Shown here piece by piece: positions 1 through 49,724 of a stretch of DNA of 49,724 nucleotides (within the stretch, counting starts at the first letter, position 1; every line of letters begins with the position of its first letter). The notes below the pieces were generated by a model. That model saw only the letters and a program-made list of their open reading frames with translations, did not search any database and was not told the DNA's origin. The position numbers were made by a program, and so were the translations under genes. Source of the DNA: Thermoproteota archaeon (lineage in GTDB: Archaea; Korarchaeota; Korarchaeia; Korarchaeales; Korarchaeaceae); NCBI GenBank assembly GCA_027491415.1, contig JAOZFH010000008.1:1-49724 (forward strand), given 5' to 3'.

Positions 1-13
1 GAGGGGCGGGGGA

Positions 14-1282
14 TCACTTCTTCCCGAAGAGCAGGTAGAACGGCAGGAAGAGGACGAAGGTCAGCGGGTTGGTCCCGTCGCAGATGCTTGAGATCAGAGT
101 CGCGCCCTCGGGAGCCTCGAATCCGGCTGTGATGGCCGCCTGAGTCACGTAGGGCGCCAGGAAGGTACCTATGTACATAGCGGGAATGAGAACTATGGCT
201 CCGATGATTACGGTGTGCACCACGTTGCCCTTTACGATCGGAACCAGCATGCAGACCATGAAGGGCAGTACAGCTAGGTCGGCGAGAGGTAGGAACTTGT
301 TGCCAGGCAGGATGAACGCCAAGCCTATGGTGATGGGTACCAGGATCAGGGCCGCAGCGATGGCGGTCGGATGGCCGATAGCGATGGCAGAGTCCAGCCC
401 GATATACATCTCCCGTCCGCCGTACTTCTCCTCCAGGATCTTCTTGCCGGCCTCAGAGATTGGGACTAGGCCCTCCATCAGTATAGCGACGACCTTTGGC
501 ATCAGGTACATAACGCCAGCCAGGGTCACACCAGTGTTCAGTATGCCAGCGATGTCCTGACCGGCGGCTATGGCCAGCAGGATGCCGATTATGAAGCCTA
601 TGACCATGGGCTCCCCTAAGACGCCCAGCCTCTCCCTGATGGCCTCGGGGTCTGCCTTGACGTCTCTCAGGGGTGGTATGGCGTCGATTAGCTTCTTAAT
701 TGGGATCCCTATTGGTACGTAAGCGGCAGAGAAGCCGTGGGGCAGCGAGATTCCGGGTATCCCGAGCATCTCTTGAACTCCTTCAGCCGTCCAGTCTCCC
801 AGCTTGAACACGATGATCGCGTTTATTGCCGAGGCGATCAGGCCGAGCGGGACGCTGTCGGTGGCCATGGTAACCAGGGAGCCGGTGAAGGCGAAGTGCC
901 AGTAGTTCCAGAAGTCGATGTCCATGGTCTTGGTCAGACCCAGGGCCAGCATGATGATGTTGATGATGAAGTCTATGGGAATCGTCAGGGCTCCCACGAT
1001 CGTGCCCCAGGCGATGGCAGCCGCTGCTGGCCAGCCCACGTCGATGACGGTCAGCTCTATACCAGTCCTCTGCACCATCGCCTGGGCGACGTCGCTCATG
1101 GTACCCCACAGCAGGCCGATAACCAGGTTGATACCCACGAAGCCGCAGGCGATGGTCAGCGCCGCCCTGAAGGCCTTGCTCGCTGGGATCTTGAAGGCTA
1201 GGCCCACTATGAAGAGGATTATCGGTATGGCGACGGTGGCCCCCAGCCCCAAGAACCATTGGACTGCTCCGACGATGTCCAT
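14..1282 (-). CDS. gatC: PTS galactitol-type IIC permease
   Basis: Membrane permease of a phosphotransferase sugar system (EIIC-GAT family); it would carry a polyol or sugar across the membrane while IIB phosphorylates it. The protein is about 422 aa, the usual size of the family, and nearly all hydrophobic segments with no IIA or IIB domain fused. An in-frame ATG lies further upstream at 1324, but I start at 1282 because GGTGAG (1289-1294) sits 6 nt before it and the extra N-terminus is polar. It lies downstream of gatB and gatA but has its own TATA-like CTTTATTAG near 1337-1345. Galactitol is the family name only; the true substrate is unknown. PTS is uncommon in archaea, and no EI or HPr gene is in the window. 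Confidence 0.88.
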   Translation of the reverse strand: MDIVGAVQWFLGLGATVAIPIILFIVGLAFKIPASKAFRAALTIACGFVGINLVIGLLWGTMSDVAQAMVQRTGIELTVIDVGWPAAAAIAWGTIVGALTIPIDFIINIIMLALGLTKTMDIDFWNYWHFAFTGSLVTMATDSVPLGLIASAINAIIVFKLGDWTAEGVQEMLGIPGISLPHGFSAAYVPIGIPIKKLIDAIPPLRDVKADPEAIRERLGVLGEPMVIGFIIGILLAIAAGQDIAGILNTGVTLAGVMYLMPKVVAILMEGLVPISEAGKKILEEKYGGREMYIGLDSAIAIGHPTAIAAALILVPITIGLAFILPGNKFLPLADLAVLPFMVCMLVPIVKGNVVHTVIIGAIVLIPAMYIGTFLAPYVTQAAITAGFEAPEGATLISSICDGTNPLTFVLFLPFYLLFGKK

Positions 1283-1293
1283 CTCACACTCAC

Positions 1294-1316
1294 CAGCCGT
1301 CTGCGCTCGACGGCTG
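1294..1316 (-). promoter_or_regulatory. Leader hairpin abutting gatC RBS
   Basis: Perfect 8-bp inverted repeat CAGCCGTC / GACGGCTG with a 7-nt loop. On the minus strand it lies between the predicted transcription start (about 1315) and the GGTGAG ribosome-binding site, which it touches. It may control translation or mRNA stability of gatC. This is inference from position only. Confidence 0.45.
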
Positions 1317-1355
1317 ACTACCACAATTTCGACTCTTACTAATAAAGTTAGCGAT

Positions 1356-1376
1356 TGTTACAAAAAAGAAAGAGAA
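1356..1376 (-). terminator. T-rich terminator after gatB
   Basis: On the minus strand, downstream of the gatB stop, there is a T-rich run (TTTCTTTTTT) typical of archaeal factor-independent termination. It is followed within 20 nt by the separate TATA-like element of gatC, so gatA/gatB and gatC are probably separate or partly separate transcripts. Confidence 0.45.
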
Positions 1377-1456
1377 GCTCCTCGGCTCGCTGCCTCAAGG
1401 GGGATCCACAAGAGCGGTTTGGGCTGATTTGGGCAACTCAGAGCCTGTAAATTTTT

Positions 1457-1783
1457 TCATAGGTCTGCGGGAGGAGTTATCCCCACCGCCTCGAATATCT
1501 TCTTCAGAGCCTCCTTCTCCCCTATACCCGTCAGGAAAGGAACCCCATTAATCACGGGCTTACCCTTGGCCGCCTTCTCGGAGATTGGGGTGTTGGCGAC
1601 TATCACATCTGGATCGAAGACCTCGATCTTGCCCTGGACCTCGGAGGCCTTACACTGAACTATCGTGACGGGAATCTTCAGCTTGTCAAAGGCCTGCTTG
1701 ATCTTCCCCGCCACGACCGTGGCGGTAGCTATTGCTGTCCCGCAAGCGACGAGGATCTTGATGTCCCGGGGCTTCGTGCCCAT
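1457..1783 (-). CDS. gatB: PTS galactitol-type IIB component
   Basis: Cytoplasmic phosphotransfer protein of 108 aa that accepts phosphate from IIA on a cysteine and passes it to the sugar in IIC. The P-loop-like motif LVACGTAIATATVV carries the expected phospho-cysteine Cys14. Size and fold signature match lone GatB-type proteins. Start ATG at 1783 is supported by GGGGGGAG four bases upstream; a TATA-like GGTTATTAAG at about 1821-1828 suggests its own promoter. It sits between gatA (upstream) and gatC (downstream). Confidence 0.9.
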   Translation of the reverse strand: MGTKPRDIKILVACGTAIATATVVAGKIKQAFDKLKIPVTIVQCKASEVQGKIEVFDPDVIVANTPISEKAAKGKPVINGVPFLTGIGEKEALKKIFEAVGITPPADL

Positions 1784-1831
1784 AAACTCCCCCCGACGCC
1801 CGAGTGGCGACTACCATACTTAATAACCTTT

Positions 1832-2311
1832 CTAAGGCTCCTCCGACTCCTCGGAGGGCGAGAGCCTCTCTCTGAGGATCTGCGCGACTTCTCGCTCGGT
1901 ACGAGCTTTCGTTAGTAAGTCCATCACCCACGGATCCTTGAACACGTCAACGAGCCGCATCAGGGTCTTGATGTAGGAGCTGGGGTCCTTTATGGCCGGC
2001 ATGAACACGATCCGCACTGACACCTCGGACTCCGGGTCGTCCATTCTCCTAAAGGTGACGGGCCTCTTCAGCCTAGCGACCACTAGGGCCGGTTTGTTCA
2101 CGTGCTCGACGCCGGCGTGCGGGAGTGCCGCGTTGACTCCTCCGGCGAGTTCCAGCCCCGTCGGAACGCTCTTCTCTCTCTCAATGGTCGCTTTAACGAA
2201 CGTGTCCTTTACGTAACCCTTCTCCTCTAAAAGCTTACCCAACTTACGAATGACATCCTCTGAGGAGGAGGAGTCCATCTCTAGGACCACCAAGATGTCC
2301 ATGTCCCGCAT
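1832..2311 (-). CDS. gatA: PTS IIA component (fructose/mannitol/galactitol type)
   Basis: Cytoplasmic phosphocarrier that takes phosphate from HPr on a histidine and passes it to GatB. The motif ALPHAGVEHV carries the expected active-site His (His65 from this start), with the family's TG(L/I) stretch before it. An in-frame ATG at 2341 would give 169 aa, but the TATA-like CTTAAAG at 2345-2351 lies only a few bases upstream of it. Transcription should start near 2321, leaving ATG 2311 (or 2302) as the first usable start, giving about 159 aa. Divergent from the OsmC gene. Confidence 0.82.
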   Translation of the reverse strand: MRDMDILVVLEMDSSSSEDVIRKLGKLLEEKGYVKDTFVKATIEREKSVPTGLELAGGVNAALPHAGVEHVNKPALVVARLKRPVTFRRMDDPESEVSVRIVFMPAIKDPSSYIKTLMRLVDVFKDPWVMDLLTKARTEREVAQILRERLSPSEESEEP

Positions 2312-2321
2312 GAGGGCGACC

Positions 2322-2337
2322 GCATACCCGGGTATGC
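2322..2337. promoter_or_regulatory. 16-bp palindromic operator at PTS promoter
   Basis: GCATACCCGGGTATGC is a perfect 16-bp palindrome. It lies at the predicted transcription start of gatA and just upstream of the TATA box used by the divergent OsmC gene. This is a classic place for a repressor of the PTS genes. No regulator gene sits beside it. Confidence 0.6.
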
Positions 2338-2342
2338 ACATT

Positions 2343-2351
2343 CTTTAAGTT
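2343..2351. promoter_or_regulatory. Bidirectional TATA box, gatA / OsmC
   Basis: CTTTAAGT read forward, or ACTTAAAG in reverse, lies 26 nt upstream of the GTG start of the OsmC gene (2374), which would be leaderless. In the other direction it lies about 26 nt upstream of a gatA transcription start near 2321. Confidence 0.5.
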
Positions 2352-2373
2352 TCTGGATACGACAAGTGGCCAG

Positions 2374-2826
2374 GTGGTCCCTTTGTCGATTAAGAAGCCG
2401 GAGGGTCCTCTCGAGTACGAGGCTGAGGCGGTGTGGAACGGCCGAATGGGCGGTGTCGTCACCCTGCCGAGAGGAGATCGGCTCCAAATTGACATGGCAA
2501 CCGAGTTTGGAGGGCTTAACGAGGCCCCCTCTCCGGACGACCTGTTCGCAGCCAGCCTGAGTGGATGCCTGCTAACGACGGCCGTCTGGTTCGCCAAGAA
2601 GATGGAGCTCAATATCACCGAGCTGGCGGTGAAGGTCAAGACGAAGAGCGAGCTCGTGCAGGGAGGCTTCAAGATAACCAGGATCTGGGTGACCATGAAG
2701 GTGGTGGGCCCCCCGAGAGAGAAGGCCGAGCGACTAGCCGATCTTGCGGAGCGGTACTGCCACCTGACTAGGACGCTCAGGGGCTGCGTCGACATCGAGT
2801 TCGCCTTGGAGTATGGTGGAGGGTAA
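2374..2826 (+). CDS. OsmC/Ohr family peroxiredoxin-like protein
   Basis: Small cytoplasmic protein of 150 aa in the OsmC fold family, many of whose members reduce organic hydroperoxides with a cysteine pair. Cys65 (SLSGCLLTTA) and Cys129 (RYCHLTRTL) are at the two conserved cysteine sites, so the redox pair is intact. Substrate is not predictable. Start GTG 2374 is placed by the TATA box 26 nt upstream (leaderless). TTG 2383, preceded by GGTGGT, is an alternative. It overlaps the following cupin gene by 14 nt, so the two are probably co-translated. Confidence 0.85.
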   Translation: MVPLSIKKPEGPLEYEAEAVWNGRMGGVVTLPRGDRLQIDMATEFGGLNEAPSPDDLFAASLSGCLLTTAVWFAKKMELNITELAVKVKTKSELVQGGFKITRIWVTMKVVGPPREKAERLADLAERYCHLTRTLRGCVDIEFALEYGGG

Positions 2827-3187
2827 CCAGTTGCGGCTCAAGGTCGGTCGGTGGGAGAAAGTCCCTGAGGAGGTGGTCTCCTCGGCGAAGGGGCTCTACC
2901 GAAGGTGGCTCATAACCCCGAGGGACGGAGCCCCGAACTTCGCCATGAGGCTCTTCAGGATGGTTCCCGGTGGGGAAACTCCTCCGCACTCGCACGACTG
3001 GGAGCACGAGGTCTTCATACTCTCCGGCAGGGGGAGGGCTACCCTCGACGGGGAGGAGTACGAGCTGAGCTCTGGCACATTTCTGTTCATTCCCGGCGGG
3101 GTCGAACACGCATTCCAAAACGACGGCAGGGAAGACCTGGTGTTCCTCTGCCTGGTCCCGGCGAGCGCCGTCCCGCCGGGCAAGTGA
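2813..3187 (+). CDS. Cupin domain protein
   Basis: Single-domain cupin of 124 aa. Cupin motif 1 is PPHSHDWEHEVFILSG with His59, His61 and Glu64/His65/Glu66 around the metal site; motif 2 is GTFLFIPGGVEHAF with His99. It should bind a divalent metal; whether it is an enzyme or a small-molecule sensor cannot be told. The start ATG lies inside the end of the OsmC gene. It is convergent with the THUMP methylase gene, 8 nt apart. Confidence 0.88.
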   Translation: MVEGNQLRLKVGRWEKVPEEVVSSAKGLYRRWLITPRDGAPNFAMRLFRMVPGGETPPHSHDWEHEVFILSGRGRATLDGEEYELSSGTFLFIPGGVEHAFQNDGREDLVFLCLVPASAVPPGK

Positions 3188-3195
3188 ATCCTCTT

Positions 3196-4374
3196 TTAGG
3201 GCCGAGAGTAGACCAAGACGGCGGCGTCCACGCCGCCATACCTCACGGCCCTCCTCTCCTCAAGCCTGAGCGCGCTCATGGCCCTCTCGAACTTAGGCAA
3301 AGCGGGGCCGCCGAGTATGGCGGAGGCCTTCAGCTCGAGCTTTTCCGCCAGCGCCCTAGCCATCCCCCTGAACGCTGCCTCGATGTCCCTCCTCCGACCG
3401 GTCCTGAGTTCGTACGGCGGGTTGGTTGACAGGGCGCCAATCCTATCCACCCGCTCAGGCAGGAACTCCGCGCTGAACACGGAGAACGTTATGGAGTCCT
3501 GCACCCCAGCCGAGACCGCGTTTCTCGCGGCGCCCGCGACGTGCTTCGGGCTCACGTCGGATGCGAGGATTGCCGGTCGAAAGTACGGCCTCGCCCCGGC
3601 GTCCACCCGGTCTAGTATCTCTTCGACCGGGAGGTCGCGGAACGGCTTTAGAAGTCTGAAGGGCCAGCCCTCTGCCCTCCTCCACGTGCCCGGAGGGATT
3701 CTCTTGGCCGCCAGAGCCGCCTCTATCGGGATGGTCCCACCTCCGCACATCGGGTCGATGAGGGGCGACGACGGGTCCCTCTCTACCTCGGCGAGCCAGC
3801 CGGTCAGCCTGACCAGGGAGTACGCGACCACCGGGCTGAGGGAGGCGGGGTGCTGGTACACCCTGTACCCGCGCTTGTGGAGGCTCTCCCCGACGAGGTC
3901 TATACCGAGCAAGAGCACGCTGCCGGAGACGTAGGCCCTGACGGTTACGTCCGGGCTCTTCAGGTTGGCCCTTATTCTCTCCCCGCTACGCCGGAGGAAG
4001 TGGTCCACCACGGCGGCCCCAACCTCCGCGGCTATCTCCGGGCTCCTGTATGCGTGTTTCCCCGCCCGCTCCGCCCTGACCGCGAACGTCACGTTGGGGT
4101 CGAAGTAGTCTGACCACTCCACCCATCCGGCCATCTCGCCGACCGACGCCAGGTCGCTCGGGTCGACCTTCCCCTCCCCAACTAGGAGGAGTATCCTGTT
4201 GGCCGACCGTATACCGTACACCAGTTCAACCGCCTTCTCGGGTTCTGCGAGGAACCGCACCTTTCCGGGAACGACCGGCCGCGCCGCCCCGCCTATCAGC
4301 TCCTCGATCTCGCTCCTCACCACATCCTCGAGACCCGGAAGGGTGACGGCAAGATACTCGTGCTGGCGTCCCAC
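3196..4374 (-). CDS. THUMP-domain RNA (guanine-N2-) methyltransferase
   Basis: SAM-dependent RNA methylase of 392 aa, resembling the Trm14/TrmN and RlmL-type families that make m2G in tRNA or rRNA. The N-terminal half (about 40-165) fits a THUMP RNA-binding domain. The C-terminal Rossmann domain has the SAM-binding motif DPMCGGGTIPIEAAL (about 206-220) and the catalytic NPPYE (about 317), the form used for exocyclic amino methylation. It follows the ClC gene after 25 nt on the same strand and is probably co-transcribed with it. Exact target base unknown. Confidence 0.85.
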   Translation of the reverse strand: MGRQHEYLAVTLPGLEDVVRSEIEELIGGAARPVVPGKVRFLAEPEKAVELVYGIRSANRILLLVGEGKVDPSDLASVGEMAGWVEWSDYFDPNVTFAVRAERAGKHAYRSPEIAAEVGAAVVDHFLRRSGERIRANLKSPDVTVRAYVSGSVLLLGIDLVGESLHKRGYRVYQHPASLSPVVAYSLVRLTGWLAEVERDPSSPLIDPMCGGGTIPIEAALAAKRIPPGTWRRAEGWPFRLLKPFRDLPVEEILDRVDAGARPYFRPAILASDVSPKHVAGAARNAVSAGVQDSITFSVFSAEFLPERVDRIGALSTNPPYELRTGRRRDIEAAFRGMARALAEKLELKASAILGGPALPKFERAMSALRLEERRAVRYGGVDAAVLVYSRP

Positions 4375-4399
4375 GCGACGACCCCCCGCCGTTCGGCCG

Positions 4400-6160
4400 C
4401 TACATCCTGGCGGCCTCCTCGAGGTCCTTCATGAGGACGGCCCTCTCGTAGGCCTTGACGACATCGGTTCTCGTCAGTATGCCCACGAGCCTCCCGTCCT
4501 CGACGACGGGAAGCCTCCCCACGTCGCACCTCAGCATCTTCAGGAGCGCGTCGTGCACGGACATGGCCGGGGTGACGGTGACCGGCTGCCTGTTCATCAC
4601 GTCCCTCACCCTAACGCGATCCCACTGGCTCGGGTGAATCCTCCTCAAGTCGGCGAAGGCCACCATGCCCACGAGCTTACCCTCCGGGTCCACGACCGGG
4701 AACCCCATGTGATGGGTCCTGAGCATGATCTCGTGGAGTTCCCCCAGCGTTATGTCCGGCTGGACGGTCACGACCTCCCTGACCATGGCGTCGGAGACCC
4801 TCAGCCTGTCCAGCACCTCGAGGCCGACTACGGGAACTCGCTTTCCCCTCTCCTCGATGCGTCTGGTGTAGATCGTGCTCTCCATCAGAATTAGGGAGAG
4901 GAAGTAAGCGGTCGAGCACGAGGCGAGGAGAGATGGGATCAGCTTGTAGTTCCTCCCCAGCTCGGTTATGATCACCACGGCCGTGAGCGGGGCCCTGGCG
5001 GCAGCGGCAAAGGTGGCGGCCATTCCGGCGAGTGCGAACATCTCGGGCGTGCGGAAAACCCCTGGAGAGATCGCGTGGAGTACCTTACCAACCAACGCCC
5101 CGGAGGTAGCTCCGATGAAGAGCGTCGGAGTGAATATCCCGCCCGACCCGCCTGATCCCACGGAAAAAGAGGTTGCGAGTATCTTGACGGCCGTCAGCGT
5201 GAGCAGGAGGTGGAGGGTCCCCTCTCCGGAGAGGATTCTATTAAGACCGTCGAAACCCGGCCCCATGACACCCCATCCCAGACTCCAAAAGGCGAGCAGG
5301 CCACTTAGCAGACCGCCTAGGGCTGGTTTCAGCCACGCGGGGGCGGCCCACGCCTCAAACCGATCCTCAACCTCATAGAGTGTGTCAACCCAGACCCTGG
5401 CCACGGCGGCCGAGAGGGCCCCGAGCGCCAGCAGGGCGACTACCTCCACGGGGTGCGGAAACGGGATGTGCGCCGGTATCAGGATCACCGGCATGGACTT
5501 TCTCAGCGTCCAGGAGACTGAAACCGCGGATATCGACGCTACAAACGCTGGAATGAGTTCAACCGAGTATACTGCCCCCAAGAGTATCTCTAGGCCGAAG
5601 AGAACCCCTCCCAGGGGAGCGTCGAAGGCGGCCGCTATCCCGGCGGAGAGCCCGGCAATCAGGAGGAGCTTCCTCGGCCTGACCGGCACCTTGAGGACCT
5701 CGGCCGCAAAGGAACCCAGACCCGCCCCGACCTGGCCTATCGGGCCCTCCCTGCCAGCGCTTCCGCCGAGACCGATCAGGGCCCCGGACGCGAGTATCCT
5801 CGCCACCGGAACTCTAGGGGATATCCTGCCCTCTTTGAACAGGAAGGCCTCGAGGACGTTTGGAATCCCGTGACCCCTGACGTCGGGCGCGATCTTCCAC
5901 GCGATCACACCGGAGATCAGCCCGCCCGCCGCGGGGGCGAGGATCAACCCCAGGTCGATGAACCCCAGGGTTAACTCCCCCTCAGTCACTTCCAAGAATT
6001 CTCTGAAGATCTCTATGGACTTGTCCAGCGCCACGGCGGAGAGGCCCGATATCGCTCCGATCGCAACGGCGGATAGCTCCAGTTTCCCGTAGCGCCTGGT
6101 GAGTCCAGCGATTCGCCGCCAGAACACCTGCCTCCTTATCTCCCTGTGAGGCTCTAACAT
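4400..6160 (-). CDS. ClC chloride channel/transporter with CBS pair
   Basis: Integral membrane ClC-family protein, 586 aa: a transmembrane domain of about 430 residues followed by a cytoplasmic CBS pair (about 450-586) that may sense nucleotides. Signature motifs are GHGIPNVLEA (about 97-106), GREGP with the gating Glu138, and GGIFTPTLF (about 340-349). At the place of the internal proton glutamate of CLC-ec1, the local sequence is FGLEILL, so the aligned residue appears to be Ile192 rather than Glu. This could mean altered or lost proton coupling. Start ATG 6160. It heads a two-gene unit with the THUMP methylase. Confidence 0.92.
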   Translation of the reverse strand: MLEPHREIRRQVFWRRIAGLTRRYGKLELSAVAIGAISGLSAVALDKSIEIFREFLEVTEGELTLGFIDLGLILAPAAGGLISGVIAWKIAPDVRGHGIPNVLEAFLFKEGRISPRVPVARILASGALIGLGGSAGREGPIGQVGAGLGSFAAEVLKVPVRPRKLLLIAGLSAGIAAAFDAPLGGVLFGLEILLGAVYSVELIPAFVASISAVSVSWTLRKSMPVILIPAHIPFPHPVEVVALLALGALSAAVARVWVDTLYEVEDRFEAWAAPAWLKPALGGLLSGLLAFWSLGWGVMGPGFDGLNRILSGEGTLHLLLTLTAVKILATSFSVGSGGSGGIFTPTLFIGATSGALVGKVLHAISPGVFRTPEMFALAGMAATFAAAARAPLTAVVIITELGRNYKLIPSLLASCSTAYFLSLILMESTIYTRRIEERGKRVPVVGLEVLDRLRVSDAMVREVVTVQPDITLGELHEIMLRTHHMGFPVVDPEGKLVGMVAFADLRRIHPSQWDRVRVRDVMNRQPVTVTPAMSVHDALLKMLRCDVGRLPVVEDGRLVGILTRTDVVKAYERAVLMKDLEEAARM

Positions 6161-6180
6161 CGACCGCGTCCCTCTCGCCT

Positions 6181-6194
6181 CGACAGACCTGTCG
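6181..6194. promoter_or_regulatory. Short palindrome at ClC transcription start
   Basis: CGACAG-AC-CTGTCG is a perfect 6-bp dyad with a 2-nt centre, located where the ClC transcript should begin. It is a possible operator or small leader hairpin. Weak evidence. Confidence 0.3.
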
Positions 6195-6212
6195 GCTTTC
6201 GCCTATCAGGCC

Positions 6213-6223
6213 CTTAATTATTG
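6213..6223. promoter_or_regulatory. Bidirectional TATA box, ClC / DegT
   Basis: CTTAATTATTG lies about 26 nt upstream of ATG 6244 (leaderless start of the DegT gene). On the opposite strand, AATAATTAAG serves the ClC gene with a leader of about 34 nt. Confidence 0.5.
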
Positions 6224-6243
6224 CTCCCCCACTCAACGACCTG

Positions 6244-7395
6244 ATGGGCGTCAGAGTCCCGATCTCCAGGCCGCTGCTCGGAGCAGAAGAAGTGAAGGAG
6301 GTGGAGCTTGTCCTCAAGAGCGGAATGCTGGCGCAAGGGAAGAGGGTGAAAGAGCTGGAAGACGGGTTTGCCGAGTACGTGGGCGCTAGGCACGGCATCG
6401 CAGTGTCCAACGGGACGCTCGCCCTCCTAGTGGCCCTTCAGGCCATGGGGATTGGGCCGGGGGACGAGGTCATCACGACCCCCCTCTCGTTCTTCGCGAC
6501 GGCCTCGACCATTCTCATGACGGGCGCCGTCCCCGTATTCGTTGACATTGACCCGGAGACCTACAACCTCGATCCCGGGCGGGTGGAGGAGGTCCTGTCG
6601 GATCGCACCCGGGCGATAGTTCCGGTCCACCTCTTCGGTCACCCTGTCGACATGGACCCCCTGCTGAAGATAGCTCGGGAGAGGGATCTGCTGATTCTCG
6701 AGGACGCCGCGCAGGCCCACGGAGCTGAGTACAGGGGGAGGAGGGTCGGATCCATCGGCCACGCGGCAGCGTTCAGCTTCTACCCGACGAAGAACATGAC
6801 GACCGCCGAGGGTGGGATGATAACGACGAGCGACGACCGGCTGGCAGAGAGGTGTAGGCTCCTCAGAGACCACGGGCAGGAGTCAAAGTACGTTCACATC
6901 ATGCTCGGAATGAACTGCAGGATGACGGATCTCCAGGCGGCCATAGGGATAGTGCAGCTGAAAAAGCTGGATAGCATGAATGAGAGAAGGCGGGAGATAG
7001 CCAGAACGTACGTAGACGAGCTCGGTGGGCTCGAAGGGATCGAAATGCCAGTTGAACGCCCCTGGGCGAGGCACTCCTGGCACCTCTTTGCGGTCAAGGT
7101 CACCGGCCCGTCGAGGGACAGGCTGGTGGGAGCGCTTCGCGATCGGGGAGTGGATGCCAGGCCGAGTTATCCCATGCCGATATACGAACAGCCGGTGATG
7201 AAGAAGCTGGGGATCAGGGAGTTCGACCCGCTGTGGTTCGCGAGGTCGGGGAGGGGGTTCAAGAGGACAGAGTGCCCGAACGCGGAGAGGCTCGTCGATC
7301 AGCTCCTCCTCCTCCCCATCCATCCCGGAATGAGCGACGAGGACGTCCAACTCGTCACGAGAGCGGTTAAGGAGGCCCTGAGGGAGGTCAGCTGA
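6244..7395 (+). CDS. DegT/DnrJ/EryC1/StrS sugar aminotransferase
   Basis: PLP-dependent aminotransferase of 383 aa that typically puts an amino group on a nucleotide-linked keto sugar for surface polysaccharide or N-glycan building. Conserved features are GTLALLVALQ near residue 57, EDAAQAHGAE with Asp154 and Gln157, and the internal-aldimine Lys183 in SFYPTKNMTTAEGG. Length is normal. It is a single gene with a TATA box 26 nt upstream and overlaps the tail of the convergent S-component gene by 8 bp. Exact sugar unknown. Confidence 0.92.
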   Translation: MGVRVPISRPLLGAEEVKEVELVLKSGMLAQGKRVKELEDGFAEYVGARHGIAVSNGTLALLVALQAMGIGPGDEVITTPLSFFATASTILMTGAVPVFVDIDPETYNLDPGRVEEVLSDRTRAIVPVHLFGHPVDMDPLLKIARERDLLILEDAAQAHGAEYRGRRVGSIGHAAAFSFYPTKNMTTAEGGMITTSDDRLAERCRLLRDHGQESKYVHIMLGMNCRMTDLQAAIGIVQLKKLDSMNERRREIARTYVDELGGLEGIEMPVERPWARHSWHLFAVKVTGPSRDRLVGALRDRGVDARPSYPMPIYEQPVMKKLGIREFDPLWFARSGRGFKRTECPNAERLVDQLLLLPIHPGMSDEDVQLVTRAVKEALREVS

Positions 7396-7888
7396 CCCAC
7401 CTGCTCAGGGCCGCCCTGAGAACTTTGGATAAGGGGACCCCGACCAGAACTCCAGCCGCCGCCTGAAAGAGGTTCCCGGGCAGTTCCGCGACCGCCGCCC
7501 CCGGTCCCAGCAGAACGGCCTCCACGGTGAAGTAGCCCAGCACCATCTCGGCCACCGCGACGGTCGCGCCTGCGATCTCCGCCAACCTCCCCCGGCCCGA
7601 GACCAAGCCGGCTAGGGCGCCCTCAACTCCCTTGATGGCCAGAGTGTAGGGGGCGTAGTGAGCGTATCCAGACAGCAGGTCGGCGAGGGCCGAGCCGACT
7701 CCTCCGCAGAACGCCCCCACCGTGGGACCGAGAGCCAGTCCCAGGGCGATCACCACGGTGTCGCCCAAGTTTATGTATCCCTGAGTCGCCGGAACCGGGA
7801 TCTGCACTACTAGGGTGGTTGCTGCCACGAGGGCGGCGCCCATACCTGCGAAGGCGGCCCAGACGGACCCGTTCCTCGGCCCGGCCAT
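7388..7888 (-). CDS. ECF transporter S-component (vitamin uptake)
   Basis: Membrane substrate-binding subunit of an ECF-type vitamin transporter, about 166 aa with roughly five to six membrane segments. The stretch YINLGDTVVIALGLALGP, then GGVGSALADLL and YTLAIKGVEG, fits the riboflavin/HMP/pyridoxine-like S-component group (PF07155 type). No ECF ATPase or T-component is nearby, so it would use shared modules encoded elsewhere. The open frame continues far upstream, but the promoter evidence (TATA at 7920-7925) places the start at ATG 7888; ATG 7918 is the alternative. Divergent from the threonine-synthase-like regulator, which may control it. Confidence 0.8.
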   Translation of the reverse strand: MAGPRNGSVWAAFAGMGAALVAATTLVVQIPVPATQGYINLGDTVVIALGLALGPTVGAFCGGVGSALADLLSGYAHYAPYTLAIKGVEGALAGLVSGRGRLAEIAGATVAVAEMVLGYFTVEAVLLGPGAAVAELPGNLFQAAAGVLVGVPLSKVLRAALSRWVS

Positions 7889-7905
7889 CGCGAGCACCGA
7901 GGATG

Positions 7906-7935
7906 TATAAGTCAGCATTCTTATATTTGAGTCAG
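7906..7935. promoter_or_regulatory. Interleaved divergent promoters with 20-bp-spaced repeat
   Basis: TATAAG at 7906-7911 serves the rightward gene. CTTATA at 7920-7925 is the TATA box of the leftward gene. They face outward, 8 bp apart, so each gene's transcript starts beyond the other's box. A direct repeat AGTCAG occurs at 7910-7915 and 7930-7935, exactly two helical turns apart. It is a plausible operator controlling both genes. Confidence 0.5.
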
Positions 7936-7942
7936 AAAGCTT

Positions 7943-9328
7943 ATGTATCGGACTATGATGAAGTGGCTGGCCCGCTGCCCCGGGTGTGGGCTGAGCCGCG
8001 AGCTGATTCAGGTGACGCCTACCTGCCCAAAGTGCGGTACCCCCCTCCTTCTCCTGCCAGACCTCCAAGAGCTGCGGAACAGGGTGACCCCCGACGTCTT
8101 GGCCAACAGGGTTGCGGGAGTCTGGAGATACAGGGAACTCCTGCCGGTCTCTCGGGATCCCGTCACGCTCGGAGAGGGTGGAACCAGGCTCCACGCGTGC
8201 AGGAGGCTCGGGAGGGAGGCGGATCTGCGCGGCCTCCTGGTGAAGGACGAGACGAAGAACCCCACAGGCTGCTTCATAGACAGGGGGTCCACGGTGCTGG
8301 TGTCTCGAATAGTTGAAGAGGGATACCAGGGCGTCTACGGAACTGTCAAGGGAAACCTTGGGGCCTCTCTCGCTGCCTACTCGGCTAGGGCGGGGGTGGG
8401 GTGCGCGGTGAGGGTGGACGGGCCGACCGACCCGGCGAAGCTCTATCAGATGATTGCCTACGGGGCTGCAGTCTCCCCACCAGACGGCCGAATGGAGGCT
8501 CCAGAGCGATACTACAACGTCTTGAACTCTGATCCCCTCCTCGTGGAGGGCGAGAAGACGATATCGCTGGAGGTGCTGGAGTCTCTGGGGTGGGAGGAGC
8601 CTGACGCGATCGTCGTGCCCGTGGGTAGCGGCTCCCTCATGACCGCGGTCTGGAAGGGAATCACGGAGGCCAGGGAGCTGGGGCTCGTGCGGTCGGAGGG
8701 CGTCCGACTCTACGGGGTGAGACCGGGTGAGGAGAGCGCCGTCGCCCTGGATCTCCACTTTCCTGAGCCAGACCGCTTGGACCAGGCTAGTGAGGCTGTC
8801 AGGGAGAGCGGCGGGGACTTGATCACGGTCGGAGACGAGGAGATGCTGGAGGCCTCGAGGAAGCTCGCCCGCGCCGAGGGGATATTCGCCGAACCCGCCG
8901 CGGCCTCCACGCTGGCGGCCGCGGAGAGGCTGAGGGTAGAGGGAGAGATCTCTCCCTCAGACACGGTCGTCCTCATAGTGACCGGGTCCGGGCTGAAGGA
9001 CCCCACCGCCGCCGTCAGGGAACTTGAGAGGCTCCACTTAACCGACGCCTACGTGAAGGGGGAGCGCGTTGGCAGGCCGCTCGGGAGGACGAAGACGGCG
9101 ATCCTGAGGATACTGACCTCTGGTAAGATGCACGGGTACGAGATCTGGAGGAGGCTGAAGGGATCCGGCGTGGAGATCTCGCTTCCGGCAGTTTACCAGC
9201 ACCTCAAGTCACTAGAGGAGATGGGCGCGATTGCCAGGGTACAGACGGTATCAAAGAATGGGAGGTCTCGCGTGGTCTACTCAATAACCCCGAGAGGCAG
9301 GCTCCTCCTGTCGACCGTGGAGGGATGA
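7943..9328 (+). CDS. Threonine synthase-like pseudoenzyme fused to PadR-type HTH
   Basis: 461 aa with three parts: a zinc-ribbon (Cys12, Cys15, Cys28, Cys31), a fold-type II PLP-enzyme domain like threonine synthase (about 60-375), and a PadR-like winged helix (about 380-461; HGYEIW, PAVYQHLKSLEEMG). The PLP-anchoring motif reads KDETKNPTGCFIDRG: the invariant lysine is Ile112 (ATA, 8276-8278), and SGN in the next loop is KGN. The phosphate-binding-type loop VPVGSGS and the GSGLKDP motif remain. It should be unable to form the usual Schiff base, so I infer a ligand-sensing transcription regulator rather than an enzyme. It shares interleaved promoters with the S-component gene. A base error at AAA/ATA must be excluded. 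Start ATG 7943 fits the TATA box. Confidence 0.85.
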   Translation: MYRTMMKWLARCPGCGLSRELIQVTPTCPKCGTPLLLLPDLQELRNRVTPDVLANRVAGVWRYRELLPVSRDPVTLGEGGTRLHACRRLGREADLRGLLVKDETKNPTGCFIDRGSTVLVSRIVEEGYQGVYGTVKGNLGASLAAYSARAGVGCAVRVDGPTDPAKLYQMIAYGAAVSPPDGRMEAPERYYNVLNSDPLLVEGEKTISLEVLESLGWEEPDAIVVPVGSGSLMTAVWKGITEARELGLVRSEGVRLYGVRPGEESAVALDLHFPEPDRLDQASEAVRESGGDLITVGDEEMLEASRKLARAEGIFAEPAAASTLAAAERLRVEGEISPSDTVVLIVTGSGLKDPTAAVRELERLHLTDAYVKGERVGRPLGRTKTAILRILTSGKMHGYEIWRRLKGSGVEISLPAVYQHLKSLEEMGAIARVQTVSKNGRSRVVYSITPRGRLLLSTVEG

Positions 9329-9332
9329 GGTC

Positions 9333-9341
9333 GCGTTAATT
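9333..9341 (+). promoter_or_regulatory. TATA box of DUF59 gene
   Basis: GTTAATTAA, with its centre about 40 nt upstream of the chosen GTG start at 9379. It predicts a transcription start near 9364, which leaves room for the GGTGAT ribosome-binding site. The same TTAATTAA box precedes the TrxR-like gene. Confidence 0.5.
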
Positions 9342-9378
9342 AACGCCCACCCATCCAGAGCGTCAGGTGGGTGATTCC

Positions 9379-9789
9379 GTGAGCGCAGAGGAGAAGAGGC
9401 TGAGGATCCTCACGGCCCTGAGAGGCGTCTATGACCCTGAGATACCCATCAACGTCGTCGATCTCGGTCTGATCAGAGAGGTAACCCTAGAAGAGAAGGA
9501 GGGGTCCACTACTGTAAGGGTTAGGTACACTCTCACGGCCCCCGGGTGTCCGCTGGCTCAGATGCTCTCTTCCCTCATCAAGAGGACCGTCGAGGCCGCA
9601 GTCGGCAGCGACGTCAACGTTGAGCTGATCTACGAGGACTTCCCGCCCTGGACCCCGGCCGACATGACCGAGGAGGGCAGAGAAGAGTTCAAGAGGAGGT
9701 ACGGCTACGACATAATGGACTCCTTCCTCAAGCAGTGGGGTAGCATCGAGAACTACATCGAGGCGGTCAGGAAGGCCCTTGGGAAGTGA
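9379..9789 (+). CDS. MIP18/DUF59 (SufT/PaaD-like) Fe-S assembly protein
   Basis: Small protein of 136 aa in the MIP18/DUF59 family, whose members help mature iron-sulfur proteins. Family landmarks are GVYDPEIPINVVDLGLI near the N-terminus and LTAPGCPLAQML, which carries the conserved cysteine. The C-terminal ~45 residues extend beyond the basic domain. GTG at 9367 is an alternative start, but GTG 9379 has GGTGAT just upstream and fits the TATA box. Convergent with the EamA gene. Apo-client unknown; nearby Fe-S candidates include the XPD-like helicase, but no direct link is visible. Confidence 0.85.
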   Translation: MSAEEKRLRILTALRGVYDPEIPINVVDLGLIREVTLEEKEGSTTVRVRYTLTAPGCPLAQMLSSLIKRTVEAAVGSDVNVELIYEDFPPWTPADMTEEGREEFKRRYGYDIMDSFLKQWGSIENYIEAVRKALGK

Positions 9790-9802
9790 AGGTGGCGGGG
9801 GC

Positions 9803-10681
9803 TCACCCCTGCTCCGGCCCGGTGACGGCCAGCGTCACCCCAGCCAAGAGGACCGCGCCGCCAATCACGACCCTTAGGGACGGGACCTCGCCCAGCACGA
9901 CCCAGGCCAGAACCGTCGCTCCTATGGGCTCCATCAAGATCGCCAGCGAGACCACGTGCGCCTTGACGTACTTCAGGGCGTAGTTGTAGAGGGTGTGACC
10001 CACACAGGAGGGTCCCAGGGCCAGGGCCAAGAAGATCGCGTACTCCCTGAACGGGTAGCCTGTTAGGGGGCGCCCTATCGAGAGCGCGCCGGCAGCCAGC
10101 GCGAGCCCAGAGACCCCGTATACGGACGCCGCGTAAGACAGGGTGTCGAGGCTCCTCCTCAGCGCCCTGCCCGCCACCAAGTAGAGTGCCAGAGCCACCG
10201 CGCCCGCGAGGGCGAGGGTTGCTCCCAAGAGATCACGCTCGGTGAGGGTCCAGGCCTCGCCTACGATCTCGGCGGCGCCCAGCATTCCCAGAGCGATTCC
10301 GGCGGCCTCTCGAAGGGTTATCCTGTCTCCAAGGAGGGCCCACCCCAAGACGGCGGCAAACATCGGGGCAGAGTCGACCAGCACAACGCTCACCGCAACG
10401 GAGGTGTACTTGAGGGAGGTCGCCCAAGTCGCGAAGTGAACGGCCAGAGCGATCCCCGAGGCCGCTAGCTGTGGGAGCAGACCCTCAACGACCTCTACAG
10501 ATCTCAGTAGGGATGGGAGTGAGACAAGCGACATAATCGCGGCCGCTATCAGAAGTCTGTTGGCCGCTATCACCATGGCCGGCGCGTTGCTCAGCTTGAT
10601 CAGGACGCTGGCGGAGGACACGGAGGAGACCCCTATCGCCAGCGCCAGCCTTGAGTCAAGCCCGCGTTGACCCCGCGCCAC
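9803..10681 (-). CDS. EamA/DMT-family metabolite exporter
   Basis: Integral membrane protein of 292 aa with ten hydrophobic segments in two similar halves, the layout of the drug/metabolite (EamA) superfamily. Landmarks are the first-half ending WALLGDRITLREAAGIALG and the second-half ending VLGEVPSLRVVIGGAVLLAG. It probably exports a small metabolite or amino acid; substrate not predictable. Start GTG 10681 is leaderless: a TATA-like CCTTAATACC lies about 26 nt upstream on the minus strand. Confidence 0.88.
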   Translation of the reverse strand: MARGQRGLDSRLALAIGVSSVSSASVLIKLSNAPAMVIAANRLLIAAAIMSLVSLPSLLRSVEVVEGLLPQLAASGIALAVHFATWATSLKYTSVAVSVVLVDSAPMFAAVLGWALLGDRITLREAAGIALGMLGAAEIVGEAWTLTERDLLGATLALAGAVALALYLVAGRALRRSLDTLSYAASVYGVSGLALAAGALSIGRPLTGYPFREYAIFLALALGPSCVGHTLYNYALKYVKAHVVSLAILMEPIGATVLAWVVLGEVPSLRVVIGGAVLLAGVTLAVTGPEQG

Positions 10682-10733
10682 GGCCGAGCGCTCCCCCTCA
10701 CGGTATTAAGGAGATCGGACGCAGGCGACCAGA

Positions 10734-11221
10734 GTGGGTACCCGGAGGCGGGTCGTCTGACAGAGGGACTGTCCAGACGCGTGCGGCCTCCCGGTCAGGT
10801 CGAGGGAGGCTCCAGAGGAATTCCCGATAAGGCTCCTCACGAGTTCAGTTCCCCTCGTCACGAGCACCCGAGACGAACTCGACTCGCTATATGAGGTTCA
10901 CGTGAGTCCTGAAGACGCCGAGAAGCTCGGACTCACGGACGGGGCCCTGACGGTCCTCGAGTCCTCGGCGGGGGGAGGGCCGCGGCCGAGGTTGGGGTTG
11001 ACGGGTCGCTTCCAGCGGTGGTGTCGTGGGTCAGGAGGCTAGGCAGGCTGGCGAAGGGGTTTGTTAACAACCTCGTCGGCCCCGAGAAGCAAACCATCGG
11101 GGGCGGCAACACGTTCAACTCTACCTATGTTAGGCTGAGACCCCTCCGCGTGAGGCGAGGCTCGGACGGCACTTTTTTGAGTGGCGAGCGAGAACCCAAA
11201 CTGAGAGGCTGTACATCATGA
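10734..11221 (+). pseudogene. Remnant of a molybdopterin oxidoreductase
   Basis: A wrecked gene read in pieces. From GTG 10734 the frame gives GTRRRVV, then a TGA stop (10758-10760), then QRDCPDACGL, which resembles the family's N-terminal cluster motif CPRDCPDxCGL with its first Cys turned to stop. It jumps directly to EEFPIRLLTSS and EVHVSPEDAEKLGLTDG (10815-10943), the C-terminal molybdopterin-dinucleotide-binding domain. A frameshift in the G-run near 10968-10985 moves the reading to AEVGVDGSLPAVVSW and KGFVNNLV, QTIGGGNTFNSTYVRLRPL, ending at 11221 with an ATGA overlap to the next gene. The whole catalytic middle (several hundred residues) is missing. This is my own frame-by-frame translation. 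Confidence 0.7.
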
Positions 11222-12108
11222 TCCTGCGGGAGGCAGATGAAGGCGACGTGGGCGACATCGTCGCCGTCTACACCTACGGAGAGCGAATAGATGACCGGCT
11301 GGAGAGGGTCCGGAGGTTCGGCTGGTGGGGAGACGAGGAGGCGCTCGCCTGGTACCTGAAGTCGCTGAAGAGAACCGGAGGTATCTCGATAGTCGCGGTG
11401 GAAGAGGAGAAGGTCGTTGGAGAGGCCGAGATAGCACCCGACAGTGGCCCCAGTCTCGTCGGAGAGCACGCGTTTCTGCTGAGCCTTTGGACGCACCCCA
11501 AGTACCTAGGGAGGGGGGTGGGGAAGGCCCTCCTGGACAGGTGTCTCGAGATAGCCAAGGAGTGGGGCTTCAGGGTGGTCGACACGATCCCGATACCGGG
11601 GAGCGAGAGGTTCTTCTCTGCCACGGGGTTCTCCAAGGTGGCCAGGCAGGTCGTCGCCGAGGCCAGCAGCAGGCCGACCCCTGGGTTGGCCGGGTTAGTA
11701 AGCCTGGGGCCGGGGGACTTCCCCGAGAACCTCTGTCTCCTTGCAGGACACGTGAGGCCTGGAAGGCTCAGCTGGGAACTCCTCTGGGGGCAGGCGGAGG
11801 TAGGTCTAGGGCTGCCCTCTCCTAAGGCGTTCAGAGTCAGGGTGGGATCGTGGAACTTCGCGCTCCTCCTCTACTCCATCCCCTCGAGGGATGGGCCCAA
11901 GGCGGCTGCCCTGCTGTGGGGGGAACCCCGAGTGGGAGTTGGCCAGGTTTTCGACGCCGTCGAGGTCAGCCTCAGAATTGCGTCTGAGGCGGGGTTCAAG
12001 AGGGTAAGGGCTCAGCTCTGGGAGAAGTTCCTGCCCTCATTCTCGGCCGCGGGATTCGATGAGGTGGAGAAGGTGCCTTGGGTGCGAAAGCAGATCAGGC
12101 CTAGATGA
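11218..12108 (+). CDS. GNAT family N-acetyltransferase
   Basis: 296 aa. The N-terminal half is a GNAT domain with the acetyl-CoA-binding signature HPKYLGRGVGKALLDRCLEIAKEWG-like region (about residues 95-120), preceded by the GEAEIAP strand. The C-terminal half (about 165-296) looks like a second, degenerate GNAT-like lobe (EVSLRIASEAGFKRVRAQLW, FSAAGFDEVEKV). Acceptor substrate unknown. Start ATG 11218 overlaps the stop of the molybdopterin-enzyme remnant as ATGA, suggesting the two were once translationally coupled. Confidence 0.82.
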   Translation: MILREADEGDVGDIVAVYTYGERIDDRLERVRRFGWWGDEEALAWYLKSLKRTGGISIVAVEEEKVVGEAEIAPDSGPSLVGEHAFLLSLWTHPKYLGRGVGKALLDRCLEIAKEWGFRVVDTIPIPGSERFFSATGFSKVARQVVAEASSRPTPGLAGLVSLGPGDFPENLCLLAGHVRPGRLSWELLWGQAEVGLGLPSPKAFRVRVGSWNFALLLYSIPSRDGPKAAALLWGEPRVGVGQVFDAVEVSLRIASEAGFKRVRAQLWEKFLPSFSAAGFDEVEKVPWVRKQIRPR

Positions 12109-12128
12109 CCGGTGGGGACCCCTGTGAG

Positions 12129-12137
12129 ATTAATTAA
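12129..12137 (+). promoter_or_regulatory. TATA box of TrxR-like gene
   Basis: ATTAATTAA, about 40 nt upstream of ATG 12173, predicting a transcription start near 12160. GGAGTGAGG (about 12161-12169) then serves as the ribosome-binding site. Confidence 0.5.
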
Positions 12138-12172
12138 CCCCCTCGTAGCCGCGCCCGCGGAGGAGTGAGGAA

Positions 12173-13204
12173 ATGGCTGGAGCTTCGGTTGGAGACGGGA
12201 AGTACGACGCAATCGTTGTTGGGGGCGGCATAGCGGGCCTCACGGCGGCCCTCTATCTGGCCAGGCAGAATCTGAGGACCTTGGTGGTCACGATGGACGT
12301 CGGCGGACAGCTGCTCTTGGCCACTGAGATTCAGAACTACCCGGGGTTCAAGTCGATCGACGGATTCAGCCTCTCCAAGAAGGTCGAAGAGCAGGCCAAG
12401 CTATTTGGAGCTGAGTTCAAGTACGATGAGGTCGTGGAGATCATCGGAGACGGGGACCTCTTCGCAGTCAGGACCGTGACTGGAGGGGAGTATAAGGCAG
12501 ACGCCCTAATCCTCGCGTTTGGGAAGAAGCCGAGGGAGCTGGGAGTTCCAGGGGAGGAGAAATTCAAGGGGAGAGGTGTGAGCTACTGCGCGACGTGCGA
12601 CGCCCCCCTGTTCAAGGGAAAGAGGGTGGTTCTCGCGGGGGTCGGGCCGCACGGGATCGAGGCCGCCAGCATGCTCTCCGACCTTGTCAGCGAACTGTAC
12701 TGGGTGTTCCCGGGGGACACTCCTGGGGGAGAGGAGGAGGTGCTCAAATCGGTGGCCTCGCGACCCAACGTGCGGGTGCTCGCCAAGTCCAAGATAGTGG
12801 AGATCGGGGGGGGTTCTAAGGTGGAGACGGTCCTTGTGGAGACCCCGGACGGCAGGGTGGAGCTCGAGGTCGACGGGGTGTTCGTAGAGATGGGATACGT
12901 GCCCGAGACGGTCATGGTCCGCGGGCTGGTCAAGCTAAATGAAAAGGGTGAGATCATCGTGGACAAGCTCTGTAGGACGTCCGTCCAGGGGGTCTTCGCG
13001 GCCGGAGACGTGACGGACATCCCGTACAAGCAGGCGATCATTTCCGCAGGGATGGGCGCCACGGCCGCGCTCTCCGCCTACAGCTACCTGATGAGGAAGA
13101 GGGGGAAGGAACTCAAGACCCTATCCGACTGGAAGCACGTCGATGTGGGTGGAGAGAAGGAAGGGCCTGGTGGGGGCGGGCTCTTCTTTGCCCCCCCATC
13201 CTAA
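12173..13204 (+). CDS. Thioredoxin reductase-like flavoprotein
   Basis: 343 aa, two-Rossmann-fold flavoprotein. FAD-binding GGGIAG is near residues 17-22, the redox-active pair is Cys139-Ala-Thr-Cys142, and the second FAD motif GVFAAGDVTD is near 278-287. The NAD(P)H-binding loop is unusual: AGVGPHGIEAA (155-165) replaces the usual GGGxSAxEAA, and the basic HRRxxxR motif for NADPH is replaced by WVFPGDTPGGEE. It may use another donor (for example ferredoxin or NADH) or act without one. A glycine-rich tail ends the protein. Strong RBS GGAGTGAGG before ATG 12173. Confidence 0.85.
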   Translation: MAGASVGDGKYDAIVVGGGIAGLTAALYLARQNLRTLVVTMDVGGQLLLATEIQNYPGFKSIDGFSLSKKVEEQAKLFGAEFKYDEVVEIIGDGDLFAVRTVTGGEYKADALILAFGKKPRELGVPGEEKFKGRGVSYCATCDAPLFKGKRVVLAGVGPHGIEAASMLSDLVSELYWVFPGDTPGGEEEVLKSVASRPNVRVLAKSKIVEIGGGSKVETVLVETPDGRVELEVDGVFVEMGYVPETVMVRGLVKLNEKGEIIVDKLCRTSVQGVFAAGDVTDIPYKQAIISAGMGATAALSAYSYLMRKRGKELKTLSDWKHVDVGGEKEGPGGGGLFFAPPS

Positions 13205-13245
13205 ACACTCACGCCAGCACCGGGTGAGTCCCCGCCACCATGTCG

Positions 13246-13300
13246 CCCTGCCTGAGCGCGAAGCCGGTTTGGGAGGGATCCCCAGCGCGCTCAGGCAGGG
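13246..13300. terminator. 15-bp perfect inverted repeat between convergent genes
   Basis: CCCTGCCTGAGCGCG (13246-13260) pairs perfectly with CGCGCTCAGGCAGGG (13286-13300) around a 25-nt loop that itself contains GGGATCCC. It lies in the 107-bp gap between the TrxR-like gene and convergent thyX, 12 nt from the thyX stop. It is probably a bidirectional transcript-end structure, although no T-run follows. Confidence 0.5.
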
Positions 13301-13311
13301 GTCGGTTCCAT

Positions 13312-14223
13312 TCAATCACCGACACTGGGTTCCATGCCTGAGAGTCGCTGTATCATTTGTGCAACGAGTCGGATCTCCCTCTGAGCGTCGGGCGCCGCCC
13401 TGAGCCTGATGAAGTGGATCCACGCAGAGTCCCTACCGCTGATCAGGATCCTAGTTGTGCACGCCTGTGGGAGGATGTACCTGGCGTCCTCCATCTCCAC
13501 GCCAGCGTCAACAAGTCCGTAGTAGGTTTTGAGGGACCTCTCGACCTCCCTCTCCATCCTCCTCCTCAGCTCGGCGTCGAGGTGACCGGGTAGGTAGTAC
13601 CCGGAGACCTGAGACACCCTCTGGCTCTGCTGAGTGAAGCTCAGCGCCCTGTGCCTGACCAGCTGGTGACTGCAGACCCTGGATATCCCTTCCACCAAGA
13701 ACGCGTGGAAGCCGTGCCTCGGATCTGGCCAAGGAGAAGACAGGAGCATGTGGACCCATATGTCCTCCACCTCCTCGCTCGACAGCTCGACCCGGAAACC
13801 GACCCCTGGACCCCCCCCTTCGGAACTCAGTCCCACGGCCCTGGAGAGAATTGGGAAGTGGAGGAGGACCCTCTTGGCCAACTCTCTGACCTCAGGGTCA
13901 CCGCGCTCGATCATCTCGACGGCGACGCGGGGGTTCATGGACAGAAGTCCCTCATCCTCGGACAGCTCTACGAACTTCCAGTGAAAGAGCCTCGACTTGA
14001 CCTCCTCCGGATCGTCCTCGATCCACACTCGGATGAGGCTGTGCTCGAACACGGAGAGGTGCCCCCAAACCAGGAGCTTTCTGAAGAGTAGCTCCATCCT
14101 CTTGGGCGTCGCCTCCCCGATCATGCCCTCCACGGGCTTGGAACTCCGGGACACCCTCGCGCCCAGATACAGGAGCCAGTCCCCTCCAGCGACCTCAACC
14201 CTTGAGATCCTCAACCTCACCAC
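13312..14223 (-). CDS. thyX: Flavin-dependent thymidylate synthase
   Basis: Makes dTMP from dUMP using FAD, NADPH and methylene-tetrahydrofolate. The diagnostic ThyX motif is intact as RHRALSFTQQSQR, with the upstream GISRVCSHQLVRHR helix and downstream YILPQACTTRILISG. At 303 aa it is longer than typical ThyX (about 220-250 aa); the extra length is in the N-terminal half around residues 75-150. It follows dcd with a 29-nt overlap, so two steps of one pathway are co-translated: dCTP deamination and dUMP methylation. Confidence 0.95.
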   Translation of the reverse strand: MVRLRISRVEVAGGDWLLYLGARVSRSSKPVEGMIGEATPKRMELLFRKLLVWGHLSVFEHSLIRVWIEDDPEEVKSRLFHWKFVELSEDEGLLSMNPRVAVEMIERGDPEVRELAKRVLLHFPILSRAVGLSSEGGGPGVGFRVELSSEEVEDIWVHMLLSSPWPDPRHGFHAFLVEGISRVCSHQLVRHRALSFTQQSQRVSQVSGYYLPGHLDAELRRRMEREVERSLKTYYGLVDAGVEMEDARYILPQACTTRILISGRDSAWIHFIRLRAAPDAQREIRLVAQMIQRLSGMEPSVGD

Positions 14224-14749
14224 CCAAGCTCTTGGGGAGGCTCACGCCCCTCTGCCCCTGATAGAAGCCGGAGTACGGCCTCGAGGACTTGCCGTCGAGC
14301 CTGAAGAAGATCACGTGAAGGAACCTGATCCCCCTGTAGATCTTCACGGGGGACGGCCTGGTCCAAGCGACCTCTACGGTCAGTTGCCCCTCAAAGCCGG
14401 CGTCTATGAGGGTCGGGGCGGACAGGAACCCCCACCGGGCGAAGGTGCTCCTGAGACCGCAGAGCCCTGCCACGTCCTCCGGGAGCCTAACCCTCTCCTG
14501 AGTGACCAGGAGAAGGCTCGTGTCTCCGGGGACTATGAGTCCCTCATCCGGGATCTCTCTTATCACGAAGTGCTTCTCCGGATCGGCGCTCCTGAGGTCG
14601 ATTACTTCGCCCCCGAAGGATGGAAACGCCACCTCCTCACCGATTCTCAGGTCGACACCGTTTTCTCGAATGGTGTCCTGGTAGAGGGGATCTATCTCAA
14701 GTCTACCCGACTCTAACAGGCCTCTTATGGCCTTGTCACTCAGTAGCAT
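14195..14749 (-). CDS. dcd: dCTP deaminase (or bifunctional dCTP deaminase/dUTPase)
   Basis: 184 aa. Converts dCTP to dUTP, and in bifunctional archaeal forms on to dUMP. Landmarks are MLLSDKAIRGLLESG at the N-terminus, ENGVDLRIG, GLRSTFARWGF and the catalytic glutamate in LIDAGFEGQLTVEV. I start at ATG 14749 rather than GTG 14761: family proteins begin at this MxLSD point, GGCGGAGA precedes it and a TATA-like ATTAAAT lies about 30 nt upstream. Overlaps thyX by 29 nt. Confidence 0.93.
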   Translation of the reverse strand: MLLSDKAIRGLLESGRLEIDPLYQDTIRENGVDLRIGEEVAFPSFGGEVIDLRSADPEKHFVIREIPDEGLIVPGDTSLLLVTQERVRLPEDVAGLCGLRSTFARWGFLSAPTLIDAGFEGQLTVEVAWTRPSPVKIYRGIRFLHVIFFRLDGKSSRPYSGFYQGQRGVSLPKSLGGEVEDLKG

Positions 14750-14826
14750 GTCTCCGCCCACCCTCGTGGGCCCAGGATTTAATGCCGCGTTGGCCGCCTA
14801 TCCAAGCACGTTCCCAGACAGCCCCC

Positions 14827-15249
14827 TCAGATTGCGTACTCCAGCGAGCCCGATCCCTGCTGGCCTCTCTGCTGCCTCGATATCACGGGTGCGGGGAGCG
14901 GCGGGGGGACGCCGATGGACCGGCTGGCCACCACGGCGTCGGCCATCGCGGATGAGAACACAGCCTGGACCACGGCGTCGGGGGGCTTGCCAGAGCTTGA
15001 CCTCTGAACGGCCTCCTTAACCTCCTTTTCGCCCCCTTGGATCAGGACTACCCCTCTGATCGTTATCTGAGCCACCGCCGGATTGTAAGTTGCCGAGACG
15101 ACGAACGACCCCTTTGCCTTTCCCTGGCCAGCTGGCTCAAGCTTGTGAACGGTCACGTTAAGCTGTATCTGAACGGGAGCAGGTAAAGGGGTCTCGACGT
15201 CCCAGAGACGCTCTGCGGAGATGCTTGTGGTCCTCACGCTCACCATCAT
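14827..15249 (-). CDS. Conserved-looking hypothetical protein
   Basis: 140 aa, beta-rich, soluble, not recognised. The middle (QIQLNVTVHKLEP, GSFVVSATYNPAVAQITIRGVVLIQGG) alternates like an open beta sheet, followed by a helix (EKEVKEAVQRS), a second helical part and a flexible Pro/Gln/Gly-rich tail. It is loosely reminiscent of SecB-like folds, but I cannot support that by motif. ATG ATG at 15249/15246; a TATA-like ATTAAAAAT about 30 nt upstream favours a near-leaderless start. Divergent from the CBS gene. Confidence 0.6.
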   Translation of the reverse strand: MMVSVRTTSISAERLWDVETPLPAPVQIQLNVTVHKLEPAGQGKAKGSFVVSATYNPAVAQITIRGVVLIQGGEKEVKEAVQRSSSGKPPDAVVQAVFSSAMADAVVASRSIGVPPPLPAPVISRQQRGQQGSGSLEYAI

Positions 15250-15344
15250 GGCGGTACTTGCGCACTCCCTCGGGGCCTATTTTTAATGATCCTGTGGGCC
15301 TAGGGCCCGGACGTGCACACTCTCCTGTCCAGGGAGGTCTGAGA

Positions 15345-16226
15345 TTGGGCGCCCTGATCGGCTTGATAGGGAGATACCCGCCCCCCGTTGTCGTAGAGCC
15401 CCAGACGCCTCTAGTAAACGTCCTAAGGGGGCTGAAGAACAGGGCGGTTAGGCACGCGCTCGTTCAGGAGGAAGGGCGGCTTGTCGGGATAATATCCGCC
15501 AGGGATATCCTCCGCGATCTCGTCAGGGCCGAGGATAGAACTCTCTCACAACTGAACGAGAGACTCGCAAGGGACGTGATGACCAGGGACGTCGTAACGG
15601 TCAGCTTCGAGGAGGGCTTCGCGAGGCTGGTGGAGAAGTTCCTCGAGCACGACCTTGGGACGATCCCCGTTGTCGGCGCCAAAGGCAAGGCAGTGGGCGT
15701 TGTATCAGAGCGCCACATCGTGGACGCGCTTTCCGGACACGTGACGTATGTCCGCGTCGGTGAGATAGCCAGCTCCCCGTTGCTCACGGCGGACGCCGGA
15801 TCCACGCTCTTCGACGCGATCGCCAAGATGGTCGAGTTCAACATACGGAGGGTTCCGTTCATCGGAGAGACCGGGAGCCTAGTCGGGATCATCACGCTGA
15901 AGGATGTCGTCTCTCTCTTGGGATCTTGGAGGACGGTGGAGGCAATTGAGGTGGGAAGAGGGGGCGGGATCTCCGACACTCCGCTCGACCCCACGTGGAG
16001 GTGCTCTATCGCCTCGATCGACTCCAAGGTCGATGTCAGTGAAGCTCTCAAGAAGATGAGGTCGCTGGGGGTCGGGAGCCTGCTGGTGAGAGACGGTGAC
16101 CAAATAGTGGGGATAGTGACGGAGAGGGACGTGGTCAGGAAACTACCCAAGGTCATGGGCGCTGACGTCTTCGTCGACGCGGTCAGGCAGGAGGTCTTCG
16201 TGGGTAGGATATCCAAGTACGGATGA
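15345..16226 (+). CDS. Four-CBS-domain protein
   Basis: 293 aa made of two CBS pairs. Repeats begin near IGLIGRYPPPVVVEPQTPL, LARDVMTRDVVTVSFEEG, VGEIASSPLLTADAGSTL and STASIDSKVDVSEALKKM-like region; each ends in the LVGII or IVGIVTERDVV type of strand-helix. CBS pairs bind AMP/ATP/SAM-type ligands; with no enzyme domain this is likely a nucleotide-sensing regulator. The frame is open further upstream, but TTG 15345 has GGGAGGT six bases before it and starts just before the first CBS. It ends 1 nt from the convergent HypE-like gene. Confidence 0.87.
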   Translation: MGALIGLIGRYPPPVVVEPQTPLVNVLRGLKNRAVRHALVQEEGRLVGIISARDILRDLVRAEDRTLSQLNERLARDVMTRDVVTVSFEEGFARLVEKFLEHDLGTIPVVGAKGKAVGVVSERHIVDALSGHVTYVRVGEIASSPLLTADAGSTLFDAIAKMVEFNIRRVPFIGETGSLVGIITLKDVVSLLGSWRTVEAIEVGRGGGISDTPLDPTWRCSIASIDSKVDVSEALKKMRSLGVGSLLVRDGDQIVGIVTERDVVRKLPKVMGADVFVDAVRQEVFVGRISKYG

Positions 16227-16227
16227 G

Positions 16228-17223
16228 CTATCCCGAGAGGACCCTCCAGAGTTCCTCCGAAACGGGTCTGTTGAGGTCGAGCTTCGATCCGTCCAACCTC
16301 TCCAAGACGCGGATGGAGGGATCGGAGACGAACTCTCCCACCACCGCCGCGGCGATGCCGTTCGCCCTGAGCTCGCGGACGATCTCCTCGGCCGAGCCCA
16401 CTGGGGCCGCTATGAGCAGGGATCCCGAACTCACGAGTCGAAGGGGGTCAGCCCCCAGGGCCTCGCACACTGCCTGAGTCTCCGGCCTGATCGGGATATC
16501 TTCCTCGCGGACAACGACCCCGACGCCGGACGCCATGGCGACCTCCTGAATTCCGGCGGCTATTCCCCCCTCGGTGGGGTCGTGGAGCGCGTGCGCCCCC
16601 AAGTCGGCGGCGATCCTCGCATCCCTGACCACGCTTATCTCTCGGATGAACTCCGCAGCCCTGTCTAAAACGCCCTCGCTGACCTTTTCGGCGAGCCTCG
16701 CCCTCAGGTCGGTCGCCAAGATGGCTGTCCCCTCGAGGGCAGCCGCCTTGGTCACTATGGCCAGGTCACCGGGCTTCGCTCCGGAACTCCTGATGAGCTT
16801 GTCGGGGCTCGTGAATCCTATGGCCGTCGTGACAATTATGTCTCGGTCGAGCCAGGGTGTTACCTCCGTGTGGCCGCCGACCACGCTCGCCCCGACCTCG
16901 TCGGCGGCGGACCGTATCTGATCGGCCAGCTCCTCGAGCCTCTCGAACGTGGTGCCGCCGCTGGCCAGGAGGGTCACGACGAGCCACCTCGGGTCGGCCC
17001 CCGAAGTGGCGACGTCGTTGCACGCCACGTGGACAGACAGCCATCCCGCGTTCCTACCGGCCCCGGTGATGGGGTCCGAGTGAACCACCACTGCGACCCC
17101 GTCGACCAAGAGGGCCGCGTAGTCCTCGCCCAACCCTGGACCCAGGAGGACGTCGTCCCTTGGCTCGTAGATTCTGCTCAGGAATTCCCTCAGCCGATCG
17201 GGTGGGAGCTTTCCGGCCTGCAC
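16228..17223 (-). CDS. HypE-like / AIR synthase-related ATP-binding protein
   Basis: 331 aa of the PurM/HypE/ThiL superfamily. Landmarks are GLGEDYAALLVDG near the N-terminus, HVACNDVATSGADPRWLVVTLL, VGGHTEVT and HDPTEGGIAAGIQEVA. True HypE ends in a Pro-Arg-x-Cys tail that is carbamoylated during hydrogenase cofactor making; this protein ends WRVLSG without cysteine. It is therefore a paralogue whose substrate is unknown, not a hydrogenase maturase proper. No other hyp genes are nearby. Start GTG 17223; alternatives lacking. Confidence 0.8.
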   Translation of the reverse strand: MQAGKLPPDRLREFLSRIYEPRDDVLLGPGLGEDYAALLVDGVAVVVHSDPITGAGRNAGWLSVHVACNDVATSGADPRWLVVTLLASGGTTFERLEELADQIRSAADEVGASVVGGHTEVTPWLDRDIIVTTAIGFTSPDKLIRSSGAKPGDLAIVTKAAALEGTAILATDLRARLAEKVSEGVLDRAAEFIREISVVRDARIAADLGAHALHDPTEGGIAAGIQEVAMASGVGVVVREEDIPIRPETQAVCEALGADPLRLVSSGSLLIAAPVGSAEEIVRELRANGIAAAVVGEFVSDPSIRVLERLDGSKLDLNRPVSEELWRVLSG

Positions 17224-17246
17224 GGGCCGATTGGCTAGACGCAGTG

Positions 17247-17340
17247 AAAAAAGTTGACTGAATGGGGGACCCGACCCGAACTCGGGCCGGGACCCCTTGG
17301 AGGGTGGCCCATGTATCCTAAAGCCCTGAGGCTTTATGGA
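17247..17340 (-). terminator. Structured intergenic region with two hairpins and T6
   Basis: Read on the minus strand, downstream of the adenosine-specific kinase stop: a hairpin TAAAGCC/GGCTTTA (about 17319-17336), then a 32-nt GC-rich hairpin (17265-17296; 14 pairs with one T-T mismatch, 4-nt loop), then TTTTTT (17247-17252). This fits a terminator for the kinase gene, or a structured leader for the HypE-like gene that starts 24 nt further on. Confidence 0.5.
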
Positions 17341-17397
17341 TTTCGATTAGAACCGTCGGCGGACCATTGACAACGTTTTGAAACGGTCATCCACGCG

Positions 17398-17901
17398 TCA
17401 AAGCTTGTAGCCGAACCTCCTCAGAAGCTCCTTGCGCTCCCTTACGTCTTCGTCGCCCTCGACGCCAAGCGGCGTGAGGCCGTCAACGACCCCAAGCAGC
17501 CCCCTCCCCTGGCTTGTCTCCGCCACTATGGCCTGAAGCGGGTTTGCCGTGGCGGCGAAGATGTTGGCGATCTCGCTCACGGTCTTCAGCCTGTTCAGGA
17601 CGTTGATCGGCCACGCGTCGCGAATCAGGATGACGAGGGTGTGGCCCGCGGCGAGCCTCTTCGCCCTCTCGATGGCCTCCTTCTCCAGCTCGGGGTCGTT
17701 TCCGACGTGTCTGATCAGCCTCTTCCCCGACGACTCGCAGAAGGCTATCCCGAACTTTATCGAAGGGCACGATTCGATCAGGGCCTCGTAGACATCCTCT
17801 ACTGTCTTGATGAAGTGGGACTGAGCCACGATTATGTTGGTCCCCTCCGGAGGGGAGATGTCCACTACATGGATCTTCACGCCCTCACACATTCCATCCA
17901 C
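17398..17901 (-). CDS. Adenosine-specific kinase (PF04008 type)
   Basis: 167 aa, the usual size of this small archaeal/thermophile family named for adenosine binding. Recognisable stretches are [61 protein letters not shown] and the C-terminal [17 protein letters not shown]. Biological role is poorly known for the family. ATG 17901 or ATG 17892 may be the start; a TATA-like TACGTATTTTT lies upstream at about 17925-17938. Stand-alone gene followed by a strong hairpin. Confidence 0.85.
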
Positions 17902-18065
17902 CCCGCTCTGCTATCGTAACATCTGGGAAAAATACGTAAAGTTGACGGCCCCCGGGCAGTACGAGCTAGTGGCTTCTGTCGTCAGGCGAGCTGCCGGGCG
18001 GATGCGCCCCGCACGTGCCGAAATACCTATCTATACCCGTCGAGGAGGGTGGTCCGGAGGGTGGC

Positions 18066-19682
18066 TTGAGGAAAAGCGGCCTCGTGTTGCTGATCCTGCT
18101 CTCGGCCCTCATGGCGGCGCCAAGCGGGACGGGTACTGCTAGTGAGGGATTAGCCAGGCTCCCGACAGGTGCGTGCACCCTATTCTGCCCAATATCCGGC
18201 TACGTCAAGGTGTGGTACGTCGACCTGAACTCGTCCCTTGCCGGGAGTCAGAGGATCGCGAGGGTGGGGGTTGGCGAAGAGTTTGAAGTTTACGTGGAGG
18301 TCTGGCTGAAGAAGACGTCTTCCGATGCTCCAATGGCGCTCATACTTGTTGGGTCGTGGTCCAATAAGTGGCCTCCTGTAAGGGGGGCCTACGTGAAGAT
18401 ATATGAGGGAATCCCCAGCTCCACGGGGTCGAAGTACAGGCTCAGGACGACCATGAGGGCGCCACAGACCCCCGGAAACTACAGCCTCTGGGTGATGTAT
18501 GTCCCGCCGCCGCGAGAGCCCGGCGTTGACCCGGTCGAGAACCTCTTCAAGATCTGGAGTGAGACCGAGAACCTCACGGGCAAGGCCCCCTGGGAGCTGC
18601 CGAACTGCGGTCCCCCCCACGCTCGAGTGGAGGTTGTTGCCAAGCCCAAGATCACCCTCACGAACTTCTGGGTGAGCAAGCGTCAAGTGTCGCCGGGAGA
18701 GACTGTGGAGTTTGGCGTCAGGGCAAACAATGTGGGTACCGCGGAGGGAACCTACGAGGTGGAGGCAAAGCTAGACGGCTCACACCTAGAGACGAAGACG
18801 GGCGTGCTGGCCCCCGGACAGAGCCGAGACCTGACGTGGAGGGTCAAGCTAAACCAGCCAGGGGACCACTGGATAGACGTCGGCGGCTCCTTCTCCGCCC
18901 AGATTCACGTGCTCGAGCCTGGGGAACTTAAGGTGAAGAACCTGAGGGCCAGCTCCTCTGAGCTGATGCCCGGGGATACGCTCAAAGTGTACGTTACCGT
19001 GGAGAACGATGGGGAAATGGAGAGAGACATCCAGCTCGCGCTGATCGTCGACGGAAAGGTTGTCGACAGCAAGACGGTCCTGATCGAACCGATGTCGTCA
19101 AAAGACGTGCAATTCGAAGTCACCCTGGAGAAGCCGGGAGTACACGAGGTGAAGGTCAGCAAGCTAGGTCCCCTGGAGGTTCGCGTCCTGTCTCCCGGCG
19201 AGTGCAGGCTGCTCGAAGTAGCCGTGGGCAACGGCACGGTCTTTCCCGGCGAGGTCGTTAACTTGACGGTCACGCTAAGCAATGTGGGTGATCTAGAGAC
19301 GACCTGTGTCGTGGAGGTTAGTGTGAACGGGACGGTAAAGACGTCAGAAGTCGTCCGCATCCCCGGCAAGGGCACGAAAAACGTCACCCTCTCCTTCCCC
19401 ACATGGGCCGCCGGGCTTTACTTCGTAGACGTCAACGGCACGGAATTGACGGTGGAGGCCATAAGTCCTCCGGACTCGGAGGGCGAAGCTGAAGGCGGAA
19501 GTGGGAGGTTGAGGGTCGCAGCGGGGGTCGCGTCGCTCGCAGCCGGTGGGGCGGTGGCTGCTTACGTTATGGTAGGGAGACTGAGGTCCTCCAAGTCAAG
19601 GCACGGCTTGGGCGCCAGGAAGACACGGAGACACAAGAAGAGAAGGCCCGTGGGAGCCAGGAGGAGGAGCGGTCTGCGATGA
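18066..19682 (+). CDS. Secreted, membrane-anchored CARDB-repeat protein
   Basis: 538 aa. The N-terminus LRKSGLVLLILLSALMAAPSG is a typical signal peptide when translation starts at TTG 18066 (GGAGGGTGG just upstream; CTATAC box near 18031). The longer GTG frame from 18015 would bury it behind 17 polar residues. After a distinct beta-rich domain come three Ig-like CARDB repeats (beginning KPKITLTNFWVSK, GELKVKNLRASS, GECRLLEVAVGN). One C-terminal membrane helix (about 490-510) is followed by a very basic cytoplasmic tail (KTRRHKKRRPVGARRRSG). Several N-x-S/T sites occur. Probably a cell-surface protein; partner unknown. Confidence 0.82.
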   Translation: MRKSGLVLLILLSALMAAPSGTGTASEGLARLPTGACTLFCPISGYVKVWYVDLNSSLAGSQRIARVGVGEEFEVYVEVWLKKTSSDAPMALILVGSWSNKWPPVRGAYVKIYEGIPSSTGSKYRLRTTMRAPQTPGNYSLWVMYVPPPREPGVDPVENLFKIWSETENLTGKAPWELPNCGPPHARVEVVAKPKITLTNFWVSKRQVSPGETVEFGVRANNVGTAEGTYEVEAKLDGSHLETKTGVLAPGQSRDLTWRVKLNQPGDHWIDVGGSFSAQIHVLEPGELKVKNLRASSSELMPGDTLKVYVTVENDGEMERDIQLALIVDGKVVDSKTVLIEPMSSKDVQFEVTLEKPGVHEVKVSKLGPLEVRVLSPGECRLLEVAVGNGTVFPGEVVNLTVTLSNVGDLETTCVVEVSVNGTVKTSEVVRIPGKGTKNVTLSFPTWAAGLYFVDVNGTELTVEAISPPDSEGEAEGGSGRLRVAAGVASLAAGGAVAAYVMVGRLRSSKSRHGLGARKTRRHKKRRPVGARRRSGLR

Positions 19683-19737
19683 AGGTAGTCGCCGAATACG
19701 CCACCCTTTGTGTCCACTAGCGGGGCTTGCGTCGCAT

Positions 19738-19750
19738 CTTTTTATCTATA
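19738..19750 (+). promoter_or_regulatory. TATA box of unknown/TiaS-like gene pair
   Basis: The T/A-rich CTTTTTATCTATA predicts a transcript start near 19770, followed by the TTG start at 19798. It also marks the end of the CARDB gene transcript. Confidence 0.4.
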
Positions 19751-19797
19751 GACCCCAGACGGGGCGTGAAGGTCCCACTGGTTCGAGGGGATCTCCC

Positions 19798-20229
19798 TTG
19801 GGCGCCAGCGATCGGGGCAAGACTGAGGGCGATAAGTTACGAAAGCTCGTCAGAACCCTCAGAAGAAAGAGTTCTAAGATCTCTCTAACGGTTGCTGAGG
19901 CAGGAATGATACAGAGGGCGATCAGGAGGGCTTCAAACAGGCTGCGCGGTAGAAAGGGCACGGTCGTAGTTGGGAGAAAGACCATAGCATTTGACGGGGA
20001 GCTGGCGTTCGTCTTTCCGGGCCATCCCAAGGTGAGCGCCTTCGTCGAGAGATTGTGGAAGAGAGGGTTCGTAGAACTCGTCAGCAGCAAGCCGAAGGTT
20101 TACGTCGGTCCAGGCGTTGTCGTTGCAGCCATCGTGCTGTTCAGAAACGAGATAGTGGCAAAAAGACGGTGGGCGGAGGGGGTAGATGACCTAGTCCTGT
20201 CTCTGCTCATTAAGGAGCTGGGGGAGTGA
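19798..20229 (+). CDS. Hypothetical basic protein
   Basis: 143 aa, not recognised. A strongly basic N-terminal half (KLRKLVRTLRRKSSK, IRRASNRLRGRKGTV) is followed by a compact alpha/beta part ending IKELGE. TTG 19798 is preferred (GGGGAT upstream; 28 nt after the predicted transcript start) over ATG 19708, which lies before the promoter. The basic surface suggests nucleic-acid binding, by composition only. It is 4 nt from the TiaS-like gene, so the two probably form an operon; RNA-related work is possible but unproven. Confidence 0.6.
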   Translation: MGASDRGKTEGDKLRKLVRTLRRKSSKISLTVAEAGMIQRAIRRASNRLRGRKGTVVVGRKTIAFDGELAFVFPGHPKVSAFVERLWKRGFVELVSSKPKVYVGPGVVVAAIVLFRNEIVAKRRWAEGVDDLVLSLLIKELGE

Positions 20230-20233
20230 TGTC

Positions 20234-20800
20234 TTGGAGGGTGTTCACGGGATTAAATCGCGAATGTGGGTTGGAAAACCTCCGACCGTCTACATAGGCG
20301 CCGATGACTTGGGAGACGACGCCGGAACCGGCGAGATATGCGTGGAAGGAGTCGAACACTTGAAATCCTTCTCCCCGACAGGAGTCAGGTTGTTTAGAGT
20401 GAAGCTGGCAGATCCCTCCCTAATCGGCAGGGGCCGTGAGAACATGGCGTGGGCCATTGAAGCCCGTGGAGATCCTTGGCTACTCCTGGAGGAGTTTGGA
20501 TCAATCGTGGCGGACAGAAGTGGGATGGATAGCAACCCGGGGCTGGCCCTCCTACTAGACTCCCCTCCCACCGACGCCCTGGTAGAGTTGGCGGAGAGGA
20601 TCCGCAGAGAACGGGTTGCCCTGGCAGAGGTTCACAGGGTAGCTGAAGCCTACGGCGTAGAGTTATGGGAACTGGGGGGCAGCGGCTTAGGGGTTATCGG
20701 GGCCTTTGCAGCCGCCGTCCTGAGTTCCGCGGGGGTCGCAGAGGAGGTCTCTGTTGAGGGTTTAAATCCGCAGAGGGGACATCGATACAGGCGCCAATGA
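20234..20800 (+). CDS. Short TiaS-like protein (tRNA-Ile2 agmatidine synthase related)
   Basis: 188 aa. By eye it follows the kinase-type part of TiaS, the archaeal enzyme that modifies C34 of tRNA-Ile2. VYIGADDLGDDAGTG matches the GIDDTDS region, LFRVKLADPSLIGRGRENMAWA matches LVRLNPNIPYKTRGNAAVA, DSNPGLALL matches TNPG, and ELGGSGLGVIGAFAAAVLS matches GRGLIGALAA. Full TiaS is about 420 aa with an OB fold and zinc ribbon; those parts are absent, and key acidic/basic residues differ. It is a paralogue or derived protein. Start TTG 20234 with GGAGTGA upstream. Confidence 0.5.
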   Translation: MEGVHGIKSRMWVGKPPTVYIGADDLGDDAGTGEICVEGVEHLKSFSPTGVRLFRVKLADPSLIGRGRENMAWAIEARGDPWLLLEEFGSIVADRSGMDSNPGLALLLDSPPTDALVELAERIRRERVALAEVHRVAEAYGVELWELGGSGLGVIGAFAAAVLSSAGVAEEVSVEGLNPQRGHRYRRQ

Positions 20801-21078
20801 GGTTAATTCCTTCACCTGAGCGGTGAGGACTGATGGGCGGACCGAGGCGCCCAACTAATTTACTCTCCCGCGCGACGCCGGGTAAGAACTCACTGCGTTG
20901 ACAAACTCGCCGGCCAGCCTTACCTCTCAGCCTGCGAGACCCTCCCACGATGACATGAGGACGAGATGCGCCCTCCGCCAGCCGAAACACCCGAGTCGCG
21001 GGCGGCCTATCCGGCCGACTCCCACGCGGGGTACCTAAACCCTTTAATCGCTCTCCGCTCCCGCCGCGATGATACAAA
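20801..21078. other. 278-bp gap before serS: promoters and a possible small ORF
   Basis: No protein gene of normal size. GGTTAATTCC (20801-20810) is TATA-like, about 27 nt before ATG 20833, which is also preceded by CGGTGAGG. This opens a 22-codon frame (MGGPRRPTNLLSRATPG...) ending at TGA. Near the end, CCTTTAATC (about 21039-21047) is the likely serS TATA box. I find no tRNA or C/D-box RNA here. Confidence 0.35.
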
Positions 21079-22449
21079 GTGTGGAGCTTGTTAGAAATCC
21101 TCAGAACCAACCCGAGTTACCTCAAGGGAGACCTAGAACGGAGAGGGATGGACCCCACGGTGGTTGATGAAATCGTCGACTTAGACAGGAGATGGAGGGA
21201 GGCCAAGTTCAAGCTCGACGAGATGAGGAGGTATAGAAACGAGATCACCGCAAGGATAGCGAGGGCCCGGGGAGATGAAAAAGAAGGCCTCCTGAGGGAA
21301 GCCAAGCGGGCGGCCCAAGAGGTCAAGTTACTCGAAGCCGAGTACTCCAGGCTCACGAAGCTGAGGATGGAGGCTCTGTGGAGACTTCCGGCGGCCCCCC
21401 TCCACCCGGAGGTCCCGACGTGCCCCGAAGGGGAGGAGGGGATACCCATCAGGTTCTGGGGCAAGCCGATGGTCTGGGAGGGCCACCTCGAGCAATTCCG
21501 CAGGGAGACAGAGAGGTGGGGTTTCAGGGTGGACTACGAAATCATTGACTGGAAGCCGAAGGGCCACGCGGACGAGGCGGAGATGGTGCTAGGTCTGGGA
21601 GACACCAAGAGGGCGGCCAAGGTCTCGGGCGCCAGGTTCTACTACCTATACGAGGACCTGGTCTGGCTCGACATAGCCCTGATGCTCTTTGCGGTGGACA
21701 GGCTGACGGCCAAGGGCTTCCGCCTCGTCATCCCACCCTACATGATGAGGGGAGAGCTCTACAGGGGGGTGACACCCCTTGAGGACTTCATCGACGCGAT
21801 ATACAAGGTCGAGGGCGAGGACCTCTTCTTGATATCCACGTCCGAGCACCCGCTCGTCGCGCAGCACGCGAGGGAGGAGATACAGGACGCGAGCCTACCC
21901 CTCCTGTACGTCGGGGTGAGCCCCTGCTTCCGCAAGGAGGCGGGCGCCCACGGGAGAGACACGAAGGGAATATTCAGGGTGCATCAGTTCCACAAGGTGG
22001 AGCAGGTCGTCTTCAGCATGCCTGAGGAGAGCTGGGAGTGGCACGAGAGGCTCATTAAAAATGCGGAGGAACTCTGGCAGGCCCTCGAGATCCCGTATAG
22101 GATAGTCGACATATGCGCCACGGAGCTCGGCCCGCAGGCGGCCAGGAAGTTCGACCTAGAGGCCTGGATGCCTGCGCAGGGCAGGTACCGCGAGATGGTT
22201 AGCTGCAGCAACTGCCTAGACTGGCAGGCCTTCAGGCTGGGGATCAGGTACATAAGGGGTGACGGGACGAGAGGTTACCTCCACACCCTCAACAGCACGG
22301 CCATCGCCACGACCAGGGCAATCACCGCGATCTTGGAGAACTACCAGCGGCCTGACGGAGCCGTGGAGGTCCCAAGGGTCCTGAGACCGTATCTAGAACC
22401 GTTCAGTCGCGCTCCAAAGGAGTTGATCCTTCCAGCCTCCAAGAGGTAG
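21079..22449 (+). CDS. serS: Seryl-tRNA synthetase
   Basis: Charges tRNA-Ser with serine; 456 aa, class II synthetase of the common (bacterial-like, not methanogen-type) form. N-terminal tRNA-binding coiled coil spans about residues 25-100 (RRWREAKFKLDEMRRYRNEI, KRAAQEVKLLEAEYSRL). Catalytic core motifs include CFRKEAGAHGRDTKGIFRVHQ (motif 2), and NSTAIATTRAITAILENYQ with GAVEVPRVLRPYL near the C-terminus (motif 3). Start GTG 21079 gives MWSLLEILRTNP, the normal N-terminus, about 32 nt after a CTTTAAT TATA box. Confidence 0.95.
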   Translation: MWSLLEILRTNPSYLKGDLERRGMDPTVVDEIVDLDRRWREAKFKLDEMRRYRNEITARIARARGDEKEGLLREAKRAAQEVKLLEAEYSRLTKLRMEALWRLPAAPLHPEVPTCPEGEEGIPIRFWGKPMVWEGHLEQFRRETERWGFRVDYEIIDWKPKGHADEAEMVLGLGDTKRAAKVSGARFYYLYEDLVWLDIALMLFAVDRLTAKGFRLVIPPYMMRGELYRGVTPLEDFIDAIYKVEGEDLFLISTSEHPLVAQHAREEIQDASLPLLYVGVSPCFRKEAGAHGRDTKGIFRVHQFHKVEQVVFSMPEESWEWHERLIKNAEELWQALEIPYRIVDICATELGPQAARKFDLEAWMPAQGRYREMVSCSNCLDWQAFRLGIRYIRGDGTRGYLHTLNSTAIATTRAITAILENYQRPDGAVEVPRVLRPYLEPFSRAPKELILPASKR

Positions 22450-22516
22450 GACGGGTCCTCCCATCTCGATAACGCTCAATAAGATGAGGATATGTTCCTA
22501 GTGGGGAGGGTTCGAG

Positions 22517-22957
22517 CTGACCGAGATAACGCGCACAGGCGTGTCCATCCCGAGCGGACTCCTCAAGGAGCTCGATAGAATCGTCGAAGCGCTGGATGTG
22601 CCGAGCAGGTCAAAGGCCATAAGCGAGGCCATAGCCGAGTACATAGGCGACCGCGCCTGGTTGCTGGAGGGCGGCGAGGACTACGAGGTTGTGGGGTCGG
22701 TGACCATCCTGTACAGACACGAGGAGACCTCGGAGAGGATCATCGAGATCCAGCACAGGTTCATCGAGATAATCAGGTCGACCTCCCACGTACACCTAGA
22801 CGTAGGCAGGTGTCTAGAGGTCACAATAGTCGCTGGGCCCGTGTCGAAGGCGAGGGAGCTGGTGAAGACGCTCCACTCCATCAGGGGCGTAGAGGCTATA
22901 AGGGCGTCGGTCTTTCCCGTGGGGAGGGCAGGGGAGCATGGCCACCCCCACGGCTGA
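22517..22957 (+). CDS. nikR: NikR nickel-responsive repressor
   Basis: Ribbon-helix-helix regulator with a C-terminal ACT-like nickel-binding domain. All four nickel ligands are present: counted from GTG 22541, His72, His83, His85 and Cys91 (EIQHRF, TSHVHLD, GRCLEV). The first usual start (GTG 22541) would cut off the DNA-contacting beta strand (LTEITRTGVSIP). The frame is open upstream only to a TAG, with no ATG/GTG/TTG. CTG 22517, with GGGGAGGG six bases before it, gives an intact N-terminus of 146 aa, so I propose a CTG start. Overlaps speE by 20 nt. A His-rich tail (GEHGHPHG) ends the protein. Confidence 0.85.
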   Translation: MTEITRTGVSIPSGLLKELDRIVEALDVPSRSKAISEAIAEYIGDRAWLLEGGEDYEVVGSVTILYRHEETSERIIEIQHRFIEIIRSTSHVHLDVGRCLEVTIVAGPVSKARELVKTLHSIRGVEAIRASVFPVGRAGEHGHPHG

Positions 22958-23816
22958 GAGAGAGAAGGCCAACGTGTGGTTCACGGACCATCACACGGAA
23001 AACCTCACTCTCTCGTTCAGGGTCAAGGGCTTCCTCTGGTCGGAGAAGAGCAAGTACCAGAGAATAGACGTGCTAGACACGTACGAGTACGGCCGAATAC
23101 TGGTGTTGGACGGCCTGATCCAGTTAACGGAGCGGGACGAGTTCATCTACCACGAGATGCTGGTCCATCCGGCGATGATGACCCACCCCAGACCCCGGAG
23201 CGTGTTGATCGTGGGGGGAGGAGACGGCGGGGCGGCGAGAGAGGTTCTGAAGCACCCCACCGTCCGCAAGGTGGTTCAGGCAGAGCTGGACGAGAGGGTG
23301 GTGGAGGTCTCTAAGAGGTTCTTCCCCCAGCTCGCGGCGTCCTACTCGGACCCTAGGCACGAACTCGTGATAGCGGACGGGTACGAGTTCATGGGCCAGA
23401 CAGAGGAGCGGTTCGATGTGGTCATCGTCGACAGCACCGATCCGGTCGGCGAGGCGAGAAAGCTCTTCACGGGGGACTTCTACTCCAAGGTCAAGGGCGT
23501 CTTGGCTCAGGGCGGCATAGCCGTCGCCCAGGCTGAGACCCCCTTCCTCTACCCGCAGGTCACCAAGGGACTCTACGACGTCTTCAAGTCCGTGTTCGGG
23601 CACGTTAAGCTCTACCTAGCCTTCACGCCCACCTACCAGAGCGGGATGTGGGGGTTCGTGATGGGCTCCGACTCCCCCCTCGAGGTCGACCGGGACCTCC
23701 TCGAGGAGCGGTATGCAGAGAGGGAATTGAGGGGGTCCCTGAAGTTCTACAACCCCGGGGTCCACCTGGGCCTCGCCGAGCTGCCGAACTTCCTGAGAGA
23801 CCTCGTCTCTCGCTAG
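22938..23816 (+). CDS. speE: Polyamine aminopropyltransferase (spermidine synthase)
   Basis: 292 aa. Transfers an aminopropyl group from decarboxylated SAM to a diamine or agmatine; thermophilic archaea often use it for long or branched polyamines. Landmarks are GGGDGGAAREVLKH (93-106), QAELDERVVEVSKRFF and the active-site VDSTDPVG with Asp165. Length and motifs are complete. Start ATG 22938 lies within the end of nikR with a purine-rich GGGAGGG-type site upstream. Its end overlaps the convergent helicase gene by 4 bp. The acceptor (putrescine versus agmatine) is not decided by the sequence. Confidence 0.93.
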   Translation: MATPTAEREKANVWFTDHHTENLTLSFRVKGFLWSEKSKYQRIDVLDTYEYGRILVLDGLIQLTERDEFIYHEMLVHPAMMTHPRPRSVLIVGGGDGGAAREVLKHPTVRKVVQAELDERVVEVSKRFFPQLAASYSDPRHELVIADGYEFMGQTEERFDVVIVDSTDPVGEARKLFTGDFYSKVKGVLAQGGIAVAQAETPFLYPQVTKGLYDVFKSVFGHVKLYLAFTPTYQSGMWGFVMGSDSPLEVDRDLLEERYAERELRGSLKFYNPGVHLGLAELPNFLRDLVSR

Positions 23817-25678
23817 CCCCCCTCTAGGTTCTTAGAAGTCCACTGCCGGAGGTAGTGAGGCAGGTCTTCGTGGTACACGACCGTGGCCGTCTCCCTAACG
23901 AAGTCTGGGAGGAGGGAGAAGTAGGCTGGCCTGGCGTAACGGCTGTCCCCGAGCACGAACACGCCTGGCTCGTCTTGAGACCTTATGACCCTGCCCAGAG
24001 CCTGGGAGGCCCTTCGGAGCGCGGGAACCACGTAGGCAAGGTACCTTCCTCTCTCCCTTCCGTGCTCCTTCTCTCTGAACTCGAGCAGGAGCCTGGTCCT
24101 GGTGTTCATTCGATCGAAGGGTATCCCAACCAAGTAGACTCCTACCAGCTCCCTCCCCGGGAAGTCAGCTCCCTCGCTGAACCTCCCGCCCATTGGGGCA
24201 AGCAGGACCGCGGGGCTCTCGGTCTCGGCGGCGCCCTTGAACTCCTCAAGCACCCTCCGGGCCTCGTCCCCGCTCATGTCCTCTCTCTCCACGAAGAGAG
24301 GTCTGCCGAGCCTCGCGCAGGCCTCCGAGACGCCGTCAATTATCTCGCCCTGAATCCTGTAGCTGGCGGTGAACACCGCGACGTTCCCCGGAACGTTCTC
24401 CAAGAAGTCTGAGACGGAATCCACGTAGGCTTCGGCCATGCCGGGCGGTAGCGACTCGCCCCTAGTGGTGAGGTCTCTGGTGATGAAGGACTCCACCCTC
24501 TCTGGATCTACCTCGGAGGGCACGTTGGCGGGGGCGCACGAGTCTAGGCCGACGGCCTCTGCGAAGGCGTCTACCGGGGCGAGGGTGCCGGACATGAATA
24601 TCCTGGCGTAAAACCTGGGCCAGATTTTGGAGAGAAACTCCCTGGCCCGCATGTCCCAGGCCTCGAACTCCAGGCGATCCCGCGCCCTCGAGACTATGAA
24701 GGCCACCCCTTCCACTCCTGCAAGCCTGAGGCACTTCTCGAGGAACTCTCCCAAGTGGTGCAGAGACGACCTGGGCGCCTTCCCTTCGGCGGCCCTCAAC
24801 CTCTGGACCTGGTTACCAAGCTTGATGATGCTGGCGACGTCCTCCTCCTCGAGCCCGCCCGCCGCCAGGAGGTCTAGGGGGTAGAAGACCCCGTCCTCAT
24901 CTATTTTCTGGCCCACTCTCCTCATCTCGAGCAGGATCGATCCGAGACTCTCGAGCAGGCCCTCCTCCTCGGGGAAGTACTCTCTAACCTCGTCGATCGC
25001 CCTCTCCACCGTGGTGGTGGTCACTTTCTCCGAGTTTATCGACATGGCGGCTCCCTCGATGTTGTGGGCCTCGTCCACCACGAGGATAGACTTGCTGAAG
25101 GGCATGATCCTCCTTATTGCCCAGCCAGCCGGTCCCAAGATGTAGTTGTAGCTTAGGGCCACCAGCGTGGCATCTCTCAGGGCCAAGAACTGCAGGTAGT
25201 ATGGGCACATCCTCCTTTCCGCCGACACCCTCATCAGCTCCGAGAATGTCAGCGGCCTGTCGGTCAGGCCCTCCAGTGGGCGAACCCTCCTGTAGTACAC
25301 GCACGTCTCCCTTTTCAGGCGACAGAGGTTTTCGACGGCCCTGTAGTCCCTGATCCCCCTCTCCCTCGCAAGCAGGCACATGTCCCTCTTGCCCCGGAGC
25401 GAGAGTCCGAAGGGCCCCTTACCCCAGCTCTTCCACACGGCCGTCAGCTCCTCTATTGGCCTGTCCGTCTCGTTTCCCGTCCTGACCGCCCAGATGATCC
25501 TCAGGTCGGAGCCCTCCACCTGGTCGAGAAGGGCCGCAAGGACCACCGGGGTCTTGCCGAACCCCGTCGGCGCCTGGATGCATATGTTGGCTCCCCTCCT
25601 CAGGTTGGCCGCTATGAACTCGATCAGTTCGACTTGGCGCTTTCTCGGCCTGTATGGAAAGTATTTGAGGCGGCTCAT
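23813..25678 (-). CDS. XPD/Rad3-like DNA helicase with Fe-S cluster
   Basis: 621 aa, superfamily 2 helicase of the XPD/DinG group, 5'-to-3' DNA unwinding in known members. Walker A APTGFGKT (36-43), DEAH box VDEAHN (201-206) and C-terminal motifs SEGADFPG and QALGRVIRSQDEPG (motif VI) are intact. Four cysteines, Cys101, Cys119, Cys126 and Cys158, are placed as the 4Fe-4S ligands. Its start overlaps the upstream membrane-regulator gene as ATGA, so it is the last gene of the surface-protein operon, an unusual context for a repair helicase. It may be the organism's general XPD or a dedicated paralogue. Confidence 0.9.
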   Translation of the reverse strand: MSRLKYFPYRPRKRQVELIEFIAANLRRGANICIQAPTGFGKTPVVLAALLDQVEGSDLRIIWAVRTGNETDRPIEELTAVWKSWGKGPFGLSLRGKRDMCLLARERGIRDYRAVENLCRLKRETCVYYRRVRPLEGLTDRPLTFSELMRVSAERRMCPYYLQFLALRDATLVALSYNYILGPAGWAIRRIMPFSKSILVVDEAHNIEGAAMSINSEKVTTTTVERAIDEVREYFPEEEGLLESLGSILLEMRRVGQKIDEDGVFYPLDLLAAGGLEEEDVASIIKLGNQVQRLRAAEGKAPRSSLHHLGEFLEKCLRLAGVEGVAFIVSRARDRLEFEAWDMRAREFLSKIWPRFYARIFMSGTLAPVDAFAEAVGLDSCAPANVPSEVDPERVESFITRDLTTRGESLPPGMAEAYVDSVSDFLENVPGNVAVFTASYRIQGEIIDGVSEACARLGRPLFVEREDMSGDEARRVLEEFKGAAETESPAVLLAPMGGRFSEGADFPGRELVGVYLVGIPFDRMNTRTRLLLEFREKEHGRERGRYLAYVVPALRRASQALGRVIRSQDEPGVFVLGDSRYARPAYFSLLPDFVRETATVVYHEDLPHYLRQWTSKNLEGG

Positions 25679-26910
25679 TGACCTCCACGTTCTCCCACGC
25701 GAGTTACGTGATAAATGGTGGGCGACCCAGAAAGGGAGACCAACCTTCTTCCCATAACTCTCCGGGTCTCAACCAGCCCAAGCTCCTCTAATATGTCGAC
25801 GTTCCTCTTGACGGTCTCGGTCGAGACGCCAAGCCTGTCCGCTAAGAGCCTTATGGGTTGGGGCCCCTCCCTCTCAAGGAGAACTAAGATGTTCCTCCGA
25901 GTTGAATTGCGCAAGGCCACGCGCACCGCGGCGTCCCTCCTCCTGCCCGGCAGAAAGTAGATCCGCTCCCCCAAGATCTCTTCCGACGTGATCAAACCGG
26001 CCCTTTCCATTACCCCCAAGTGATGCTTGAGCGTGCTGCGTGGGATCTGAAGCTGATCGCTGAGCTCGGACACGCTGGCGGCCCCCACATCGTCCAGGAG
26101 GGAGAGGAGTACTGCCCTGATAGGGTGGGATAAAACACCGGATTTGGGAACCCTCTTGACTCTCTGCGGCTGGTGAACCTGCCTCCGCCTGCTGAACGTT
26201 GCTCTCAGGGAGCCCAAGACTACAAGCCCAGCCAGCGAGACCGCGATGAATTCAGGTGGGATTGCGGCGCCTGAAGAAAGATGGTCAGTCAGGACTGCGA
26301 TCACCGTCAAGAGAGGGTCGGGCTCTTCTAGAGCCCACTCACTGAGGTTAGCCGACACCAATACGATCGGTGGGTCTTTCTCGATCAGCATGACCGCGGG
26401 AACTCCATCGTCATATGTGTACACCACCTCCACGCCTGCGGCAGAAACCATCCCCCTCTCAACCCCAGGGGGAATTGTCAGCGTCGGAAGTCCCTCGTCT
26501 TGCCTAAATGGTATGAGTTTCGCGCCCCCGTTGGTATCGTAGGTGCCCCTCAACTGGGCAGGGAGATTTGTAATCTTACCCATCATTTCGATGCCAACGA
26601 ATATTGGGCAGTTTAGGGAGGAAGGGGGGGTCCCGCCGACCAAAATCAGCGCGGCGTCTTGCCTCCCATGTCGAGGAGACCCGGCGTCCAAGACTACTAC
26701 TCCAGAAGTCCCGTTTGCAGAGGCGAGACTCTCCAGTACCTCGTCAGCCGCATATACCCAGACGAGCAATTTGCCCTCAGCGCCGGACGAGGCGGCGGTT
26801 TCTGGGATATACGCCAACAGGAAGAGAGTGAGGCTTGTTAGTACAAGCAGCTGGACCCTCCATCGCTGAATTCTGGGAGGAGGCTTCATTCGCTTTTCAG
26901 ATTTGCCCAT
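25675..26910 (-). CDS. Membrane-anchored regulator with two winged-helix domains
   Basis: 411 aa. Short basic N-terminus, membrane helix 1 (about 18-35), an extracellular beta-rich domain of roughly 185 residues (36-219), membrane helix 2 (about 220-238), then two cytoplasmic ArsR/MarR-like winged helices (about 260-322 and 332-395; VSELSDQLQIPRSTLKHHL and IRLLADRLGVSTETVKRNV). The architecture suggests a one-piece receptor that binds DNA while sensing something outside. An internal TATA-like GGTATAAC (26921-26928) would favour ATG 26889 as start (404 aa). Linked by ATGA overlap to the helicase gene. Confidence 0.8.
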   Translation of the reverse strand: MGKSEKRMKPPPRIQRWRVQLLVLTSLTLFLLAYIPETAASSGAEGKLLVWVYAADEVLESLASANGTSGVVVLDAGSPRHGRQDAALILVGGTPPSSLNCPIFVGIEMMGKITNLPAQLRGTYDTNGGAKLIPFRQDEGLPTLTIPPGVERGMVSAAGVEVVYTYDDGVPAVMLIEKDPPIVLVSANLSEWALEEPDPLLTVIAVLTDHLSSGAAIPPEFIAVSLAGLVVLGSLRATFSRRRQVHQPQRVKRVPKSGVLSHPIRAVLLSLLDDVGAASVSELSDQLQIPRSTLKHHLGVMERAGLITSEEILGERIYFLPGRRRDAAVRVALRNSTRRNILVLLEREGPQPIRLLADRLGVSTETVKRNVDILEELGLVETRRVMGRRLVSLSGSPTIYHVTRVGERGGQ

Positions 26911-27000
26911 GGAGGATCTTTGTTATACCTTTTTTGGTGCCGCAGGCCGCTAGGATTGCGCTGAGGAGATCTAGTTCTATGCAAAAGGTTAGCCCTCCGA

Positions 27001-27453
27001 TTATTCCCAAGTCAGCCCCCGGATTCTCACGTATCCCGACCTCTCCAGCCGCAGCAAAGCTGAGGTTATAGCAAAGGGAGTAACCCCCCACTCCCCCGCC
27101 AGTTCAGCTGGTCTGAGGGCTCCTCGTTCGGCCAAGTAGGCGAGGAGCCTTTTTTCTAGATCTGACAAGCCAGCGGAGTCGACTGCCTCCGGCAGAACCT
27201 CGGCCATTAGGCGGTACCTCGACGGCATGGGGGGGAGTACCTCCGAGTGGTAGTACGAGAGAGAGGTGAGCACACCGGCCAGCACGGCCAGAGAAGCCGC
27301 CAGCGCTTCCTGCCTGGGAGTTAGAATTGGGGACAGGACCGTTATTACGAGGAGTGACACTACTGTTATTGCCAGACCGAGCTCGACGGCGGCCATCGTC
27401 CTCCTTCTCTTTCTCCTATCCAGGGCCTCTTCTAGCCCGATAACGGCGCTCAC
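27001..27453 (-). CDS. Small membrane protein with C-terminal winged helix
   Basis: 150 aa. Basic N-terminus (DRRKRRR), two membrane helices (about 22-42 and 49-68) and a cytoplasmic winged-helix domain (about 97-148; LRPAELAGEWGVTPFAITSALLRLERSGYV). It should be a membrane-tethered DNA-binding protein. Its ATG overlaps the stop of the giant surface protein as ATGA, so translation is coupled and the two proteins are probably made together. The giant protein's cytoplasmic tail could be its partner; this is inference. 90 nt separate it from the next regulator gene. Confidence 0.78.
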   Translation of the reverse strand: MSAVIGLEEALDRRKRRRTMAAVELGLAITVVSLLVITVLSPILTPRQEALAASLAVLAGVLTSLSYYHSEVLPPMPSRYRLMAEVLPEAVDSAGLSDLEKRLLAYLAERGALRPAELAGEWGVTPFAITSALLRLERSGYVRIRGLTWE

Positions 27454-30400
27454 TTCAGCTCACCCTCCCCTTCGAGGATCGTGGGCGAGAGCAGCAGAAC
27501 CTCCAGCCCGAGTTCGCGGGCCACGGAGGCTGCCAGCAAATCAGAAAGGACCACGGCCGTAGCCCCATGGGTGACCGCCGCTATCAGGTTTGTGGCGGAC
27601 TCCAGGCTCATTCCCGTGGTCCTCGCGAGCATGAGGGCCTGAACGAGGGCGCCCTCCTCCAAATCGTGCACCTCCACCGTGCCCCTTCTTATGAGGTCGG
27701 CCAGCGTCGGGCCGACCGCTGAGTCGGCCAGCAGGTCGTCGGTGGTTGTGCGAGTCACGAGGGCCAGCTCTCTCACGCCAGAGAGGCTTCCAGGGCCCCC
27801 CGTGAGGATCGTAAAGCGAATTGAGTGCGAGTCGTAGAGCACGAGCCTTCGCCTCCTGAGTCCTAGAGACAGCAGAAGAAAAGCCAGCATGGGGAGGGCG
27901 GAGGCGCCTCCCATGGCGGCCGTTAGGAAGGTGGGAGGCACCCTTACCACGCTGGAGGCCATCAAACCGAACTCTGGGAGCTCTGCCACGTTGATAACGT
28001 CACCAGCCAAGCCCGGTGGAAGCTTGACCAAGTAGGTGACGGTCGCCGGCGAGCCCGCCCGCGCGAGCCTTAAGACGATCCTCAGGGCGTTCTTATTTGG
28101 CTCCCTCGACGCGTACTCCGCCCCGGATGTTGAGACGCTCTCAGGCAGGAGCGCCGCGGCGTCTGGGAGTCTATCGACAACCACGACGTCCACCGGCCCA
28201 CCGCGCACATAGACCGAGACCGTGTACCTGATCGTCTGGTTTCCAAGGTACGTGCCCACCTTGCTGATCACTGGGCCCGGCGTCGGCGGGGGTCGCACGC
28301 CTATCCTGTACGTCGCCGTATAGTTCTGGGTGTACGCCACGTTGATGAGGGACCCTCCCGCCCCCGCCGTCACCACCGCGTGGAAGACCGCGGCGAAGGC
28401 CCTTCCAGGCGGGAGTTCGGACACCTTCCAGACAAGTCGGCCCGGCGCGGTTTGGTGGGGGGGTGGACTGGCCGAACCCTCGACGAAGGTCAGCCCCACC
28501 GGGAGGACATCTACCAGGGTAAGGTTGGCGGCAGAGCCGTTGCCCACATTTGTCAATACGATCCTGCAGCTGACAACATCTCCTATAGCCACCTCTGCTG
28601 GCGAGCACTCCTTGGATATCGAGAGCTTGGCCAATTCAACAGGTCTCGCAGGGGACACCTCGGGCGCCGGTCCCGGGGGCCTGACGATGACCACCGGAGC
28701 CCTAGCAACCACCTCTCCGCCGTAGAGAACGACGTTGTACACGATGTCAGATCCGACGGGGAGGGAGGAGACCGTCGCGCTGAAGGACAGGATCCACTCG
28801 CCGCCCGGGGGGAGGGGCGGAAGGGTCCACCTGAGGATCGAGCCTGAGGTCTCGGGCTCGACGGAGACCCCGTTCACGCTTGAGGAGCCGGTCACATATG
28901 TCAGCTCCTCCGGAAGCTCGTCCTCCAAGATAATGATCCCGCTCCCAGATCCCCCAACGTTCCTCACGGTGATCGTGAAGGTCACCGCATCTCCCAGGGA
29001 TGCGACGCCTGGTTCAGCATACTTGGAGAACGTCAGTTCGGGCGGGGCGGGAGGTCTCGCGCCCTCGCACGTGAGGTTGGGCTCCAGCAGCGTGGCCTTG
29101 ACGAGGTACGTCCCATTCACCGCCTCGAGCAAGGGAACTTGGACTCCGCCCACCACAGGCACGACGGTGAAGTTAGCCGTGACGTAGTACTCCGGTACCC
29201 CCTTGGCGAGCGGATCTGGCCTCCAGGGACCGACCCAGGTCTCACCGGGTGAGATCGCCTCGCCGATTGCGTAGCAGGAGATCGGCTCGCCATCGGGCGG
29301 GGGGGACCCCCTCCACACGCACACCTCCGTCAGGTTGTAGATGAGACCTCTAGCCAGGTTCGTGAAGCTGGCCCTCACAGAGTAGCCCTCCTCGGACAAG
29401 TTCTTCTCCACATCCAGCGCCGCCGGCCCAACGGCGTGGACGCCCCTTATTCGGTGGAGAAGCAGCGCGTCATCTCTCCTGAAGGTGAGGGACCCCTGTG
29501 GGAACTGCTCGGCACCGGTCAACCTGGCTGAGCCGGTTATGACGAGTTCTATGGTCTCTCCTAGGTCGACATCCCCTATGTCCCACTCTATCGAGTCTGT
29601 TGAGAGGCTAACCGACCCTCCGGTCGAGGTGACCGATCCGGGGGTGAACCAGGCCGGGATAGGCTTCAGGAGGCTCACGTTTCTGAGCCGGTCGGTGAAC
29701 CGGAGGGTTATCCGGAGCGTGAGGTTCGTTGACTCGCCGCAGGCTGGGGTGAAGGGCGTGACCGTCTCAAGGGCCGACACCGGCGGAGTCAGAAGACCCG
29801 GATCCACCTCGTACCTCCATCTCCGATAGTCTCCCGGCCTGAGTTCCGGTACGTGGAGGGGCGGGGAGACTGGCGAGTCGCTTGGGGTAGGGTAGTCGGG
29901 GTAGAACTCCATCCCGACAGAGTCCAGTCGAATCCATATGTCTGAGACGACGTCGCCGGTCGGATTGGAGACCGTCAGGAATCCCCAGACCCTCCTGACC
30001 TCGTAGGTCGAGTCCGGGTAGAGCACGATGTCGACGAACTCAGAGGCCGATATGTTCAGGTAGCTCTCCGTCGGGTCAACTCCCAGGGTAAAGGCCTCGA
30101 ACAGGTTGTAGTCCACCAATCCACAGGCAGACGACCTGAGGGTGTAGGTGATGAGCTGGCTGGAGTCGGGGGACCCAGACGGGCCGAGGTCGACCGACCA
30201 CCAGTACACGCCGCCGGAATTTCCCTGGTATGGGGGCGAGGGTGACTCGATCAGCATGTTCGCCGGAACGATGTCGTACACCCTCACCCCAGGCGCAGGC
30301 GTCGGATTCCAGTTGGTGACGTTCAGCGTGACCTCGTAGTAGCAGGGGGCCGTCGGGGTGAGGGACTTCCCCACGGAGACATTCAGCCTCACCTCTCCTA

Positions 30401-33400
30401 TCCTTGCGCTCGGGCCGAACTCCGAAGTCCCGGCGGCCGAGAGGGTGGTGGTGCCAGTTAGCAGGCTGCCGGCCTCGGGTCTCAGCCTTGCGGGGAGTGA
30501 AGACACAGGGATCCAGCCTGAGAACTCCCCGTTGGCGTCGGAGACGAGGCTCCCGAGGTAGATGAACCCTTCCCCGTAGTACCTAGAACCATAGAGGTTG
30601 CCGTCGAGGTTGTCTCCCGCCTGAGAGTTGTTGACCATGAAGATCTCCACGGTCGCGCCGGCGAACTCCGGAGACCCAGACCCGGCCGACTCGGAGTTCA
30701 CGAACCCCTCCACGTACACGTGGGTTCCGTTGTAGGCCGCGAAGGTGATCACCGGGTAGTCCACCTTCAGGTTCGGGGCCCCGTGGTTGAGTGCCCCGTC
30801 GTTGACGGTCACATGATCTCCGTTCGGGTTCCCCGCACCCGCCAGGGTGGTGTTATCGATGTCCACACCCAGCCCGGTGTTGTTGAACATCGAGTTCTGG
30901 GTCAGGTTGTTGTCCAAGGCGTTGCCCGGCGACCCCCAACTAGGTGGAGGTACGGTCCTAGCCACGACGACCCCGCCCCCGTAGTTGGAGTAGATCACGT
31001 TGCGGCTGACTACACTGTGGTTTCCAAACAGCCTCACCCCGCCAGCCTCGCCCTGGTAAGGCTCCCAGCCGTTGAGCGTAATGTTGTTCTCCTCGACCCT
31101 CATCCCACCGAGAGAAAACCAGCTGTCTATTCCATAGCACGTGTTGTTGGCAATTAGGTTGCCCCTCACGACAACCCCGCCAGCCGACCCCTCCACCGAT
31201 GTCCCGTCCGGCCCTCCCGGGAGGGTCGGATCAAACACCTGCTTCAGGCCGTTGGAGTAGATTAAGCACCCCTGAATCAGGCCGGAGGTGACCTGAGAGC
31301 CTGTAAAGTGGACCCCAGTCCCCCAGTTGTACGAGATGACTGAGTGAAGGATCTCCGTGGAGTCTCCCTCCACCAGTATGCCGAGCCTGACGTTCCTCTC
31401 TTCTCCCAAAGTCCCGGGGTCACGGCCGTCCGGCCTGATCCCCACGAAACACCCGTAGATCCGTACCTGAGTCGCCCCTGACCCTACGTGTATGGCCCCT
31501 CCAGACCCATAAGTCGAGTAAAACCCGTATATAGAGAGATTCGCTATCTTCGCAGGACCGGCACCGATGACAAGGCCGTCTGACTCCAAGCCTTGGCCGT
31601 AGATGGCGACTTCCGGTAGGCTGTAACGCGGGAGCGCAAACTCGTCCCCGGTTCCCGGCACACCGTCTGGACCGGATCCTACCGCCCCCCCGGGCCCGTA
31701 AACTCCGGGATTAGCGTCGTTGACAGAGAGCGAGGGTGTGAACACGGTTCCATTGACCTGGGTCCCAGCGTCGGTAATCGTCGGGAGCTGACCCAGGCTG
31801 GGGTTGACATCGATCCTCCACCAAGAGTGCTCGGGGTCGGGCTGAACGTTCTGTGGAGTCATGAACACGAACCAACTCCTGTCACCACCAGAAATGGCGT
31901 TTGCGTTTAGCAGGAACTGCCTCAGGGTTCCCTGTGCCACCCTGGGGTTTGACGGGTCGTGGTCAACATCCAATGTGTTGACGACGACGTCGAAGCTGAA
32001 TCCGAAGTCCAGGCTCTCTCCAAGATAGTCTCCAGCGGAGACCAGTGAGACATGCTCACACCTGGTTCCAGGCCTCCAAAGCGTCAGCTCGTCGACGTAG
32101 TACTCATATCCGCCGTGAACGACTATTCTGTCGAAGGATGTGTAGGTTGTATCGGTAGCCCTCACTTGCGCCAGAAGGTCGCCGCTCAGATCGTACACTT
32201 GGAATGCGATTGTGCCGTTAGCGAAGAAGATCATCTTCCAAAAGTACCACTCGTTCTCTGGCGGATCCCAAGAGACGCGAGCCGAGATCCTCGTTGGATC
32301 GCCTCCGTCCCTCCTGTCTATCCAGATCCTCCCCAACAAGTGGTCCACGGTGAACGTGTAGCCGTTGAATGAGGGGTCCTCCAACCCGATCCTGTCTCGA
32401 GCTCCACCCGACCAAGGACTCGGCCTGTACGTGTACCCTTGGAGGATCACCCCGCGGCCGACGGTTCCGCCGACAGGCTTGTACCCGCCGTTAGGGTCAT
32501 TCCTAGAATCCTTCTTCAGGCTGAACGATCCCTCGTAGGCCTGCTCGTCTGACTGGTAGACTGTCCCGAGGCCGTAATCCGACCAGCCGGCCCACGTCTC
32601 AAATCCATCGTAGAGAACTACCTCTAGGCTGCAGGCGTCACTAACCTCTGGATCTCTCCCACCGAAGTCTGGGGAGCCAGTGTGGGCAGCGCCGTCCCAG
32701 CTAACGACATAGGTTCCCTCTGCCCAGGTCTCGACCCAGTCTCTGCCAGCGTTGAGGCCTCTTGGCGAGGTGACGGTCCTAGAGTCGACGGCTATCCAGT
32801 AGGTGTCGTTTCTGGCCAGGAAGCTGTAGCCTCCAGCTGAGCTCGTCTCCGTCACTCGGACGAGTGGGTCGGTCAGTGGATCAAAGCTTCCGTCCCCGTT
32901 GTCCAAGAACAGCCCGACTCTGACGCCAGAAACCGGTAGATCTACTCCCGGAGAGAACCCGCTGGCCAGCGGCCATTCATCTTCAAAGACTATTCCTGAC
33001 AGGTTCGCCCTGACCTCAAATGTCAGCTCGTCCACGTTGAAGAAGTCGGTGTAGTTCACCTCGTCCGGCCTCCCGGGTATGTGAATCAGGCCGTCGTACG
33101 AGGGGGAGAGGATCGACGCGGAGGAGTCGTTCGCGAGGACGACTATTCTCCAGTCTCCGAGCCGGTCTCCGGGCGATATCGAATAGACGTTGTCGTTCGT
33201 GAAGATCCCGTCGCCGGCGACGGCGTCACCGTGAGTTCCGTCGTCGTACAGCGCCGCAGACGAGACTAGAGCGCCTGAAGGGTCATACACGCGCGCCAAT
33301 ACGCCCCCGGTGGGCGCCGCGTCAACGCGTGCGACGACCTTCAGGGGTCCAAAAGTCTGCAGCCCCCGGGGCTCGGTCAGGTTGACCCCGAAGCCCTCCA

Positions 33401-36400
33401 CCATGTCCGCCTGAACCGTCGCAGAGAGGTTGCACCAGATCAGGTTGTCGATGTAAGCCCAAGTCTTGTACCAGTCGTCCGAGTAGGTGTGCACAGTAAA
33501 GTTGACGCGGATCGTCTGCCCCGCGTAAGGCGTGAGATCGTAGTCCGTCGCTATCCACCAGCCGGAGTCTGCGAAGGTCCCGTAGGAATACCCCACATTT
33601 GGGTTGTATACCAATATCGTGTCCAGCGTGTTACCGGCCAGGTCTCTGATAGTCACGACGAGGTAGTCGAAATACGACGAGTCCCAAGACTCGACCCTGA
33701 ACCAGAAGGTGAGGTTTCCTCCCCCGCTCGGGACGGCTATCTCATATGCAGCCCACGTGTCCTCGCCGGTGGCCGTGTAGTCCTCAGACACGTTAACCCT
33801 GTACCCGAGGACAAGCGAGTAGTTCCCCACGGCTGGCAGGCCGTCGTCCACGATGAATCGAGGGTTCGGAGGGGGGGATCCGAGGGTTCCGCCGTCGATC
33901 GTGTAGGGCCCCCTGGGGCTAGCCTGTATGATCGACGAGATCCCGGCTGGGGATTGCCCGTAGAGCCAGTAAGACAGATCCCCTAGGTCCACCCCGGTGT
34001 TCAGCGTGTTGTAGACGGGCTTGGCGCCGTTCTCCAAGATGTCGAAGTAGACGTAGAAGGTCTCCTGCGCGGTCAGGTCGTTTGGGAGCAGGAACTTGAT
34101 TATCCCGGTTCCCCGGCCGGTCGGTATGTACTCCTGCTTGGGAACCAGGCTCCCGCTCGGGTCGACCACTCTCACCGAGTTGTTGTCGAAGGTCCCTGAG
34201 ACGTTCAGGTCGGTCAGGAGGTCCGTGAAGTTGACCTCCACGACGACCATCTGATACTGGTAGCCCGCGGGCACCGTGATGGGAACCCTGTAGTGCCAGT
34301 CGTCGCCGGAGTTGGGACCGTCGGGGTCCCACCACTCGGGGACGCCGTAGATAACGTAGTAGTACCTGTTAGGGTCGTCGTAGAATACGAGGGTGGAGCC
34401 CCTCTGGTACCAGATCTCTACCTTGCGAGTCTCGTTTCCCAGGGCCAGAACCTCCTTCACTACAGCCCCAGGCGGCAGATCGACCGTTATCCGCCTCCAC
34501 TCTCCGTCACTCTTGTTGGCCAGCTCCACAAGGATCTTGCCCGGGGAGAGGAGGACCTGCCTGGAGGGCGGCGCGGCCGGGGCACCGTTCAGGAGGGCCT
34601 CCACTATCGCCATGCCCGCGGAGTCAAACCAGAACTCCTCGCCGGAGACCTCGAAGTCGGCGCCCCTCCAGTGAACCGTGACGTGCTTGGCCTTGAGGCC
34701 AATCCTATGGGACCCCGGCCGCCTAACCTCCAGCCAACGGACCAGCCACGTGCCGTCCTCCCCCTTGGCCTCGAACTCAGACAGGACCTTTACCAGGGCA
34801 GGTTTCTTTGGCTGCTTCGGCGCCTTCTCGGGGGCGGGAATCCCGGAGACGCCAACGCCCCCCCTCCCGGAGGGGCCGCGCTCTTGGGAGGGCGGAAGCT
34901 CCAAAACGATGATCAGTGAGACCTTCCCGTCGCTCCGGCCGTCGGGGTCTCCTGAGCCTCCGTCGCTGAGGGAGAGCGTCCTTCCCCCCACCCCATACCG
35001 CGCTCTGAGGGGTGCCCCGTCCGTCCCCACTACAACGAGGACCCCCTCCACGCCGGAAAGTCTGATTTCGGCGGAGAAGCCGGGCTCTCCCTCGAGAGTG
35101 AGCAGTAGGCCGACCACGTTGTCGCGCCCTCCCCAGGGGCCCTCAGGCGGTTCGACGACCCGCGCGTCAGAGATGCAGGCCCCCTCAGCCGCCAGCGAGG
35201 CCCCTCCAACCGACATCACCGGCGAGCACGGCCCAGGCGGCTGCCTCACCGCGATGACGCATGATTCGGACGCGCGAAGGCCACCCAGGGTGGCGCTTAC
35301 CTCCAGCGTGTAGTTCCCGGGCTCCAGCGGGCCGAGGGGTAGGGTGAAGTTGCCCGGCGCGGGCGCCGAGAGGGCTCCCCGGAGAGCCTCCTCACCGCCC
35401 CGGCCCCTGAGCGCGTACTCAACGGAAGCGTTGCCGGGCGGGGCGCCGGAAAGGAGCAGACCGACCTCGACCGAGACCTCCTCGCCTGAGGGGAACTCGA
35501 CCACCTCAGGGAGTCGGATCCCGAGGGTGGCGTTCGGAGAGGGCGCGCCGGGCGTGAGGACTACGAACCCCTCGGCTCTGGCCGAGAGGCCGCGCCAGGT
35601 GGCCAGCACCGAGAAAGAGTAGTTCCCGGGTGGGAGGTCCGGCAGCGTCAGCGCGGCCAGCCCGTCTTCTGTCGTCCCGGAGGCGGAGAAGTTCGCGGGG
35701 CCCGTGAGGGTGAGATTCACGCCCGCTCCAGACAGAGGTCCAGCAGCGACGGCCTTGACGCTCACCATGGCCAGCCCGACCGACGCGTTCAACCCCACGT
35801 TCAGAACGTCAACCCACAGCGGGACTTCCGCAATCCCGACGGCCCCCGCCCTCCACCCACGGGCGAGGAGGTCGTACCTCCCGAGTTCGACGACGCTCGT
35901 CAGGGGATACTCCGCCAGCCAGGTCGACTCGTTCACATAGACTGGGTCCAGCCGGATGACCCTCCCCCCGGGCGTGACCAAGGACACGTTGACACCCTCG
36001 AGGGACACGTTCGCGGTTATCCAAGCTGAGATGGACTCACCAGGAGCGTATGCGTTCCTTTGGAGGTGTATCCTGAGCTCAACCTTGGGTGAGGGGACCG
36101 TCGCCAGCAACTCTGTGCTCCCGACTATGCCCCTGGAGTCGACGGCCCGGAGATCCAGACTGTACGTCCCGGGCATCCAGGGCTCGAAGCTGACGTTGGT
36201 GGATCCAGAGACCGGAACATCCGTCAGCGCCATAGACGCGTTGTCTGGGCCGACGACGACGAGCGAAACGTTGGCCTCTACGGGCCTCCCGGTCAGGGCG
36301 CTCTCGACACTCACGGCGACCGTGCAGACATCCCACCTGCACGACCAGTCCGCTGAGAGGAGGATCGAGTCGACCGTGAAGTTGGCGACGGCCTCCAGCT

Positions 36401-36773
36401 CTCCGACCTCGGCCCTCAGGTAGTAGATCCCAAGGGGGATTGGCGAGATCAGGGGGAGTGGAAAGCTGAGGATCCAGGTCCCGTCTACCTCGCGCAGGTA
36501 GGCCGAGAGGTTGATCGTACGGTTGTTGGGTGTTATCAGCAGCACGGTGGGGCTGGGGGCCCCCTGGAGAGAGAGGTTGGCCGTCACGTTCTCCCAGGGG
36601 TTGAGGTAGTCCCTAGCCAGCACAATCGAGATGCCCTCGCCTCGGGCCGCGGTCGGGGTCGGAGGGCTGAACTCCTGGGCTCTCGCGGCCTCGGCCGAGC
36701 GCAGGCTCGGATGAGCCGCGGCTATTACGAGAGCCGCCAGCAGCAGACCTGCGAACTCGGCCGACGGCCTCAC
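27450..36773 (-). CDS. Giant multi-domain surface protein with cytoplasmic tail domain
   Basis: 3,107 aa type-I membrane protein. Order: signal peptide (1-30); Ig/macroglobulin-like repeats (about 35-500); Pro-rich linker; DUF2341 domain (about 820-930); DYDGTHGDxxAGDG-like segment (about 1160-1200); SdrD-B-like domain (1258-1380); LamG-like lectin fold (1390-1575); a right-handed beta-helix opened by VVNTLDVDHDPS (1595-2000); then DUF11-type adhesin repeats (about 2140, 2590, 2720 and 2836 onward). One membrane helix (about 2948-2968) and RRRR precede a 134-residue cytoplasmic domain of weak PIN-like character. GTG start 36773, 14 nt after the preceding gene. Many N-x-S/T sites. A stalk or adhesin is likely. 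Confidence 0.85.
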   Translation of the reverse strand: MRPSAEFAGLLLAALVIAAAHPSLRSAEAARAQEFSPPTPTAARGEGISIVLARDYLNPWENVTANLSLQGAPSPTVLLITPNNRTINLSAYLREVDGTWILSFPLPLISPIPLGIYYLRAEVGELEAVANFTVDSILLSADWSCRWDVCTVAVSVESALTGRPVEANVSLVVVGPDNASMALTDVPVSGSTNVSFEPWMPGTYSLDLRAVDSRGIVGSTELLATVPSPKVELRIHLQRNAYAPGESISAWITANVSLEGVNVSLVTPGGRVIRLDPVYVNESTWLAEYPLTSVVELGRYDLLARGWRAGAVGIAEVPLWVDVLNVGLNASVGLAMVSVKAVAAGPLSGAGVNLTLTGPANFSASGTTEDGLAALTLPDLPPGNYSFSVLATWRGLSARAEGFVVLTPGAPSPNATLGIRLPEVVEFPSGEEVSVEVGLLLSGAPPGNASVEYALRGRGGEEALRGALSAPAPGNFTLPLGPLEPGNYTLEVSATLGGLRASESCVIAVRQPPGPCSPVMSVGGASLAAEGACISDARVVEPPEGPWGGRDNVVGLLLTLEGEPGFSAEIRLSGVEGVLVVVGTDGAPLRARYGVGGRTLSLSDGGSGDPDGRSDGKVSLIIVLELPPSQERGPSGRGGVGVSGIPAPEKAPKQPKKPALVKVLSEFEAKGEDGTWLVRWLEVRRPGSHRIGLKAKHVTVHWRGADFEVSGEEFWFDSAGMAIVEALLNGAPAAPPSRQVLLSPGKILVELANKSDGEWRRITVDLPPGAVVKEVLALGNETRKVEIWYQRGSTLVFYDDPNRYYYVIYGVPEWWDPDGPNSGDDWHYRVPITVPAGYQYQMVVVEVNFTDLLTDLNVSGTFDNNSVRVVDPSGSLVPKQEYIPTGRGTGIIKFLLPNDLTAQETFYVYFDILENGAKPVYNTLNTGVDLGDLSYWLYGQSPAGISSIIQASPRGPYTIDGGTLGSPPPNPRFIVDDGLPAVGNYSLVLGYRVNVSEDYTATGEDTWAAYEIAVPSGGGNLTFWFRVESWDSSYFDYLVVTIRDLAGNTLDTILVYNPNVGYSYGTFADSGWWIATDYDLTPYAGQTIRVNFTVHTYSDDWYKTWAYIDNLIWCNLSATVQADMVEGFGVNLTEPRGLQTFGPLKVVARVDAAPTGGVLARVYDPSGALVSSAALYDDGTHGDAVAGDGIFTNDNVYSISPGDRLGDWRIVVLANDSSASILSPSYDGLIHIPGRPDEVNYTDFFNVDELTFEVRANLSGIVFEDEWPLASGFSPGVDLPVSGVRVGLFLDNGDGSFDPLTDPLVRVTETSSAGGYSFLARNDTYWIAVDSRTVTSPRGLNAGRDWVETWAEGTYVVSWDGAAHTGSPDFGGRDPEVSDACSLEVVLYDGFETWAGWSDYGLGTVYQSDEQAYEGSFSLKKDSRNDPNGGYKPVGGTVGRGVILQGYTYRPSPWSGGARDRIGLEDPSFNGYTFTVDHLLGRIWIDRRDGGDPTRISARVSWDPPENEWYFWKMIFFANGTIAFQVYDLSGDLLAQVRATDTTYTSFDRIVVHGGYEYYVDELTLWRPGTRCEHVSLVSAGDYLGESLDFGFSFDVVVNTLDVDHDPSNPRVAQGTLRQFLLNANAISGGDRSWFVFMTPQNVQPDPEHSWWRIDVNPSLGQLPTITDAGTQVNGTVFTPSLSVNDANPGVYGPGGAVGSGPDGVPGTGDEFALPRYSLPEVAIYGQGLESDGLVIGAGPAKIANLSIYGFYSTYGSGGAIHVGSGATQVRIYGCFVGIRPDGRDPGTLGEERNVRLGILVEGDSTEILHSVISYNWGTGVHFTGSQVTSGLIQGCLIYSNGLKQVFDPTLPGGPDGTSVEGSAGGVVVRGNLIANNTCYGIDSWFSLGGMRVEENNITLNGWEPYQGEAGGVRLFGNHSVVSRNVIYSNYGGGVVVARTVPPPSWGSPGNALDNNLTQNSMFNNTGLGVDIDNTTLAGAGNPNGDHVTVNDGALNHGAPNLKVDYPVITFAAYNGTHVYVEGFVNSESAGSGSPEFAGATVEIFMVNNSQAGDNLDGNLYGSRYYGEGFIYLGSLVSDANGEFSGWIPVSSLPARLRPEAGSLLTGTTTLSAAGTSEFGPSARIGEVRLNVSVGKSLTPTAPCYYEVTLNVTNWNPTPAPGVRVYDIVPANMLIESPSPPYQGNSGGVYWWSVDLGPSGSPDSSQLITYTLRSSACGLVDYNLFEAFTLGVDPTESYLNISASEFVDIVLYPDSTYEVRRVWGFLTVSNPTGDVVSDIWIRLDSVGMEFYPDYPTPSDSPVSPPLHVPELRPGDYRRWRYEVDPGLLTPPVSALETVTPFTPACGESTNLTLRITLRFTDRLRNVSLLKPIPAWFTPGSVTSTGGSVSLSTDSIEWDIGDVDLGETIELVITGSARLTGAEQFPQGSLTFRRDDALLLHRIRGVHAVGPAALDVEKNLSEEGYSVRASFTNLARGLIYNLTEVCVWRGSPPPDGEPISCYAIGEAISPGETWVGPWRPDPLAKGVPEYYVTANFTVVPVVGGVQVPLLEAVNGTYLVKATLLEPNLTCEGARPPAPPELTFSKYAEPGVASLGDAVTFTITVRNVGGSGSGIIILEDELPEELTYVTGSSSVNGVSVEPETSGSILRWTLPPLPPGGEWILSFSATVSSLPVGSDIVYNVVLYGGEVVARAPVVIVRPPGPAPEVSPARPVELAKLSISKECSPAEVAIGDVVSCRIVLTNVGNGSAANLTLVDVLPVGLTFVEGSASPPPHQTAPGRLVWKVSELPPGRAFAAVFHAVVTAGAGGSLINVAYTQNYTATYRIGVRPPPTPGPVISKVGTYLGNQTIRYTVSVYVRGGPVDVVVVDRLPDAAALLPESVSTSGAEYASREPNKNALRIVLRLARAGSPATVTYLVKLPPGLAGDVINVAELPEFGLMASSVVRVPPTFLTAAMGGASALPMLAFLLLSLGLRRRRLVLYDSHSIRFTILTGGPGSLSGVRELALVTRTTTDDLLADSAVGPTLADLIRRGTVEVHDLEEGALVQALMLARTTGMSLESATNLIAAVTHGATAVVLSDLLAASVARELGLEVLLLSPTILEGEGELK

Positions 36774-36787
36774 GGTCTCTTCCCCCC

Positions 36788-37603
36788 TCAGGGTGGCCTC
36801 GCCCTTGGGGCGAGACGAGGCCTTCTACCCTCGGACCTCCTGAGGGCCCGAGAGGCGATTAAGACGAGCATGACCACTATCAAGGCCCCCCAAAAGACCA
36901 GGTATCCCTTGATGGGGAGCATGGGTAGTGGGAGGGGGCTGAACTCCACCCATACCCTCACCCTCCCGCCCTCGGGCAGCCCCGACAAGTCCCACTCCAC
37001 TGACTCGCCCCTAGACCCAGGGCCGGGTGAGGCGTAGGTCACCCTAGAACCGGCCGGAGGGAAGATGACCACCCTTCCCCTCTCGACCCTGTTGGAGATC
37101 GGCCCTATCCCAAAGGCGAACTCGTCAAACAGCACGCCGCGCGCCACTCCGTTCTCTATCCTGAAGGAGAGCTCGAAGGACTCCCTCTGACCCGGTCTGA
37201 GGGGCTGCCACAGGGAGTAGCGGAGAACCAGGGAACCGTTCTCCCAGAGCGGGACGACCTCCATGTCGACGTTCCTAGTCAGATCCCTCGCCGAGAGGAC
37301 GGTCACCGAGAGGTTGACCCTCCTCTGGCCGGGCAGCGGGAGGCCGCCAGCGCTCCTCTGCCTGATCCCCGAGACGGGCAGCTTCCCGTACCCGGGCACC
37401 ACCGGGACCCGGCCGTCGTTCCGCAGGGTGGCCCTCACCGTGACAGTCACCGCGCCGTCCTCCGAGACGCGCGCCGTCACCTCGAGCCTCTCGTACACCA
37501 GCGGATTGTACTCACCCTGCGCGCCGAGGGCGTGCAGGGTGGGGAGGCACAGGGCTATCACGAGCGCTGACGCGAAAAAAGCGTGGAGGGGACGGGAGGG
37601 CAT
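36788..37603 (-). CDS. Membrane-anchored surface protein
   Basis: 271 aa. Signal peptide MPSRPLHAFFASALVIALCL when started at ATG 37603; the longer frame to 37714 would add 37 polar residues before it and overlap the upstream gene. A beta-rich extracellular region of about 200 residues follows (ARVSEDGAVTVTVRATLRNDGRVP, REGQRESFELSFRIENG-like), then one membrane helix (about 235-255) and a basic tail. It resembles the DUF11-like building style of its neighbours; family not recognised. Sits 32 nt after the 721-aa gene and 14 nt before the giant gene, so it is part of the same operon. Confidence 0.75.
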   Translation of the reverse strand: MPSRPLHAFFASALVIALCLPTLHALGAQGEYNPLVYERLEVTARVSEDGAVTVTVRATLRNDGRVPVVPGYGKLPVSGIRQRSAGGLPLPGQRRVNLSVTVLSARDLTRNVDMEVVPLWENGSLVLRYSLWQPLRPGQRESFELSFRIENGVARGVLFDEFAFGIGPISNRVERGRVVIFPPAGSRVTYASPGPGSRGESVEWDLSGLPEGGRVRVWVEFSPLPLPMLPIKGYLVFWGALIVVMLVLIASRALRRSEGRRPRLAPRARPP

Positions 37604-37635
37604 AGCCCGACGCCCCGCTCGTCGGGGAAAAAGGT

Positions 37636-39801
37636 TCACTGGGAGGGGGACTTCCTCCTCCTCTCGAGGAGGACCCCCACGACCACCAGGACGGCGACGG
37701 CGATGACCAGCCACTGCTCGAAGGTGGCCGCGCCGAACTCGACGCCCGCCGAGGGCATGAACACGGCGGTGGCATCCAGCGTGTTCCTGGGATCGACGCC
37801 CACCACGAAGATGTCGGTGAGGTTGTAATCGCCCTTGCCGATCACGCAGTAGTGGACAACCACAGGATTGTACACATCCATGTTGAGGTTCTCATAGGTC
37901 CCCTTGGCGGACACGACCACCCTCCCGGCGCCGGTGTCGAGGGTGTTCTGTACCCACGAGACGAGGAAGTCGGTTCCGCCGGCGGCTATGGTGCTGCCCT
38001 CGGCGTAGTTGGTTCCGTTGACGTTAATCGTGCTGCCGTCGACCGGATAGACGGTCCACTGCCTAGTAGACCCGTCGGCCAGCGTGACCGTGACCGTCTT
38101 AACGTTGGCCGCCCCGGGCCCGTCGAACCACTCCGCGAAACCCATCTGCGGTGCCGGAAGCGGGTAGGTCTTCCACAGGTATCCCTTCTGGTAGCCAGTG
38201 AGGCCGGTCACAACCTGGCTGTAGTCCGGCGGAGAGTTCGAGTCGGCGTCTTGGGCCAGCATTTCGATCGGGAAGAACATCATGCTCTCGTTGCTCGCGT
38301 CGCTCTCCTTTGCCATGAAGTTGAGTGGGATTAGGTCATAGAACTCGACGTAGGGCGTCATCCACTCCCCGGCGTTGTAGAGCTCGATCGTTATGCAGGT
38401 CATGTTGTTCACGGGCCCGGGCCTGACCTCCTTCTTCGCCTTGACCAAGTAGCCCCTGACCACCCAGATCATCTCCCTCACGATAAACTTGGACCTCCCG
38501 TCGGGCCCCACACCGACGGTCGTGTTGGTGTAGTTCATCCAGCCGTAGGTCTCGTCCCTCTCTATCCTAGCCCTGAACTCGGCCCAGACCTTCGGAACCG
38601 ATCCGGAGGAGAAGCTGAACGGGCCGTACTGATAGGAGGCGCTGGCCTCTCCCGGGCCTATGACAGCTATCGGAGAGCCGACCTGCTCATTCTCGGAGCC
38701 CGCTATTGGAGTGCCCTCAGGGTTCGCCGTGGTGGTGGCCCACAGCTTGGTGTAGACGATCTCGTAGTCGAAGGTCCCGCTCGTGTCGTACACCACAAGG
38801 GTCTCGTACCAGGTAGACGGAGTCGAGGTGTCCTGTTCCTTCTTGGCCTCGAAGTCGGCATCCCCCACCGCGTAAAGATAGCCCACGCGGCTTCCGCTTA
38901 TCGCCCTCGCAAGCGTGAACCTGAGGTAGATCGTTCCCATGTGGACCTTCTGGGTGCTTCCACCGACCTCTGAGAGGTCGGGAGTTCCCCTAACGACGAC
39001 TCCCGTGAGGTTCTCGTTGGAGTTCGCCGCCACGGTGAACCAGCCGTCCGGCCAGCTGCCGTCGCCCGTCCAGTTGAGCTGCTTTCCGTCGGTGGAGAGT
39101 CCAGACCCACCACTCGTGGGAGTGCCCGCTGAAGTGAACACCGGGTTGCCGGCGGCATCCCGCCAGCCGTCACTCGGCCCGTTGTCCGGGGGCAGGATCT
39201 TCCGGAGCTTGACGCTGACGTCCCACGGGAGATCGTTCACTACGGTTATGTTGATCTCGATGTCCTGAGTCTGCCCGTCCACTATCTTCTCGGGGTCTAT
39301 CGTCTCACTCACCCTTATCGGGGGGCAGGTCGAGATGGACGCTCCGTCGATGGAGTATGTTAGAACAACCCTGTCACCCGGCTGAAGTTCGGTTATGTGG
39401 ACCCAGTGCATGCTGTTCGCATCGCCGAATCCGCTGGAGGGGTAGGAGTTAAGGACCCATGAGGGTATCGAAGCCCCCGGGGCCGACACCTCAACGTAGG
39501 CGTAGGACGGCTTCTCTGACACGGACAGGGGGGTGAGATAGGTCAGGGTCGTGTCGAGCCAGATGGGGAGCCACACGTCGAACACCCTCTCCGTCGCCCC
39601 GTTGTATATCGTGACGTTGCCCGTGACGTTCCACGCCCCGCAGTCGTAGAAGAGGCCGTCGGTCTCCAGGGTGGCGTTAACGATCTCAGTCAGGTACACG
39701 CTCAGCGGCGCGTCTGGAGTCGCCTGCGAGACTTGAGAGGAGCCTGGGGCCACTAGGAGGGCAACCAGGAGGGCGACTCCGAGTACCCCTCTGCGATTCA
39801 T
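37636..39801 (-). CDS. Type-I membrane surface glycoprotein, first gene of operon
   Basis: 721 aa. Signal peptide MNRRGVLGVALLVALLVAPG, about 660 residues of beta-rich extracellular sequence with many N-x-S/T sites and DUF11-like parts (TITVVNDLPWDVSVKL, ITIELYNAGEWMTPYVEFYDLIPLNF), then a single C-terminal membrane helix (FEQWLVIAVAVLVVVGVLL) and a short RRRK tail. Start ATG 39801 has GGTGGT a few bases upstream; the frame to 39852 runs through the promoter. It is probably the main structural or S-layer-like subunit; no named family is recognised. Confidence 0.8.
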   Translation of the reverse strand: MNRRGVLGVALLVALLVAPGSSQVSQATPDAPLSVYLTEIVNATLETDGLFYDCGAWNVTGNVTIYNGATERVFDVWLPIWLDTTLTYLTPLSVSEKPSYAYVEVSAPGASIPSWVLNSYPSSGFGDANSMHWVHITELQPGDRVVLTYSIDGASISTCPPIRVSETIDPEKIVDGQTQDIEINITVVNDLPWDVSVKLRKILPPDNGPSDGWRDAAGNPVFTSAGTPTSGGSGLSTDGKQLNWTGDGSWPDGWFTVAANSNENLTGVVVRGTPDLSEVGGSTQKVHMGTIYLRFTLARAISGSRVGYLYAVGDADFEAKKEQDTSTPSTWYETLVVYDTSGTFDYEIVYTKLWATTTANPEGTPIAGSENEQVGSPIAVIGPGEASASYQYGPFSFSSGSVPKVWAEFRARIERDETYGWMNYTNTTVGVGPDGRSKFIVREMIWVVRGYLVKAKKEVRPGPVNNMTCITIELYNAGEWMTPYVEFYDLIPLNFMAKESDASNESMMFFPIEMLAQDADSNSPPDYSQVVTGLTGYQKGYLWKTYPLPAPQMGFAEWFDGPGAANVKTVTVTLADGSTRQWTVYPVDGSTINVNGTNYAEGSTIAAGGTDFLVSWVQNTLDTGAGRVVVSAKGTYENLNMDVYNPVVVHYCVIGKGDYNLTDIFVVGVDPRNTLDATAVFMPSAGVEFGAATFEQWLVIAVAVLVVVGVLLERRRKSPSQ

Positions 39802-39822
39802 GGTAACCACCTGACCACCACA

Positions 39823-39849
39823 CAATATCAAGCATTTAGCTTGATATTG
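39823..39849. promoter_or_regulatory. Operator: 11-bp perfect inverted repeat around TATA box
   Basis: CAATATCAAGC (39823-39833) and GCTTGATATTG (39839-39849) form a perfect dyad with a 5-nt centre. On the minus strand the centre reads CTAAATG, the likely TATA box, with the transcript start near 39810 and ATG at 39801. A dimeric winged-helix protein bound here would block TBP. The two membrane regulators of the operon are the obvious candidates. Confidence 0.65.
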
Positions 39850-39933
39850 CACATCTTCACTTGTTATTTTCAGCGATCCGCCACATTAAAACGGTTGTAG
39901 CCGCCGCTCCAAACGACTCAACTAGGAAGCGAT

Positions 39934-39943
39934 GAAACGTTTC
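39934..39943. repeat. 10-bp palindrome upstream of surface operon
   Basis: GAAACGTTTC, a perfect 10-bp palindrome, lies about 85 bp upstream of the operator in the roughly 190-bp gap between the small membrane protein gene and the surface operon. It could be a second regulatory site; a 10-bp palindrome can arise by chance. Apart from AT-rich TATA-like patches, I see nothing else in this gap. Confidence 0.25.
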
Positions 39944-40034
39944 CTCGAGGCCCACCTACCCCTCAGGTAAGCGCGTAGCTTAAGTGAAGCCGCCTAGTGA
40001 GTTTAAAAACCGTGGATGGGGGTGAGCGCCGCCC

Positions 40035-40406
40035 TCATCCCACGAGGGACAGGAGCAGAGATATCCCCAGCACGAGGCCCACAATCGCCGACAGCACTAA
40101 GCCCAGTACGAAGCCCACGACTGCGATCAGCAGGGCATGACCCCACCCTATGTCAAACCAGACCTTTATCAACCATATCCAGACCAATATGGCCACCAAG
40201 AACCCTATGACCGGGATGAGCTTCACGAGAACCACTTCTAGGACCGCCCCTACCAAGGCCAGCAGGGCCACGGAGAGCAAGCCCTTTTCTTTCTCCTTAG
40301 GGAGGACGAATCTCTGAGACAGCCACAGAGCAATCACATTAGCGACAAACGTAGCCATCGCGACGGCAGGCGCCCAGGCCACCCCTCCAACCCCGAAAGC
40401 TGGCAT
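40035..40406 (-). CDS. Small four-helix membrane protein
   Basis: 123 aa with about four hydrophobic helices (AVAMATFVANVIALWLSQ, LLSVALLALVGAVLEVVLV, IGFLVAILVWIWLIKVWF, LLIAVVGFVLGLVLSAIVGL). Family not recognised. The open frame continues far upstream out of phase with sense, but a TATA-like TTATAT at 40433-40439 predicts a leaderless start at ATG 40406. Follows the nitroreductase gene. Confidence 0.7.
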   Translation of the reverse strand: MPAFGVGGVAWAPAVAMATFVANVIALWLSQRFVLPKEKEKGLLSVALLALVGAVLEVVLVKLIPVIGFLVAILVWIWLIKVWFDIGWGHALLIAVVGFVLGLVLSAIVGLVLGISLLLSLVG

Positions 40407-40456
40407 TGTAAGACCCCGCCTCCTCTCATGAGATATAAGCCTACCTGACCTCCCGC

Positions 40457-41053
40457 TCACATGCTGGGCCTCCTCAGCCTCGGGTCGGAAGCGGAGTATG
40501 GAAATGGACGTTCGAGTGTGTCGAGGGTGACGATCTCTTCGACGGGCCTCCTGCCTGTGGTTCTCGGCGAGGCCCGCGGCCTCCCGACAGTAAGCACAGC
40601 AACGGGACGCAGGCCCGCGCCGACAGCCCCGACGGCTCTGAGCACGGCCTCGTCGTTGAAGGCGCCCACCCAGCAGGTCCCGTATCCGAGGGCGTGAGCG
40701 GCGAGCATGGCGAACGTGCACGCTATCGTGGCGTCCTGAAGCGAGTAGAGCTCAGCCCCCCTGGTCCCATACCTCCTCGCCGACACCGCAGGTTCAGCGA
40801 GAAACACCAGGGACACTGGAGCCTCAGCTACGAATCTCTGCCCCCAGCAGGCGTCGGCGAGTCTCCTCCTAGTCTCCGGATCCTTCGCGACTACAATTCT
40901 GTACGCTTGTAGGTTGCCGGCCGACGGCGCGCTGCAGGCCGCCTCTATTATCCTGTTCAGGTCTTCCTCGCCCACCGGATCCGGGAGGTAAGACCTCACC
41001 GACCTCCTGCGGCCCATCACCTCGAACAGGTCGGTGCAGTCCTTCCTCACCAT
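40457..41053 (-). CDS. Nitroreductase-family flavoprotein
   Basis: 198 aa FMN-dependent oxidoreductase of the nitroreductase superfamily. Landmarks are RRRSVRSYLPDPV (FMN-binding basic patch), AACSAPSAGNLQAYRIVV, LQDATIACTFAMLAAHALGYGTCWVGAFND and VAVLTVGRP. Physiological substrate unknown. The start ATG is 1 nt from the stop of the aminotransferase gene, so the two are one transcription unit. Confidence 0.9.
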   Translation of the reverse strand: MVRKDCTDLFEVMGRRRSVRSYLPDPVGEEDLNRIIEAACSAPSAGNLQAYRIVVAKDPETRRRLADACWGQRFVAEAPVSLVFLAEPAVSARRYGTRGAELYSLQDATIACTFAMLAAHALGYGTCWVGAFNDEAVLRAVGAVGAGLRPVAVLTVGRPRASPRTTGRRPVEEIVTLDTLERPFPYSASDPRLRRPSM

Positions 41054-41054
41054 G

Positions 41055-42164
41055 TCACCCCAGCTCCTTCCTCAGCTCCCTCTCCATGAGCTCGACGTCC
41101 TTCATCGTCAGCTTGCCGTAGCTGATCCTCATCCACTCCGGGGCCGACCCGAAGGCCGCGCCCGGAACCATCCCCACCACGACATCCCTGGACGGGTCGA
41201 GGAGCCTCGAGACCAGTTCAGAGGAGTCCGGGAATTTAGGGTGCCTAGCGAAGACGTAGAACGCCCCCTTAGGCTCGACGAACTCGAATCCGAGCCTCAT
41301 AAGAGCTCCTACCAAGGCGTCTCTCCTGAGCCTGTAGAACTCCCTCACCCCCTCGAAGTAGACCTCGTCGGCGGCCCGCACCTCCTCCGCGAACACCATC
41401 TGGGAGATGTCGCTAGACCCGGCCGTCGTGTGGTAGACGATTCTCCCTATCTTCTGAGCGACCTCCCTGTCCGACGAGTAGATGTAACCTATCCTTATCC
41501 CCGGGAGGGAGAGGCTCTTCGAGGCAGTGTCCAGTATTAGATCCCCGGGGAAGGGTGGCCTGCTCTGGAAGTATATTTCATGGTACACGGCGTCGTTTAT
41601 CAGGGCAACTCCCCGCCTGCTCAGCTCCTCCCAGAGCTCCTCGATCTGCCTCGAGGGTGGTACGTGCCCCGTCGGGTTGTTGGGAAAGTTGATCAGCACG
41701 CCCCTGACATCGTCCGAGAGCTTGGACAGGATCTCCTCAACGAGGTCCCCGGACAGGGGGTCGTACGTGTCGTACTTGACGCCAGCAGTCTCTGCCTGTG
41801 GATAGTAGAGCGGAAAGCCGGGCTTCGGTAGAAGTAACTTCCCCCCTCGGAACAGGGCCATGGACACGAAGCAGGCATGTGCCCCGCTGGCGGTTATGAC
41901 AATCCTCTCAGGATCTTCGGGCAGGCCGAGCGTCCTCGCCGCGAACTCCGCGGCCGCCTTCCGCGTGGATTTCGTCCCCACAAAGGGTGTGTAGGACCTC
42001 CCCACCCCCTTGGCTCTCCGTAGAACGTCCTCCACGGGTAAGGGGGGATCGTGAGAGGGGGCTCCTATGTGAGCGTCGACCACGACTTTCCCCTGGCCTC
42101 TCAGGCTATCGCACCGAGCGAAAACGTCTCTAATGGACAGTACCTGAGTCCGCGAACCCGACAA
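41055..42164 (-). CDS. Class I/II PLP aminotransferase
   Basis: 369 aa. Conserved residues: NFPNNPTG (159-166), Asp191 and Tyr194 (NDAVYHEI), the Schiff-base Lys216 in DTASKSLSLPGIRIGY, and the substrate-carboxylate Arg in WMRISYGK near the C-terminus. Looks like an aspartate or aromatic amino-acid aminotransferase; specificity cannot be told. Start TTG 42164 with GGGGAG nearby; no better ATG exists upstream. Co-transcribed with the nitroreductase gene. Confidence 0.9.
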   Translation of the reverse strand: MSGSRTQVLSIRDVFARCDSLRGQGKVVVDAHIGAPSHDPPLPVEDVLRRAKGVGRSYTPFVGTKSTRKAAAEFAARTLGLPEDPERIVITASGAHACFVSMALFRGGKLLLPKPGFPLYYPQAETAGVKYDTYDPLSGDLVEEILSKLSDDVRGVLINFPNNPTGHVPPSRQIEELWEELSRRGVALINDAVYHEIYFQSRPPFPGDLILDTASKSLSLPGIRIGYIYSSDREVAQKIGRIVYHTTAGSSDISQMVFAEEVRAADEVYFEGVREFYRLRRDALVGALMRLGFEFVEPKGAFYVFARHPKFPDSSELVSRLLDPSRDVVVGMVPGAAFGSAPEWMRISYGKLTMKDVELMERELRKELG

Positions 42165-42243
42165 CTAGTCTCCCCTTGCCCCCAGTCAGGTATTGGAAAA
42201 ACCTTTTTCTCCCGGTGGGGCGGCCCCTCCGAGCGAAGTTCTG

Positions 42244-43620
42244 CTAAACTCTCCCTAGCCCGGACGTCTTGCTGAATTTCTCGCCCAACACTGACTCCAT
42301 TGCGGCCCTCTTCCTAGCGTACTCGGCCATGGACTCGGCGCCCAGCTCCTCGAACAGGCTTGCAGCCTTCAGGTACCACCCGGCTGCCTCCGCATGGGAC
42401 ACCTCCGAGACGAGCTCGGCAATCCACAGCGTGGCGCGGGCCTCGACTTCTGCCACACCCGGTAGGTCGATGCCGGCCTCCCTGACACCCGCCGTCGAGA
42501 GCTTGAGCTCAGCCCACGCCCTAAACGCCCGATGCTTCAGCCCAGACTCGGTGTAGGCGAGGGCGGCCCTCTCAAGCGCCTCGTGATACTGAGCGAGCAC
42601 GGGGGCCCCGGAATCGGCGTGGGGTCGGAGGGTCTCGGCGGCCTCTTGAAAAAGAACGCCTGCTAAAGCGCTCTTTCCGGACTTAACGGCCAGGCGTCCA
42701 GCTTTCACCAGCAACCTCCACCTCCTAATGGGATCACGGCCTCTAGAGGACAGGGTTGACAGGATCGCCGCGGCAGCAAGCGGGAGCTCGGCCGCCTGAG
42801 CCTCCTCCGCGACCTCCTCCGAGTTCAGCTCCGGGGCGACCCGGATGACGGCAACCGCCTCAGCCCAGAAGCCGGCGTCTATCATGGCGTCCAAGGTCGC
42901 CAGCCGAGCACGTCGACTAAGCTCGGCCGCCGTTAGGCGGCCGAGTAGGCTCCACACGAAGGATGGCCAGTTCCCCAGGATGGATGACAGTACATCTCTC
43001 AGAGATCGAGCGGAGATTCTTCCGTCCTCAGCCCTCTCATACGACTCCTTAATGACGGATAGCACGACACCAGCGGGCCATCCAACCTTGGCCAGGGCGT
43101 CAACTCCTCTAAGACCTATCCCAGACCGCTCAAATTCCCTGGCCAGGGACTGCTCGAGCCTCCGAAGTATTGCAGGATGAACGTTCGTCAGGGACCCCGT
43201 CGCCAGCCTCACGGCACTTGCAACGGGGTCGTCCGCCCGCTTGGGCGAGTCGCGTTCAGCCCTCTTGTGGTGAAGGGTCGCGGCGGCGAGCGCGCCCATG
43301 AAGAGGGCCTCCGGGTTAACATCCAAGCTATCCAGCGCCTTGAGGATCCGGGGGACTGCGGGCGGGTCCCGCAGGGTTAGAGCGTAGCCGAACCGGTACC
43401 ACCAGTCGTAGTCGGCGGGAAGGTCCCCTCGGGGGCTAATGCCAAAGAAAGCCACCCTGCGAAGCAGGGGAAGCCAGAGCACTAGTGACCTGAGCTTTGA
43501 GGCGCTCGCCGCCTTGGCTAAGCTCGAGAGGATCTCATCCGACGAGGAACTCTCGGTCCGACGGTGCGACCGCAAGGCCGCAGAGAACAGCCTGGCCGCC
43601 AATTCGGGCTGAGGGAGCAC
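42244..43620 (-). CDS. Alpha-helical repeat protein, unknown function
   Basis: 458 aa, almost wholly helical and Ala/Leu/Arg-rich, with TPR/SEL1-like spacing especially from residue 280 on (AAAAILSTLSSRGRDPIRRWRLLVKAGRLA, AEAAGWYLKAASLFEELGAESMAEYARKR). No catalytic motif, signal peptide or membrane helix. Probably a scaffold for protein-protein contact. Start GTG 43620 is placed by a TATA-like TCTTAACG about 26 nt upstream (leaderless). It stands alone between the aminotransferase and glyS genes. Confidence 0.65.
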   Translation of the reverse strand: MLPQPELAARLFSAALRSHRRTESSSSDEILSSLAKAASASKLRSLVLWLPLLRRVAFFGISPRGDLPADYDWWYRFGYALTLRDPPAVPRILKALDSLDVNPEALFMGALAAATLHHKRAERDSPKRADDPVASAVRLATGSLTNVHPAILRRLEQSLAREFERSGIGLRGVDALAKVGWPAGVVLSVIKESYERAEDGRISARSLRDVLSSILGNWPSFVWSLLGRLTAAELSRRARLATLDAMIDAGFWAEAVAVIRVAPELNSEEVAEEAQAAELPLAAAAILSTLSSRGRDPIRRWRLLVKAGRLAVKSGKSALAGVLFQEAAETLRPHADSGAPVLAQYHEALERAALAYTESGLKHRAFRAWAELKLSTAGVREAGIDLPGVAEVEARATLWIAELVSEVSHAEAAGWYLKAASLFEELGAESMAEYARKRAAMESVLGEKFSKTSGLGRV

Positions 43621-43676
43621 GATGCCGCCGCAGCTCGGTACGTTAAGACTTGGACATTCCGAACGTAATACGCCTG

Positions 43677-45218
43677 TCAGCCGAGGGGTGTTCCCAGCTC
43701 CTCTAGGGGAGCCCCGGCCAGAAACCTCTTGACGGCCTCGACAAGGGCGGCCCTGTCTGCCCTCACCTGGGCCATGGTGTCCCTGTCCCTGAGGGTGACG
43801 GTCCCGTCATCTAGCGTCTGATAGTCGACCGTGATGCACAGCGGCGTTCCGACCTCGTCCATGCGCCTGTACCTCCTGCCTATGGAGTCCTTCTCGTCAT
43901 AGTAGACGAAGAACTCGCCCGAGAGCTCCCGAGCTAGCTCCCTCGCGACCTCCGGGAGCCCGTCCTTCGAGACGAGTGGAAACACGGCCACGTCGATCGG
44001 GGCGAGGTGCCTCGGTATCTTGAGCCACTTTCTCTTCTCATCCTCCACGTAGGACATCATGAGCACGTGGAGAACCGTCCGGTCCAGGCCGATGGACGGC
44101 TCGTAGAGGTGCGGCGCCACCTTTCCCCTCGGGGTCTGGACCGAGAGATCGATACCAGACGCCTTGGAGTGACCCTTCAGGTCGTAGTCGGTCCGATAGG
44201 CGTTGTTGACCAGCTCCACCCAGCCGAGATCCTCGGTGTACACCTCGAGGTCCCAGTGGGCGGAGGCGTAGTGGGCCCTCTCGTCAGGGCCCAGCTCCCG
44301 ATACCTGAGCCTCTCCAGCGGGAGGCCTATTACCTCGTTGAAGAACTTCTGATAGATCACCAGCCAGTAGGTGATGAGCGAATTTATGGTGTAGCCGCTC
44401 TCCAGGGCCTCGCGGGCCGTAATCTCCGTGATCTCGCCCGTGTCCCTGTCATCCAACCGGAGGAACCTGAGCCTGTAGTCCAGCAGGGGCCTCAGCTTCT
44501 CGTCGTACTGAGACGTGTCCTCCGGATCGAAGAAGACGTGGATCTCGAGCTGCTGGAACTCCCTCATCCTCACCAGGGCCCGCCTGGGCGCTATCTCGTT
44601 CCTGAACACCCTCCCCCTCTGGGCCATTATGAAGGGAAGCTTCCCCCTCATGGTCAGGAAGGTCCTCCTGAACTCGACCACGCTGCCCTGAGTCGTCTCA
44701 GGCCTCAGGGCGGCGTTAGGCTCCTCCGCCTCGGCCCCGACCGCGATGGTGAACATCAGGTTGAACCTCTTCACCTCGGTCCAGTCGAAGGCCCCGCACT
44801 TGGGGCACCTGACCTCCCCCTCCAGCAGCATGCGGCGCAGCTCCTCGTCTGGGTATCCCTCGAGGTTCTCCCTCACCCCCAGCTTCTCCTCCAAGAGCTT
44901 GTCGATCCTGAACCTCGAGTGGCACCTCTTACACTCCACCAGCCTGTCGAAGAAGTGCTTGAGGTGTCCAGAGGCGTCGAAAACCTGTATGGGAAGCATC
45001 AGCGGGGTCTCGAGCTCGAACGCCCCTTCTGGCCTGACGATGTGCCTCCTCCACAGGTCGGCAATCTTTTCCTTGAGCCTGTAGCCCAGGGGCCCGTAGA
45101 CCCAGAAGCCCGCGGGGGCTTGGGGGTACAGGTCCCTAGCGGAGGGCCAGAAGAACCCCCTCCGATTCGCCAGCTCGACAACCTTCTCAAACGTCCCCTT
45201 CACAGCAGGCCCAGCCAT
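43677..45218 (-). CDS. glyS: Glycyl-tRNA synthetase
   Basis: 513 aa, archaeal/eukaryotic-type alpha2 class II synthetase that charges tRNA-Gly. Landmarks are the N-terminal KVVELANRRGFFWPSARDLY, GPLGYRLKEKIADLWRRH, zinc-type cysteines (CKRCHSRF, CPKCGAFDW), RPETTQGSVVEFRR, FRNEIAPRRALVRMREFQQLE (motif 2) and EPSIGLDRTVLHVL (motif 3). The open frame extends to 45338, but ATG 45218 with GGTGGT just upstream gives the normal N-terminus. Overlaps the upstream PRT gene by 19 nt. Confidence 0.95.
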   Translation of the reverse strand: MAGPAVKGTFEKVVELANRRGFFWPSARDLYPQAPAGFWVYGPLGYRLKEKIADLWRRHIVRPEGAFELETPLMLPIQVFDASGHLKHFFDRLVECKRCHSRFRIDKLLEEKLGVRENLEGYPDEELRRMLLEGEVRCPKCGAFDWTEVKRFNLMFTIAVGAEAEEPNAALRPETTQGSVVEFRRTFLTMRGKLPFIMAQRGRVFRNEIAPRRALVRMREFQQLEIHVFFDPEDTSQYDEKLRPLLDYRLRFLRLDDRDTGEITEITAREALESGYTINSLITYWLVIYQKFFNEVIGLPLERLRYRELGPDERAHYASAHWDLEVYTEDLGWVELVNNAYRTDYDLKGHSKASGIDLSVQTPRGKVAPHLYEPSIGLDRTVLHVLMMSYVEDEKRKWLKIPRHLAPIDVAVFPLVSKDGLPEVARELARELSGEFFVYYDEKDSIGRRYRRMDEVGTPLCITVDYQTLDDGTVTLRDRDTMAQVRADRAALVEAVKRFLAGAPLEELGTPLG

Positions 45219-45769
45219 CGGACCACCTTCTCCGGAATATTGGCCTCCTCTAGGATCACCCGAAGGGCGTCTTCCTTGCTCGAGCCCTCCCTGATTAGCA
45301 TCTCCATTAGAAACTTGGCGGTCTCCGCATACTCCCAAGGGTATATCACCCAGCTCTCGGTCTGCTCCACGTAGTAGTCCGGAGTTACCTTGCTCCAGGG
45401 CTTGTAGTGGAGCGTCGCGACGCGGACCTCCGAGGCCCCCATTTCCCTCACGTGCCTGACGGCCTCTGCTAGGCTGTCTCCCGTGTCGGCCACGTCGTCC
45501 ACCACCAGCACCCTCTTTCCGTCCACCCTTTCCCTGAGGGGCTCCACGATCCTAGCCCCCTCCCTCTTCTCGAGGGCGGAGTAGTGCTCTATCCTCACGC
45601 TCCTTATCTCCCTAACGTCCAGGAAGTCGCTGAGATAGCGGGCGATGACCATACCACCCCGGAAGATGGACACGAGGACCTCGGGCCGGTACCCGTCCCT
45701 GGTGATCTTGTCTGCCAGCTTCATGGTCATCTCGAGGATGTCGTTCGGCCTAACGGTCAGAAACTCCAC
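45200..45769 (-). CDS. Purine-type phosphoribosyltransferase
   Basis: 189 aa, type I PRTase of the xanthine/hypoxanthine-like (gpt-related) group. The PRPP-binding motif is VLVVDDVADTGDS (87-99); SIFRGGMVIARYL (34-46) is the pyrophosphate-side loop; the C-terminal WVIYPWEY resembles the base-binding hood. Salvages a 6-oxopurine, exact base unclear. Start GTG 45769 with GGTGGT upstream. Overlaps mazG by 20 nt and glyS by 19 nt. Confidence 0.88.
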   Translation of the reverse strand: MEFLTVRPNDILEMTMKLADKITRDGYRPEVLVSIFRGGMVIARYLSDFLDVREIRSVRIEHYSALEKREGARIVEPLRERVDGKRVLVVDDVADTGDSLAEAVRHVREMGASEVRVATLHYKPWSKVTPDYYVEQTESWVIYPWEYAETAKFLMEMLIREGSSKEDALRVILEEANIPEKVVRWLGLL

Positions 45770-46076
45770 CAGACCACCTCCCGACCTGAAGAGGAGGGCA
45801 GCGACACGGCTTGAAGCCGCACCGGGGACACCCCGAACCGTACCTCTCGACGAAAGCCGACTCCAAGTTGACGCCCAAGAGGTCGAGGGTGCTTAGCAGC
45901 CAGGCGAAGACGTCCGCCGCCTCGGCCCTGATGTCCTCCTCAGATCCCCGCCTGATAGCCTCCAGCAGCTCACCCAGCTCCTCAACGAGGTGCAGGGCCG
46001 TGAGCGGGGCGCCCCTCTCCGAGTCCCTCTCGTGGTAGGTCTCCCGAATGAGCGCTTGGGCCTCGGAGATCCTCAA
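45750..46076 (-). CDS. MazG-like nucleotide pyrophosphohydrolase with C-terminal Cys cluster
   Basis: 108 aa. MazG fold with metal-binding acidic residues EELGE (Glu32, Glu33, Glu36) and EAAD (Glu52, Asp55); such proteins hydrolyse (d)NTPs to monophosphates. The C-terminal CPRCGFKPCRCP (Cys83, 86, 91, 93) looks like a small zinc knuckle, an addition to the basic MazG domain. Start TTG 46076 with GAGGTG upstream. It lies 12 nt after secG and overlaps the PRT gene by 20 nt. Confidence 0.85.
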   Translation of the reverse strand: MRISEAQALIRETYHERDSERGAPLTALHLVEELGELLEAIRRGSEEDIRAEAADVFAWLLSTLDLLGVNLESAFVERYGSGCPRCGFKPCRCPPLQVGRWSGGVSDR

Positions 46077-46088
46077 CTGGCAGGCACC

Positions 46089-46253
46089 TCACGCGGCCGC
46101 CCTAAGCACTAGCAGGATCACGGAAGACGCTATGGAGACCGCCACGGGGAACCACTTTGGAACCTTCAGGCCGCCGGACTCCTCCTGGGAGAAGGACAGC
46201 AAGCCGGCGGTCGACATCGGCATGAAGCTCCGCTCCTTCTTTTTCTTGGGCAT
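46089..46253 (-). CDS. secG: Preprotein translocase subunit Sec61-beta/SecG
   Basis: 54 aa, so short that ORF cut-offs miss it. Basic start MPKKKKERSF, then the family motif MSTAGLLSFSQEES with GLKVPKW, then a single C-terminal membrane helix (FPVAVSIASSVILLVLR). It is the small subunit of the archaeal Sec translocon. TATA-like AGTTATATCC at about 46285-46294 and GGGGAGG before ATG 46253 mark it as first gene of the secG-mazG-PRT-glyS operon. Confidence 0.92.
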   Translation of the reverse strand: MPKKKKERSFMPMSTAGLLSFSQEESGGLKVPKWFPVAVSIASSVILLVLRAAA

Positions 46254-46283
46254 GCTTCCTCCCCTTCGCCCACCGAGGGGACG

Positions 46284-46294
46284 AGGGATATAAC
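46284..46294 (-). promoter_or_regulatory. TATA box of secG-glyS operon
   Basis: On the minus strand, AAAGTTATATC lies about 35-40 nt upstream of the secG ATG, followed by a purine-rich GGGGAGG ribosome-binding site. Confidence 0.5.
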
Positions 46295-46363
46295 TTTGAC
46301 TCCAATCGCTGTAACTGGGTCATGGGCCGACCGGTGGAAAAATCTTAAGGTCGAGCGGACGGG

Positions 46364-47338
46364 GTGAGCGCCTCGTTGGAGATAAGACTCTCAAACGGCG
46401 TAGAGGTTCGTGAGGGGGACACCAGAATCCTCCTCGACCCGAGGAGGACGGAGCCAGGCGTGCCCACCCTGGTGTCCCACGCACACGCCGATCACGTGCC
46501 GAGGGGCCTCAAGACCTCCTCCTCACTGCTCGCCTGCACCCGACCAACGGCGGACGTGATACGGGCCAGGTACGGGGGTATTAGGAGGCCGGTGATAGTC
46601 GAGTTTGGGGAGCCCATGGAGGTTGGCAGCCTGACGATCACGGCCTACCCAGCTGGGCACATCCTCGGCTCGGCCATGTTCCTCATCGAGGGCAGGGGAC
46701 CTTCCCTCCTGTACACGGGCGACGTTAACCCCCTGGGGGGCCTCACGGTCGAGTCGCCGGCGATCGTCCCGAGGGCGGATGTGATAGTCATCGAGTCCAC
46801 CTACGGGTCCCCGAGGTTCGGGTTTCCCCACCCCCAGAGGGTCAGGGCTGAGCTCGCCCTCTGGGCGGCCAGGGTCATGAGGGAGGGGTCTACGCCCGCC
46901 GTGCTGGCCTACGCCGTTGGAAAGGCCCAAGAGATCATCGCAGCCCTGAACAGGCTGCTCGACGTCCCGGTTCAGGCCGATCCTGAGATCCTGAGGGTGA
47001 CCGAGGCTTACAAAAACCACACTAAGGCGGATCTCGTCGCCTCTCCGCTGGGAGGCCACGAAGGCGGAGTCGCCGTCGTGAGCGCCCGAAGCAAGGCGGT
47101 CGCCAGAAGGCTCTCCTTGGCGACTGGGTGGGTGATACTGAGGGTTCCCAGATGGGCTGACGCTGGATTCCCACTGAGCTCTCACGCGGATTACGCGGGG
47201 CTGGTGGAGGTCGCGAGGAGATCAGAAGCAGGTAGGGCTTACACGGTTTGGGGACGGACGAGAGATCTTGCGAGAGGGCTAACCCTAGAGCTGGGCATGG
47301 AGGCCAGGCCACTCAGTTCGAGGTGGGAGTCCCTCTAA
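46364..47338 (+). CDS. Metallo-beta-lactamase/beta-CASP-like RNA-processing exonuclease family protein
   Basis: 324 aa. The zinc motif SHAHADHV (His39, His41, Asp43, His44), then AYPAGHILGS, LLYTGDVNP, VIESTYGSP and a late SSHADY match the mRNA 3'-end processing/exonuclease branch of the beta-CASP group (COG1236-like). It is shorter than full archaeal CPSF-type nucleases and lacks KH domains. Likely an RNA or DNA nuclease. Start GTG 46364, or TTG 46376 with GGTGAG upstream; a TCTTAAGG TATA box lies near 46340-46347. Confidence 0.82.
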   Translation: MSASLEIRLSNGVEVREGDTRILLDPRRTEPGVPTLVSHAHADHVPRGLKTSSSLLACTRPTADVIRARYGGIRRPVIVEFGEPMEVGSLTITAYPAGHILGSAMFLIEGRGPSLLYTGDVNPLGGLTVESPAIVPRADVIVIESTYGSPRFGFPHPQRVRAELALWAARVMREGSTPAVLAYAVGKAQEIIAALNRLLDVPVQADPEILRVTEAYKNHTKADLVASPLGGHEGGVAVVSARSKAVARRLSLATGWVILRVPRWADAGFPLSSHADYAGLVEVARRSEAGRAYTVWGRTRDLARGLTLELGMEARPLSSRWESL

Positions 47339-47378
47339 CCGGCCTCCCTGCCCAGCCCTCTCTACAACCCTCCGAACC

Positions 47379-47885
47379 TCAGGCCTTCGCGAGGGAGCGG
47401 AGGACCTCAGGCGGGATCTCGTCGGGCACTATGGATGCCTGCTCCCTGACGGTCTCCAGCACGAGCGAGGTGTTGGTCTCCCTCACGCCGGGGATGCTCA
47501 GTATCTTCTTCAGGAGCTCGTTCAGCTCGTGCTGATCCCCGGCGATGAGCTTCACGACAATGTCGTACGGGCCCGTTATCTCGTGGACCTCGAGCACGTT
47601 CTGTGGGGCGATCTCGACAACCTTCTTGGCCACCTCTGCGTGCTTGCCGGGCTCTGTCCTCATGAGGATTATGTACTTGTATCCCTTGCCCAGCTTGGCG
47701 TGGTCCACTAGGGCCGTGTACCCCTTGATGATCCCCAGCTCCTCCAGCTTCCTGACCTTCTTCATTACACCGGCTGGACTCATGCCAAGCTCCCTGGCGA
47801 TCTGGGTGTACGTCACCCTCCCGTCCTCCACGAGCTTCTTCAGGATATTTAACTCCCGGTTGGTTATACCCTTCCTTCTGGGCAT
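47379..47885 (-). CDS. Lrp/AsnC family transcriptional regulator
   Basis: 168 aa. N-terminal winged helix (about 8-60; VTYTQIARELGMSPAGVMKKVRKLEELGII) and C-terminal RAM/ACT-like ligand-binding domain (about 70-150; EVHEITGPYDIVVKLIAG). Such feast/famine regulators sense amino acids as octamers. A GGGGTGAG site lies upstream of ATG 47885. Divergent from the DUF2070 gene, whose promoter it could control. The target amino acid is not predictable. Confidence 0.93.
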   Translation of the reverse strand: MPRRKGITNRELNILKKLVEDGRVTYTQIARELGMSPAGVMKKVRKLEELGIIKGYTALVDHAKLGKGYKYIILMRTEPGKHAEVAKKVVEIAPQNVLEVHEITGPYDIVVKLIAGDQHELNELLKKILSIPGVRETNTSLVLETVREQASIVPDEIPPEVLRSLAKA

Positions 47886-47957
47886 TACAAACTCACCCCT
47901 ACATACTCGACTCCGAAGGGCGCATTATCGCGCCCTACCAACCCTAAACATCGGAAA

Positions 47958-47970
47958 CATAAATAAAAAG
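47958..47970 (+). promoter_or_regulatory. TATA box of DUF2070 gene
   Basis: ATAAATAAAAAG, centred about 30 nt before ATG 47996, predicting a leaderless or nearly leaderless mRNA. It lies in the 110-bp divergent region shared with Lrp. Confidence 0.5.
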
Positions 47971-47995
47971 TTTCAAGTTAAGGCCGTGTCTCCCA

Positions 47996-49724
47996 ATGGC
48001 CTTCCCAACATTTTACAGGGGAATAATCAAAGCCGCTAGAAGGGTCTTCAGATTAGGCAGTTTTCGACTGGCGGTCGGCATAGGAGCCCTTGAGAGCGCA
48101 GCGCTATTCTTAGCGTGTTTTTGGGTGTGCGACATCAACGCAACGATTTGGTTAACACTAACATATTCCGCGTCTCTCGTAATTGCGTTCACACTGTTGA
48201 GCGGCGTCAGCGGGCCACTCGACTCGAGGAGGGCCGCCTGGCTGGTAACACTCACACAGGCACCTCTTGCCATCGCACCCCTAGCGCTTGCCCCCCTCGG
48301 GGCCAAGGGGATCTACTCGGGGCTGCTGGCTGGCCTCCACGCCTCCATATATCTGAGGGCCCTCTCGGTCCTGTCAATGACAATGGAGGTTGGGAGGGCA
48401 CTCCCATCTTTTCTTGCGCCTCTTCTCGTGGCTTGGTGGCCGGTTAAGTCCGGTGAGATGGGACTTCCACTGCTCGGCCTCCCGCTGCTGACCGCGGCAC
48501 TAACACTCTGGCTGACGCTGGAGACGGAGGACAGGATTTCGAGGAGGCTCGTCGGAGAGAACGCCCTTCAGACGGTGAGGGCAATTGCCAGGCTCCTACT
48601 TGTGGGCGACCCAGACCCCTTGGAGAGCATCCTCGCCGCGAGGGCCAAGCCGGGCAGGGTGGGGATCCTGGGGGTGAAGTCGGGGAGCGTGGCGGTTGTG
48701 GCCCCCGACTTCCACCCCGGACCGCTTGGAGATGCCGGCAGCTCCAACGGGCCCTACAGGGTCTTATCGAGCTTAGAGGGGGCTGGACTCAAGGCGATAT
48801 TCCTCAGGAGGGTTAGCACTCACGGGAGGAACCTCCCCAGCAGGTGGTGGGTTGACAAGGTGGCCGAGCGCACCCTGGAGATCTTGAATTCTGCCCCCCC
48901 GGTTGAAGTGGGTCCCCCGGTGATCGTCAGATCGGAGACGGAGAGCATCGAGGTGTCCGCCCAGCGATTTGGCGACTACGTGCTGCTAGCAATATCCGGC
49001 TGGCCGAGAGACGCCGAGGACTTCCCTGAGACGGTCGAGCTGAGGCTGAAGGAGAGGGTTTCCTCCTCGGGCGGCGGGCCTATCCCGCTTATCGTTGACA
49101 GGCACGACTCCCTCGGGGCCGGCGAGCCGTGGAGCGTGGAGCCCTTCAGCGTGGAGGAGGAGCTCATCTTGGAAGCCGCCTGGAGGGCGTATCGGGGGGC
49201 GGTCGGCTCCCCCACCTCCAAGCGAGTGCTCGTGGGATTCGGCTCGGCCCACGGCCTCAAGGATGAACTCTCAAGCGTGGGGCCCGGTGGAGTGAGAGTC
49301 GTAACCTTGAGGCCGGCCGACGGATCTTGGGCCGTCGCCTACGTGTCTGTGGACGGAAACAACATGGTGCCGGAGCTCAGGGCCAGGATATGCGCGAGGC
49401 TCAGGTCGGCCGGATACGAGCCCATAGTCGCCACCACCGACACGCACTACACGCTCTCGCCCGAGACCCCGATCAACCCGGTGGGGTGGGGGGGTGAGGA
49501 GGAGGCCATCCTTAGGCTGGTAGAGACGGCCCTGGAGGAGGCCGAATCATCGGAGGCACCAGCGCACGTGAGCGCAGGCTACGGTGAGTTGGAGGTCATG
49601 CTGGTCGGTCGAGAAGCCGTCGACTCAATCGCCCTCGCGGCCGTGACGGCAGACCACGCGGCCCCCCTCGTGGCGATGGGGGCCGCGGTGCCGATGCTGC
49701 CTACGGCGCTGGTGGGCCTCCTGT
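47996..49724 (+). CDS. DUF2070 membrane protein (partial, runs off window)
   Basis: At least 576 aa, with no stop before the window edge. An N-terminal domain of about six membrane helices (residues about 20-175; ESAALFLACFWVCDINATIW, GLPLLTAALTLWLTLETED) is followed by a large cytoplasmic alpha/beta domain. Motifs of the archaeal DUF2070 family are VAPDFHPGPLGDAGSSN, VDRHDSLGAGEP and TTDTHY, whose Asp/His residues suggest a metal site. Function is unknown for the family. ATG 47996 was chosen because the TATA box fits and no in-frame alternative upstream does. Confidence 0.88.
   Translation, partial: MAFPTFYRGIIKAARRVFRLGSFRLAVGIGALESAALFLACFWVCDINATIWLTLTYSASLVIAFTLLSGVSGPLDSRRAAWLVTLTQAPLAIAPLALAPLGAKGIYSGLLAGLHASIYLRALSVLSMTMEVGRALPSFLAPLLVAWWPVKSGEMGLPLLGLPLLTAALTLWLTLETEDRISRRLVGENALQTVRAIARLLLVGDPDPLESILAARAKPGRVGILGVKSGSVAVVAPDFHPGPLGDAGSSNGPYRVLSSLEGAGLKAIFLRRVSTHGRNLPSRWWVDKVAERTLEILNSAPPVEVGPPVIVRSETESIEVSAQRFGDYVLLAISGWPRDAEDFPETVELRLKERVSSSGGGPIPLIVDRHDSLGAGEPWSVEPFSVEEELILEAAWRAYRGAVGSPTSKRVLVGFGSAHGLKDELSSVGPGGVRVVTLRPADGSWAVAYVSVDGNNMVPELRARICARLRSAGYEPIVATTDTHYTLSPETPINPVGWGGEEEAILRLVETALEEAESSEAPAHVSAGYGELEVMLVGREAVDSIALAAVTADHAAPLVAMGAAVPMLPTALVGLL

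Follow-up and report, generated by a model that had tools for sequence, protein, structure and literature searches.

The gene described here probably encodes a threonine-synthase-derived, PLP-responsive repressor of B6 acquisition, and thus an archaeal counterpart of the bacterial regulator PdxR. It lies in a stretch of 49,724 nucleotides from a Thermoproteota archaeon (assembly GCA_027491415.1, contig JAOZFH010000008.1), referred to below as the window. Its product joins a threonine-synthase fold without the PLP lysine to a PadR-type DNA-binding domain. The computed support for this assignment comprises the domain architecture, the family-wide loss of the lysine, the PLP pocket, the lost arginine for the substrate phosphate, the linkage to B6 genes and a palindrome. 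Table 1 gives the features of the locus.

Table 1. Features of the fusion gene, its divergent neighbor and the promoter between them (positions in the window)
Feature	Position	Strand	Remark
Lysine-less threonine-synthase-fold/PadR fusion protein	7943..9328	+	461 aa; proposed PLP-responsive repressor
N-terminal zinc ribbon	7976..8035	+	C12, C15, C28, C31; common to fused and unfused homologues
PALP/threonine-synthase-like domain	8162..8986	+	proposed ligand-binding domain
ATA = Ile112	8276..8278	+	Schiff-base lysine position, equivalent to Lys61 of T. thermophilus ThrS
K136-G137-N138 loop	8348..8356	+	Asn138 (PLP-ligand position in ThrS) retained; Lys136 restricted to a small subclade
Leu200	8540..8542	+	position of ThrS Arg160, ligand of the substrate phosphate; Arg in no aligned fusion
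PVGSGS phosphate-binding loop	8618..8635	+	conserved
Thr347	8981..8983	+	position of the ligand to the pyridine nitrogen; no variation among aligned fusions
PadR winged-helix DNA-binding domain	9101..9310	+	C-terminal; Pfam and structure model
ECF transporter S-component, PF07155/COG4720 (PdxU/HmpT family)	7388..7888	-	divergent from the fusion; proposed to import B6 vitamers and to be the main target
TATAAG-N8-CTTATA inverted repeat	7906..7925	+	in the 54-bp shared promoter (7889-7942); proposed operator over both TATA-like elements

Both domains of the window protein were assigned by Pfam, with PALP spanning residues 74-348 (E = 1.8e-55) and PadR residues 387-456 (E = 4e-13; 49.6 bits, compared to a gathering score of 27). 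The AlphaFold2 model, for which 49 aligned sequences served as input, had a mean pLDDT of 92.1, and its top matches in the PDB were threonine synthases. The protein has what defines the threonine-synthase fold, namely the PALP fold, the phosphate loop and the Asn and Thr at the ligand positions. Two features of the enzyme are missing. The Schiff-base lysine of the motif NPTGSFKDRG is replaced by Ile112, which aligns with Lys61 of the T. thermophilus enzyme (1uim alignment), and the arginine for the substrate phosphate is replaced by Leu200. A sequence-only reading of the locus had pointed to the isoleucine codon at the lysine position, to the retained phosphate loop and to the PadR winged helix that follows, and we confirmed each of these. 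It had also described a change of the SGN loop to KGN; codon 136 is indeed AAG (Lys), but of the 62 lysine-less fusions in the alignment just 6 have KGN, which is not a family trait. An independently assembled relative, L001, encodes a protein that is 98% identical, with an intact reading frame and again ATA at codon 112. The two genes differ with a dN/dS of ~0.10, and on the strength of this value and of the shared codon we consider the window gene intact and under purifying selection.

GTDB contigs and whole archaeal genomes were scanned, which yielded 98 distinct loci with the fusion and 41 threonine synthases without it. The lysine was absent from 79 of the 98 fusions and was retained in every unfused protein. 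The residue at this position in the fusions was Ile, Leu, Met, Val, Thr, Asn or Ser at 61 loci, Arg at 18 and Lys at 19. The question raised earlier, whether the lysine is consistently lost from fusions, is thus answered in the affirmative for most of the family but not for all of it; since one clade of 19 fusions has the lysine, its loss is typical and not universal. The outcome that would have refuted the reading, homologous fusions that all keep the lysine, did not hold. In a tree of the enzyme domain, computed without the lysine column, the fusions formed two well-supported clades (43 and 31 rows, support 97 each), with three long-branched fusions apart, and the window protein belonged to the first. 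The lysine-bearing fusions were a single clade nested inside the second, beside the Arg-bearing fusions. Regain of the lysine in this nested clade is the simplest reading, and retention is not excluded. The canonical-lysine fusions at the family f51 loci (L190-L221) form one nested clade, have Thr for Arg160 and are mostly arranged tail-to-tail with an S-component gene. The named taxa among the fusion records were Thermoproteota, Methanomethylicota, Culexmicrobium, Bathyarchaeota, Thaumarchaeota/Nitrososphaeria and Brockarchaeota. The survey of the phylum of G033 used an E-value limit of 1e-115, which left out weaker Arg-type fusions. A sequencing error at codon 112 was rejected, both by the same codon in L001 and by the frequency with which the lysine is missing from the fusions. 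The loss of a catalytic residue might also be taken as a sign of a decaying gene or of an assembly error, without any function. The dN/dS value, the intact reading frame in L001 and the conservation of the trait in many archaeal lineages leave this explanation virtually no room.

The remainder of the PLP site was inspected in the aligned sequences. The position of Asn138 was Asn in 57 of the 62 non-lysine fusions and Asp in the remainder, that of Thr347 was Thr in all 62, and the positions of Gly228, Gly230 and Lys166 were conserved in the aligned fusions. Arg160 of the T. thermophilus enzyme, the residue that binds the substrate phosphate, had an Arg counterpart in 17 of 23 unfused proteins and in no aligned fusion. 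The fusions have Phe, Leu, Thr, Met, Tyr or Ile at this location, with Thr in all 15 aligned lysine-bearing ones. Taken together, the conserved PLP positions and the lost equivalent of Arg160 suggest that the fusions seem to have retained PLP binding and to have given up the threonine synthase reaction, a judgment made without binding data. A protein that remains a catalyst, by way of a lysine elsewhere (Lys136 in the KGN loop being one candidate) or of non-covalent PLP, and whose PadR domain is merely autoregulatory, is a different possibility. The loop of Lys136 borders PLP in threonine synthase, this residue might conceivably give a Schiff base from a different side in the subclade of the window (the geometry is unmeasured), and one fused clade does have the canonical lysine. 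We nonetheless hold continued catalysis to be very unlikely, given the rarity of Lys136 among the lysine-less fusions, the absence of the Arg160 equivalent from all aligned fusions, the lysine-bearing clade included, and the presence of a separate, canonical threonine synthase with its lysine in the genome of the window (contig C28).

Genomic context is the decisive evidence for a role in B6 metabolism. We scored a fusion as linked when a B6 gene lay within 700 bp of it, and counted over the 98 fused and 41 unfused loci. Seventy fusions were linked (63 to a PF07155 S-component and 7 to pdxS, one of the latter being a pdxST operon), and none of the unfused threonine synthases was. With three additional fusion-pdxS pairs identified by coordinates (G120, G121 and G123), pdxS or pdxST adjoins the fusion in at least 10 genomes. 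The linkage to the transporter recurs in named archaea (L003, L005, L007, L015, L016, L017 and L026). In a Nitrososphaerales genome (L014), the neighbor of the fusion is a pdxS-pdxT operon in divergent orientation. The host genome has pdxS for every pdxS-linked fusion, and pdxS is missing from the genome of the window (96% complete), from its genus mate and from the other transporter-linked genomes that were checked. The counts are of non-independent events, but the association with B6 is seen repeatedly, in lineages far apart and for two distinct B6 functions. By the 700-bp test, 13 of the 18 Arg-type fusions had no B6 neighbor, although the gene adjacent to one of these (in G003) gave a weaker match to PF07155. 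Some Arg-type fusions without a B6 neighbor (L184, L185, L188, L195, L199; L100, L101) have GINS/MCM-like genes, recognized by eye, or FttA and a proteasome gene adjacent to them. In a Thaumarchaeota subgroup (L006 and L010), the gene divergent from the fusion encodes a nucleoside hydrolase (L006:4930-5910), which is not a B6 gene.

These neighborhoods also bear on the identity of the ligand, for which the sequence-only reading had listed PLP, O-phosphohomoserine or an amino acid. The S-component or pdxS neighbors favor PLP or B6, whereas O-phosphohomoserine appears disfavored because the arginine for the substrate phosphate is missing from every aligned fusion. A sensor of threonine or of another amino acid would have kept the part of the ancestral active site that faces the substrate, and would control threonine biosynthesis or an amino-acid transporter. 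The ancestry in threonine synthase, the conserved loop residues and Lys166 are compatible with such a sensor, as is the EamA transporter encoded at 9803-10681 of the window. Yet this neighbor is common only to the close relative, no threonine-pathway gene was recognized among the recurring neighbors of the fusions, where PF07155 and pdxS are what recurs, and the Arg160 equivalent is lost from every aligned fusion. An amino-acid sensor is therefore improbable in our estimate.

The preferred reading, a regulator that responds to PLP, leans at this locus on the gene divergent from the fusion. Its product matched PF07155 with E = 6e-33 (114.7 bits, compared to a cut-off of 26.7), and HmpT (4hzu, 4hzu_S) was its sole significant match in the PDB (E = 7.9e-12). 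PdxU and PdxU2/HmpT, both of PF07155, are among the only three characterized prokaryotic transporters of B6 vitamers or PLP according to Denise et al. (PMC9997740), and pyridoxamine is the substrate of HmpT according to Wang et al. (PMC4860826). Three of the six pocket residues of HmpT are identical in the S-component of the window (Tyr120, Asn140 and Gln143), and the others are replaced (Glu41 by Asp, His84 by Lys and Gln87 by Glu). Two of the six positions differ clearly, and we regard the substrate as unproven. Homologues of EcfT are present in the same genome. As HmpT was originally predicted to be an HMP transporter (PMC4860826), the S-component might instead import HMP or thiamine, with the fusion sensing a thiamine precursor (HMP or thiamine phosphate). 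Genes of thiamine type, encoding ThiD-ThiN, ThiN-domain proteins and an AIRS-family protein, lie close to the fusions in L006, L007, L008 and L016, and at these loci a link to thiamine or HMP is possible. As a general explanation it is unlikely: the PLP-making pdxS or pdxST genes adjoin the fusion in the genomes counted above, in one of them with the same palindrome as elsewhere, the fold and the conserved ligand positions are those for PLP, and the transporter-linked genomes that were checked lack pdxS. An AIRS-superfamily gene adjoins the S-component or the fusion at five loci (L005:4228-5283, L006:3723-4586, L007:4117-5127, L008:4837-5826 and L016:4022-5059). The two that were tested matched PF00586/PF02769 and fell under the cut-offs for HypE, ThiL and SelD; this neighbor is a candidate for a missing archaeal B6 (or thiamine-type) kinase.

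The shared promoters supplied a further line of evidence. A perfect 14-bp palindrome with a TATA-like core, GCCTATATATAGGC, was present in the shared promoters of many loci, just upstream of the start of the fusion and a few bases from a further TATA-like element that belongs to the divergent gene. In 228 genomes, it was found at 11 sites, one per genome, and each site was directly upstream of a fusion; the control with the reversed pattern gave scattered matches in other genomes. When up to two mismatches were allowed, the palindrome occurred at 28 loci, and at each of them none of 200 shuffles was as good. The pdxS-linked locus L014 is one of the 28, with the palindrome in front of pdxS. The pdxS loci of Clade B have a palindrome other than GCCTATATATAGGC. 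The promoter of the window does not contain GCCTATATATAGGC, the best match having four mismatches and no significance. Its own inverted repeat, TATAAG-N8-CTTATA, occurs once in the window, where 0.01 matches were expected, and has no other perfect match in the genome. The arms of this repeat look like the TATA boxes of both divergent genes, which suggests repression by blocking of TBP/TFB, an inference for which there are no DNA-binding data. The two attributes by which a PdxR-like regulator would be recognized, linkage to pdxST- or pdxU-type genes and a conserved operator-like palindrome, are hence found in the family, the window itself being linked to a PF07155 gene. The earlier suggestion that a PLP-enzyme fold has become a ligand sensor that regulates transcription gains support from this linkage and from the conserved palindrome, albeit comparative support only.

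A mechanism can be envisioned from these elements. An enzyme fold that lacks the covalent lysine and keeps the rest of the PLP pocket would hold PLP, or an adduct of it, in a reversible manner and could thereby report the level of free PLP; the loss of the lysine would turn the cofactor from a fixture into a signal. The PadR winged helix would recognize the palindrome in the promoter that the fusion has in common with the B6 transporter gene divergent from it (in other archaea, with pdxS). At high PLP, a PLP-bound dimer would sit over the TATA boxes and would turn off its own gene together with B6 import (or synthesis); at low PLP, the protein would release the DNA. PLP as the ligand, its reversible binding and its action as co-repressor are inferred, in the absence of ligand- or DNA-binding data, and dimerization, the direction of control and the substrate of the S-component are parts of the proposal that have not been shown.

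The closest functional parallel is PdxR, of the MocR/GabR subfamily of GntR regulators in Bacteria, which also combines a PLP-enzyme fold with a winged helix. PdxR is divergent from pdxST and has a regulon of pdxST, pdxK and pdxU, and MocR regulators have been reported to be absent from Archaea (PMC5320631). The construction of the two proteins is distinct. In PdxR, a fold-type I aminotransferase domain with the PLP lysine follows an N-terminal GntR winged helix, whereas the window protein has a fold-type II domain without the lysine and a C-terminal PadR winged helix. With ThrC (T. thermophilus 1uim/1v7c, A. aeolicus 2zsj and B. subtilis 6nmx) it shares the fold, the PLP pocket residues and 33-37% identity; ThrC has Lys61 and Arg160 and no PadR domain, whereas in the window protein both residues are replaced and the C-terminal PadR is added. 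Typical PadR proteins (PF03551) are small, whereas the winged helix of the window protein, with a Pfam score over the cut-off, forms the C-terminal end of a PLP-fold protein. ThiR, reportedly described by Hwang et al. in 2017 (cited in PMC8305020) as an archaeal thiamine regulator built from a ThiN enzyme domain, likewise pairs a DNA-binding domain with one taken from an enzyme of a cofactor pathway, but its fold, cofactor and DNA-binding domain differ from those of the fusion. In the open-access literature, to which our search was confined, we found no description of a ThrS-PadR fusion as a regulator or of an archaeal PLP regulator.

On balance, although with less assurance than for the individual fusion, we favor an unrecognized family of archaeal B6 regulators spread over several phyla. 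In this family a threonine synthase would have acquired a PadR helix, lost its lysine so that PLP became a reversible signal, and regained the lysine in one lineage; it would control uptake in auxotrophs and pdxST in prototrophs, in convergence with MocR/PdxR. This would provide archaeal B6 metabolism with a candidate regulator, complete with target genes and a proposed operator, of which the literature searched holds no example. It also suggests which proteins import B6 in archaeal auxotrophs, where a gap is recognized (PMC9997740), and may be a case of an enzyme that became a sensor by loss of its covalent hold on the cofactor, convergent with bacterial PdxR. The window protein is matched over its full length, the C-terminal helix included, by the NCBIfam model NF004170/PRK05638, "threonine synthase", with 256.1 bits, below the curated cut-off of 421. 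The members above this cut-off in our scans (G003, G033 and G055) are PadR-fused and have Arg at the position of the catalytic lysine. Judged by these residues, the NF004170 model as a whole is probably misnamed, and its name could mislead predictions of threonine pathways.

Two groups of loci depart from the common arrangement. The shortened fusions L019:5965-7143 and L022:5986-7029 have lost the GN loop entirely, and their PLP site seems to be gone. In several Bathyarchaeota/Crenarchaeota MAGs (L018, L021, L023, L024, L025 and L027), an unfused, lysine-bearing ThrS-like protein is encoded beside a divergent ORF of ~117-120 aa that resembles the PadR portion, an arrangement that looks like the fusion in two separate halves.
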